Shown piece by piece: positions 1-38,146 of a stretch of DNA of 38,146 bases (positions are counted from its first letter, which is position 1; each line of letters starts with the position of its first letter). The position numbers and the translations under genes are program-made. The notes under the pieces were generated by a model. The model searched no databases and was not told where the DNA came from. It was given only the letters and a program-made list of their open reading frames with translations. Source of the stretch: Xanthobacter aminoxidans (GTDB taxonomy: Bacteria > Pseudomonadota > Alphaproteobacteria > Rhizobiales > Xanthobacteraceae); NCBI RefSeq assembly GCF_023571765.1, contig NZ_JAMJXC010000030.1:1-38146 (forward strand), given 5' to 3'.

Positions 1-8
1 CGAGGATC

Positions 9-34
9 GACGGGCCGGCCCCCGCCGGCCCGTC
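9..34. repeat. GC-rich inverted repeat (hairpin)
   Basis: An 11-bp perfect stem, GACGGGCCGGC against GCCGGCCCGTC, closes on a CCCC loop. No T-tract follows on either strand, so it is either a transcript-stabilising hairpin or the end of a gene outside the window. Confidence 0.5.
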
Positions 35-144
35 CACCCGACGTCCGTCCCCGCGGCATGCCGCGCATATTTGAACGGGACAGGGCGTGACCTTTGCGAA
101 TACGCCTTTTCACACACCGTACGCTGAAGACTATTTTAGGTTCC

Positions 145-174
145 GGTCCCTCGCCGCAAGGCGGGGGACCTTTT
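145..174 (+). terminator. Rho-independent terminator-like hairpin
   Basis: An 11-bp stem with one G-U pair (145-155 with 160-170) closes on a GCAA tetraloop and is followed by TTTT at 171-174. It reads as a plus-strand terminator. No plus-strand gene is visible before it in the window, so it would end a transcript that starts to the left. Confidence 0.6.
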
Positions 175-371
175 GCGAGAACCTCCCATCAGCGACGCCG
201 AATACTTCAAAACCATCCCTCGCGCGCCGCGGCCGTGTCGCACACAATGGGCTCCGGCCGCATCGTCCTCTCCCCGACACATCGCCGCCAAGTCCCAACG
301 TCGCGTTCGCGACGCGCCGCCGATGCGCGCAAATACGACACTCCCCTCATCACCTCACGACGGCCCCGACC

Positions 372-387
372 TGTCACCTTCCCGACA
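372..387. promoter_or_regulatory. NifA upstream activator site for fixABCX
   Basis: TGTcaccttcccgACA matches TGT-N10-ACA exactly. It lies 107 bp upstream of the -24 element at 494, a normal distance for a NifA enhancer site. Confidence 0.75.
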
Positions 388-493
388 CGGACGCGCGTTG
401 TTCCATGTATTCGCGTGTCGTCGAGACCCGACAATCGGCTGATCGGCATGACAAATCACTGAAAATGCGAGCGATTCACAAGTGACGTCGTCT

Positions 494-509
494 TGGCACG
501 CCGCTTGCC
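494..509 (+). promoter_or_regulatory. sigma-54 promoter of fixABCX
   Basis: TGGCACGCCGCTTGCC matches the -24/-12 consensus TGGCACG-N4-TTGC at every defined base. The expected start is about 12 bp downstream, giving a leader of roughly 30 nt before fixA. Confidence 0.9.
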
Positions 510-552
510 AGTCATCGCTCAGGAGCCGTTGGGTTTGGCTCGGAGCGAATTC

Positions 553-1401
553 ATGCACATCGTCGTCTGCATCAAACAGGTTCCGGATTCGGCGCAGATC
601 CGCGTCCATCCCGTCACCAACACGATCATGCGGCAGGGCGTGCCGACGATCATCAACCCTTATGATCTGTTCGCGCTGGAAGAAGCGCTTCGCCTGCGCG
701 ACAAGTTCGGCGGCGAAGTCACGGTGCTCACCATGGGCCCGCCCTCCGCGGAAGATTCCCTGCGCAAGGCCCTGACCTTCGGTGCCGACCGCGCCGTGCT
801 GCTGACCGACCGCTTCTTCGCCGGCTCGGACACGCTGGCCACCAGCTTCGCGCTGGCCACCGCCATCACCAAGGTCGGCCAGACCTGGGGCGTGCCGGAT
901 CTTGTCTTCACCGGCAAGCAGACCATCGACGGCGACACCGCCCAGGTCGGCCCCGGCATCGCCAAGCGTCTTGGTCTGATGCAGATCACCTATGTGGCGA
1001 AGATCGCCGAGTTCGATCCCGCCGAGCGCACCATCACCCTGGAACGGCGCGCCGAGGGCGGCACGCAGGTGCTGAAGTCCAAGCTGCCCTGCCTGGTCGC
1101 CATGCTGGAAGCCACCAACGAGATGCGCCGCGGCACCATGGTGGACGCCCTGCGCGCCGCCCGCGCCGAGGTGGTGAAGTGGAACGCCAAGGACGCCGGC
1201 GTCACCGATCTCAACATGTGCGGCCTCAAGGGCTCGCCCACCATCGTGAAGCGCGTGTTCGCACCGAGCGCGCGCTCCGAGAAGGCCAAGTTCATCGAGG
1301 CCGGCGAGGGCGGCAACCTCTCCGAGGCGCTGATCGCCGAAATCTTCTCCCGCCAGCCCAGTCTGGAAGCCGACCTGACCGCGCTGGCGCGCGGCTTCTG
1401 A
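553..1401 (+). CDS. fixA: FixA, electron-transfer flavoprotein beta-type subunit
   Basis: FixA pairs with FixB as an ETF-like heterodimer. In the FixABCX complex it takes electrons from NADH and bifurcates them to quinone and to ferredoxin/flavodoxin for nitrogenase. The 282-aa protein begins MHIVVCIKQVPD, the usual ETF-beta opening, and has the ETF-beta core around GKQTIDGDTAQVGPGIAKRL. I chose the ATG at 553 because CGGAG lies 7 nt before it; an in-frame TTG at 493 would lie inside the promoter. It is the first gene of fixABCX, 60 nt before fixB, directly behind the NifA site and sigma-54 promoter. Confidence 0.95.
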   Translation: MHIVVCIKQVPDSAQIRVHPVTNTIMRQGVPTIINPYDLFALEEALRLRDKFGGEVTVLTMGPPSAEDSLRKALTFGADRAVLLTDRFFAGSDTLATSFALATAITKVGQTWGVPDLVFTGKQTIDGDTAQVGPGIAKRLGLMQITYVAKIAEFDPAERTITLERRAEGGTQVLKSKLPCLVAMLEATNEMRRGTMVDALRAARAEVVKWNAKDAGVTDLNMCGLKGSPTIVKRVFAPSARSEKAKFIEAGEGGNLSEALIAEIFSRQPSLEADLTALARGF

Positions 1402-1461
1402 CGGCCTCCACCGCAGAGCCCGCGCGCCCTCCGTTGCACCAAGATCAGTGAGCCGACCATC

Positions 1462-2571
1462 ATGAGCGAGCCCAAGACACCCCCAGCCCCCGCCGCCGGT
1501 GGACGCGCGTCCACCAAGAAAGAGCTGCCGGAACACTTCAAGGCGTACAAGCACGTCTGGGTGTTCATCGAGCAGGAGCGTGGCCAGGTCCATCCCGTGT
1601 CCTGGGAACTCATGGGCGCGGGCCGCAAGCTCGCCGACAAGCTGGGCGTGGAACTGGCCGCAGTCGTGGTCGGTGCCGAGGGTGAGACCGTGCGCGGCGC
1701 GGTGGCTGAATCCTTCTGCTACGGCGCCGACCTCGCTTACGTGGTGGCCGACCCGGTGCTCACGGACTATCGCAACGAGGCCTACACGGCCGCGATGACC
1801 GACCTCGTGAACACCTACAAGCCGGAGATCCTGCTGCTGGGCGCCACCACGCTCGGCCGCGACCTCGCCGGCGCGGTGGCGACCACGCTGCTCACCGGCC
1901 TCACCGCCGATTCCACCGAGCTGGACGTGGACGCGGACGGCTCGCTGGCCGCCACCCGCCCGACCTTCGGCGGCTCGCTCCTCTGCACCATCTACACGCT
2001 GAACTACCGCCCGCAGATGGCGACGGTGCGCCCGCGTGTGATGCCCATGCCGATCCGGGTGGAGAAGCCCATCGGCCGGGTCATCGAGCACAAGCTCGGC
2101 GTGGTGGAAGCCGACATCGTCACCAAGATCCTGAACTTCATCCCCGACCGCGATTCCAACAAGGCCAACCTTGCCTATGCGGACGTGGTGGTGGCCGGCG
2201 GCATGGGCCTCGGCTCGCCGGAAAACTTCCAGCTGGTGCGCAACCTCGCCGTGGCCATGGGCGCTGAGTACGGCTGCTCGCGCCCGCTGGTGCAGAAGGG
2301 CTGGGTCACTTCCGACCGCCAGATCGGCCAGACCGGCAAGACCATCCGGCCGCGGCTTTACATCGCCGCCGGCATCTCGGGCGCCATCCAGCACCGGGTG
2401 GGCGTCGAGGGCGCGGACCTGATCGTCGCCATCAACACCGACAAGAACGCGCCGATCTTCGACTTCGCCCATGTGGGCATCGTCACCGACGCCATCCGCC
2501 TTCTCCCGGCCCTGACGGAAGCCTTCGCCAAGCGCCTCTCGGCCCACTCCAGCGACAAGCTCGCCAGCTGA
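1462..2571 (+). CDS. fixB: FixB, electron-transfer flavoprotein alpha-type subunit
   Basis: FixB is the FAD-binding ETF-alpha-like partner of FixA. The 369-aa protein has a Pro/Ala-rich start, an N-terminal ETF domain (about residues 30-210) and the conserved C-terminal FAD-binding ETF-alpha domain (about 235-355), with [29 protein letters not shown] and [18 protein letters not shown]. The length is typical of nitrogen-fixation FixB. It sits between fixA (60 nt) and fixC (22 nt), so co-transcription is near certain. Confidence 0.95.
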
Positions 2572-2593
2572 CAGCCAGCGAAAGGAACATCCG

Positions 2594-3901
2594 ATGATCG
2601 ACGAAAGGTTCGATGCGATTGTCGTCGGCGCCGGCATGGCCGGCAATGCCGCCGCCTACACCATGGCCTCCCGCGGGCTGAAGGTGCTGCAGCTGGAGCG
2701 CGGCGAATATTCCGGCTCCAAGAACGTGCAGGGCGCCATTCTCTACGCCGACATGATGGAAAAGATCATCCCGGACTTCCGGGAGGACGCGCCGCTGGAG
2801 CGTCACCTGATCGAGCAGCGCTTCTGGATGATGGGCGAGAACTCCCACACCGGCCTGCACTACCGGTCCGACGACTTCAACGAGGAGAAGCCGAACCGCT
2901 ACACCATCATCCGCGCGCAGTTCGACAAGTGGTTCTCCTCCAAGGTCCGCGAGGCCGGCGCCCTGGTGGTGTGCGAGACCACGGTGACCGAGCTGGTGCA
3001 GGACGCCTACGGCAAGGTGATCGGCGTCAAGACCGATCGCGGCGGCGGCCAGATCCATGCGGACGTGGTGGTGCTGGCGGAAGGCGTCACCGGCCTGCTC
3101 GGGGCCCGCGCCGGCCTGCGCAAGATCCCCAAGCCCACCGAGGTGGCGCTGGCGGTGAAGGAGATGCACTTCCTGCCGCAGGAAGTCATCGAGCAGCGCT
3201 TCAACGTGAAGGGCAATGAGGGCGCCGTGATCGAGGCCGCCGGGACCATCTCGGAAGGCATGACCGGCATGGGCTTCCTCTACACCAACCGCGAATGCGT
3301 GTCGGTGGGCCTCGGCTGCCTGGTGTCGGACTTCCAGAAGAGCGGGGAGTCGCCCTACACGCTGCTGGAGAAGTTCAAGCGCCACCCCTCCATCGCCCCG
3401 CTGCTGGAAGGCTCCGAGGTGAAGGAATATGCCGCCCACCTCATCCCCGAGGGCGGCTTCAAATCCATCCCGCAGCTCTATGGCGAGGGCTGGGTGGTGG
3501 TGGGCGACGCCGCCCAGCTCAACAACGCCATCCATCGCGAGGGCTCGAACCTCGCCATGACCTCCGGCCGCATCGCGGGCGAGGCCATCTTCCAGGTCAA
3601 GTCGCGCAAGGAGCCGATGACCACGGCGAACCTCTCGCTCTACAAGAAGATGCTCGACGACAGCTTCGTGATAAAAGACCTCAAGAAGTACAAGGACATG
3701 CCGCAGCTTCTGCACATCCAGTCGCAGAACTTCTTCCTCACCTATCCCCAGCTGGTCAACAAGGCCATGCAGAACTTCGTGCGTGTCGACGGCACCCCGA
3801 AGAAGGAGAAGGAGAAGATGACGGTGAAGTCCTTCACCTCCGCGCGGTCGTGGGCGGGCCTTTTCGGCGACGCCTTCAAACTCGCCCGCGCCTGGCGCTG
3901 A
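2594..3901 (+). CDS. fixC: FixC, ETF-quinone oxidoreductase-like flavoprotein
   Basis: FixC is the membrane-associated flavoprotein of FixABCX, related to ETF:ubiquinone oxidoreductase; it passes the high-potential electrons to quinone. The 435-aa protein opens with an FAD Rossmann motif ([12 protein letters not shown]) and an acidic strand end (LQLERGE). The second FAD motif, [19 protein letters not shown], lies near residues 300-320. AAAGGAAC before the ATG at 2594 supports the start. It is followed by fixX after 81 nt. Confidence 0.95.
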
Positions 3902-3982
3902 GGGATTTTCAGCTCAGCGCGTCCTGTTTTCCCACCTTGCGCGACGGGCCTCGCCCGTCGCCCGATTACCGGGAGATTTTTC

Positions 3983-4279
3983 ATGGCCACCGAAACCGCC
4001 GTCCGTGTCGAGGACAAGCTTTTCCAGAACCGCTATCTGGTGGATGCCGGGCGCGCCCACATCAAGGTGCGGCCCCACACCACCCCCTCTGCCGCGCTGC
4101 GCTCCCTGCTCACCACCTGCCCGGCCCGCTGCTACGAGCTGAACGACAAGGGCCAGGTGGAGATCACCGCCGACGGCTGTGTCGAATGCGGCACCTGCCG
4201 CATCATCGGTGAGCCCTCCGGCGACATCGAGTGGAACTATCCGCGCGGCGGCTACGGCGTGCTGTTCAAGTTCGGCTGA
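3983..4279 (+). CDS. fixX: FixX, ferredoxin-like subunit
   Basis: This is the small [4Fe-4S] ferredoxin-like subunit that works with FixC. The 98-aa protein has the FixX pattern: CPARCYEL in the middle, [11 protein letters not shown], and the family ending [21 protein letters not shown] 9 nt before the ATG supports the start. It closes the fixABCX set; the LRV gene follows after 117 nt without a clear terminator, so that gene may belong to the same transcript. Confidence 0.95.
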
Positions 4280-4396
4280 GGCCTTCGGCCCCCAGCGGTA
4301 GCGAAATAGCGATCGGGAGCCGGCGCACGGCTTCCGGTACGCCATCTGGCGTCAAGTCGCCTTCGCCCCTAGATTAGGGGGCGGGAGGACGATTTC

Positions 4397-5200
4397 ATGT
4401 CCGCATTTTCGTCAGGATCAACGGCCGGAGAGCCGGGGTTCGCCGAAGGCTTCGCATCCGACTTCGCCGTCGAGGCGCTGGATTGGCAGGGGCGCCCCCT
4501 GCGCTGCCAGGATTGTCCCCATGAGGACATCAAGGCCGAAGGGCGCTGCGATCTCGGCAAGGCGTGCGTCCTCGACCGTCGGCGCAAGCGCATCGACCGT
4601 TTCTTCGCGAACAATGCGGCGCTGGCCGCGCGCTATCTCGACCATCCCTATTTCGAGGTGCGGGCGCTGGCTGCCCGACACGCCAGCGTCTTCCTCATCA
4701 CGCCGCTGAAGGACGATGCCGAGCCGGACGTGCGGATGGTCTGCGCCGAGCGCCTGCCCATCGCCCGCATTCGCGACATGCGTTTCGATCCCGAGCCGCG
4801 GGTGCGCATCGCCGTCGCCCAGCGTCTGGAAGGCAGCGATCTCGTCGCCCTCATGTCGGATGTGGACTACACCGTGCGCATGGCGGCCGCCCGGCGCGCG
4901 CCGGCGGATGCGCTGGTCTATCTGATGCACGACCCGGAAGTAGACGTGCGGCGCATCGTGGCCGCGCGCCTGGCGCAGGTGCCCCTCGCCCGCATGGCCG
5001 ACGACGCTGATCCGCTGGTGCGCGTGGTGGTGGCCGAGCATCTCGATCCCGAACGGCTCGTCGCCTTGCGTGGCGATCCCGACATGCGGGTGCGCTTTGT
5101 CGTTGCCGAGCGAATCTCCCCGGCCTTCCTCGCCCCGCTCACCCACGACGACGTGCCACCCATCGCCGAGGTGGCGCGGGAGCGCCTCGCCGCCGGCTGA
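4397..5200 (+). CDS. 4Fe-4S leucine-rich-repeat-variant (LRV) protein, copy 1
   Basis: The 267-aa protein has an N-terminal cysteine cluster (C37, C40, C51, C57) like the Fe-S domain of the Azotobacter vinelandii LRV protein, known from a nif region. About eight short alpha-helical repeats of roughly 24 residues follow, each around a (D/E)P-x-VR-x-x-(V/A)AxR core (for example EPRVRIAVAQRL, DPEVDVRRIVAARL). Such repeats form a right-handed superhelix suited to protein binding; the exact role is not known. GGGAGGACG precedes the ATG. A second LRV gene with the same cysteine layout lies at 16176-16958 on the minus strand in the nifB operon. A terminator follows at 5228. Confidence 0.85.
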   Translation: MSAFSSGSTAGEPGFAEGFASDFAVEALDWQGRPLRCQDCPHEDIKAEGRCDLGKACVLDRRRKRIDRFFANNAALAARYLDHPYFEVRALAARHASVFLITPLKDDAEPDVRMVCAERLPIARIRDMRFDPEPRVRIAVAQRLEGSDLVALMSDVDYTVRMAAARRAPADALVYLMHDPEVDVRRIVAARLAQVPLARMADDADPLVRVVVAEHLDPERLVALRGDPDMRVRFVVAERISPAFLAPLTHDDVPPIAEVARERLAAG

Positions 5201-5227
5201 GCCGAGTTTCCCGCCTAGCGACCCGAT

Positions 5228-5254
5228 GGCCGGCCTCCCAGGGCCGGCCGTTTT
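5228..5254 (+). terminator. Terminator after the fixABCX-LRV unit
   Basis: GGCCGGCC (5228-5235) pairs with GGCCGGCC (5242-5249) around a 6-nt loop, then GTTTTCG follows. It lies 28 bp after the LRV stop codon. Confidence 0.75.
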
Positions 5255-5372
5255 CGTTTGCGCGCCTCATGACGCGAGTGATTGGCGCTCGCGAAGTAGT
5301 TTTTGCTGCGACGCGGTATTTATCTGTGTTCAGCGCAAAAGACACGCTGCACCGCACGTATTTCTTGTCCTC

Positions 5373-5388
5373 TGGCGCCCAATTTGCA
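5373..5388 (+). promoter_or_regulatory. sigma-54 promoter upstream of the DLH-like gene
   Basis: TGGCGCCCAATTTGCA has the invariant -24 GG and -12 GC at correct spacing and a perfect TTGCA box. The start would be near 5400, about 60 nt before the gene. No exact TGT-N10-ACA site was found between 5201 and 5372. Confidence 0.75.
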
Positions 5389-5460
5389 TGTCGAAGCTGT
5401 TTCAGACTGGCAGAGCGAGCGGCCCTGCCCCCTTTTCGCCGCTCGGAAATCGAGGATGCC

Positions 5461-6225
5461 ATGGTCGAAGTCACAGCAAGCAACGTGAAATTCTCCGCCT
5501 ATCGGGCTGATCCGGAAGGCGCGCCCAAGGGCGCGGTGGTGGTCCTGCAGGACGTCTACGGCGTCAATTCGGACATCCGCCAGATCGCCGACGGCTTCGC
5601 CGCCGCCGGCTATGTCGCCATTGCGCCGTCCCTGTTCGACAAGGTGAAATCCGACATCGAACTCGACGCCGCGGCGACCGACGAGGGCAAGGCCCTGACC
5701 GAGGAGGTCGGCACCGACTGGTCGCTGGAGGCGATCCAGGCCACCGTCGATACGGTCAAGGACGCCGGCAAGGTGGCCCTCGTCGGCTACGCCTGGGGCG
5801 GCTTTCTCGCCTACACCGCCGCCAACAAGGTGAAGGGCCTCGCCTGCGCCATCGGCTATCACGCCGAGGAGGGCATCCTCGACGGTATGTCCGAGAAGCG
5901 CCGCATCCCCACCCTCATGCACTTCGCCGAGGCCGACCCCGCCATCGCGGAAGCGGACATGATCCAGTTCCGCGCCCGCCGGCCGGATGTGTCGGCCTTC
6001 TCCTACCCCGGCGCCAATCGCGGCTTCAGCTACAAGGCGAACCCGGCCTATGACGCCGCCGCCGCCGACCAGGCCATGGAGCGCACCCTGTTCTGGATCT
6101 CCCAATACGTGGTCGGCCAGGGTCCGGTGCAGCTGAAGAATGCCGGCGCCTATGCCCTCGCGAAGACCGAGAAGAAGGGCAAGAAGAAGTCCGAGGCCAA
6201 CGACATGGGCCCGCCCATGGACTGA
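5461..6225 (+). CDS. Dienelactone-hydrolase-like protein lacking catalytic residues
   Basis: The 254-aa protein has the alpha/beta-hydrolase fold of the dienelactone hydrolase family: an N-terminal strand and QDVYGVN (30-36), the nucleophile elbow GYAWGG (109-114), HFAEADP (154-160) and YPGANRGF (182-189). Active members have Cys in the elbow (GYCxGG) and His in the last motif (HGF). Here these are Ala111 (GCC at 5791) and Arg187 (CGC at 6019); only the presumed acid Asp159 remains. The C-terminus is Lys-rich (EKKGKKKS). It is therefore probably not a hydrolase of the usual kind and may bind a ligand or a partner. GAGGAT just before the ATG fixes the start. The sigma-54 promoter suggests NifA control. 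Confidence 0.85.
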   Translation: MVEVTASNVKFSAYRADPEGAPKGAVVVLQDVYGVNSDIRQIADGFAAAGYVAIAPSLFDKVKSDIELDAAATDEGKALTEEVGTDWSLEAIQATVDTVKDAGKVALVGYAWGGFLAYTAANKVKGLACAIGYHAEEGILDGMSEKRRIPTLMHFAEADPAIAEADMIQFRARRPDVSAFSYPGANRGFSYKANPAYDAAAADQAMERTLFWISQYVVGQGPVQLKNAGAYALAKTEKKGKKKSEANDMGPPMD

Positions 6226-6378
6226 CCTGCGGGGGCCAAGCATTGGCCCTCCCAATCCGCGTGCCGGCGGGCGTTCCTCTTGACGCGCCGCCGGCCCGGA
6301 CGTTTCATCCCGGGAGCGGGCGATGGGTCCGGTTCATCACCCCGGATCGAGGGGCGCACATCCGCCGGAGCGTCGGAC

Positions 6379-6711
6379 ATGAGCGTGATCGAGCATGATT
6401 TCGGGGCAGGCAAGCGGCGGACGGAAAAGCGCTTCCGCGACCTCCTGAACCTCGATGCGCTGCACGAGCAGAATGTCCGCGCCAATCCCCTGCCCTATCT
6501 CGAGCGGGCGAGCGAGCGCATCTATCAGCTCGAGAAGACCATCTTCGAGGCGGCGCTGGCGGCCCGCCCGGCCTTCGGCGCCGAGGCCGACGACAAGGGG
6601 CCGACCGTGACCCTCAGCAAGGCGGAATACGACCGCCTTCTCGCCTGCCGCGCCATCATCGATTCGGCGCTCGCCGAGATCCAGGCGCGGCCGGAGGAAG
6701 AGCCCCGTTGA
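6379..6711 (+). CDS. Small helical protein of unknown function
   Basis: I do not recognise this 110-aa protein. It is charged and predicted helical, with a possible coiled coil around LERASERIYQLEKTIFEAAL, and has one Cys. I chose the ATG at 6379 (MSVIEHDFG) because GGAG lies 8 nt before it; the frame stays open upstream to a TTG at 6280, but that part is Arg/Pro/Gly-rich and has no ribosome site. It follows the DLH-like gene by 153 nt on the same strand, with no terminator seen between them. Confidence 0.7.
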   Translation: MSVIEHDFGAGKRRTEKRFRDLLNLDALHEQNVRANPLPYLERASERIYQLEKTIFEAALAARPAFGAEADDKGPTVTLSKAEYDRLLACRAIIDSALAEIQARPEEEPR

Positions 6712-6756
6712 GGCCTAGAAATCCGTGAGCGCGCGGACGCGCCCACGGTGTGCACG

Positions 6757-7242
6757 TCAGTTATGGACGGAGGGCGGCGGGGTCCACTGATAGAGATCGC
6801 CCCAGCCGTTCAAGGCCTTCACCTCGTGGGTGAAGCCGAGGTCGCCGAGCGCGGCGGCAAAGCCCAGTTGCTCGCCGCTCTTCACGCTGGCGAGCAGCGG
6901 CACCTTCCGCCCCTGCAATTCGCCGAGCAGCGCGGGGAGCACCGCATCACCCTTGGCGGCGGGCGCGACGGCGGCATAGGTCACATGGATCGCCTCGCTG
7001 TTGCGGAAACCCCATTCGAACGTATCGCGCCGGGCGAGCAGCGCACCGACGATGCCCTTCTCATTGTCCACCACCACCGGCGACAGGCCGGAGGTGCAGC
7101 AGGCCACGAGCTCGGACAGGAGCGTTTCCTGATCGCCTTCGTCTTCGGCATTGAAGGGGACGGCGGCGGCCGCCTGCCGCAGCAGTCCCCACAGGCCCTG
7201 GACGTCGCTGAGGGACGCCATACGGCGAGTCAATTCAGTCAT
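6757..7242 (-). CDS. GNAT-like protein, degenerate acyl-CoA site
   Basis: The order of elements in this 161-aa protein fits the GNAT N-acetyltransferase fold: an N-terminal helix, the strands SPVVVDNEKGIVGALLARRD (about 54-73), the motif-A-like strand AIHVTYAAVAP and helix (83-108), then VPLLASVKSG and FAAALGDLGFTHEV at the C-terminus. The (R/Q)xxGx(G/A) pyrophosphate loop expected after VAP reads AAKGDA, so CoA binding is doubtful. GGAGATACATTTC before the ATG supports the start. It points away from the sigma-54 unit at 7444; I found no sigma-54 promoter of its own. The family assignment is tentative. Confidence 0.65.
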   Translation of the reverse strand: MTELTRRMASLSDVQGLWGLLRQAAAAVPFNAEDEGDQETLLSELVACCTSGLSPVVVDNEKGIVGALLARRDTFEWGFRNSEAIHVTYAAVAPAAKGDAVLPALLGELQGRKVPLLASVKSGEQLGFAAALGDLGFTHEVKALNGWGDLYQWTPPPSVHN

Positions 7243-7396
7243 GAAATGTATCTCCGGAGCAGACAGAAAAACAACGTGGCCATCTTAGATCAAAAGCTAG
7301 TAAATTCAATAATTACCGCTCATGATCCCAGAATAAGCCGATGCCTTCATCTGACCGCACGACAGTGTCATGAAGCATACGCCCACATCCCGGGGA

Positions 7397-7412
7397 TGTG
7401 CGATGCGCGACA
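7397..7412. promoter_or_regulatory. NifA-type upstream activator site
   Basis: TGTgcgatgcgcgACA is an exact TGT-N10-ACA. It sits only about 32 bp before the -24 element at 7444, closer than usual. A near-match, TGT-N10-ACG, lies at 7366-7381. Confidence 0.55.
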
Positions 7413-7443
7413 CCCCGGCCCGCTGCCGGCCGCCGCCGCCGCT

Positions 7444-7459
7444 TGGCAAGAACCTTGCT
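7444..7459 (+). promoter_or_regulatory. sigma-54 promoter of the 7559-8122 unit
   Basis: TGGCAAGAACCTTGCT has correct -24 GG and -12 GC spacing and a perfect TTGC box. The expected start is near 7471, about 90 nt before the first gene. Confidence 0.85.
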
Positions 7460-7558
7460 GCGAGCAGCGCGCGGGGACAGTCGATCGCCCCGCCAAACCC
7501 GTTTGGAGCCCCGGCCTCCGGAAAGTCCTTTCCCGGAGCGCGTCCTTTGGAGTGAGGC

Positions 7559-7804
7559 ATGTCGACGAGCGAAGGTTTCTTCATCGACTGGGACGGCAAC
7601 GCCCGCAGCGTCGATGACCCCGGCGGCGGATATCTGTGCGAGACCGACCGCGTGGCGAAATATGTAGCGGTGACGACCAAGACCGGCACGCTGGTGCACG
7701 AGGGCACCTTCTACAAGACCATGGAAGACATCGCGAAGGCCGGCATCAAGGCCGGCTTCGTGCCGGGCTCCCATCCCTGGGGCTCCAAGCAGGACGGCTT
7801 CTAA
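7559..7804 (+). CDS. Small protein of unknown function
   Basis: I do not recognise this 81-aa protein. It reads like a small beta-rich domain (FFIDWDGNARSV, KYVAVTTKTGTLVHEG) ending in a Gly/Trp-containing tail (GSHPWGSKQDGF). It has one Cys (GYLCETD). GAGTGAGGC precedes the ATG. It is the first gene behind the sigma-54 promoter at 7444, so it is probably made under nitrogen-fixing conditions. Confidence 0.75.
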   Translation: MSTSEGFFIDWDGNARSVDDPGGGYLCETDRVAKYVAVTTKTGTLVHEGTFYKTMEDIAKAGIKAGFVPGSHPWGSKQDGF

Positions 7805-7882
7805 GCCTGCCGGCGCTGGGCCTGCGCGGTCATTTTCGCGCCGGCCCTCCCCCACACAGCAGACAACCCCGGAGAATTGGCG

Positions 7883-8122
7883 ATGCTCCCGACGACCATT
7901 CTCATCGACGAGGCCCCCCGCTGCGTCGTCCGCCCCAACGACACCAAGGCCCTCAACCGCTTCCTGCGCAACGCGAAGGATTTCCTCCTCGCCGACAAGC
8001 CGGAGGGCAAGATCACCCACCGCACCGCGGCCGAAGACGAGATGGCGAAGTGGAAGGATGCCCTCGCGTTGCACCAGGCCTGGGGCGGGTCCGACGAGGA
8101 ATTCTTCGGCGTGCCGCTCTAG
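7883..8122 (+). CDS. Small protein of unknown function
   Basis: I do not recognise this 79-aa protein. It has a short N-terminal strand (TTILIDEAPRCVV), a helical, charged middle (ALNRFLRNAKDFLLAD, AEDEMAKWKDALALHQ) and the end GGSDEEFFGVPL. The ATG at 7883 has GGAGA 7 nt upstream and is preferred to the in-frame TTG at 7877. It is second in the sigma-54 unit, 78 nt after the previous gene, and converges with the hemoglobin gene. Confidence 0.75.
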   Translation: MLPTTILIDEAPRCVVRPNDTKALNRFLRNAKDFLLADKPEGKITHRTAAEDEMAKWKDALALHQAWGGSDEEFFGVPL

Positions 8123-8159
8123 CGCCGCCCCTCGCCGCCCCCTCGCCGCCCTTGCCGTT

Positions 8160-8594
8160 TCAGGGCCGCGCGGCGTGGCCCACGGTGTCGTGCGGATTGC
8201 CGGCGGTGTTGCGCATCCAGTCGGCGAGCTTCGCCATGGCGTCATAGATGGCGGCCCGCGCGGCGGCATCCGCCACCGTCTCCTCCAGCGCGCCATGCAT
8301 GCACAGCAGCCAGGCGTCGCGCTCCGCATTGCCGATGGAGAAGCCCATGTGCCGCTGGCGCAGCCGCGGATGGCCCTTTTCCGGCGAATAGAGCTTGGGG
8401 CCGCCGGTCCACTCGCTGAGATAGCGCTTCAGCACCTGCTTGGTATTGCCGAGATCATCGGCGTGCATGGCGCGGATGCCCTCCGCCTCGGGCAGCGTGT
8501 CCATGCGCGCATAGAAGGCCTCTACCAGCCGATCAATGACGACCGCGCCGCCCAGGCGCTCGTACATGGTTGTGGTCTCGGCGACGTCCGACAT
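8160..8594 (-). CDS. glbO: Group II truncated hemoglobin
   Basis: This 144-aa protein matches group II (trHbO-type) truncated hemoglobins: YERLGG at the start, YLSEWTGGPKLYS, GHPRLRQRHMGFSIG and ERDAWLLCM. His82 in RHMGF fits the proximal heme ligand by alignment, and Trp95 in DAWL fits the group II G8 tryptophan. Members bind O2 or NO or reduce oxidants. In a nif cluster it may buffer O2 or NO near nitrogenase (inference). It is the last gene of a minus-strand unit beginning with the Rieske gene at 9670, behind a sigma-54 promoter. The first ATG is used. Confidence 0.9.
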   Translation of the reverse strand: MSDVAETTTMYERLGGAVVIDRLVEAFYARMDTLPEAEGIRAMHADDLGNTKQVLKRYLSEWTGGPKLYSPEKGHPRLRQRHMGFSIGNAERDAWLLCMHGALEETVADAAARAAIYDAMAKLADWMRNTAGNPHDTVGHAARP

Positions 8595-8617
8595 GATCTG
8601 TTCCCTCGGGCTCGGCC

Positions 8618-8785
8618 CTATTCGTCCATGTTGGGCAGGAGGATGACCTCGGCCGGCGCGCCGGCGCCTTGCGCCGCGACAAAATCGAGGGCCGAGACCA
8701 GCGAAAGGCCGCCGTCCGCCTCCATCAGCACCACGGCGTCCGGCGGCATCCTGCCGAGCGCCTCGACCAGCTGAGCCACCGTCAT
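8618..8785 (-). CDS. Very small protein (55 aa) of unknown function
   Basis: A 55-codon frame starts MTVAQLVEALGRMPPD and ends EVILLPNMDE. AGGAGG stands 9 nt before the ATG at 8785, one of the better ribosome sites in this unit. The pattern (short helix, strand, acidic turn, strand) looks like a compact alpha/beta mini-domain. It fills the gap between the 110-aa gene and the hemoglobin gene (23 nt before the latter). I recognise no family. Confidence 0.6.
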   Translation of the reverse strand: MTVAQLVEALGRMPPDAVVLMEADGGLSLVSALDFVAAQGAGAPAEVILLPNMDE

Positions 8786-8812
8786 CCGTCCTGCCCTCCT
8801 GTCGGCGCCGGG

Positions 8813-9145
8813 CTATTCCGGCCGCATGGGTGATCCCGCCTCGTCGAAGGCGACGACCACCGTGTCCTCATCCACCATGCGCACCTCGGCGCGCTTCAGC
8901 GTCCCGTTGCCATGGTAGCTGTAGCGATGGGCCAGCTCGACCTCGCCATAGACCATCTTGTCGAAGCCGGTCAGCTGGCCAGCCTCGTCGAACCAGGCCC
9001 GGATGAAGGTGTTGCGGTGGGTGAGCTGCGCCTCGGGGATGGGCTCCACCAGCCGGAACGGCATCTTCACGCCGGTATAGGTGATAAAGAAGCGGCATTC
9101 CCCCGGCATGTCCGGCGGCAACGCGCTGGCGGCCTCTGAACTCAT
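8813..9145 (-). CDS. Conserved-looking protein of unknown function
   Basis: This 110-aa protein has a beta-rich body: ECRFFITYTGVKMPFRLVEP, THRNTFIRAWFDEAGQLTGF, HRYSYHGNGTLKRAEV, DTVVVAFDE. I may have seen similar proteins in other nif clusters (possibly annotated as DUF6156), but cannot confirm this. The start MSSEAAS at 9145 has GGGAG 7 nt upstream; GTG at 9181 and ATG at 9178 are in frame but have weaker sites. It follows the Rieske gene closely and is probably translated from the same mRNA. Confidence 0.7.
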   Translation of the reverse strand: MSSEAASALPPDMPGECRFFITYTGVKMPFRLVEPIPEAQLTHRNTFIRAWFDEAGQLTGFDKMVYGEVELAHRYSYHGNGTLKRAEVRMVDEDTVVVAFDEAGSPMRPE

Positions 9146-9190
9146 TCGTCCGTCTCCCGACACCTGCACCTTCACCATCACGACTGCCGA

Positions 9191-9670
9191 TCAGTCGGGA
9201 GAAATCATGATTTCCATGGTCTCGTCGAAATCGTCATAGGGAAAGCCGGCGACCTCCGCCTCCACCAGCGGCACGCCGCACAGGCACACATCCGCGCCCA
9301 CGATGGCCACCGCCACCGGCTCCAGATGCGCCCCCTCGCACGCGCCCTCAGTGCAGGCGCCGCTCTCGATGTCGAACAGCGCCCCATGGCGGCCGCAGCG
9401 CAGATGCGTGCGCTCGGCATTGAAGAACTGGCCGCCGCCGATGTTGAGCCACGCGCCCTTGTGCGGACAGGCATTCACATAGCCCACCACTTCGCGCGCG
9501 CCGGTGCGCACCACCACGATGCGGAACGGCCGCGCGTCCCCCTCCGGGGTCAGTCGGGACAGATCGAACGCCTTCGCCTCGCCGGGCGGCAACTGGTGCG
9601 TCCCGCAGATGGCGAAGACCGCGATCTCGGCTTCGGTGTCCTGTTGCTCGGCAGATTGTTCGGCAGACAT
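9191..9670 (-). CDS. Rieske [2Fe-2S] protein, copy 1
   Basis: This 159-aa soluble Rieske-type protein has both ligand boxes: CPHKGAW (Cys68, His70) and CGRHGALFD (Cys92, His95). Such ferredoxins pass electrons or regulate oxygenase-like partners; no partner oxygenase is seen here. The start MSAEQSAEQQ at 9670 has GGGGAAG upstream, whereas an in-frame start at 9808 would run through the promoter. It heads a unit with two small unknown genes and the hemoglobin. A second Rieske gene with the same frame (PFRIVVVR before box 1) lies at 24570-25052. Confidence 0.88.
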   Translation of the reverse strand: MSAEQSAEQQDTEAEIAVFAICGTHQLPPGEAKAFDLSRLTPEGDARPFRIVVVRTGAREVVGYVNACPHKGAWLNIGGGQFFNAERTHLRCGRHGALFDIESGACTEGACEGAHLEPVAVAIVGADVCLCGVPLVEAEVAGFPYDDFDETMEIMISPD

Positions 9671-9779
9671 CACTTCCCCGCCCGCCCCTCCCGGAGGCGC
9701 CGGCCCCTGTCGCAAATGAAACAGTCCCTGCCCGGCTGGAACAGCAGATCCGCGGCCGGGGTGAAACCACCCGGGATTA

Positions 9780-9794
9780 GCAGGAAGCGTGCCG
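9780..9794 (-). promoter_or_regulatory. sigma-54 promoter of the Rieske-hemoglobin unit
   Basis: Read on the minus strand the site is CGGCACGCTTCCTGC: exact GGCACG at -24, CTGC at -12, correct spacing. A near-match to a NifA site (TGT-N10-AGA) lies at 9845-9860. Confidence 0.7.
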
Positions 9795-9810
9795 AACGCC
9801 GGCGGCAACG

Positions 9811-9834
9811 AAAATGGCCGGCGCGGGGCCGGCC
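9811..9834 (-). terminator. Terminator after the SufT-like gene
   Basis: On the minus strand, a 7-bp stem (GGCCGGC/GCCGGCC, 9834-9816) is followed by A and TTTT. It sits 22 bp after the SufT-like stop codon and just before the next promoter. Confidence 0.7.
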
Positions 9835-9855
9835 ACTCCGCTTCTGTCAGGTGCC

Positions 9856-10251
9856 TCAGAGAAGCCCCAGCTCAAGCTGGACCTCGTCGCTCATGCGCGA
9901 CTTGTCCCATGGCGGATCGAACACCAGCTTCATCTTCACGTCGCTGACGCCGGGAACCACCACCACCGCTTCCTGCACCCAGCCGAGCATCTGCCCGGCG
10001 ACCGGGCAGCCCGGTGCGGTCAACGTCATGTCGATCTCGACCCCGCCATCCTCCTTGACCTCGATCCGATAGATCAGGCCAAGATCATAGATGTTCACCG
10101 GGATTTCCGGATCATTGACGGTTCTCAGCGCCGCGACGATGCCTTCGAGAAGAACGGCATCATCCTCGGCGAATTCTTCGAAATTGCGCACCTCGCCGTG
10201 GACGATCATAGTCGTCGGTGCGGCAAGGCCGTGCTCCACAGGCTGAGTCAT
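9856..10251 (-). CDS. SufT-like / MIP18-family (DUF59) Fe-S assembly protein
   Basis: This 131-aa protein is the DUF59/MIP18 domain alone: DPEIPVNIYDLGLIY (47-61), DMTLTAPGCPVAGQM (74-88, Cys82) and DPPWDKSRMS. The family acts in maturation of Fe-S proteins (SufT, Cia2/MIP18) or, in PaaD, in an oxygenase complex. In a nif setting a role in Fe-S delivery is likely. The ATG at 10251 has AGGAGG 10 nt upstream; a longer in-frame start at 10356 would overlap the TPR gene's end and lacks similarity. It is the last gene of the YqeB-like, TPR, SufT-like unit. Confidence 0.85.
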   Translation of the reverse strand: MTQPVEHGLAAPTTMIVHGEVRNFEEFAEDDAVLLEGIVAALRTVNDPEIPVNIYDLGLIYRIEVKEDGGVEIDMTLTAPGCPVAGQMLGWVQEAVVVVPGVSDVKMKLVFDPPWDKSRMSDEVQLELGLL

Positions 10252-10324
10252 GTGACCAATGCCTCCTGCCCCCTCATCGTACCCGATAACGTAGCAAGCA
10301 CGATGCCAACGATGGCCCCGGCCT

Positions 10325-10807
10325 TCAATCCAGACCCTCGGCGAGGGCCGCGACAACTGGCCACCCTACCGCACCGGTGGGGTCGAGCACCTTCAGCGCC
10401 TCGAGCTTCTCCACCGCAAGCTCCGGCTGGTTCTGGCGCAGGTGAATGAAGGCCAGCGCCTTGAGCGTGTAGAGGGCGAACCGGCCCGGCCCGTCGGGCA
10501 AGAGGTCGTAGGGCACCCAGTTGCGCCAGTCCGTGTCCCAGCCCGCCTGGGTCGCCGCCTCGATGAGCCCGCCCCGCGCCGCGGCTTCCGCCTCGTCCAG
10601 ATTCCCCTGGTAGGTGTGGATCTTGTACAGGCAGAAATAGACCGGCAGCTCGGACGGGGCCGTGGCGAGCGCCTGGCGGAACAGTTCGTCCGCGCGCTTC
10701 CTGTCCTTGCGATAGGCAATGACGCCCTGCTGCAGCAGGGCGTTCACGGGGCCGGAGACCTCGCCGAAATTGATGACATCGGTGTTGGGGAAAAGATCGA
10801 CGCTCAC
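10325..10807 (-). CDS. TPR-like helical protein, copy 1
   Basis: The 160-aa protein is all helical with TPR spacing: GVIAYRKDRKRADELFRQAL, CLYKIHTYQGNLDEAEAAAR, ALYTLKALAFIHLRQNQPEL. Such proteins usually hold partner proteins. It shares a layout with the TPR protein at 16948-17490, including (D/A)DWR(N/D), R-F-x-L-x-TLK-x-x-A, and LDP near the end, so the two are paralogs in separate nif operons. It lies 38 nt after the YqeB-like gene and 73 nt before the SufT-like gene. No signal peptide is seen. Confidence 0.8.
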   Translation of the reverse strand: MSVDLFPNTDVINFGEVSGPVNALLQQGVIAYRKDRKRADELFRQALATAPSELPVYFCLYKIHTYQGNLDEAEAAARGGLIEAATQAGWDTDWRNWVPYDLLPDGPGRFALYTLKALAFIHLRQNQPELAVEKLEALKVLDPTGAVGWPVVAALAEGLD

Positions 10808-10845
10808 GTTTCTACCCTTCGGTGGGGCCGGCGAAGGGCGCCGCT

Positions 10846-11709
10846 CTACTTGACCAGATGAGGATTGGGCGCGGCTTCGGTGAGCCGGGCGCCGCGGAAG
10901 GTCAGCGCCCGGCTCACCGCCTTGGCGATGACAAGGGCGCGGGCATCGAGCCCGGTCCAGTCGGCGCCGCGGCCGCGTGGATCGATCTCCAGAAGTTTCA
11001 CCCCGGCCGGAACCTCCGTGCCGTCCCGCACCACGCCGCGCACCACGCCGTCGAACGGGGCGCGGATGGGCTCGTTGCCGAGGAAGCCGATATGGAAATC
11101 CTTATAGACGCGGGTGCCGATCTCAATGGCCGTGTGCCAGCGGCCGGGCACGCTCGAATGCACGAAGCGCTCGCTCGTCACGCCGCCGAGATCGCGGGGA
11201 ATGTGGTCCGGCTCGTCCGTGGGGCCGTGCTGGATCACCTGCCCCTCCTTGCCGGGGCGCGTCTCGATGGCGAGATCGCAATTGGTGCCGCCGCCGAACC
11301 CCGGCCCGAGGCCGATGGTGAGCCGCGCGAGGCGGCGCAGGTCCGGCGTCACCTGATACTTGTTCATGCGGGCATCGACGAGCAGTTCGATGGGGCCGAG
11401 GACGATGAGATCGAGCAGCCCGAGGGTGGTGACCAGCACATCGCCGCGCAGCAGGCCCTTGCGGACATCCACGCCGGTATCGGCCCGCACCGCGCGGACG
11501 CCGTCCACGCGCACGTCGTCCTCATACAGAGCGTCGTGAAAGGCCATCTTGCGCCGGATCACCGGCGGCACCGGATCATGCGACAGCACAACGCCATAGC
11601 CGCCGCGATGCAGCTCGACGGCCACGGCCGACGCGATCTCGTTGGTGCCGAGTATGGTTGCAAAGCCATTGCGCGCCGCACCGCGTCCCTGCTGTAGCAA
11701 ATCGCTCAT
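10846..11709 (-). CDS. YqeB-like protein of the selenium-dependent Mo-hydroxylase family
   Basis: This 287-aa protein resembles the EF2563/YqeB family, found with selenium-dependent molybdenum hydroxylase maturation genes. It has a Rossmann-like start, FATILGTNEIASAVAVEL (16-33), then DPVPPVIRRKMAFHDALYED, GLGPGFGGGTNCDLAIETRP, and IRAPFDGVVRG-V-RDGTEV near the C-terminus, which looks like a biotinyl/lipoyl-type hammerhead. The usual GAGDLATG turn reads GTNEIASA. Its substrate is unknown. Placement in a nif island suggests a link to Mo, Fe-S or sulfur chemistry (inference). The start MSDLLQQ at 11709 lies just downstream of a sigma-54 promoter. Confidence 0.75.
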   Translation of the reverse strand: MSDLLQQGRGAARNGFATILGTNEIASAVAVELHRGGYGVVLSHDPVPPVIRRKMAFHDALYEDDVRVDGVRAVRADTGVDVRKGLLRGDVLVTTLGLLDLIVLGPIELLVDARMNKYQVTPDLRRLARLTIGLGPGFGGGTNCDLAIETRPGKEGQVIQHGPTDEPDHIPRDLGGVTSERFVHSSVPGRWHTAIEIGTRVYKDFHIGFLGNEPIRAPFDGVVRGVVRDGTEVPAGVKLLEIDPRGRGADWTGLDARALVIAKAVSRALTFRGARLTEAAPNPHLVK

Positions 11710-11744
11710 AACGGTTCTCGTTTCCCCGGGGCGACAAGGCGTAA

Positions 11745-11759
11745 GCAAGAGGTGGGCCG
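11745..11759 (-). promoter_or_regulatory. sigma-54 promoter of the YqeB-TPR-SufT unit
   Basis: On the minus strand CGGCCCACCTCTTGC has GG/GC at the right spacing and a perfect TTGC; the -24 box is weaker than its neighbours. The expected start falls about 25 nt before the gene. Confidence 0.6.
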
Positions 11760-11841
11760 TTTGGAACAGCCCCAGGCTCGCCCCCATGCCCCCGAACCGC
11801 GCTCTCCCGCAGCCAGGCCTGCCCTCCCCGGCCCATCGCGC

Positions 11842-11857
11842 TGTCAGATTTGCGACA
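11842..11857. promoter_or_regulatory. Shared NifA-type activator site
   Basis: TGTcagatttgcgACA is an exact TGT-N10-ACA. It lies 83 bp from the minus-strand -24 element (11759) and 41 bp from the plus-strand -24 element (11898), so one site could serve both divergent promoters. Confidence 0.7.
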
Positions 11858-11897
11858 GCCCAGCCGCCTGTGCGGCCGCATTTGCACCAATGACAAG

Positions 11898-11913
11898 TGG
11901 TGCCGCGCTTGCA
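11898..11913 (+). promoter_or_regulatory. sigma-54 promoter of bolA-grx
   Basis: TGGTGCCGCGCTTGCA keeps the -24 GG and a perfect TTGCA at correct spacing. The start would be near 11925, leaving a leader of about 20 nt before bolA. Confidence 0.75.
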
Positions 11914-11945
11914 TGGGGGCGTCGCACATCGAAGGAGACAGCGCG

Positions 11946-12179
11946 ATGGCCATGGCCGCAGACGAAATCGAGCGCCTCGTGAAGGAGGCTCTTCCAGACA
12001 GCCAGGTGATGATCATCGATCTCGCCGGCGACGGCGACCACTACGCCGCCCGCATCACCTCGGAAGCCTTCAAGGGCAAGAGCCGCGTCCAGCAGCACCA
12101 GATGGTCTATGCGGCGCTTGGCGAGCACATGGGCGGCACCTTGCACGCCCTCAAGCTGGAGACGCTGATCCCCAAGTGA
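11946..12179 (+). CDS. bolA: BolA-family protein
   Basis: This 77-aa protein is a short BolA/IbaG-type domain: [58 protein letters not shown]. BolA proteins bind CGFS glutaredoxins and bridge a [2Fe-2S] cluster with them; the conserved C-terminal His (HAL) fits that role. The next gene is such a glutaredoxin, 92 nt downstream. GGAGA before the ATG at 11946 supports this start over an open upstream frame rich in Cys/Arg. Confidence 0.92.
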
Positions 12180-12271
12180 GATCGTCCGCAGCGCCATACA
12201 AGTCGCGGCGGGTTCCGGCCCATTTCAAATCCACATTTTCATCCGCTTCGTTTCAATCAGGAGACTGCCCC

Positions 12272-12601
<330 letters not shown>

Positions 12602-12614
12602 CAGGTTGATCCAG

Positions 12615-12652
12615 AAAAAAGGGCCCGGACGCGAGCGCATCCGGGCCCTTTT
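12615..12652. terminator. Bidirectional terminator
   Basis: AAAAAA (12615-12620), a 9-bp stem GGGCCCGGA/TCCGGGCCC (12621-12629 with 12640-12648), then TTTT. It can end the plus-strand bolA-grx unit and the minus-strand unit that stops at 12761. Confidence 0.85.
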
Positions 12653-12760
12653 GCTGCACTATGGAACGACCTCGAAAACATGCCGGGCCGGATGAAACAG
12701 TCGGCCCTCAAGTATTCGCAAAACCGAAAGACCCTGCACCGGCCATTCGTCCAGGCCGGC

Positions 12761-12985
12761 TCACGCCGCCTTGGTGGCCGCCTCGACCTTGAAGGCGTCC
12801 ACATCGGCGCGGGTCAGGCGGAACACGCCGCGACCGCCGGCCAGAGCCTGGTAGGTGAGCGGAACACGGTAGGACAGAAAATCGAACCATTCCTGCGGGT
12901 TCAGGCCCTGGGGCCGCTCGCTGATTTCGGCGATGGTCCCGTTGGCCGCAAAGCGGGCGTGAATGATGACTGCTTCGTCGCTCAT
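12761..12985 (-). CDS. Small protein of unknown function
   Basis: I do not recognise this 74-aa protein. It begins MSDEAVIIHARFAANGTIAE and continues NPQEWFDFLSYRVPLTYQAL, with a helix at the C-terminus (RADVDAFKVEAATKAA). Aromatic residues are clustered and there is no Cys. GGAGAG stands 5 nt before the ATG at 12985. It is the last gene of the DegT/ferredoxin-like unit, 216 nt downstream of the cysteine-free ferredoxin-like gene; I found no sigma-54 promoter in that gap on this strand. Confidence 0.7.
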   Translation of the reverse strand: MSDEAVIIHARFAANGTIAEISERPQGLNPQEWFDFLSYRVPLTYQALAGGRGVFRLTRADVDAFKVEAATKAA

Positions 12986-13201
12986 CTCATCTCTCCTCTC
13001 AACGTTCTTCACTGGCGCGGACCCGAAGGGGAGGACTTGGCCGCCCGAAGCCCGCACGACGACTTGATTACCCGGCACGCTTTTTGTTGAGCTCCCGGCA
13101 GCGCGCCACCGGAAGCTTTTGTCTTCAGCCACGGCCGGAAGGCTCCGCCCTTCCCGCCGCCGACGGTCCCGGCGCCCCCGCGGGAGCGCCGCCCAGCGCG
13201 A

Positions 13202-13516
13202 TCAGAAGCCCGAGAACTCGCCGAGCAGCTCGATGGTCACGTTCTCGGTGCCGAGCACGGTGACGTGCTTGGCGAGGCGTGACTTGGAGCCGACACCGAC
13301 GATCGCGTCGAGGCTTTCGTTCTCCTCACGGGTGGTCTTGGAGAGGCCCTTGCGGCCTTCCTGGACGAACACGTGGGACGCGCTGCCGTCCTTGTCGCTC
13401 TTCTGGCGCTCCGCGAGCCCCGGCTCGACGGTGATGAGCGCCTCGAGGAGGTTCGTGCCCTCCCCGACTTCAATGGTCTTGCCCATGGGGAGGACCTTCA
13501 GCGTAACCGTGGACAT
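13202..13516 (-). CDS. Ferredoxin-fold protein without any cysteine
   Basis: The 104-aa sequence follows the plan of a nif-type [2Fe-2S] ferredoxin: TVTLKVLPMGKTIEVGEGTNLLEAL (strands and helix), SASHVFVQEG, LSKTTREENESLD, then SRLAKH and ENVTIELLGEFSG at the end. In true members the loop before SASHVFV carries CxxxxCxxC and the late motif reads SRLxCQ. Here the loop is Lys/Asp/Gly/Ser and the motif is SRLAKH (Lys83). No Cys occurs anywhere, so no [2Fe-2S] cluster of the usual kind can bind. AGGAG 6 nt before ATG 13516 is a good ribosome site. The gene follows the DegT-like gene. Confidence 0.8.
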   Translation of the reverse strand: MSTVTLKVLPMGKTIEVGEGTNLLEALITVEPGLAERQKSDKDGSASHVFVQEGRKGLSKTTREENESLDAIVGVGSKSRLAKHVTVLGTENVTIELLGEFSGF

Positions 13517-13568
13517 CAACAACTCCTGTCGTTTCGTCTTAGTGTTTGGGGTGCGATCTTGTTGCGCT

Positions 13569-14774
13569 TCAGTAGATGGCGGCGCCCGCCCCTACATTGA
13601 CCGAGGCATCCTTCATCGTTGCCACGATGAACTCGATCTCCTCCTCGCTCAGGTGGGTGTGGAACGGCAGCGCCACCGCGCGGTCGGCCACCTTCTCCGT
13701 CACAAGGAAGTCGCCCCGGCGATAGCCGAGGTCGAAATAGTGCCGCTGCACATGCAGCGGCGTGCTGTAGCCGGCGGATTCAACCTTCTCCACCTTGAGA
13801 TCCTCGACGATGGAATCGCGGCTCGACTTGGAGAAACGGGTGCCGAGATGGACCACGTAGAGGAACCAGTTCACCTCGGTCACGTCCGGCCCGATGAAGG
13901 GGTCCTTGATACCCTCGAAGGACTGGACGTACTTCTGGTAGAGGTGCTCCACCGTACGCCGCTGCTCGAGGATCTCCTCGAGCCGGCGCAGCTGGGTCAG
14001 GCCCAGCGCGGCGGTGATGTCGCTCATGGCGCCCTGGTAGGGCGCGCTCATGCTGACGACGACGGAGGACCGCTCCTCCAGCTTGTGGGAGCGGAAGCGC
14101 CGCAGCGCCACGGCGACGTCGATGTCGTCCGTCACCACCATGCCGCCCTCGCCGCACACGATGGGGAAGGGCTGTGAGAAATCGAACACGGCCGTGTCGC
14201 CGAACGTCCCCACCAACGCGCCCTTGTAGCGCGAGCCGATGGCCTCGGTGGAATCCTCGATGAGCGCCAGATTGTGCTTGCGGGCCAACTCCTGGAAGTC
14301 CGTCCACGGCGCGGGATGGCCGTTGGTGTTGCCGGCGACGATGGCCTTGGTCTTGTCGGTGATCTTCGCCTCGGCCTTGGCCGGCACGAGGGTTCCCGCC
14401 CAGTAGTCGATGTCGGCGAACACCGGACGCGCGCCGGACAGGCTGATGGCGTGCACGGTCTCGCGGAAGGAATAGGGCGAGGCGATCACCTCGTCCCCCG
14501 GACCGATGCCGTAGGCCTTCAGGGTGTAGAGCAGGCCCAGCGTACCGCTCGGCACCGCGACGGCATATTTGCGGCCGAGATAGGCCGCGAACTCCGCCTC
14601 GAACTTCTCCGCGAGCGGCCCGCTGGACAGGCGCGGCGCCTGCATGGCCTCGGTCACCGCCTGCAGCTCGATGACGGTGATGTCCGGATCCGACAGGAGG
14701 ATGCTGGTGGCCTCGCCCCCCTCGCACTCGCTCTCGCCGAGGTCGAAATCGTCCAGGAAATCGGCGTCGCTCAT
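13569..14774 (-). CDS. DegT/DnrJ/EryC1/StrS-fold protein lacking the PLP lysine
   Basis: The 401-aa protein has the DegT-family aminotransferase fold: SGPLAEKFEAEFAAYLGRKY, AVPSGTLGLLYTLKAYGIGPGDEV, IEDSTEAIGSRYKG (Asp174 fits the PLP pyridine-N ligand), FDFSQPFPIVCGEGGMVVT (197-215), and the C-terminal domain. In the family the lysine that binds PLP sits four residues before GEGG-type glycines plus one (FSF-x3-K-x4-GEGG); here that position is Phe203. Schiff-base chemistry is thus unlikely. The acidic N-terminus (DFLDDFDLGESECEGGE) is extra. It starts at 14774 and overlaps the previous stop (TGATG), so translation is coupled. Confidence 0.82.
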   Translation of the reverse strand: MSDADFLDDFDLGESECEGGEATSILLSDPDITVIELQAVTEAMQAPRLSSGPLAEKFEAEFAAYLGRKYAVAVPSGTLGLLYTLKAYGIGPGDEVIASPYSFRETVHAISLSGARPVFADIDYWAGTLVPAKAEAKITDKTKAIVAGNTNGHPAPWTDFQELARKHNLALIEDSTEAIGSRYKGALVGTFGDTAVFDFSQPFPIVCGEGGMVVTDDIDVAVALRRFRSHKLEERSSVVVSMSAPYQGAMSDITAALGLTQLRRLEEILEQRRTVEHLYQKYVQSFEGIKDPFIGPDVTEVNWFLYVVHLGTRFSKSSRDSIVEDLKVEKVESAGYSTPLHVQRHYFDLGYRRGDFLVTEKVADRAVALPFHTHLSEEEIEFIVATMKDASVNVGAGAAIY

Positions 14775-15037
14775 CACGCGCTCCGCCTTGCGAGGATCAC
14801 GCCGGTGGCGGCGCCGGGATCGGAGGTGATGTGGGCGCAGTGGTCCGCGGTGTCGAGCAGATGCACGTCGTATCTGGGATAGGTGCGGAACGGCGCCTCG
14901 GTGACGTCGGAGGCGTCGCACTGGGTCCAGGAGAGCGCCGGAAAGCGCTTGCGCAGTTCGGCGAAGACCGGGCCCGCCGGCTCCTCGGCGGTGAGCACCT
15001 TCTCGATCTCGGTGAGGTCGCTGTCGCTCAGGGCCAT
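14774..15037 (-). CDS. Small protein of unknown function (possibly DUF6129)
   Basis: This 87-aa protein starts MALSDSDLTEIEKVLTAEE and has FAELRKRFPALSWTQCDASD, YDVHLLDTADHCAHITSDP and ATGVILARR. The pattern recalls small proteins seen in other nif clusters (I think DUF6129), but I cannot verify the name. Cys and His in DTADHCAHI could bind a metal. Its stop codon overlaps the start of the DegT-like gene by one base. A sigma-54 promoter lies 67 nt upstream. Confidence 0.72.
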   Translation of the reverse strand: MALSDSDLTEIEKVLTAEEPAGPVFAELRKRFPALSWTQCDASDVTEAPFRTYPRYDVHLLDTADHCAHITSDPGAATGVILARRSA

Positions 15038-15103
15038 AACCTTACTCTCCCGTACCGGAATGAGACACGACCGGCGGCTTTGTCGCGGTCCGTCCCATGC
15101 CAT

Positions 15104-15118
15104 GCAGGATCATTGCCA
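15104..15118 (-). promoter_or_regulatory. sigma-54 promoter of the DegT/ferredoxin-like unit
   Basis: Read on the minus strand the site is TGGCAATGATCCTGC followed by A: exact TGGCA at -24, CTGCA at -12, correct spacing. It lies just past the stop codon of the gene at 15126. No exact TGT-N10-ACA site was found within 350 bp upstream. Confidence 0.75.
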
Positions 15119-15125
15119 GTTTGGA

Positions 15126-15455
15126 TCACTGCCAAAATCGACGCTCGGTGTCGTCGTTCAGTAGCTCCAGCAATTCCTTCAGCCGCTCGTGAATACTGTC
15201 GAGCTCCCAGAGGTGCTTGCCGTGGTTCTTGCGGAACAGCTGCCAGGAGGCCTGCTCCGGATCGAAGATCATCAGGGCGATGTCCACCACCCCGCCGTCG
15301 GGATCGATGTTGCGCGAGCAGCACGCGCTCTCGATCCGGTAGCCGCCCTCCGTGGCGACGACGCGGGGCGTGACATAGCGATAGCGCTTGCGCGCCCTTA
15401 TGGCGCGCTCGATGCGCTTCCTGTCGAGATCGTTCGGATGAGCGGGCAGCCTCAT
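15126..15455 (-). CDS. Nif-cluster protein of unknown function
   Basis: The 109-aa protein begins MRLPAHPNDLDRKRIERAIRARK and continues with RYRYVTPRVVATEGGYRIES, ACCSRNIDPDGGVVDIALM, LFRKNHGKHLWELDS, and a helix ending NDDTERRFWQ. The ACCSRN motif with vicinal cysteines and a His-rich stretch could bind metal. It resembles short proteins I associate with nif clusters (perhaps DUF3024), which is uncertain. The ATG at 15455 is used; no strong ribosome site is visible. It lies between a repeat element and a sigma-54 promoter, so its own promoter is unclear. Confidence 0.65.
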   Translation of the reverse strand: MRLPAHPNDLDRKRIERAIRARKRYRYVTPRVVATEGGYRIESACCSRNIDPDGGVVDIALMIFDPEQASWQLFRKNHGKHLWELDSIHERLKELLELLNDDTERRFWQ

Positions 15456-15502
15456 CGTCCTATCTCTCGCGGCTGTGTGACGCGCACGGCCGGCGCCGCG
15501 CA

Positions 15503-15553
15503 TCTAGAGCATTTTCGAGCGAAGTGGAGTCCGGTTCGCGTGAAGAAAATGCG
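15503..15553. repeat. Rhizobiales-type intergenic palindrome
   Basis: The element runs from TCTAGAGCATTTTCGAGCGA to GAAGAAAATGCG, with GCATTTTC (15509-15516) opposite GAAAATGC (15545-15552). I recall very similar sequences scattered between genes in Rhizobiales genomes. It is directly followed by a second palindrome sharing GAGCATTTTCG. Confidence 0.6.
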
Positions 15554-15565
15554 GACTGTCAAAAG

Positions 15566-15611
15566 CCTGGAGCATTTTCGGCGGACCGATGTTCGCCGAA
15601 AATGCTCCAGG
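15566..15611 (-). terminator. Long inverted repeat ending the nifB operon
   Basis: An 18-bp perfect stem (15566-15583 with 15594-15611) has a 10-nt loop and the core TGGAGCATTTTCGGCG. On the minus strand CTTTTGAC follows the stem, 3 nt after the second nifZ stop codon, so it can end the nifB operon. Its core matches the neighbouring repeat, suggesting a mobile palindrome taken over as terminator. Confidence 0.65.
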
Positions 15612-15613
15612 GA

Positions 15614-15856
15614 TCAGAGCGGCTGGATCTCTTCCTCGAGGCAGCCCACCACCAGGCGCTCGTTGAACTCGATCAGGTAGATGGGCGTGTTCGTGTCCGT
15701 GTGCTGGCCCACCTGCACGATCTCGCCGACCGTGCCGACACCCACCAGCAGCCCCTCGTCCGGCATGTCGGGATAGGACCCGTCATTGTAGAGGTCGATG
15801 AGGGTCTTGACCTTCATGCCCCAGTCGTACTTGGGCAGGCGTGGTTCGAGCATCAT
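15614..15856 (-). CDS. nifZ: Second NifZ-domain protein
   Basis: The 80-aa protein has the NifZ SH3-like core: MMLEPRLPKYDWGMKVKTLI, DGSYPDMPDEGLLVGVGTVGE, and PIYLIEFNERLVVGCLEEE. NifZ helps mature the P-clusters of the MoFe protein. The adjacent longer NifZ aligns over the (D/N)DG(S/T)Y, G-E-I/V and IY-x-(V/I)EF positions, so the two are tandem relatives. The ATG at 15856 has GGAG 10 nt upstream; a second ATG follows directly. It overlaps or abuts the previous stop, and an 18-bp inverted repeat follows. Confidence 0.8.
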   Translation of the reverse strand: MMLEPRLPKYDWGMKVKTLIDLYNDGSYPDMPDEGLLVGVGTVGEIVQVGQHTDTNTPIYLIEFNERLVVGCLEEEIQPL

Positions 15857-15861
15857 GATAA

Positions 15862-16179
15862 TCAAACTCCGGGGGCGGGGGGCAGCGGGATGTCCTGTTC
15901 TTCGCGCGGAACGGCGCTTTCCAGTTCCTTGCGCTTCATGCCGACGCGGTTGCCGCTCTCGGTGAACTCGACGCCGTAGATGTAGAACTGCTGGAGGAAG
16001 GTACCGATGGAGACGACGTAGCCGATCTCGCCCTTCTTCGCGAGAATCTCGCCGATCTCCTTGCCGGCATAGGTTCCGTCGTTGCGGATGACCCGCTTCG
16101 CCTTCACCTTCTCGCCGAAATTGAAGTAAGGCGGCTCGGAAATCTCCACCACATCGCTGTCGCGGACGATGTTGCTCAT
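15862..16179 (-). CDS. nifZ: NifZ, MoFe protein P-cluster maturation protein
   Basis: This 105-aa protein has classic NifZ motifs: EPPYFNFGEKVKAKRVIRND, GTYAGKEIGEILAKKGEIGY, VVSIGTFLQQFYIYGVEF. NifZ is needed for full P-cluster formation in NifDK. The C-terminus is Pro-rich (DIPLPPAPGV). It begins with an ATGA overlap with the end of the LRV gene, so the two are translated together. It belongs to the nifB operon. Confidence 0.92.
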   Translation of the reverse strand: MSNIVRDSDVVEISEPPYFNFGEKVKAKRVIRNDGTYAGKEIGEILAKKGEIGYVVSIGTFLQQFYIYGVEFTESGNRVGMKRKELESAVPREEQDIPLPPAPGV

Positions 16180-16958
16180 AGCGGCATCTCCCTCAAGAGC
16201 TGCCCGCCCGCCTTGATGCGGGAGCGGGCGACCTCGCGCACGAACTCGTCGTCATCTTCCAGGAACCGGGCGAGCTGGGACGGCGCCACCCGGCCGGCGA
16301 CCTCGTGGCGCACCCGCCAGTCCGCGTCGGACGCGAGGGCCGGAAGAAGGTCCGGGGCGAGGCGCTGGGCCACCTCCAGGCGGACGGCCGCGCTGCGGTC
16401 GCCGGCCATGCACATCAGCCATTCGGACGGCAGCCGCTGGGCCACCACCTTGCGCACCTCCGGCTCGGGATCGTCCACGAGGCGCGACAGCAGCGGCGGC
16501 GCGATGCGGCGGGCCACCACCAGGCGCACATAGTAATCGTCGTCCGCCAGCATGGGCGCGAGTTCCGCATCCTCCAGCAGCGAGACGATGCGGATGCGCA
16601 CCTCGCGATGGGGATCGTTGCGCAGCGGCAGGATGAGCCGCTTGGGCAGCCGGCGCGCCGCATTCCAGCGCACGGTCTCCTCGGGGTCGTTGAGGAGCGG
16701 CTTCAGGAAGAACACGTCCGCGTGCTTCGCCGCGATGGCCCGGACTTCGAAATGTTCGTGGCGGACATAGGAATTGGCAAGCGCCGGATTCCAGTTGAAG
16801 AAGCGGTCGATGCGCCGGGCGTAGCGGTCGTTCACGCAGGCCCGCCTCAGCTGGCACTTGCCGGCCGGCAGAAGGTCCGCCGCGTGGACGCAGCGCCGGC
16901 AGTCAATGTCTTCGCCGAGCCAGGTCTTGGCATCCTCGATGTCGTCGTCAGTCTTCAT
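16176..16958 (-). CDS. 4Fe-4S leucine-rich-repeat-variant (LRV) protein, copy 2
   Basis: The 260-aa protein has an N-terminal cysteine set (C20, C23, C35, C41), then RRIDRFF and about eight LRV repeats (for example DPHREVRIRIVSLL, DPEPEVRKVVAQRL, DADWRVRHEVAGRV). It matches the LRV protein at 4397-5200 in length, C-x2-C and C-x5-C spacing, RRIDRFF and repeat pattern. A role as a redox-sensitive or Fe-S-linked binding scaffold is only inferred. It overlaps the TPR gene by 11 nt upstream and nifZ by 4 nt downstream, so it is translationally coupled in the nifB operon. Confidence 0.88.
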   Translation of the reverse strand: MKTDDDIEDAKTWLGEDIDCRRCVHAADLLPAGKCQLRRACVNDRYARRIDRFFNWNPALANSYVRHEHFEVRAIAAKHADVFFLKPLLNDPEETVRWNAARRLPKRLILPLRNDPHREVRIRIVSLLEDAELAPMLADDDYYVRLVVARRIAPPLLSRLVDDPEPEVRKVVAQRLPSEWLMCMAGDRSAAVRLEVAQRLAPDLLPALASDADWRVRHEVAGRVAPSQLARFLEDDDEFVREVARSRIKAGGQLLREMPL

Positions 16959-17490
16959 CGTCCTGCCCCGCTCTGTTCAGCACGTCGAGCAAGAGCTTCG
17001 CGCCGATCTTGTCGGACGGATCGAGCTCGAGCAGCTTCATCACCGCGGCGCGCCCCTCGTCGAGATTGCCGAGGCGCATGTTGAGGTAGGCGTAGCCCTT
17101 CAGCGTGAACAGGAAGAAGCGCGGCATCAGGCGGTCGTAGCGGGAAAACTCCGCATCTTCCGCCCGCACGTCCCGCCAGTCGGCCGGGAGATTGGTCTCC
17201 CGCTGCGCCTTGGCGAGGCACTCCCGCGCCACCCCCAGGCACTCCCGCAGGCGACCCTTGTAGAAGTAGAAGCGATAGAGGCCGATGAGCACCGCCGCAT
17301 GGCCCGGGGCGATGGCCTCGGCCTTGCGCAGATGCGCTTCCGCCACTTCGTCCTGCTGGTAGGAGAGACCGGCTTCCCACAGATGGAACTGTGCGTCCTC
17401 CGGCAACCCTCCGCCCATCACCGCGCTCGCAAGGAGCGCTTCGGGGGTCAGGACGTCGGGCTCGCCAAAGGCCTGTGCGGAACCCTCCAT
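16948..17490 (-). CDS. TPR-like helical protein, copy 2
   Basis: The 180-aa protein is helical with TPR spacing: QFHLWEAGLSYQQDEVAEAH, HAAVLIGLYRFYFYKGRLRE, FFLFTLKGYAYLNMRLGNLD, AVMKLLELDPSDKIGAK. It is a paralog of the TPR protein at 10325-10807. I use the ATG at 17490 (MEGSAQAFGEPD); the AGGGG directly before it is too close for an ideal ribosome site, so a start further downstream is possible. It overlaps the LRV gene by 11 nt. Confidence 0.8.
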   Translation of the reverse strand: MEGSAQAFGEPDVLTPEALLASAVMGGGLPEDAQFHLWEAGLSYQQDEVAEAHLRKAEAIAPGHAAVLIGLYRFYFYKGRLRECLGVARECLAKAQRETNLPADWRDVRAEDAEFSRYDRLMPRFFLFTLKGYAYLNMRLGNLDEGRAAVMKLLELDPSDKIGAKLLLDVLNRAGQDDED

Positions 17491-17591
17491 CCCCTGTCCC
17501 CGTCCTGTCCTTGAGCCGGTGCCGGTCGAACCCCGGCCCGGTGAAGTCCGGGGCGGCGCCAGGCCGCCCCGGAAGAGGGTTCTCCCCGCCG

Positions 17592-17906
17592 TCAGTGGGC
17601 GTGGGAGGAGCAGGTGGTCGCCTTGGGATCGTTGAAGACGAGCCCGGTCTTGGCGGCCGTGTCGGTGAAGTCGATGGTCACGCCATCGAGCAGCAGGCGA
17701 CTTTCCGCCGGCAGGAACAGCTTCACCCCGTCCTTCTCCACCACCACATCGCCGGGCTGCGGTTCGGGCAGCACGGAGATGTCGGCGTTGAGACCGGAGC
17801 ATCCGCCGGGCGTCACATGCATGCGGAAGCCGGCGGTGGGGCCGCCGTCCGCCATGATCATCATGCGCATGAAGCGGGCGGCGGAGCGGGTCATGGTGAA
17901 GTTCAT
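17592..17906 (-). CDS. A-type Fe-S carrier (HesB/IscA-like) with a changed C-terminus
   Basis: The 104-aa protein has the HesB/IscA fold: TRSAARFMRMMI, FRMHVTPGGCSGLNADI (Cys36), LFLPAESRLLLDGVTIDFTD and FNDPKATTCSSHAH at the end. Usual members end CxC(G) with three ligands in total; here Cys99 is kept, the third position is Ser101, and His102 and His104 follow. Ligand set and cluster type may therefore differ. It sits between fdxN and the TPR gene in the nifB operon. The start at 17906 is 13 nt past the fdxN stop. The iscN gene at 23035-23355 has the normal CSC end. Confidence 0.85.
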   Translation of the reverse strand: MNFTMTRSAARFMRMMIMADGGPTAGFRMHVTPGGCSGLNADISVLPEPQPGDVVVEKDGVKLFLPAESRLLLDGVTIDFTDTAAKTGLVFNDPKATTCSSHAH

Positions 17907-17917
17907 CGCGCAGATCC

Positions 17918-18142
17918 TCAGGCGGTGGGCTGGTAGCGGGGATATGCGTTGTCGATCACGCAGGTATCGTCCACCGGACAGACCGCCGCGCACTGCGGCA
18001 CGTCGAAGTGGCCGATGCACTCGGTGCACTTCTTCGGATCGATCACGAACGTCCCGTTCTTCTCCGAAATGGCCACGTTGGGGCATTCCGGCTCACAGGC
18101 CGAGCAGCTCGTGCACTGCGACGCGACGATTTTGAGGGTCAT
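17918..18142 (-). CDS. fdxN: FdxN-type 2[4Fe-4S] ferredoxin
   Basis: The 74-aa protein has two clusters of four cysteines: C10, C13, C16, C20 and C39, C42, C51, C55, the second with the C-x2-C-x8-C-x3-C spacing of nif ferredoxins. FdxN serves NifB by giving electrons for FeMo-co precursor synthesis and can donate to nitrogenase reductase. AGGAG stands 7 nt before ATG 18142. It lies directly downstream of nifB, as in many diazotrophs. Confidence 0.93.
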
Positions 18143-18166
18143 GGCGATGCTCCTTTACTTCGCCGG

Positions 18167-19741
18167 TCAGGCCGCGTTGATGAGCGCGCCCTGCCGGATC
18201 TCGGCGTCGCCGCGCGCGGTGTGGACGATCTCGCCGGTCTTCACCTTGTTCAGGTATTCCTTGAACCAGGTGATCGCCGACTTCTCGATGAACTCGTGGG
18301 CGAAGGTGTCGACGGGCTCGATGCCGGCCTTGATGAGGTCCGCCTTCGGGCAGCCGCCGATCTTCGCCACGAACACCGCATGGCAGTCGTTGATGGCGCG
18401 GATGATGGTCTCGAGGCTGTCCTCCTCGCCGTAGCCGCCCTGGCAATACAGGTCGACGCGGCGATGGCCGACGAACTTGGCGCCCGCCGTGGAGAGTTCC
18501 CACACCTGGAACTCCTTGGCGTGGCCGAAGTGCTCGTTGATGAGGCCCGAGCCCTTGGTGGCAACCGCGGTGAGCAGCTTGATGTCGCTCTGCTCGCCGG
18601 CGAGAGCCTCCAGCTCCTCCTGCTTCGCCGCCACCTTGGCGACGCGCTCTTCCTCGACGAGGGCCTGGTAGGCCTTGCGGCTGTCGAGGTCGTAATTGAC
18701 CTCCATGGCCATGATCTTGTCGGTGGTGAACTCGGCGGAGCGGTCCTCGCCGAGGAGGCCCACGGCGTCGGCGCGGCACTGACGGCAGTGACGCATCATG
18801 TTCATCTCGCCCTCGCACTCGTCCTGGAGCGCCTTGAGCTCCTGGGCGGTGGGGCCACGCTGGCCGTTGAGGCCAAACACGGTGCCATGCTCGGGGGAGG
18901 AGATGAGCGGCATGATGTTGTGCAGGAACGCGCCACGCGACTTCACCGCACGGTTTACTTCGACAAGATGCTTGTCGTTGATGCCCGGGATCATCACCGA
19001 GTTCACCTTGCACAGGATGCCGCGCTCGGTGAGCATCTCGAGGCCGAGCATCTGCCGGTCGGTGAGGAGCTTGGCCGCCTCATAGCCGGTGTAGCGCTTG
19101 TGCTTCCAGAACACCCAGGGATAGATCTTCGCGCCGACCTCGGGGTCCACCATGTTGATGGTGATGGTCACGTGGTCCACGTTGAAGCCGGCGATGGTGT
19201 CCACGTGGTCCGGCAGGGCAAGGCCGTTGGTGGACAGGCAGAGCTTGATGTCCGGGGCGGTCCGGTTGATCAGCTCGAAGGTCTTGAAGGTCTTCTCGGG
19301 GTTGGCGAGCGGGTCGCCGGGGCCGGCGATGCCGAGCACGGTCATCTGCGGAATGGTGGAGGCCACGGCCAGCACCTTCTTCGCGGCCTGCTCGGGCGTC
19401 AGCTTCTCGGAGACCACGCCGGGGCGGCTCTCGTTGGCGCAGTCATACTTGCGATTGCAGTAGTTGCACTGGATGTTGCACGCCGGGGCAACGGCAACAT
19501 GCATACGCGCATAGTGGTGGTGGGCTTCTTCACTGTAGCAGGGATGGTTCTTCACCTTCTCCCAGATCTCGGTGGGCAGGTCGCCCTGGCCGGCCGACGA
19601 GCCGCAGCTCGCCTTGCCCGAACCACCCGAGGTGCCGCAGCCCTGGTGCTCGGCCTTGGCCTGCATGACCTCGGCCAGCTTCTCGTCCATTCCGACGGCG
19701 TTCATGCCAACCGCGTTTTCTTGCTGTGTCGACGCGTGCAT
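18167..19741 (-). CDS. nifB: NifB, radical SAM FeMo-co precursor (NifB-co) synthase
   Basis: NifB fuses two [4Fe-4S] clusters and inserts a carbide and sulfur to make NifB-co. The 524-aa protein has the radical SAM motif C88-x3-C92-x2-C95 (CNIQCNYC), the further ligands Cys68 ([16 protein letters not shown]) and Cys101 ([12 protein letters not shown]), and [17 protein letters not shown]-terminal NifX-like cofactor-binding domain (about 395-510) follows, with [20 protein letters not shown]. The N-terminal 60 residues are Gly/Ser/Cys-rich. It heads the nifB operon behind a sigma-54 promoter and two NifA sites. Confidence 0.97.
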
Positions 19742-19795
19742 CTATCTGCTCCTCGCTTGCAGCAGGATCCCGATAAATCCTTGGCTGAGAGAGGA

Positions 19796-19810
19796 GCAAC
19801 AGCCGTGCCA
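19796..19810 (-). promoter_or_regulatory. sigma-54 promoter of nifB
   Basis: Read on the minus strand the site is TGGCACGGCTGTTGC, a perfect -24/-12 match. The start is expected near 19784, about 43 nt before nifB. Confidence 0.9.
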
Positions 19811-19868
19811 GCCCGACAGAGGACAGATACCTGAGAAATATCAATTACCTGGAGGGGAGGCATCTGGC

Positions 19869-19884
19869 TGTCGGCTTGTGAACA
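19869..19884. promoter_or_regulatory. NifA site 1 for nifB
   Basis: TGTcggcttgtgaACA is an exact TGT-N10-ACA, 59 bp upstream of the nifB -24 element. Confidence 0.75.
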
Positions 19885-19906
19885 TCGAGCCGCGACACGA
19901 CTGACA

Positions 19907-19922
19907 TGTTGGAAAAGTTACA
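19907..19922. promoter_or_regulatory. NifA site 2 for nifB
   Basis: TGTtggaaaagttACA is an exact TGT-N10-ACA, 97 bp upstream of the -24 element and 38 bp (between three and four helical turns) from site 1. Confidence 0.75.
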
Positions 19923-20020
19923 TGCTCGGCGTCGATTTGCGGCCTGTCCCGGCGCGCATTTGATCGAGGTCAATGCGAGCCCGAAAACCTCGCCCGCTTC
20001 CGAGCGAAACGACGATCCCA

Positions 20021-20059
20021 AAAGCAAGGGGAGCATGCCCGGTGCCGGACATGCTCCCC
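20021..20059 (-). terminator. Terminator after the SIR2-like gene
   Basis: A 10-bp stem GGGGAGCATG/CATGCTCCCC (20028-20037 with 20050-20059) encloses an inner CCGG/CCGG. On the minus strand it is followed by TTGCTTTTGGG. It ends the iscN-nifU-nifS-nifT-SIR2 unit before the nifB control region. Confidence 0.75.
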
Positions 20060-20090
20060 CCTCACTCTTCACACCGGGCCGCAGCCCGCA

Positions 20091-20957
20091 TCAGGCCGAC
20101 ATGATGACGTCGAGCGCCTTCGGCAGCGACATGGCGATGGGCGTGATGGCGTGGGTGAGCAGGAAGCGCAGCTCGTTCTTGGTGAGCGTCGCCTCGTCCA
20201 CGATGGCGAAGTGCGGCGCGCGCGAACGCTTGGAGATCTGCCGGGCGTAGGTGCGCAGCATCTGGTCGTGGAAGCGACAGCCGAGGAACAGGAAGCTGCG
20301 CTCGGTGCGGCGGTTCTTCACCACGTCCGGGATGGGCGTCTGGATGTCGATCTCGGTGAGGACTTCCACATAGTCCGCGTCGGAGATCAGCCAGTTCTTC
20401 GCCGGCGCGGCGCTGCCGTGGGGCTTGTAGAGCACGGTCTTCCAGCCTTCCGCGGTGGCGCGGTCGCTCTCGGTGCCGGCGTGATCATAGAAGCGATACC
20501 AGCGGTCCTCGCCGATGCCGGCGCGGGTGATGCCCTGCGCCTCGCCCCAGTCGGCACGGCCGGCGAGGGCCGCGCGCATGGCGCCGTCGTACCAAGTGTC
20601 CACGATCAGCGCGAGGGGCAGGCCCGCGAGAAAGGTGTGGAACGGCAGCGGCGGCACCTGGGGCCCAAACGCCTCCGCCATCAAGGCGGAGACGGTGTTG
20701 CGGTGCTTCATGCTCTCGATGTGCTGGGCCGCGGCCCAGCAATTGCCCTTGGCGCGCTTGGGCAGGGCCACCTTGGTGCCGAAGAAGACCGAAAGGTCTT
20801 CCGGCGTCACCGGGATGGCGGGGGCTCCGAGGGCGAGGAGGCCGGGCCCGAGGTAGGGCACGACCTTGTCGGCGCGCAACTCCGCCGCCACGTCCTTCAG
20901 GACGGCTTCGGCGTCGGCGAGCTTCAGCGTCTCGATATTGGCGACGGAAATGTTCAT
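20091..20957 (-). CDS. SIR2-like (SIR2_2-type) protein
   Basis: This 288-aa protein resembles SIR2-like domains (SIR2_2 group): [15 protein letters not shown] (32-46) fits the N-terminal NAD loop, [19 protein letters not shown] (178-196) fits the HG-s-x-P and late strand, and [13 protein letters not shown] (222-234) fits the (F/I)xGxSxxD motif. True sirtuin features such as a zinc-binding Cys4 are not seen. SIR2-like proteins bind or cleave NAD; deacylation is only one possibility. It lies 6 nt after nifT, so it is in the nifS-nifT transcript. I recall SIR2-family genes next to nifT in some diazotrophs, but their function is not known to me. Confidence 0.78.
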
Positions 20958-20963
20958 CTCAGC

Positions 20964-21179
20964 TCACTCCTCCTCGCCACGCTTCTTCGCGTTGACGGTG
21001 ATGGGCAGGGTGGTTCCCTCGGCCATCTCGGGCAGGTCGAGCACCCAGCCGTTGGCGATCTTGATCCAACCACCCCACAGGGACTCGTGCTCGAACTCGA
21101 CGATCGGCTCCTCCAGGTCCTTCTTGGGGACGTAGATGGACAGGCCGATTTCCGGGGAACGGCGAATCATGACTTTCAT
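20964..21179 (-). CDS. nifT: NifT/FixU family protein
   Basis: The 71-aa protein matches NifT: MKVMIRR, LSIYVPKKDLEEPIVEFEH, LWGGWIKIANGWVLDLPEM, TTLPITVNAKKR. NifT is a small conserved nif protein whose loss often has a weak phenotype; its role is unclear. GAGCC upstream of the ATG is a modest ribosome site. It follows nifS after 133 nt and precedes the SIR2-like gene by 6 nt. Confidence 0.92.
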   Translation of the reverse strand: MKVMIRRSPEIGLSIYVPKKDLEEPIVEFEHESLWGGWIKIANGWVLDLPEMAEGTTLPITVNAKKRGEEE

Positions 21180-21312
21180 TTATTGGCTCCTTGATCGGGC
21201 TTTACTCGCCGCTGTGACCCGGCAGGACCGAAGCCCGAACGGGGACGCTGGTGATGCGCGCCGGGCGCGGGGCACCGCACGGAGCACGAAAGGGTGTGGC
21301 GTATGGCCGATG

Positions 21313-22512
21313 TCAGACATGATCGGCGACGGCGGATGCATCGCCCGTGGCCGCCGCCCAGGCCGGCGACATGGCGCGCAGGCGGGCGACGATGTCGGGC
21401 AGAACCTCCAGCACGCGGTCCACGTCGTCGCTCGTGTTCTCGCGCGACAGGGACAGGCGCAGGGCGCCATGCAGCGCGCTCGCGGGCAGGTTCATGGCGC
21501 GCAGCACATGGGAGGGCTCGGTGGAGCCGGAGGTGCAGGCCGAGCCGGTGGAGGCCGCGACGCCGGCCTTGTTGAGATTGTGCAGCACCGCCTCGCCATC
21601 GAGATATTCGAAGGCGACATTGGCGGTGTTGGGCAGGCGGTTGTCGCCGTCGCCGTTGAGGAGGGTGTGGCTGACCTGCTGCAGGATGCCCTGCTCCAGC
21701 CGGTCGCGCAGCGCCTTCACGCGGGTGCGCTCCTCCTCCATGTGGGCGAGAGCCAGCTCGGCCGCCGCGCCGAGGCCGATGATGCCGGGCACGTTCTCGG
21801 TGCCGCCGCGCCGCCCGCGCTCCTGATGGCCGCCACGCACCAGCGGGCGGAACTTCACGCCCTTGCGCACATAGAGCGCGCCGATGCCCTTGGGGCCGTG
21901 CAGCTTGTGGCCGGAGAGCGAGAGCATGTCGATCTCGGTGGACTTGAGATCGATGGCGACCTTGCCCACCGCCTGCACCGCATCGGTGTGGAACAGGGCG
22001 CCCGCCGCATGGGCCTGTCGCGCGAGATCCGCCACCGGAAACAGCGTGCCGGTCTCGTTGTTGGCCCACATCACGGAGACCAGCGCGGTCTTCGGCGACA
22101 AGGCCGCGGCGAAGGCGTCGAGGTCGAGCCGCCCCTGCCGGTCCACCCCGATGAGATGGACCTTGATGCCGCGCGTCTTCTCCAGATGGGCGACGAGGGT
22201 GAGCACGGCGGGATGCTCCACCGTGGTGGTGACGATCTCGTCCCGCCCCTCCTGGGTCTCCAGCGCGGAGAGGATGGCGGCGTTGTCGGATTCCGTGCCG
22301 CCCGAGGTGTAGATGATCTCGTGGTCGAACTGGGCACCGAGGAGGGCCTGCAACTGCTTGCGGGCCTTTTTCAGCGCCTCGCCCACATGCTCGCCGAAGG
22401 CGTGGGTGGACGAGGCGTTGCCGAAATGCTCCGAGAAGAACGGCAGCATCGCCGCGACGACGGCAGGGTCGGTGCGCGTCGTCGCGTTGTTGTCGAGATA
22501 GACCGGGCGCAC
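21313..22512 (-). CDS. nifS: NifS, cysteine desulfurase
   Basis: NifS is a PLP enzyme that frees sulfur from cysteine for nif Fe-S clusters. With the GTG at 22512 as start the protein is 399 aa and begins MRPVYLDNNATTRTDP, as NifS proteins do. The PLP lysine is then K203 (LSGHKLHGPKG) and the catalytic cysteine C326 (STGSACTSGS), one residue off A. vinelandii K202/C325. GAGGGG stands 8 nt before this GTG; another GTG at 22521 has poorer spacing. It follows the short nifU gene by 49 nt. Confidence 0.95.
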   Translation of the reverse strand: MRPVYLDNNATTRTDPAVVAAMLPFFSEHFGNASSTHAFGEHVGEALKKARKQLQALLGAQFDHEIIYTSGGTESDNAAILSALETQEGRDEIVTTTVEHPAVLTLVAHLEKTRGIKVHLIGVDRQGRLDLDAFAAALSPKTALVSVMWANNETGTLFPVADLARQAHAAGALFHTDAVQAVGKVAIDLKSTEIDMLSLSGHKLHGPKGIGALYVRKGVKFRPLVRGGHQERGRRGGTENVPGIIGLGAAAELALAHMEEERTRVKALRDRLEQGILQQVSHTLLNGDGDNRLPNTANVAFEYLDGEAVLHNLNKAGVAASTGSACTSGSTEPSHVLRAMNLPASALHGALRLSLSRENTSDDVDRVLEVLPDIVARLRAMSPAWAAATGDASAVADHV

Positions 22513-22561
22513 GGCGCTCACCCCTCGGGTCGACTGCGGCGTCTTGCTGTGTGGCAGGCCG

Positions 22562-22972
22562 TCAGCGGATGGGAGACGGCGCCGCCGGCGCCGGAACGGC
22601 CGGGGCAGCCGCGGCGGGAGTCGCAACGGGCTTGGGAGCGGCGGGCTTGGGCGCAGCGGAAAGCGCCGGGCCGGGGCCCTTCAGGCTCACCAGCGGCTTG
22701 TTCTGCGCGCCGGCGACGGGGATCAGGCGGATCAGCTCGCCGAGGCGCTCGACGATCTTGGACTGGATGCCCTCGATGGTCTCGCTCGCCAGTTTGCAGA
22801 AGACGCAGGCGCCGGTCATTTTCACCATGACCTTGGTGCCGTCGATCTCCACCAGCTCGCAGTCGCCGCCGTCGCGGACGAGGTTGGGACGGATTTCCTC
22901 GATCACCTCGCGGATGATCGCCTCGCGGCGGGCTTCACGGCTGAGCGCGGGCGCTTCGGTCTCGGCCAACAT
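22562..22972 (-). CDS. nifU: Short NifU: Nfu (C-terminal) domain only, with Pro/Ala tail
   Basis: The 136-aa protein has only the Nfu domain of NifU: AIIREVIEEIRPNLVRDGGD and VKMTGACVFCKLASETIEGI with the C56-x2-C59 pair that holds a [4Fe-4S] cluster. The N-terminal IscU-like scaffold and the central BFD [2Fe-2S] domain of full NifU (about 310 aa) are absent. The last 35 residues are a low-complexity Pro/Ala/Lys tail. The iscN-nifU-nifS order matches what I recall for rhizobial nif clusters with short NifU. The ATG at 22972 is preceded by GAGAGGAT. Confidence 0.9.
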   Translation of the reverse strand: MLAETEAPALSREARREAIIREVIEEIRPNLVRDGGDCELVEIDGTKVMVKMTGACVFCKLASETIEGIQSKIVERLGELIRLIPVAGAQNKPLVSLKGPGPALSAAPKPAAPKPVATPAAAAPAVPAPAAPSPIR

Positions 22973-23034
22973 CGCAATATCCTCTCTGTGTTCTCTGTTC
23001 TGCCGCCTGTCGGAGGACGGCGCGCGGATGGCGG

Positions 23035-23355
23035 TCAGCCGAAGGATTTGCCGCAGGAGCAGCTGGAGGTGGCGTTCGGATTCTCGAAGGTGAAGCCGGA
23101 GCCTTCCAGGGCCACCACGAAGTCGATGGTGGTGCCGGCGAGCAGCTCGTGGCTCTTGTTGTCGACGAAGACGCGCACGCCCTCGCGCTCCACCACGGTA
23201 TCGTCGGGCTCGGCGTCGCTGACGAGGCCCATCTTGTACTGATAGCCGGCGCAGCCGCCGGTCTCGACCATGATGCGCAGGCCGCTGACGGGCTGGTCGG
23301 CATCATGGATCGCGTCGCGGACCGCATGAAGTGCGCTGTCGGTCAAATTGATCAT
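23035..23355 (-). CDS. iscN: A-type Fe-S carrier, nif-specific (IscA-like)
   Basis: This 106-aa protein is a normal A-type carrier: INLTDSALHAV, VETGGCAGYQYKM (Cys35), VVEREGVRVFVDNKSHELL and the end SSCSCGKSFG (Cys99, Cys101). Such proteins receive and pass on [2Fe-2S] or [4Fe-4S] clusters. It is the first gene of the iscN-nifU-nifS-nifT-SIR2 unit, right behind a sigma-54 promoter. The ATG at 23355 follows GCGAAGGTCGAGCA. Confidence 0.93.
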   Translation of the reverse strand: MINLTDSALHAVRDAIHDADQPVSGLRIMVETGGCAGYQYKMGLVSDAEPDDTVVEREGVRVFVDNKSHELLAGTTIDFVVALEGSGFTFENPNATSSCSCGKSFG

Positions 23356-23396
23356 TGCTCGACCTTCGCTTGAAAGACTGGTCTGCCGGCACAGCA

Positions 23397-23411
23397 GCAA
23401 GCCCCGTGCCA
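23397..23411 (-). promoter_or_regulatory. sigma-54 promoter of the iscN-nifU-nifS unit
   Basis: Read on the minus strand the site is TGGCACGGGGCTTGC, a perfect match at all defined positions. The start is expected near 23385, 30 nt before iscN. Confidence 0.9.
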
Positions 23412-23471
23412 GACGGCAACGGGCTGATTTCTTTCGATTTTCAGGATCGAAGCTGTTGCCTTTGCGACGCG

Positions 23472-23487
23472 TGTCCGGTTTCGGACA
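23472..23487. promoter_or_regulatory. NifA site between divergent sigma-54 promoters
   Basis: TGTccggtttcggACA is an exact TGT-N10-ACA with further symmetry (TGTCCG/CGGACA). It is 61 bp from the minus -24 element and 193 bp from the plus -24 element. Confidence 0.8.
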
Positions 23488-23679
23488 AGGGCGCGCCCCC
23501 CTCCCGCCGGCCCCGCGCGGCGCGCCGGATGGACGAAGCGCACCCCGCCGCGATGCCGGGCGAGCCCCGCGTTTCCGTGCCCGTGCGGACTTCCCGCGCC
23601 TTGCCGGAAGCCCTCGGCCGGGGTCCGCACGGGGCCGATTGTCGCTGGCGGCGGCTTTCACCTCGCCCGTCAGGCGAAG

Positions 23680-23695
23680 CGGCAAAGGGCTTGCA
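23680..23695 (+). promoter_or_regulatory. Candidate sigma-54 promoter of the 23858 gene
   Basis: CGGCAAAGGGCTTGCA has the invariant GG and GC at correct spacing and a perfect TTGCA, with GGCA at -24. The leader to the gene would be about 150 nt, longer than elsewhere in the window. Confidence 0.6.
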
Positions 23696-23857
23696 TGAAG
23701 CGCAGCGCCTGCCCCTGCGCGGGTGGCCCGCCGAACGGCATTCGGTGGAGGGCGGCACTCTCTCCCGGGCGATCCTGTCCGGGACGAGCGCGGCTCGCGC
23801 CCGTGTTGAACCCAAGACCCGTCTGAACAGTCGTGTGCTGAACCGGAGACCTTTTTG

Positions 23858-24445
23858 ATGACCGCGATCGAGAACACCCCCCTGGGCCGGCTGGATAAAG
23901 AGGGGCGACTCCTGAATGCCGTGCTCAAGCAGCCCACCAAGCCCGGCCGCTTCGATTTCCGCGGCGACATTGCGCTGAAGTTCCAGCAGCAGGTCGCGGA
24001 CGAGAAGCGCCCGCCGGAATACACCATGGAGCAGGTGCTGACCTTCGCCGAAGAGGGCAAGTCCACCATCCCGGTGCTCGCCGGCTACCTGCAGAATTTC
24101 GCCTTCCTCTCCGACGTGGTCGACGTGCTCGGCGACGCGCTGGCGCCCGACGGCAAGTATTTCCTGTTCTGCAACAACATCGACCTGCTGGCGAAGTATC
24201 GCGTCACCCACAACGGCAAGACGTTCTACGTCCTGCCCTGTGACGAGAGCACCGTGTGGAAGGAGATGACCGACCTCCTCTCCATCGACAAGAACGACAT
24301 CAAGAAGATGGACACCGGCGGCAAGACCGACGTGGTGCTCGACGCCGCCGCGGCGTGGCACGAGGATTACGAGATCATCACCTACGAGAAGGGCGTTTCC
24401 ATCATGGAGCCGGTGAAGAACCGCAACGAGAACCGCCCGGTCTGA
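23858..24445 (+). CDS. Protein of unknown function, single-gene nif unit
   Basis: I do not recognise this 195-aa protein. It starts MTAIENTPLGRLDKEGRLLN, has a helical middle (YTMEQVLTFAEEGKSTIPVL, LQNFAFLSDVVDVLGDAL) and then strands with YFLFCNNIDLLAKYRV, TFYVLPCDESTVWKEMTDLL and a Lys/Asp-rich part (DKNDIKKMDTGGKTD). Two cysteines are spaced wide apart; no signal peptide or membrane segment is seen. CGGAGA 8 nt before the ATG fixes the start. It stands alone between a sigma-54 candidate promoter and a strong terminator, which argues for a real, separately regulated gene. Confidence 0.85.
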   Translation: MTAIENTPLGRLDKEGRLLNAVLKQPTKPGRFDFRGDIALKFQQQVADEKRPPEYTMEQVLTFAEEGKSTIPVLAGYLQNFAFLSDVVDVLGDALAPDGKYFLFCNNIDLLAKYRVTHNGKTFYVLPCDESTVWKEMTDLLSIDKNDIKKMDTGGKTDVVLDAAAAWHEDYEIITYEKGVSIMEPVKNRNENRPV

Positions 24446-24521
24446 TCTAGGGGCCTGCGCCTGTGCCGCCCGGCGGGACCGGGTGGCACGCCCGGCCGTC
24501 TTCGGCAGCGCGTCGCGACAC

Positions 24522-24550
24522 AAAAATGGCCGGGCAAGCCCGGCCATTTT
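24522..24550. terminator. Bidirectional terminator
   Basis: A perfect hairpin AAAATGGCCGGGC / GCCCGGCCATTTT with an AA loop is flanked by A- and T-runs on its two sides. It separates the convergent genes ending at 24445 (plus) and 24570 (minus). Confidence 0.9.
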
Positions 24551-24569
24551 CAGTCCCATAGGGAGCGCC

Positions 24570-25052
24570 TCAGACGCCGCCGCCCTCGTCCGAGCAGGAG
24601 GTGATCTCCTCCTCGTCGTCATCCACCTCCTCGGCCAGCGTCACGCCGGTCACGCAGATGTCGTTGTCGAGCACGGTGAGGGCCACCGGAATGAGGCTCT
24701 TGCCCTTGCACGGGCCTTCGAGGCACACGCCGGTGCCCAGCTCGAACAGGGCGCCGTGCTTGCCGCACATCAGGCGGATGCCGTTGGGATCGAGGAACTG
24801 GTTGCGTTCCCAATCCAGCTGCACCTGGTCGTGCGGGCAGCGGTTGATGTAGCCGAACACCTGCCGGCCCCACCGCACCACCACGATCCTGAACGGCTGC
24901 TCGGTGCCGTCCTCCGCCACCTGCATCAGCTCGAAGCCCCGCGCCCGCTGGCTGGGGATGTCGCTCATGGAGCAGATGACGTAGGCGACGGCGGCCGCCT
25001 CGTCCGGGAGGGCATCCTGGGGGGCCTCGTTGTCGATGACGGTCGGTTCCAT
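24570..25052 (-). CDS. Rieske [2Fe-2S] protein, copy 2
   Basis: The 160-aa protein has Rieske boxes CPHDQVQL (Cys72, His74) and CGKHGALFE (Cys96, His99), preceded by PFRIVVVRWGRQVFGYINR, as in the first Rieske protein (9191-9670). A very acidic stretch (EEVDDDEEE) and a Gly-rich end follow. ATG 25052 has GAGGAT 5 nt upstream; a GTG at 25067 overlaps the stop of the FAD gene but has no ribosome site. Co-transcription with the FAD protein suggests it passes electrons to or from it (inference). Confidence 0.88.
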   Translation of the reverse strand: MEPTVIDNEAPQDALPDEAAAVAYVICSMSDIPSQRARGFELMQVAEDGTEQPFRIVVVRWGRQVFGYINRCPHDQVQLDWERNQFLDPNGIRLMCGKHGALFELGTGVCLEGPCKGKSLIPVALTVLDNDICVTGVTLAEEVDDDEEEITSCSDEGGGV

Positions 25053-25063
25053 CTTATCCTCGT

Positions 25064-26692
25064 TCACGATGCACGCGTCAGGACCGGGCCGCTGCCGGCG
25101 CCGGGGGTCAGGGGAGCGCCGGCCTCGGCCTTGGCCAGCAGGCGCCGGTTGGCGGCGAGGCAGAAGTCCCGCCAGGCCGCGGCGACGTCGCGCAGGATGG
25201 TCTGCACATAGTCGCGCGAGAGGTGATGCTCTCCGGGGAAGTTGGAAAGCGCACAGGAGGTGCGGTTGAACGCGACAACATCGTCCAGCAGCGTCTGGAT
25301 GAAGTCGCGGAACGGCAGCTGCACGTCGCTCATCAGCGCGGAACGGCCCTTCTCCACCGGCACGTCGCTCATGTCGAAGGGCAGGGTCTCGATGAGGTCG
25401 GCCGCGCGCTCATAGATGTCCTCGATGGCGCCCAGCATCGCCCTCTGGGTGAGCTGCTCGCGGTCCTGGCTGGCGAGCGCCCGGTTGAGGCGGATGCGAT
25501 AGGCCTCGAACGCCGCATCGTTCTGACCGCCGACCCAGTTGGCGAAGCGGGCGAGGCTGGCGGCATTCAGCGGCAGCCCCTCGGGAACGGCGGCCCCCGT
25601 CTCTTCCGCCCGCTCGCGCGACAGGGCACGATCGATGCGCCGCGCCGCCTCCAGCGCGCCCTCGAGGTAGCCGGCCCCCTGCGTCGCCGTCTCGGAGCTG
25701 CCGAGATGCAGCCGCCCGTCCCACAGCGCCCGCCGCAGCAGGGGATTGGAGAAGGCCACGTGCTCGCCCCGCGGCTCCGCCTTGTCGCGCGCCGAGCATG
25801 TGAAGGCCTCCCCGGCCCAGTCCTGATAAAGCTGCTCGCCGCCTTCCGCCGCCGAGCCGAACACCTGCACCATCTGGCTGTCCATCAGCATGGACAGGCC
25901 ATCGGCGAAGGCTTCGCGCAGATCGGGGGGGAAGCTCAGGAAGCCGCCGAGGGCCGCCTTGGCGCCGGTCACGTCGCAGGCATCGAAGATCTCGCCGACC
26001 ACGGCCTGCTCGTGGGTGACGAAGGCGTTGCCCGACTGGCCGGCGACCCGCCAGAAGGCGGAGGGATAGGCCATCACCACCTTGGCCTGCTGCGCCATCC
26101 AGGTGGGCGCAGCGCCCATGGCGTCGAAGGTCGCGCTGTCGAGTTCCGGGATGAAGCGCACCGTCTCCGCGACGAGGCGCGGCGGCAGCGCCACCACCAC
26201 ATGGCGTGCCTCGACGATGAAGAACGCATCGTCCACCCGGAAGGTCAGGACCACATGGTCGCCCTTGTCCTCCACGCTGTGGAGCACATGGTTGAGGCGC
26301 AGGCGCTCCTCGCCGATGCTTTCGGCGAGAACCGACACCAGACGCGCCATGCCGCCGGCGACCCGCCGCGCGCCGCCATGCACCTCCTGCGCGAACCCCT
26401 GGGGATTCTTGTCCGCCTCGGTCAGGTGCAGCACCGTGCCTTCGTCATGCTGGGGATAGGACGCCAGGCCGAGTTCCGCGACGAAGGCGGCAATGAGCGG
26501 CTGGGTGTCGGGCCAGAACCAGGTGGGACCGAGATCGAAGGCCGCGCCGTTGCTGGAGGCGACGGCCGAGAGGATGCGCCCGCCGAGCCGGGGACGCGCC
26601 TCGAACAGAGTGAAGCTGCGGTCCTGTTTCTTGAACTGCCGCGCCAGCGCGAGGCCGCAGAGCCCTCCGCCGATGATCGCCGTATCCAGCAT
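25064..26692 (-). CDS. FAD-dependent amine-oxidase-like protein with a long C-terminal extension
   Basis: The 542-aa protein has an N-terminal FAD motif (AIIGGGLCGLALARQF, then LFEARPRLGGRI) and the late flavin motif SSETATQGAGYLEGALEAARR (333-352) of the flavin amine oxidase superfamily. After this, where the family usually ends, about 190 more residues follow, mostly helical (for example AYRIRLNRALASQDREQLTQ). The substrate is unknown. No Tat or Sec signal is seen, so it is likely cytoplasmic. GAGGA 7 nt before ATG 26692 supports the start. The second Rieske gene follows directly. Confidence 0.82.
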   Translation of the reverse strand: MLDTAIIGGGLCGLALARQFKKQDRSFTLFEARPRLGGRILSAVASSNGAAFDLGPTWFWPDTQPLIAAFVAELGLASYPQHDEGTVLHLTEADKNPQGFAQEVHGGARRVAGGMARLVSVLAESIGEERLRLNHVLHSVEDKGDHVVLTFRVDDAFFIVEARHVVVALPPRLVAETVRFIPELDSATFDAMGAAPTWMAQQAKVVMAYPSAFWRVAGQSGNAFVTHEQAVVGEIFDACDVTGAKAALGGFLSFPPDLREAFADGLSMLMDSQMVQVFGSAAEGGEQLYQDWAGEAFTCSARDKAEPRGEHVAFSNPLLRRALWDGRLHLGSSETATQGAGYLEGALEAARRIDRALSRERAEETGAAVPEGLPLNAASLARFANWVGGQNDAAFEAYRIRLNRALASQDREQLTQRAMLGAIEDIYERAADLIETLPFDMSDVPVEKGRSALMSDVQLPFRDFIQTLLDDVVAFNRTSCALSNFPGEHHLSRDYVQTILRDVAAAWRDFCLAANRRLLAKAEAGAPLTPGAGSGPVLTRAS

Positions 26693-26730
26693 GGAACAGT
26701 CCTCGCAAATCTTGCTGATTGGAGCCCTTG

Positions 26731-26746
26731 CAAGATTCGCGCACAG
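26731..26746 (-). promoter_or_regulatory. Weak sigma-54-like site upstream of the FAD gene
   Basis: On the minus strand the -12 box TTGCA is perfect, but the -24 reads GTGCGCG rather than TGGCACG, so one invariant G is lost. It is well placed for the FAD gene at 26692, yet may not be functional. Confidence 0.3.
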
Positions 26747-27011
26747 TCCCGGGAAATATGGCCTTGCGGTCATTCCAGGCGCCTTTGCACGGCCGTCACG
26801 GTCGGCTTTGGCCCTCGCCCTGTGGGATCGCCCACCTCGGCAGCGTCGCATTTCCCGCGTGGTGCGACGGATTTCCGACACGGCGCCCGCCTTTACCTCC
26901 GCGCGATGGGGCGTCATCCGGTCCGTCCGCGGCCGCGAACCCGCATCGGTGCAAGACTTCCGGCGCTTTCACAAGACGAGCGGAAGTCATGGCGCCGACC
27001 CGCCCAGCGGC

Positions 27012-27027
27012 TGGCACGAAACTTGAT
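27012..27027 (+). promoter_or_regulatory. sigma-54 promoter of the sulfurtransferase unit
   Basis: TGGCACGAAACTTGAT has a perfect -24 box and correct spacing; the -12 box reads TTGA instead of TTGC, one change at a usually conserved C. It lies 49 nt before the first gene of the unit. Confidence 0.6.
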
Positions 27028-27075
27028 CCCCTCAACGGACAGTTCGTTTGACCGATAGTGCCCCGGAGATTGGAA

Positions 27076-27537
27076 ATGCTCGTCGCGTCCGAATTCGCCT
27101 CGTCCTCCCTTGACGATATCAAGGCTGCCCTCGCGGGCGGCACCCTGACCTTCTATTCCGTCGCCCGCCCGGTGAATGCCGACCATCCGGTGGACCGCAG
27201 TGGAAAGCTCGCGGCGTTCACCTTCGCCACCCCGGCCTTCACCACGCCCTCCGAAGACGGCTCGGAAGTACCGAGCTTCGTGGATGCGGCGGTGAAGGCG
27301 GGCGAAGTGGGCACCCCCGGCTTCGCCCGTGCCGTGACCGCCGACGGCAAGACCGTCGCGGACTTCTCCGTCGGCCCCGGCGCCCGCGAGATCAAGCTCG
27401 CCGAAGTGTCCTGCTCGCCCGGCGCGCCGGTGAAGGTGGTGAAGTTCACCGTCAATCCCGAGGGGGGCTGGCCCGAGCGCCCCGACTATTACGACGCCCA
27501 TCCGCGTCCCGGCTACAGCCTGCCCAAGGTGCGCTGA
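27076..27537 (+). CDS. Protein of unknown function, first in the sulfurtransferase unit
   Basis: I do not recognise this 153-aa protein. It looks beta-rich: GGTLTFYSVARPV, KLAAFTFATPAFTTP, KTVADFSVGPGAREIKLAEV, KVVKFTVNPEGGWPERPDYY. It has one Cys (SCSPG) and no signal peptide. The ATG at 27076 has GGAGA 9 nt upstream; the GTG at 27058 is less likely. A GC hairpin (27553-27578) separates it from the sulfurtransferase gene. Confidence 0.78.
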   Translation: MLVASEFASSSLDDIKAALAGGTLTFYSVARPVNADHPVDRSGKLAAFTFATPAFTTPSEDGSEVPSFVDAAVKAGEVGTPGFARAVTADGKTVADFSVGPGAREIKLAEVSCSPGAPVKVVKFTVNPEGGWPERPDYYDAHPRPGYSLPKVR

Positions 27538-27552
27538 GCCCCCACCCGATGC

Positions 27553-27578
27553 CGTCCCGGGGCCCCCGCCCCGGGACG
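27553..27578. repeat. GC hairpin between two genes of one unit
   Basis: An 11-bp perfect stem CGTCCCGGGGC/GCCCCGGGACG with a CCCC loop. No T-tract follows, so it may stabilise or process mRNA rather than stop it. Confidence 0.55.
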
Positions 27579-27641
27579 TGACTGCCCCCGGAAGCGACGT
27601 CACCTGCAGACCATCCCACAGCCACAGGAGAGCCTTGCGTC

Positions 27642-28502
27642 ATGTCCACCGTTCTTCCCGGACCGCTGGTGAGCACCCAATGGCTGACGGACCATCTGTC
27701 GGCCCCGGACGTGAAGATTCTGGACTGCACCTGGCTGCATGAAAGCTCCAACATGGATGGCCGCACCCAGTATCGCGGGCGCCATCTGCCGGGCTCGGTG
27801 CATTTCGACATCGATGCAGTGGCCGACAAGACCAGCCCGCTCCCCCACATGCTGCCGCCGGCGGCGGAGTTCGCCAAGAAGGTGGGCCTGCTGGGCATCG
27901 GCGACGGCGACAAGGTGATCGTCTACGATCGCATGTGCGGCGGCGCGGCCGCGGCGCGCGTGTGGTGGATGTTCCGCATCTTCGGCTATCACGACGTCGC
28001 CATGCTCGACGGCGGCTACGGCAAATGGGTGAAGGAGAAGCTCCCCTCCGACATGTCGCCGGTGCGGCCCGAGCCCAAGACCTTCACCGCAAGTCTCGAT
28101 CCGGCCCTCGTGCGCTCCCTTGACCAGATGCTGGCCAATGTCGCCTCCGGCGCGGAGCAGGTGATCGACGCGCGCGGCCCCGCGAAATTCGCCGGCAGCC
28201 AGGACGACGTCTTCCCGGCGAAGAAGAAGGGCCACATTCCCGGCGCCATCAACCTGCCGTGGGGCGACCTCATCGTCGAGGAGAGCGGTGAGCTGGTTCA
28301 GCCCGAGGCCATCAAGGCCCGCCTCTCCGCCGCCGGCGTCGATCTGGCAAAGCCCATCGTCGTCACCTGTGCCTCCGGCACCATCGCCTGCGTGGTCATG
28401 CTCGCCCTCTACCTCATCGGCAAGACGGACGTCGCGCTCTACGACGGCTCCTGGGCCGAATGGGGCCTGAAGGACGAGACGCCCATCGCGGCGGCGGCCT
28501 GA
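27642..28502 (+). CDS. Rhodanese-type sulfurtransferase, two domains
   Basis: The 286-aa protein has two rhodanese domains, as in thiosulfate and 3-mercaptopyruvate sulfurtransferases: the inactive N-terminal one with ILDCTWL, GRHLPGSVHFDID and MLDGGYGKWV, and the active one with VIDARGPAKF, GHIPGAINLPW and the catalytic loop CASGTIAC (Cys243). The loop is nearer the mercaptopyruvate type (CGSGVTA) than the thiosulfate type. It could supply sulfane sulfur for cluster synthesis next to NifS (inference). It is second in a plus-strand unit behind a sigma-54 promoter. Confidence 0.92.
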   Translation: MSTVLPGPLVSTQWLTDHLSAPDVKILDCTWLHESSNMDGRTQYRGRHLPGSVHFDIDAVADKTSPLPHMLPPAAEFAKKVGLLGIGDGDKVIVYDRMCGGAAAARVWWMFRIFGYHDVAMLDGGYGKWVKEKLPSDMSPVRPEPKTFTASLDPALVRSLDQMLANVASGAEQVIDARGPAKFAGSQDDVFPAKKKGHIPGAINLPWGDLIVEESGELVQPEAIKARLSAAGVDLAKPIVVTCASGTIACVVMLALYLIGKTDVALYDGSWAEWGLKDETPIAAAA

Positions 28503-28515
28503 AAGGAAACCCGCC

Positions 28516-28770
28516 ATGGCGACCGACGACCTCACCCTCCTCGGCGACGGCGACGAATTCACGCTGCACGGCGCCGGCGACCAGACCCATTTCGTCCTGC
28601 GCTTCAAGCCGGACGGCATGGTTGCGGACATTTCCGGAGAGGACGCGGAGCGGTTCCGCGGCGACTATGAAACGGTCCGGTCGCAGTATCCGGGCTGGAG
28701 TTCGGACCAGGTCCTGGCCCAGCTCTGGGATCAGGGCGGCTACAGCTGGCTCGCATCGCCGGAAGGCTGA
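28516..28770 (+). CDS. Small protein of unknown function
   Basis: The 84-aa protein starts MATDDLTLLGDGDEFTLHGA and continues THFVLRFKPDGMVADISGED, VRSQYPGWSSDQVLAQLWDQ and GGYSWLASPEG. It is acidic, without Cys, and looks like a small alpha/beta domain with aromatic residues in its second half. I do not recognise the family. AAAGGAAAC precedes the ATG; the gene lies 13 nt after the sulfurtransferase. Confidence 0.75.
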   Translation: MATDDLTLLGDGDEFTLHGAGDQTHFVLRFKPDGMVADISGEDAERFRGDYETVRSQYPGWSSDQVLAQLWDQGGYSWLASPEG

Positions 28771-28822
28771 GGCGCACGCCGCGCGCAGATGAAACACCGG
28801 TGAAAGCCAACGGGAGAACAAC

Positions 28823-29140
28823 ATGGCGACCACGCTCATCAAGACCACTTCCGACGGCCGCAAGCTCGAGGTCTCCGGCCTCGCGATCCTGTTCGACGGC
28901 CAGCTCGAAGCCTTCGACCTCACCGAGGTGAAGATGCACCCCAACCGCCGCAAGATCTGGGAGGTGCACCCCGAAGCCACCCACATCGCCGGCCGGGTGA
29001 CGCTCACCAAGGAAGAGGCGGAAGCGGTCGAAGCGGCCTTCAAGAAGGCCGAGGCGGAGATCCTCGCCAGCCCCGCCGCCATCAACGAACGCTTCCGCAT
29101 CGCCATGATGTGGCGGGCCCGCAGCGAAGGCATCGAGTGA
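28823..29140 (+). CDS. Protein of unknown function
   Basis: The 105-aa protein begins MATTLIKTTSDGRKLEVSGL and has AILFDGQLEAFDLTEVKMHP, KIWEVHPEATHIAGRVTLTK, then a long helix (EEAEAVEAAFKKAEAEILAS) and NERFRIAMMWRARSEG. No Cys. I recognise no family. It is the last gene of the sulfurtransferase unit and is followed by a strong palindromic terminator. Confidence 0.75.
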   Translation: MATTLIKTTSDGRKLEVSGLAILFDGQLEAFDLTEVKMHPNRRKIWEVHPEATHIAGRVTLTKEEAEAVEAAFKKAEAEILASPAAINERFRIAMMWRARSEGIE

Positions 29141-29187
29141 GGGGCTGATACGCCCGCCGGCGTTGCATGCGGATCAGGCGAAGACGA

Positions 29188-29213
29188 AAGAGCCCCGGCA
29201 TGCCGGGGCTCTT
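29188..29213. terminator. Bidirectional terminator
   Basis: A 13-bp perfect palindrome AAGAGCCCCGGCA/TGCCGGGGCTCTT lies between convergent units, followed by GTCGTTT on the plus strand. It can end both the sulfurtransferase unit and the nif structural operon after nifQ. Confidence 0.75.
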
Positions 29214-29239
29214 GTCGTTTCGATGCCGATGAGAGCCGT

Positions 29240-29890
29240 CTATTCCGCGGCCTCCGGCAACGCGATCGGCTCGTTCCCGTTGGCGGCCGCACGGGCATTG
29301 CGCGCGAGGCGGGATTCCCCGTCCTCCGCGCCGAAGCAGATGTGGAATTCATCGCAATCCGAGCACACTGGCGCCGCGCACAGGGTGAAGCCCTCCGATC
29401 CGCAGACCATGCGGTAGAGGAACTTCTTCCACTTCATGTCCTGGCTGTTCTTGCGGGCGAGCGGGGCGAAGCGGCGGGTCATCAGTTCCCGCAGCTCGGC
29501 GCGGCTCCTGAGCCCCAGATCCTGCCATAGATGGTGGGGGGACTGGCAGCGCCGGGAAATCATCGCAATGAAATGGGTCTGCAGCCGTCCGGCATCGGAC
29601 GAATAGATGCCGAGGATGTCGCGCACCGACTGCTCCTCGGGCGTCACCTCGATCGCCCGTGGATCGACCTGCGCGGCCAGCATCGGGGCGGACGCCGGAA
29701 ACAGAATGGCGGCGAGGTCGAGGAAGGCCGCGCGGTCGAGCCCGACCGCATCGAGCCGGTCCCGGGCCTCCTCCTCCGCCTCGGCAAAGGCGAGGCCGAT
29801 GATGGAGGCCGCCACATGGACGTCGAAGGCGTCCGCGGCCGAGGAGGACGATGACGCGATCAACCAGTCATAGACCTCTTCGGCGCGCAT
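29240..29890 (-). CDS. nifQ: NifQ, molybdenum donor for FeMo-co synthesis
   Basis: NifQ carries a [Mo-Fe-S] cluster and gives molybdenum for FeMo-co assembly on NifEN/NifH. The 216-aa protein has the family's C-terminal cysteine motif: CAAPVCSDCDEFHIC, which is C171-x4-C176-x2-C179-x5-C185, preceded by MKWKKFLYRMVCGSEGF. The N-terminal part is helical and Ala/Asp-rich. The ATG at 29890 is used. It is the last gene of the nifD...nifQ transcript, 60 nt after fdxB. Confidence 0.95.
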   Translation of the reverse strand: MRAEEVYDWLIASSSSSAADAFDVHVAASIIGLAFAEAEEEARDRLDAVGLDRAAFLDLAAILFPASAPMLAAQVDPRAIEVTPEEQSVRDILGIYSSDAGRLQTHFIAMISRRCQSPHHLWQDLGLRSRAELRELMTRRFAPLARKNSQDMKWKKFLYRMVCGSEGFTLCAAPVCSDCDEFHICFGAEDGESRLARNARAAANGNEPIALPEAAE

Positions 29891-29950
29891 GGCGGCACTC
29901 CTTGAGCGACACGCGCGGGCCGAAAAAGCCCGCGCTCGGGCGCTGCCGCC

Positions 29951-30247
29951 TCAGGCGGCGGCCTTCTCCAGGCCGTGGATCTGGCAATTGGCCGGGCAGA
30001 CGCGCGCGCATGCACCGCAACCGATACAGGCGCCCATGTCGTTCATCACCATCACCTTCTTCTCGACCTCATCGTCCTCGTCATCATCGAGGGCGACGAT
30101 GTCGCCGTCCTCGTTGATGCCCTTGAGGGTCATGACGTCGCGGCCGCAGACCTTGTAGCAGCGGCCGCAGCCGATGCATTTGTCCTTGTCGATGTCGAGC
30201 AGGTAGTCTGGCTGCCAGGCTCGACCATCCCTGGTTTCGTTAGACAT
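29951..30247 (-). CDS. fdxB: FdxB-type 2[4Fe-4S] ferredoxin (ferredoxin III, nif-specific)
   Basis: The 98-aa protein has two CxxCxxCxxxC sets: C24, C27, C30, C34 (KCIGCGRCYKVCGRDV) and C74, C77, C80, C84 (ACIGCGACARVCPANC). Between them is a long acidic insert (EDGDIVALDDDEDDE) typical of nif-specific ferredoxin III. It is expected to give electrons to nitrogenase or its assembly. The start MSNETRDG at 30247 is preferred over a GTG-type start upstream. It sits between the DUF683 gene and nifQ. Confidence 0.93.
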   Translation of the reverse strand: MSNETRDGRAWQPDYLLDIDKDKCIGCGRCYKVCGRDVMTLKGINEDGDIVALDDDEDDEVEKKVMVMNDMGACIGCGACARVCPANCQIHGLEKAAA

Positions 30248-30270
30248 CTGAAAATCGCCTTTCAAAAATG

Positions 30271-30471
30271 CTAGGCGGCCTCGAGTCCCTTCAAGTCCGC
30301 GCGCTTCTTCTCAAGCTCGGCGAAGGCATCATGCGCCTTCTTGGCCACAACCATGATCTGCTCCCAGTTGATCGGGAGTTCTTCGGACAGATCGTGGAGG
30401 TCCATCTTGGACTGTGTCGCCTTGGCGGACAGCTTCTTGATCTCGGCCTTGAGTTCGTCCACGTCGCTCAT
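30271..30471 (-). CDS. DUF683 / CCE_0567-family nif protein
   Basis: The 66-aa protein is two long helices: DVDELKAEIKKLSAKATQSK and LPINWEQIMVVAKKAHDAFA, ending KKRADLKGLEAA. This is the small helical metal-binding family (DUF683, CCE_0567) regularly found after nifX-DUF269. The His in LHDLSEELP may take part in metal binding. It lies between the DUF269 gene (19 nt) and fdxB (23 nt). Confidence 0.92.
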   Translation of the reverse strand: MSDVDELKAEIKKLSAKATQSKMDLHDLSEELPINWEQIMVVAKKAHDAFAELEKKRADLKGLEAA

Positions 30472-30490
30472 GGGTGCACCTTGGGTCTGG

Positions 30491-30961
30491 TCAGTATTTC
30501 GCCACTTCGGGGAACTTGTTGATCATCTCGACGCCCTGCTGGACGAACTTCGTGCCCTCTTCGGCGAGCTTGCCGAGATTGTCGAAGCCGAAGCGGTGGA
30601 CGTCGCGCAGCTGCTTGTTGACGACGATCAGCCGGCCGCCGATGAGCACCATGCGGCCGAAGCCTTCGTGGCTCATCTTGAGCATGGGCGAGATCATCAC
30701 CCGCGTCTCCTTCTCGATCATCAGGCAGATCGCGTTGAAGAACAGCTCCAGGCGCCAGATGGTCTCCGGGTCGGGATCGCCGATGAGGGGGAGCGCGCGG
30801 CGTGCCTCCTTGTCGACAATGTAGGGCTCGATCAGATCGAGATCGGCCTTGCCTTCCCACGCGCCGTGGGTGTCCTGGGCGCGCCAGACCTTGATGAGTT
30901 CCTTGATGAACGGGGAGTCAGCGGCCTCTGTCGGCTCGATGACTTGCGCTGCTTCGGCCAT
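30491..30961 (-). CDS. NifX-associated nitrogen fixation protein (DUF269)
   Basis: The 156-aa protein is the DUF269 family that accompanies nif[81 protein letters not shown]. It is taken to assist FeMo-co synthesis or trafficking; the exact step is not established. It starts at 30961, 9 nt after nifX ends. Confidence 0.95.
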
Positions 30962-30970
30962 GACTATCCC

Positions 30971-31366
30971 TCACTCGTCGAAATCGAACGTGCGCTCCTG
31001 GCCCTTCGACATGACCTTGCGCAGCCACGGGGGCGGATTGCCCTGAAGGACCACCTCCAGCTTGCCGATGAGATCGGAGATCTCCTCGGGCTGGTTGACC
31101 TTCATGGGATGAATGTTGTTGGCCACCACGCGGGCGGCGCCGGAGCCGCCGATGGCGGCCACGTAGAGGATGGTGCAATCCTTGATCGCATCGATCTTGG
31201 GCGCCAGCTTGTCCTCGTTTCCGTCTTCCTTCAGGTCGCCGTCGAATTCGATGGCCTCGATGAAGTGATGGCCCTCCGGGCCGACCTCGTAGATGGCAAT
31301 GTTCTTCGCCCAGCCGAAATGGGCATCGACCCTTTTGAGATCCTGGGTTGCGAATGCGACTTTCAT
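30971..31366 (-). CDS. nifX: NifX, FeMo-co precursor carrier
   Basis: NifX binds NifB-co and the VK-cluster and moves them between NifB and NifEN. The 131-aa protein begins MKVAFATQDLKRVDAHFGWA and has IAIYEVGPEGHHFIEAIEFD, DCTILYVAAIGGSGAARVV and PEEISDLIGKLEVVLQG. This is the same domain found at the C-terminus of NifB here. The ATG at 31366 has AAGG upstream. It follows nifN by 40 nt. Confidence 0.94.
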   Translation of the reverse strand: MKVAFATQDLKRVDAHFGWAKNIAIYEVGPEGHHFIEAIEFDGDLKEDGNEDKLAPKIDAIKDCTILYVAAIGGSGAARVVANNIHPMKVNQPEEISDLIGKLEVVLQGNPPPWLRKVMSKGQERTFDFDE

Positions 31367-31406
31367 GGAAGGCTCGCCTCTCTCGCGGTCTCGGTCCTTG
31401 CGGACT

Positions 31407-32846
31407 TCAGTGGTGGGCGGTGCTGGGTGCGGGTCCGAGGTCGGGCGCGCCGGCAGGGGTCGCTGCAATGGTCGCGCCATGGCCGTGGCCATCGCCGTCC
31501 CACGGGTTCTTCCACGTGTCGGGGGTCGCGTCGTGGTTCTGCTCGTGGTCGGCGATGCACATGTTGGCCAGCGTGAACATGAGGTCGCGCGTGCCGCGAT
31601 AGCCGACCGTCATCTTGTGGCCGGAGCCGATGCGATCGAACATGGGAATGCCGATGCGATAGAAGGGGATGTTGAGCCGGTCCGCCGCCTGGCGCCCATG
31701 GGAATGGGTGAGCAGCAGGTCGCAGCCCCGCTCCTTCGCCAGCGTCTCCAGGTCCTCGAGATCGCCCAGCAGCACCTCGTCGCAGGGCAGCTTCTCGAAC
31801 ACCGGCGACTGGGTGGTGGTGACGGCGGCGGTGATGTGCGTGCCCATCTCGTGCAGCGCGGAGGCGACATCGAACAGGAGGTCCGGCTCCGCGCCGATGG
31901 CGAGCTTGCGGCCGCCGAGGTGGAAGTGGGCGTCCAGCATGGCATCCACCAGCTGGCCCCGCTGCCGGCGATAGCGGCGCGGCACCTCGCGTCCCGAGAT
32001 CTCGCTCAGGAACATGAAGAATTCGTCGTTCGGCCCGAGCCCGCACAGACGCTCGAACAGCCTGTAGGGCGTGCCCGTCTTCTTCTGCATCGCCTCGGCC
32101 GCCGTCTTCATCTGGCTGCCGATGGCGATGGTCCAGGCCGCCTCGCCCATGGTGGCGACCTCGTCCACGCCGATGCCGCCGATGGTGGTGGGCGTGAAGT
32201 CGTCCGGGATGTGTCCATCGAGCGAGCCGGCGAGGTCCGGGAGGAAGGAGGGCTCAAGGCCGAAATCCTCGAGGATGCAGCGCAGCTCATCGAGGTCCCC
32301 GGGCTGCAGGTGGCAGCCGGGCAGCACATTGACGCGCTTCGGGTTCTTCGGCGCGTCCGGCGCGGGCTTCTTCACCAGCACCTCGACGATCTTGGCGACC
32401 GTCTTCTCCCAGCCGTCCTGGAAGGCGTCCTTGAAATCGGGGGTCGAGACATAGACCAGCGGGAAATCGGCGAGCTGCGGATACTTCTCGCGTATCAGCT
32501 TGATGTAGCCGTCCACGTCGTCGCCCTTGGTCTCGGTGACGCCGGTGGAGCAGATGCCGATGATCTCGGGCTTGGTGCGGTTGTAGATGTTGAGAATGGC
32601 CTGCTCGACATTCTCATAGCCGCCGAGCACGGTGGCCACCTCGCTCATGGCCGTGGTCTGGAGCGGGATGGCCTCCTTGAAGTGGCGCACGAACAGCACG
32701 AGGCCGAACGAGGTGCAGCCCTGCGAGCCGTGCAGCAGCGGCATGGCGCCCCTCAGCCCCATGAAGGCGAGCGCGCCGCCGATGGGCTGGCTCATCTTCA
32801 GCGGATTGACCGCGCAGCTCTTCTTCGCCTGGACGAACTTGGCCAT
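31407..32846 (-). CDS. nifN: NifN, FeMo-co scaffold subunit
   Basis: NifN is the NifK-like half of the NifEN scaffold on which the precursor is turned into FeMo-co. The 479-aa protein opens KKSCAVNPLKMSQPIGGALA (Cys11) and has LLHGSQGCTSFGLVLFVRHF (Cys44), ICSTGVTETKGDDVDGYIK and VNVLPGCHLQPGDLDELRCI. The C-terminus is Pro/Ala/His-rich (ATIAATPAGAPDLGPAPSTA), slightly longer than usual. It follows nifE by 9 nt. Confidence 0.96.
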   Translation of the reverse strand: MAKFVQAKKSCAVNPLKMSQPIGGALAFMGLRGAMPLLHGSQGCTSFGLVLFVRHFKEAIPLQTTAMSEVATVLGGYENVEQAILNIYNRTKPEIIGICSTGVTETKGDDVDGYIKLIREKYPQLADFPLVYVSTPDFKDAFQDGWEKTVAKIVEVLVKKPAPDAPKNPKRVNVLPGCHLQPGDLDELRCILEDFGLEPSFLPDLAGSLDGHIPDDFTPTTIGGIGVDEVATMGEAAWTIAIGSQMKTAAEAMQKKTGTPYRLFERLCGLGPNDEFFMFLSEISGREVPRRYRRQRGQLVDAMLDAHFHLGGRKLAIGAEPDLLFDVASALHEMGTHITAAVTTTQSPVFEKLPCDEVLLGDLEDLETLAKERGCDLLLTHSHGRQAADRLNIPFYRIGIPMFDRIGSGHKMTVGYRGTRDLMFTLANMCIADHEQNHDATPDTWKNPWDGDGHGHGATIAATPAGAPDLGPAPSTAHH

Positions 32847-32855
32847 CGCGCCCTC

Positions 32856-34751
32856 CTATTCGGCGGCCACGAGCGCGGCCGGCGTGCCGAGCGGGGCGAC
32901 GAGTTCGTCCAGCATGTCCTCGATGCGCTCACCGCACTTACCGCAGCCGGAGCCGGCCTCGGTGCGGGCGGTCACCTCGGCGAGATTGGAGGCGCCGGCG
33001 GCAACCGCATCCTCGATGGTGCCGACGGTGACGCTCTTGCAGTTGCAGACCTTCTTGGCGCGGCGCGCGGCCTCGGCCAGCACCGGATCAGCCGGCGCGG
33101 GCTCCGCGACGCCAAGCGCCTCGAAGATGTCCTCGATGCGGCCCGAGCACGCGCCGCACCCGCCGGAGGCATTGGTGTGGGTCTTCACGCCCTCGACCGT
33201 GGTGAGGCTGTGCGCCTTGATGGCGTCCTCGATGGTGCCGAGGTCCACACTCTTGCAATTGCAGATCTTCTTGGCGCGACGGGCCTTCTCGGCGGCGACC
33301 GGATCGGCGGCGAGGGCGGCCGCTTCGGCCTCCATCTGGGCGATGGCGCGGTTCTGCCAGTTGTTGGCCGGGTTGTCCCATGGGGCGGGCTTGCGCACCT
33401 GCTCCCAGATGGGATTGTAGAGCGCCTTGTCGATCTCCTCCACGAGCTTCACCATGCCGATGTAGCCCATGTAGGCGTGGTGGCGCTCCTGGTTGATGTC
33501 GAGCCACGGCATGGCGGCCTTGAGCGCGATGAACTGCGAGCGGCCACCCGAGAGCATGATGTCCGCCTTCGCGTCCTTCAGCATCTTGTACATTTCGCGG
33601 GGCGTCATGTCGTCGATCATGTGGGCATCCTGCCCCATGAGCTCCTTGATGCGCTCCTTGTCCTCCTTGGTGGACTTCTTCACCGAGGTGCCGACCAGTT
33701 CGAGGCCGGCCTCCTGCAGCGCAGCCACCACCGACCAAGACTTCACGCCGCCGGTGATGAGCAGCACCTTCTTGTCCTTGAAGCGGTCCTTGAACTTGGC
33801 GATCGCCGCCCAGGCCTTCGCCTCCTCGCGCTCGATGAGCGCCTCGGTGCGGTCCATCAGCTCGGGATCGGCGCCGCGCTCGATGAGCATGCGGGCGATC
33901 TCGCGGAGCGAATCCGAGGAATCCTGAATGCCGTAGAAGGAACCCTCGAAGAAGGGGATGTCGTAGCGCTCCTCCATCTTGCGGGCCACGTTGATCATGG
34001 CCTTCGAGCACACCATCATCGCCGCCTTGGCGCGGTGGGAGGAGGCCACATCCTTGTAGCGGCCGTCGCCGGAGATGCAGGCGAGGATGCGGATGCCCAG
34101 CTCGTCGAGCAGCGGCTTCACCTGCCACAGTTCGCCGGAGAGATTGTATTCGCCAATGATGTTGATGTCGTAGGGCGTCGTGTAGTCCGGCTCCTCGGTG
34201 CCGATGACGTGCTCGAGGATGGCCTCACCGGCCAGCTTGTTGCCGAGGTTCTTCGGGCCCACGAAGCCGGGGGAATTGATCGGGATGACCGGCGTGCCGA
34301 ACTTCTCCTTCGCCGCCTTGCAGACCGCGTCGATGTCGTCGCCGATCATGGCGGGCACGCAGGTCTGGTAGACGAAGACGGCCGGCGGGTCGTACTTCTC
34401 GATGATTTCCTTGATGGACTTGAACAGGCGCTTCTCGCCGCCGAACACCACGTCCGTCTCGTTGATGTCGGTGGTGAAGCCGGTGCGCCAGATCTGCGAG
34501 CCGGAGGAGCGCGCGCCGCGGTTGTCCCAGCTGTTGCCTTCGCAGGCAATGGGGCCATGCACCAGGTGCGCGACATCGGTCAGCGGCTGAAGGGCGATCT
34601 TGGCGCCGTCGAAAGCGCAGCCGCCGGCGGCACCGCCGGGCTGGAGCTGCTTGGTGCACCCCTTCTTCTTTTCCGCCTCCGATTTGTTCTGGTTCTTCGC
34701 GCAGCCGGGCTCGTTGAACACTTGCTGGATCGTGGCGGAAACCGAGCTCAT
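32856..34751 (-). CDS. nifE: NifE with two C-terminal NifU-type [2Fe-2S] (BFD) domains
   Basis: NifE is the NifD-like half of the NifEN scaffold. Residues 1-470 are normal NifE: CAFDGAKIALQPLTDVAHLV (Cys45), GPIACEGNSWDNRG (Cys70), VYQTCVPAMIGDD (Cys131), MMVCSKAMINVARKMEERYD (Cys248). The protein is 631 aa, about 150 longer than the usual 475. The extension holds two BFD-like domains with C497-x-C499-x32-C532-x2-C535 and C569-x-C571-x31-C603-x2-C606, as in the middle domain of full NifU and in bacterioferritin-associated ferredoxin. They are joined by Ala/Pro-rich linkers (nt 32892-33284). The separate NifU at 22562 lacks this domain. Confidence 0.96.
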   Translation of the reverse strand: MSSVSATIQQVFNEPGCAKNQNKSEAEKKKGCTKQLQPGGAAGGCAFDGAKIALQPLTDVAHLVHGPIACEGNSWDNRGARSSGSQIWRTGFTTDINETDVVFGGEKRLFKSIKEIIEKYDPPAVFVYQTCVPAMIGDDIDAVCKAAKEKFGTPVIPINSPGFVGPKNLGNKLAGEAILEHVIGTEEPDYTTPYDINIIGEYNLSGELWQVKPLLDELGIRILACISGDGRYKDVASSHRAKAAMMVCSKAMINVARKMEERYDIPFFEGSFYGIQDSSDSLREIARMLIERGADPELMDRTEALIEREEAKAWAAIAKFKDRFKDKKVLLITGGVKSWSVVAALQEAGLELVGTSVKKSTKEDKERIKELMGQDAHMIDDMTPREMYKMLKDAKADIMLSGGRSQFIALKAAMPWLDINQERHHAYMGYIGMVKLVEEIDKALYNPIWEQVRKPAPWDNPANNWQNRAIAQMEAEAAALAADPVAAEKARRAKKICNCKSVDLGTIEDAIKAHSLTTVEGVKTHTNASGGCGACSGRIEDIFEALGVAEPAPADPVLAEAARRAKKVCNCKSVTVGTIEDAVAAGASNLAEVTARTEAGSGCGKCGERIEDMLDELVAPLGTPAALVAAE

Positions 34752-34850
34752 GGATCTCTCCTTCGGCGGACGGGCTGTGCAAAGATCGCGGGCGCGAACA
34801 TCACATGGGGGCGGACATGAAATGGGGCGGACTTCACTCTCCCTGTCGGG

Positions 34851-34876
34851 CCGGCCCGGGCGGGGCCCCGGGCCGG
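34851..34876. repeat. Strong hairpin between nifK and nifE
   Basis: A 10-bp perfect stem CCGGCCCGGG/CCCGGGCCGG with a CGGGGC loop lies in the 147-nt nifK-nifE gap. There is no T-tract on the minus strand, so it is more likely a partial stop or mRNA 3'-end protector that sets nifHDK above nifEN in amount. I found no sigma-54 promoter in this gap. Confidence 0.6.
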
Positions 34877-34898
34877 ATCGATCATTTCACCTATGCGA

Positions 34899-36458
34899 TC
34901 AACGGATGATGTCGAACGAATAGTCGGTCTTCGCCGGCACGATCGTGTTTTGATCGATGGTGTCGAAGATCTTGTCGAGGATGGTGATCAGGACGTTCAT
35001 GCCGCCCTGATAGCCCCACACCGGACGGCGGTGGTGGTGGTGGCGGTCGAACACCGGGAAGCCGATGCGGATCAGCGGGGTGCCCGTGTCGCGCTCGAGA
35101 TACTTGCCGTAGGTGTTGCCGATCAGGAAGTCCACCGGCTCGGTGAAGAGCAGGGAGCGCATGTGCCAGAGGTCGCGGCCGGGATAGACGTTGCAGTTCT
35201 GGCCGAACGGCGAGCTATCGAACAGCTTCTGGACCTTGTCCGCCCACTTCTGGTTGCCGTTGGTGGCAAGGACGTGGGTGGGCTCGGCGCCGAGTTCCAG
35301 CAGGAAGCCGGCGAGACCCAGGCACAGGTCGGGATCGCCGTAGATGGCGAACTTCTTGCCGTGGATGTGGGCGTTCGAGTCGGCGATGGCATCGACGAGG
35401 CGGCCGCGCTCCTTGGCGAGCTCCTCCGGGATTTCCTTGCCGGAGATCCGCGAGATCGCCATCAGGAACTCGTCGGTGCCCTTCACGCCCACGGGGTGGT
35501 TGAAGGCGACGACTTCCTGGCCGTGGTTGCCGATGAACGGCAGGGTCTTCTCGGTGCAGTATTCCTGCATGGAGATGGTGGCCTTGGCGTGGACGGCGTT
35601 GGCCGCCTCCTCCAGGGTGGTGCCGCCGTCATACATGCGGAACTCGCCGTCGGTCGGCGTGTCGAACACTTCGGAGTTGTCGCCGAGGATGGTGTAGTCG
35701 ACACCCATCAGACCGAAGATGCGCTTGACTTCACGCAGGTTGCCGACGGTGTAGCCGTCGAAGCCGCCGATGAAGTTGATCTTCTCGTTCGGCTCGCGCA
35801 CCAGCTTGGGGGCGGTGCCGGCCTTGCCGTCCCAGAAGTGCTCCAGCACGCCCTTGATGGCGTTGTCGTAGCCGGTGACATGGCTGCCGACGAAGGCCGG
35901 GGTGTGGGCGAAGGGAACGTCGTACTCCTGCGGGACCGAGCCCTTTTCCTTCGCCGTCTTGATGAAGGCGTTGAGGTCGTCGCCGATCACTTCCGCCATG
36001 CAGGTGGTGGAGACGGCGATCATCTTGGGCTTGTACATGTTGTAGGTGTTGGCGAGGCCGTCAATCATGTTGTTGAGGCCGCCGAACACCGCCGCGTCTT
36101 CCGTCATGGACGACGACACGCAGGAGCTGGGCTCCTTGAAGTGACGGGACAGGTGCGAACGGTAGTACGCGACGCAGCCCTGGGAGCCGTGCACGAACGG
36201 GATCGTGTGCTCGAAGCCGACCGCCACGAACACCGCGCCGAGCGGCTGGCAGGCCTTGGCCGGGTTCACCGTCAGGGCCTCGCGGGCGAAGTTCTTTTCC
36301 TTGTACTCGGGAGTCTTGGCCCACTCGCGAATGCGCTCGACTTCGGCGGGATCGCGGGGGTTCTCGAACATCTTCTTCTTGTTGGCCAGCATCTGCTGGT
36401 ACTCGGGACCGCGGAACAGCTCGAAGTGATCGAGCACGTTGTCTGCATTCTGTGGCAT
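34899..36458 (-). CDS. nifK: NifK, nitrogenase MoFe protein beta chain
   Basis: NifK forms the alpha2-beta2 MoFe protein with NifD and shares the P-cluster. The 519-aa protein has the three P-cluster cysteines at C70 ([13 protein letters not shown]), C95 ([13 protein letters not shown]) and C153 ([13 protein letters not shown]), the same numbers as in A. vinelandii. Other marks are [13 protein letters not shown] and [20 protein letters not shown] near the end. It lies 98 nt after nifD and is read from the nifH promoter, which should be outside the window. Confidence 0.98.
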
Positions 36459-36504
36459 CTCGAACCCCTAATATGTGGGTCAAATATGGGAGCCCGTCCC
36501 GGGT

Positions 36505-36528
36505 GCCCCTCCCCGCGAAGGGAGGGGC
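36505..36528. repeat. Hairpin between nifD and nifK
   Basis: A 9-bp perfect stem GCCCCTCCC/GGGAGGGGC has a 6-nt loop. No T-tract follows on the minus strand. It sits between two genes that must be made in equal amounts, so a stabilising role is more likely than termination. Confidence 0.5.
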
Positions 36529-36556
36529 TTCTGGTTCAGGCGCTCGAAAATCCGCC

Positions 36557-38062
36557 TCACTCGGCGGCGAGCAGCCCCGCCTGGCCGGGAGCCTGCTTCC
36601 ACGGGGCCTTGGTCATCTTCCAGACGGGGGAATTGATGGCCATGTCCATGTCGCGGGCGAAGATGGCGAAGCCATCATAGCCGTGGTACGGGCCGGAATA
36701 GTCCCAGGAGTGCATCTGGCGGAACGGCACGCCCATCTTCTGGAAGACGTACTTTTCCTTGATGCCCGAGCCGACCAGGTCCGGCTGGACCTTCTCGACG
36801 AACTTCTCGAACTCGTAGCCGGTCACGTCGTCATAGATGAGCGTGCCATCCTTGACGTAGTGCTGGGCGGTGCGCTGATAGTCGTCGTTGTGGGCGAACT
36901 CGTAACCCGTGCCCACCACTTCCATGCCGAGGTCCTCGTAGGCCCCGATCACGTGACGGGGACGCAGGCCGCCCACGTACAGCATGACCGTCTTGCCTTC
37001 GAGCCGCGGACGATACTTGGCGATCACCGCGTCCATGAGGGGCGCGTACTTGGCGATAACGCGCTCGGCGCCTTCCTTGATCTTGTCGTCGAAGTAAGCG
37101 GCGATCTTGCGCAGCGACTCCGCGATCTTGGAGGGACCGAAGAAGTTGTACTCGCACCACGGGATCCCGAACTTCTCTTCCATGTGGCGGGAGATGTAGT
37201 TCATGGAGCGGTAGCAGTGCAGGACGTTCAGCTTCGCCCGGGGAGTGTTCTCGAGCTCGGCGAGGGAGCCGTCGCCCGACCACTGGGCGATCACGCGCAG
37301 GCCCATCTCCTCGAGGAGGATACGGGACGACCAAGCGTCGCCCCCGATGTTGTAGTCGCCGATGATCGCGACGTCATAGGGCGACGGCTCGAACGGGGGC
37401 GCCTTGTTCGGGTCCAGCTTGTCGAACACCCAGTCCCGCACCGCGTCGTTGGCGATGTGGTGGCCGAGGGACTGCGACACGCCGCGGAAGCCTTCGCAGC
37501 GCACCGGAACGATGGTCTTGCCGTCGTATTCCTTGGACTTGGACTTGGACACGGCCTCGATGTCGTCGCCGATGAGGCCGATCGGGCACTCGGACTGGAC
37601 GGTGATGCCGTTGTTGAGCGGGAACAGCTCCTGGATTTCGTCCATGATCTTGGCGAGCTTCTTGTCACCGCCGAAGACGATGTCCTTCTCCTGGAAGTCG
37701 GACGTGAACTGCATCGTCACGAAGGTGTCGATGCCGGTCGTGCCGATGTAGTAGTTGCGGCGGGCGGCCCAGCTGTACTGGCCGCAGCCCACCGGGCCGT
37801 GGGAGATGTGGATCATGTCCTTGATGGGACCCCACACCACACCCTTCGAGCCGGCGTAGGCGCAGCCGCGGATCGTCATCACGCCCGGGATGGACTTGAT
37901 GTTCGACTTCACGCCGCAGTCGGACTTGCCGGACTCATGGACATTGAGGTGCTTCGCGCGGCGCTTCGCGGTCTTCTCGGGATAAACCTTGAGGACTTCC
38001 GCGATGAGTTCCTTGTTCCGCGCCTTGATTTCAGCAACGTTTTGCGGTTGGGCCAAGCTCAT
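36557..38062 (-). CDS. nifD: NifD, nitrogenase MoFe protein alpha chain
   Basis: NifD binds FeMo-co, the site of N2 reduction. The 501-aa protein has the P-cluster cysteines C67 ([12 protein letters not shown]), C93 ([10 protein letters not shown]) and C159 ([13 protein letters not shown]), and the FeMo-co ligands C283 ([12 protein letters not shown]) and H451 ([14 protein letters not shown]), matching A. vinelandii C62, C88, C154, C275 and H442. The residues mark it as Mo-type rather than VnfD or AnfD. The ATG at 38062 begins MSLAQPQN. nifH should lie directly upstream, beyond the right edge. Confidence 0.98.
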
Positions 38063-38098
38063 TTCGCAATCTCGCTCTCGTTGGGTTGCCGTTTGGCA

Positions 38099-38124
38099 GG
38101 CCGGCCCCGCAATTGAGGCCGGCC
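38099..38124. repeat. Hairpin upstream of nifD (nifH-nifD gap)
   Basis: GGCCGGCC (38099-38106) pairs with GGCCGGCC (38117-38124) around a 10-nt loop. It lies 36 bp before the nifD start and has no T-tract. Such hairpins between nifH and nifD are thought to raise nifH mRNA above nifDK. Confidence 0.55.
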
Positions 38125-38146
38125 CCAGGTCACTCGACGCGATGGC

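Follow-up and report, generated by a model that had tools for sequence, protein, structure and literature searches.

A cysteine-free homologue of nif-linked [2Fe-2S] ferredoxins is retained under purifying selection in Xanthobacter and may act as a docking or assembly factor

Ferredoxins are thought to act through their cluster. The genome of Xanthobacter aminoxidans encodes, among its nif genes, a ferredoxin-like protein with no Cys residue at all, which raises the question of what this protein is and why it has been kept. The window analyzed here is the whole stretch of 38,146 nucleotides surrounding the gene, and the protein under study is called the window protein. The features of the gene are as follows.

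13202..13516, minus strand: Cys-less nif ferredoxin homologue of 104 aa (profile matches, orthologues, AF2 model and Foldseek)
13523-13527, minus strand: ribosome-binding site AGGAG, 6 nt ahead of the ATG, read by eye
13373..13420, minus strand: former cluster-binding loop, residues 33-48, with Q, G and S in three of the four ligand columns (coordinates counted from the ATG)
13268..13270, minus strand: codon of the fourth ligand column, Lys in the window protein
13223..13372, minus strand: conserved C-terminal half, residues 49-98, including the EEN..LD stretch

The frame running from 13516 to 13202 on the minus strand comprises 104 residues and a stop codon, and its translation contains zero Cys. 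In the alignment, the four ligand columns are occupied by Q38, G44, S47 and K83 instead of Cys (numbering counted by eye). The initial annotation had described a protein free of Cys and stripped of all four ligand positions, with a good ribosome site and frame, and it was right on each of these points. The frame is open in 14/14 Xanthobacter genomes, and since some of these assemblies consist of one or two contigs, sequencing error is excluded. The genus-wide open orthologues, together with the dN/dS values given below, also rule out an artefact or a wrongly chosen strand. Selenocysteine or stop read-through, considered for the relatives L020 and L021 on account of a 'TGA inside' flag, was rejected, as the TGA is an ordinary stop that ends the frame.

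The model TIGR02007 (fdx_isc) matches residues 7-97 of the window protein colinearly with an E value of 3.2e-9. The score of 36.9 bits against a curated cut-off of 132.1 marks the protein as homologous, not as an equivalog, and the four-Cys relative L027 scores 68.5 against the same model. The PDB chain 3ah7 is matched by the window protein at E 3.7e-4. When we searched solved structures with a profile of 32 family members, ISC ferredoxins (Fdx), adrenodoxins and putidaredoxins were matched, with 1i7h at 6e-15. Pfam Fer2 (PF00111) matches 14 of the 19 members of alignment A3, but neither Fer2 nor any other Pfam family matched the window protein at E up to 10, so a routine Pfam scan would overlook it. 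Judged by its sequence, the window protein is a true ferredoxin homologue by descent.

The AF2 model of the window protein (pLDDT 81, pTM 0.71) is predicted to adopt the beta-grasp ferredoxin fold of the adrenodoxin/FdC type, in agreement with the fold originally proposed. Its top Foldseek match was FdC of R. capsulatus (TM 0.77/0.85), followed closely by ISC ferredoxins and adrenodoxins, and nearly all of the 34 PDB matches at E <= 0.001 are titled as ferredoxins or as complexes that hold one; the list also contains the chain 8e73_FD, which we take to be of the C1-FDX type. The model places a helix at residues 33-40, within the old cluster loop, whereas L027 modelled from the same rows (pLDDT 69.6) shows a loop without a helix. 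We put little weight on this contrast because the model contains no cluster. In the C-terminal half, the EEN..LD stretch is also present in the aligned adrenodoxin-type ferredoxins, and in adrenodoxins the corresponding helix carries partner contacts.

A profile search found one strong copy of the ferredoxin in each of the 14 Xanthobacter genomes. The copies of 12 genomes have zero Cys, while L013 (genome G008, with an identical protein in an X. tagetidis record, L024) has 2 Cys and L014 (genome G006) has 3 Cys; the loss is thus conserved across related species, with partial sets left in 2/14. In the 12 zero-Cys genomes the fourth ligand column holds Lys in 10, Ser in one and Ala in one. No close four-Cys paralogue was found in the 14 genomes, the ferredoxin itself matching at 1e-43 or better and the next hits reaching 1e-8 at best, and a compensating close paralogue was accordingly rejected at the profile level. 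Across the window's bacterial family, the ferredoxin was found in 41 of 391 genomes.

Outside Xanthobacter, all four ligand columns are Cys in 66 of 76 tree rows (66/90 overall). The remaining 24 of the 90 rows are the 12 zero-Cys rows, L013, L014, L026, L114, L020 and seven rows of a Methylocapsa-type clade. These seven have 4-5 re-spaced Cys residues and, from that number, could well have kept the ability to hold a cluster. Outside Xanthobacter, loss of ligands is rare and is seen in L114 and L026 with 1 Cys each and in L020 with 3 Cys. The host of L026 is uncertain, since its metagenome bin also contains the four-Cys copy L104, and L114 belongs to a different genome. Three genomes have two ferredoxin copies each, namely G1165 (L134/L140), G1171 (L135/L141) and G1207 (L137/L142); in all three, Cys fills all four columns in the copy unlinked to a degT gene, and the spacing is altered in the DegT-linked one. 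The bin G1157 is a counter-case, in which both copies (4 and 1 Cys) have DegT upstream.

Phylogenetic trees were built from 90 of 91 distinct sequences, with L019 omitted and L044 as outgroup. When the loop and fourth-ligand columns are excluded, the 14 Xanthobacter rows group together in a single clade (100/96), and the 12 zero-Cys rows form a clade inside it with support of 82/91 without these columns and 99/93 with all columns. L014 retains the first, third and fourth ligand Cys, so the loss on the Xanthobacter branch was stepwise or occurred several times. The 16 degenerate rows (14 from Xanthobacter plus L026 and L114) were grouped in 44% of 200 bootstrap trees, and L026 and L114 may or may not share the Xanthobacter origin of loss. 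L020 is a separate case. Given the four-Cys orthologues in 66 of the 76 outside rows, the sequences point to a ferredoxin family that lost its ligands on the Xanthobacter branch rather than to a dedicated Cys-less family. The initial annotation had staked its reading on relatives that also lack the four Cys; that expectation failed outside the genus, and a Cys-less protein under selection still stands within it.

Is the Cys-less gene still under constraint? The median dN/dS was 0.154 for zero-Cys genes (66 pairs) against 0.123 for four-Cys relatives (91 pairs from 14 rows), and the Cys-less protein is under purifying selection. When pN/pS was calculated by region, the zero-Cys genes gave 0.275 in the N-terminal part, 0.452 in the cluster loop and 0.168 in the C-terminal half, against 0.295, 0.211 and 0.215 in 22 four-Cys rows; the four-Cys rows of both comparisons were hand-chosen and are of Xanthobacteraceae type. 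The value is raised in the loop alone, so that constraint was lifted just where the cluster sat: relaxation is confined to the old cluster loop, and constraint on the C-terminal half is no weaker than in the four-Cys forms. A pseudogene is ruled out by the dN/dS and regional pN/pS values. Within the loop, D-K-D-G-x-x-S-H is invariant in all 12 zero-Cys genomes. Since these genes are closely related, their common loop amounts to a single event observed many times. All 32 rows of alignment A1, four-Cys forms included, share His48; this alignment covers 32 of 39 loci and omits L019 (cut short), L022-L024 (repeats) and L031, L036 and L037 (near-copies).

The genomic context was then compared, for which the following features of the window are relevant.

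13569..14774, minus strand: DegT/DnrJ/EryC1-type protein (Pfam), immediate upstream neighbour, with Phe at the catalytic Lys position
14774..15034, minus strand: DUF6129 protein (Pfam), upstream of degT
12761..12985, minus strand: small conserved ORF of 74 aa, downstream of the ferredoxin gene, with relatives in 10/18 named nif loci
18167..19741, minus strand: nifB (NCBIfam), first gene of the same-strand run
19796..19810, minus strand: sigma-54 type site, exact TGGCAC-N5-TTGC, ahead of nifB (pattern search)
19869 and 19907: TGT-N10-ACA sites near the nifB sigma-54 type site (pattern search)

For 83 of 89 distinct ferredoxins, a count that includes the outgroup L044, the same strand carries a DegT relative upstream. 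The interval between the two matches is <100 nt in 64 of these 83 and 0.9-1.1 kb in seven (six named betaproteobacteria and G699). An upstream DegT is missing for L044 and for 5 of the 88 family members, L021, L134, L135, L137 and L139, of which L139 has only about 560 bases of upstream sequence. A degT relative is present in 18/18 named loci, with nifB and nifZ preceding where the locus extends far enough. By sequence and gene order together, the window protein is an orthologue of the nif-cluster [2Fe-2S] ferredoxin. The DegT protein aligns to sugar aminotransferases, and in the register taken from that alignment 36/36 distinct motifs have S, G, F, A, M or C, never K, in place of the PLP-binding Lys. 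As the catalytic Lys is absent throughout, in none of these bacteria is the DegT protein likely to be an ordinary aminotransferase. The residue preceding GEGG is Cys in 33 of the 36 motifs. A SIR2-like relative lies between or beside degT and the ferredoxin gene in the betaproteobacterial loci L032 and L035-L039, and in the window a SIR2-like protein (PF13289) is encoded upstream of nifB at 20091-20957 on the minus strand.

In the window, the same-strand run reads nifB, iscA-like, TPR, LRV, nifZ, DUF3024, DUF6129, degT and, last, the ferredoxin gene. The nif context proposed earlier holds: nifD, nifN, nifE and nifB on the same contig pass NCBIfam cut-offs, and NifZ and LRV_FeS pass Pfam cut-offs. 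In the comparison of named loci, 44 gene labels were assigned by eye and 20 of them checked with Pfam or NCBIfam; dlh and fdxB, read there out of frame, carry no weight in the comparison. The small ORF at 12761-12985 was unmatched in Pfam and NCBIfam. Of the 41 ferredoxin genomes, 36 have nifD over its cut-off, compared with 115 of 391 overall. The five others are assemblies of 210 to 800 contigs; the nifD model is matched only weakly in G894, G935 and G1097 (1e-42 to 1e-95, matches that could be nifE) and is unmatched in G010 and G060. Among the 12 zero-Cys genomes, 11 have nifD over the cut-off, the exception being G010. Allowing up to one mismatch, the window contains 10 TGGCAC-N5-TTGC sites against 2.9 expected, a number reached by 0/100 shuffles; the three exact sites (494, 19796 and 23397) all lie near TGT-N10-ACA sites, and the other seven have one mismatch. 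A scan of 12600-16300 found no terminator-like site between degT and the ferredoxin gene. These patterns are consistent with one NifA-driven transcript running from nifB to the ferredoxin gene.

Further genes of the window deserve mention. BolA and glutaredoxin genes (Pfam) lie at 11850-12601 on the plus strand, beside the ferredoxin gene on the opposite strand, and in L020 a BolA-like frame (label by eye) follows the ferredoxin immediately. NifE (32856-34751, minus strand) has two C-terminal BFD-like [2Fe-2S] domains, seen as two Fer2_BFD stretches. Two such domains are found in 13/13 Xanthobacter genomes with NifE recovered, while the other rows comprise 28 with one, 5 with none and 10 with two. 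NifE was missed by the motif search in L103 and L168, G1212 gave no nifE match past 1e-150, G010 gave a weak match only and G1157 fragments only. The idea that an extra NifE BFD domain replaces the lost ferredoxin cluster fails as a rule: 27 of the 28 one-BFD rows do have a ferredoxin with 4-5 Cys, but G1297 pairs a single BFD with a ferredoxin of 1 Cys, G344 lacks a BFD and has a ferredoxin of 3 Cys, and in 10 rows, from 7 genomes, two BFDs occur together with a ferredoxin of 4-5 Cys. Moreover, the comparison of BFD and Cys numbers includes only 2 independent pairs.

Based on these observations, we suggest, with a probability of about 0.55, that the window protein is a cluster-free pseudo-ferredoxin retained as a docking or assembly factor in nitrogenase maturation, with the Lys-less DegT protein as its nearest candidate partner. 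It is orthologous to an ISC/adrenodoxin-like [2Fe-2S] ferredoxin that is linked to nif and whose gene adjoins that of a DegT-like protein. Within the Xanthobacter lineage the ligands of the cluster were lost, so that none remained in most species, while purifying selection held the fold and the C-terminal surface and the old cluster loop was rebuilt. Judging from the missing ligands, the present protein should not bind a [2Fe-2S] cluster in the classical way; missing Cys does not prove missing metal. We infer that the conserved C-terminal surface binds a partner, for which DegT would be the nearest candidate and NifB, NifZ and LRV others, and that the protein could contribute to the maturation of nitrogenase or its clusters without electron transfer. 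DegT adjacency may reflect operon inheritance only. The strongest argument for a non-redox role, an indirect one, is the persistence of the protein, stripped of its ligands, in 12 genomes, of which 11 have nifD over the cut-off.

A broader version, which we hold only tentatively and regard as doubtful, is that the DegT protein of the whole family and the Xanthobacter ferredoxin, both having lost their catalytic anchors, form a non-catalytic scaffold on which Fe-S proteins are assembled during nitrogenase biosynthesis, and that this ferredoxin family can do its main job without a cluster. The genus-wide loss, in a gene under selection, makes the case more interesting than a single odd gene: evolution has performed a ligand-removal experiment inside a nitrogen-fixing genus, and the protein was retained. 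The case bears on whether this nif-linked ferredoxin family carries electrons or mainly holds proteins together, an answer relevant to the minimal gene set for moving nitrogenase into other organisms, and it draws attention to the conserved Lys-less DegT neighbour.

Several other explanations need to be considered. A relaxed, decaying gene whose product no longer matters would account for the loss of all ligands and the dropped constraint in the loop, but it is very improbable, being largely refuted by the selection analyses: the frame is open throughout the genus, dN/dS is close to that of the four-Cys relatives (0.154 vs 0.123) and the C-terminal half has lost no constraint. The pairing of a Lys-free DegT fold with a neighbouring [2Fe-2S] protein is reminiscent of the E1/E3 system, and the E1 dehydratase has His at the catalytic Lys position. 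DegT and the ferredoxin might accordingly be a deoxysugar-type pair of PMP-dependent E1 dehydratase and Fe-S reductase, broken in Xanthobacter, and the RfbH model PRK15407 of NCBIfam does match the DegT protein at 3.9e-45. PseC scores higher than RfbH on the same protein, however, and His never occupies the Lys position in the 36 motifs, leaving this pair extremely improbable. The initial annotation suggested a decoy, a docking mimic or a regulator competing for a redox partner. A decoy of this kind would sit where a working ferredoxin docks and thereby regulate electron flow to a nif redox partner, which fits a protein that keeps the EEN..LD stretch of adrenodoxin-type ferredoxins and has lost the ligands of the redox centre. 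The genome comparison speaks against a competitor: each Xanthobacter genome has a single strong copy with no close four-Cys paralogue to compete with, and elsewhere a four-Cys orthologue occupies the same position, so the Cys-less form took the place of the working copy instead of being added to it. We consider such a decoy rather unlikely.

The rebuilt loop might instead bind another metal, for example a single Fe via the invariant Asp, Ser and His, perhaps in a metal-carrier role. This is unlikely, if somewhat less so than the decoy: the loop motif and His48 are invariant as described, and plant C1-FDX is reported with a bound Fe ion (PMC9873573), but the predicted model has the helix at 33-40 in the loop, and the loop His, being also kept in four-Cys forms, need not be a ligand. 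Finally, the protein could protect nitrogenase like FeSII or FdxD, binding nitrogenase components under O2 without a cluster. The nif location would suit this role, FdD is implicated in the O2 protection of the Mo-nitrogenase of R. capsulatus (PMC10936413), and FeSII forms a complex with the MoFe and Fe proteins (PMC12585515). Its activation is described there as oxidation-induced, however, which a cluster-free protein could not directly copy, and no FeSII chain was among the 49 matches of the family profile to solved structures at E up to 1, with only a weak Foldseek match to the window model (E 1e-3, TM about 0.5). We judge protection quite unlikely, and return to the docking or assembly factor as the preferred reading.

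In the literature search, none of the matches listed (titles and abstract openings, with few subscription journals) concerned a nif ferredoxin free of Cys, a nif-cluster DegT lacking its Lys or, more generally, DegT in nif clusters, and no functional study of the DegT-linked nif ferredoxin family was found. The window protein is not mentioned in the accessible parts of PMC3045800, PMC12929197, PMC3538637 and PMC4999443. The search gives weak evidence for novelty.

Among known systems, plant C1-FDX of complex I is, like the window protein, ferredoxin-like; it is described as an unusual ferredoxin, and its authors conclude that it stabilises the complex (PMC9873573); it differs in being mitochondrial, in its bound Fe ion and in belonging to an unrelated pathway. 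FeSII (Shethna protein II), described as adrenodoxin-type (PMC11301756), and FdxD are nif-linked [2Fe-2S] proteins that carry a cluster. FdC (ferredoxin-4) of Rhodobacter capsulatus (9i2a) is the best fold match, with a weak sequence match (E 0.84); it is a nitrogen-fixation ferredoxin that carries a [2Fe-2S] cluster, unlike the window protein with its lost ligands, and in R. capsulatus deletion of fdxC slows growth on the Fe-nitrogenase whereas deletion of fdxD does not (PMC10936413). The ISC ferredoxin Fdx (1i7h and 3ah7) is the closest solved protein by sequence profile and among the best by fold, and it has four Cys ligands, unlike the window protein. The nif-cluster [2Fe-2S] ferredoxins of the same family, such as the four-Cys forms of Aquabacter (L027) and Rhodoblastus (L030), have the same neighbourhood and the same C-terminal motifs; two plasmid records label their relatives '2Fe-2S iron-sulfur cluster-binding protein', and the four-Cys rows of alignment A1 share 43-62% identity with the window protein but keep all four Cys where it has none.
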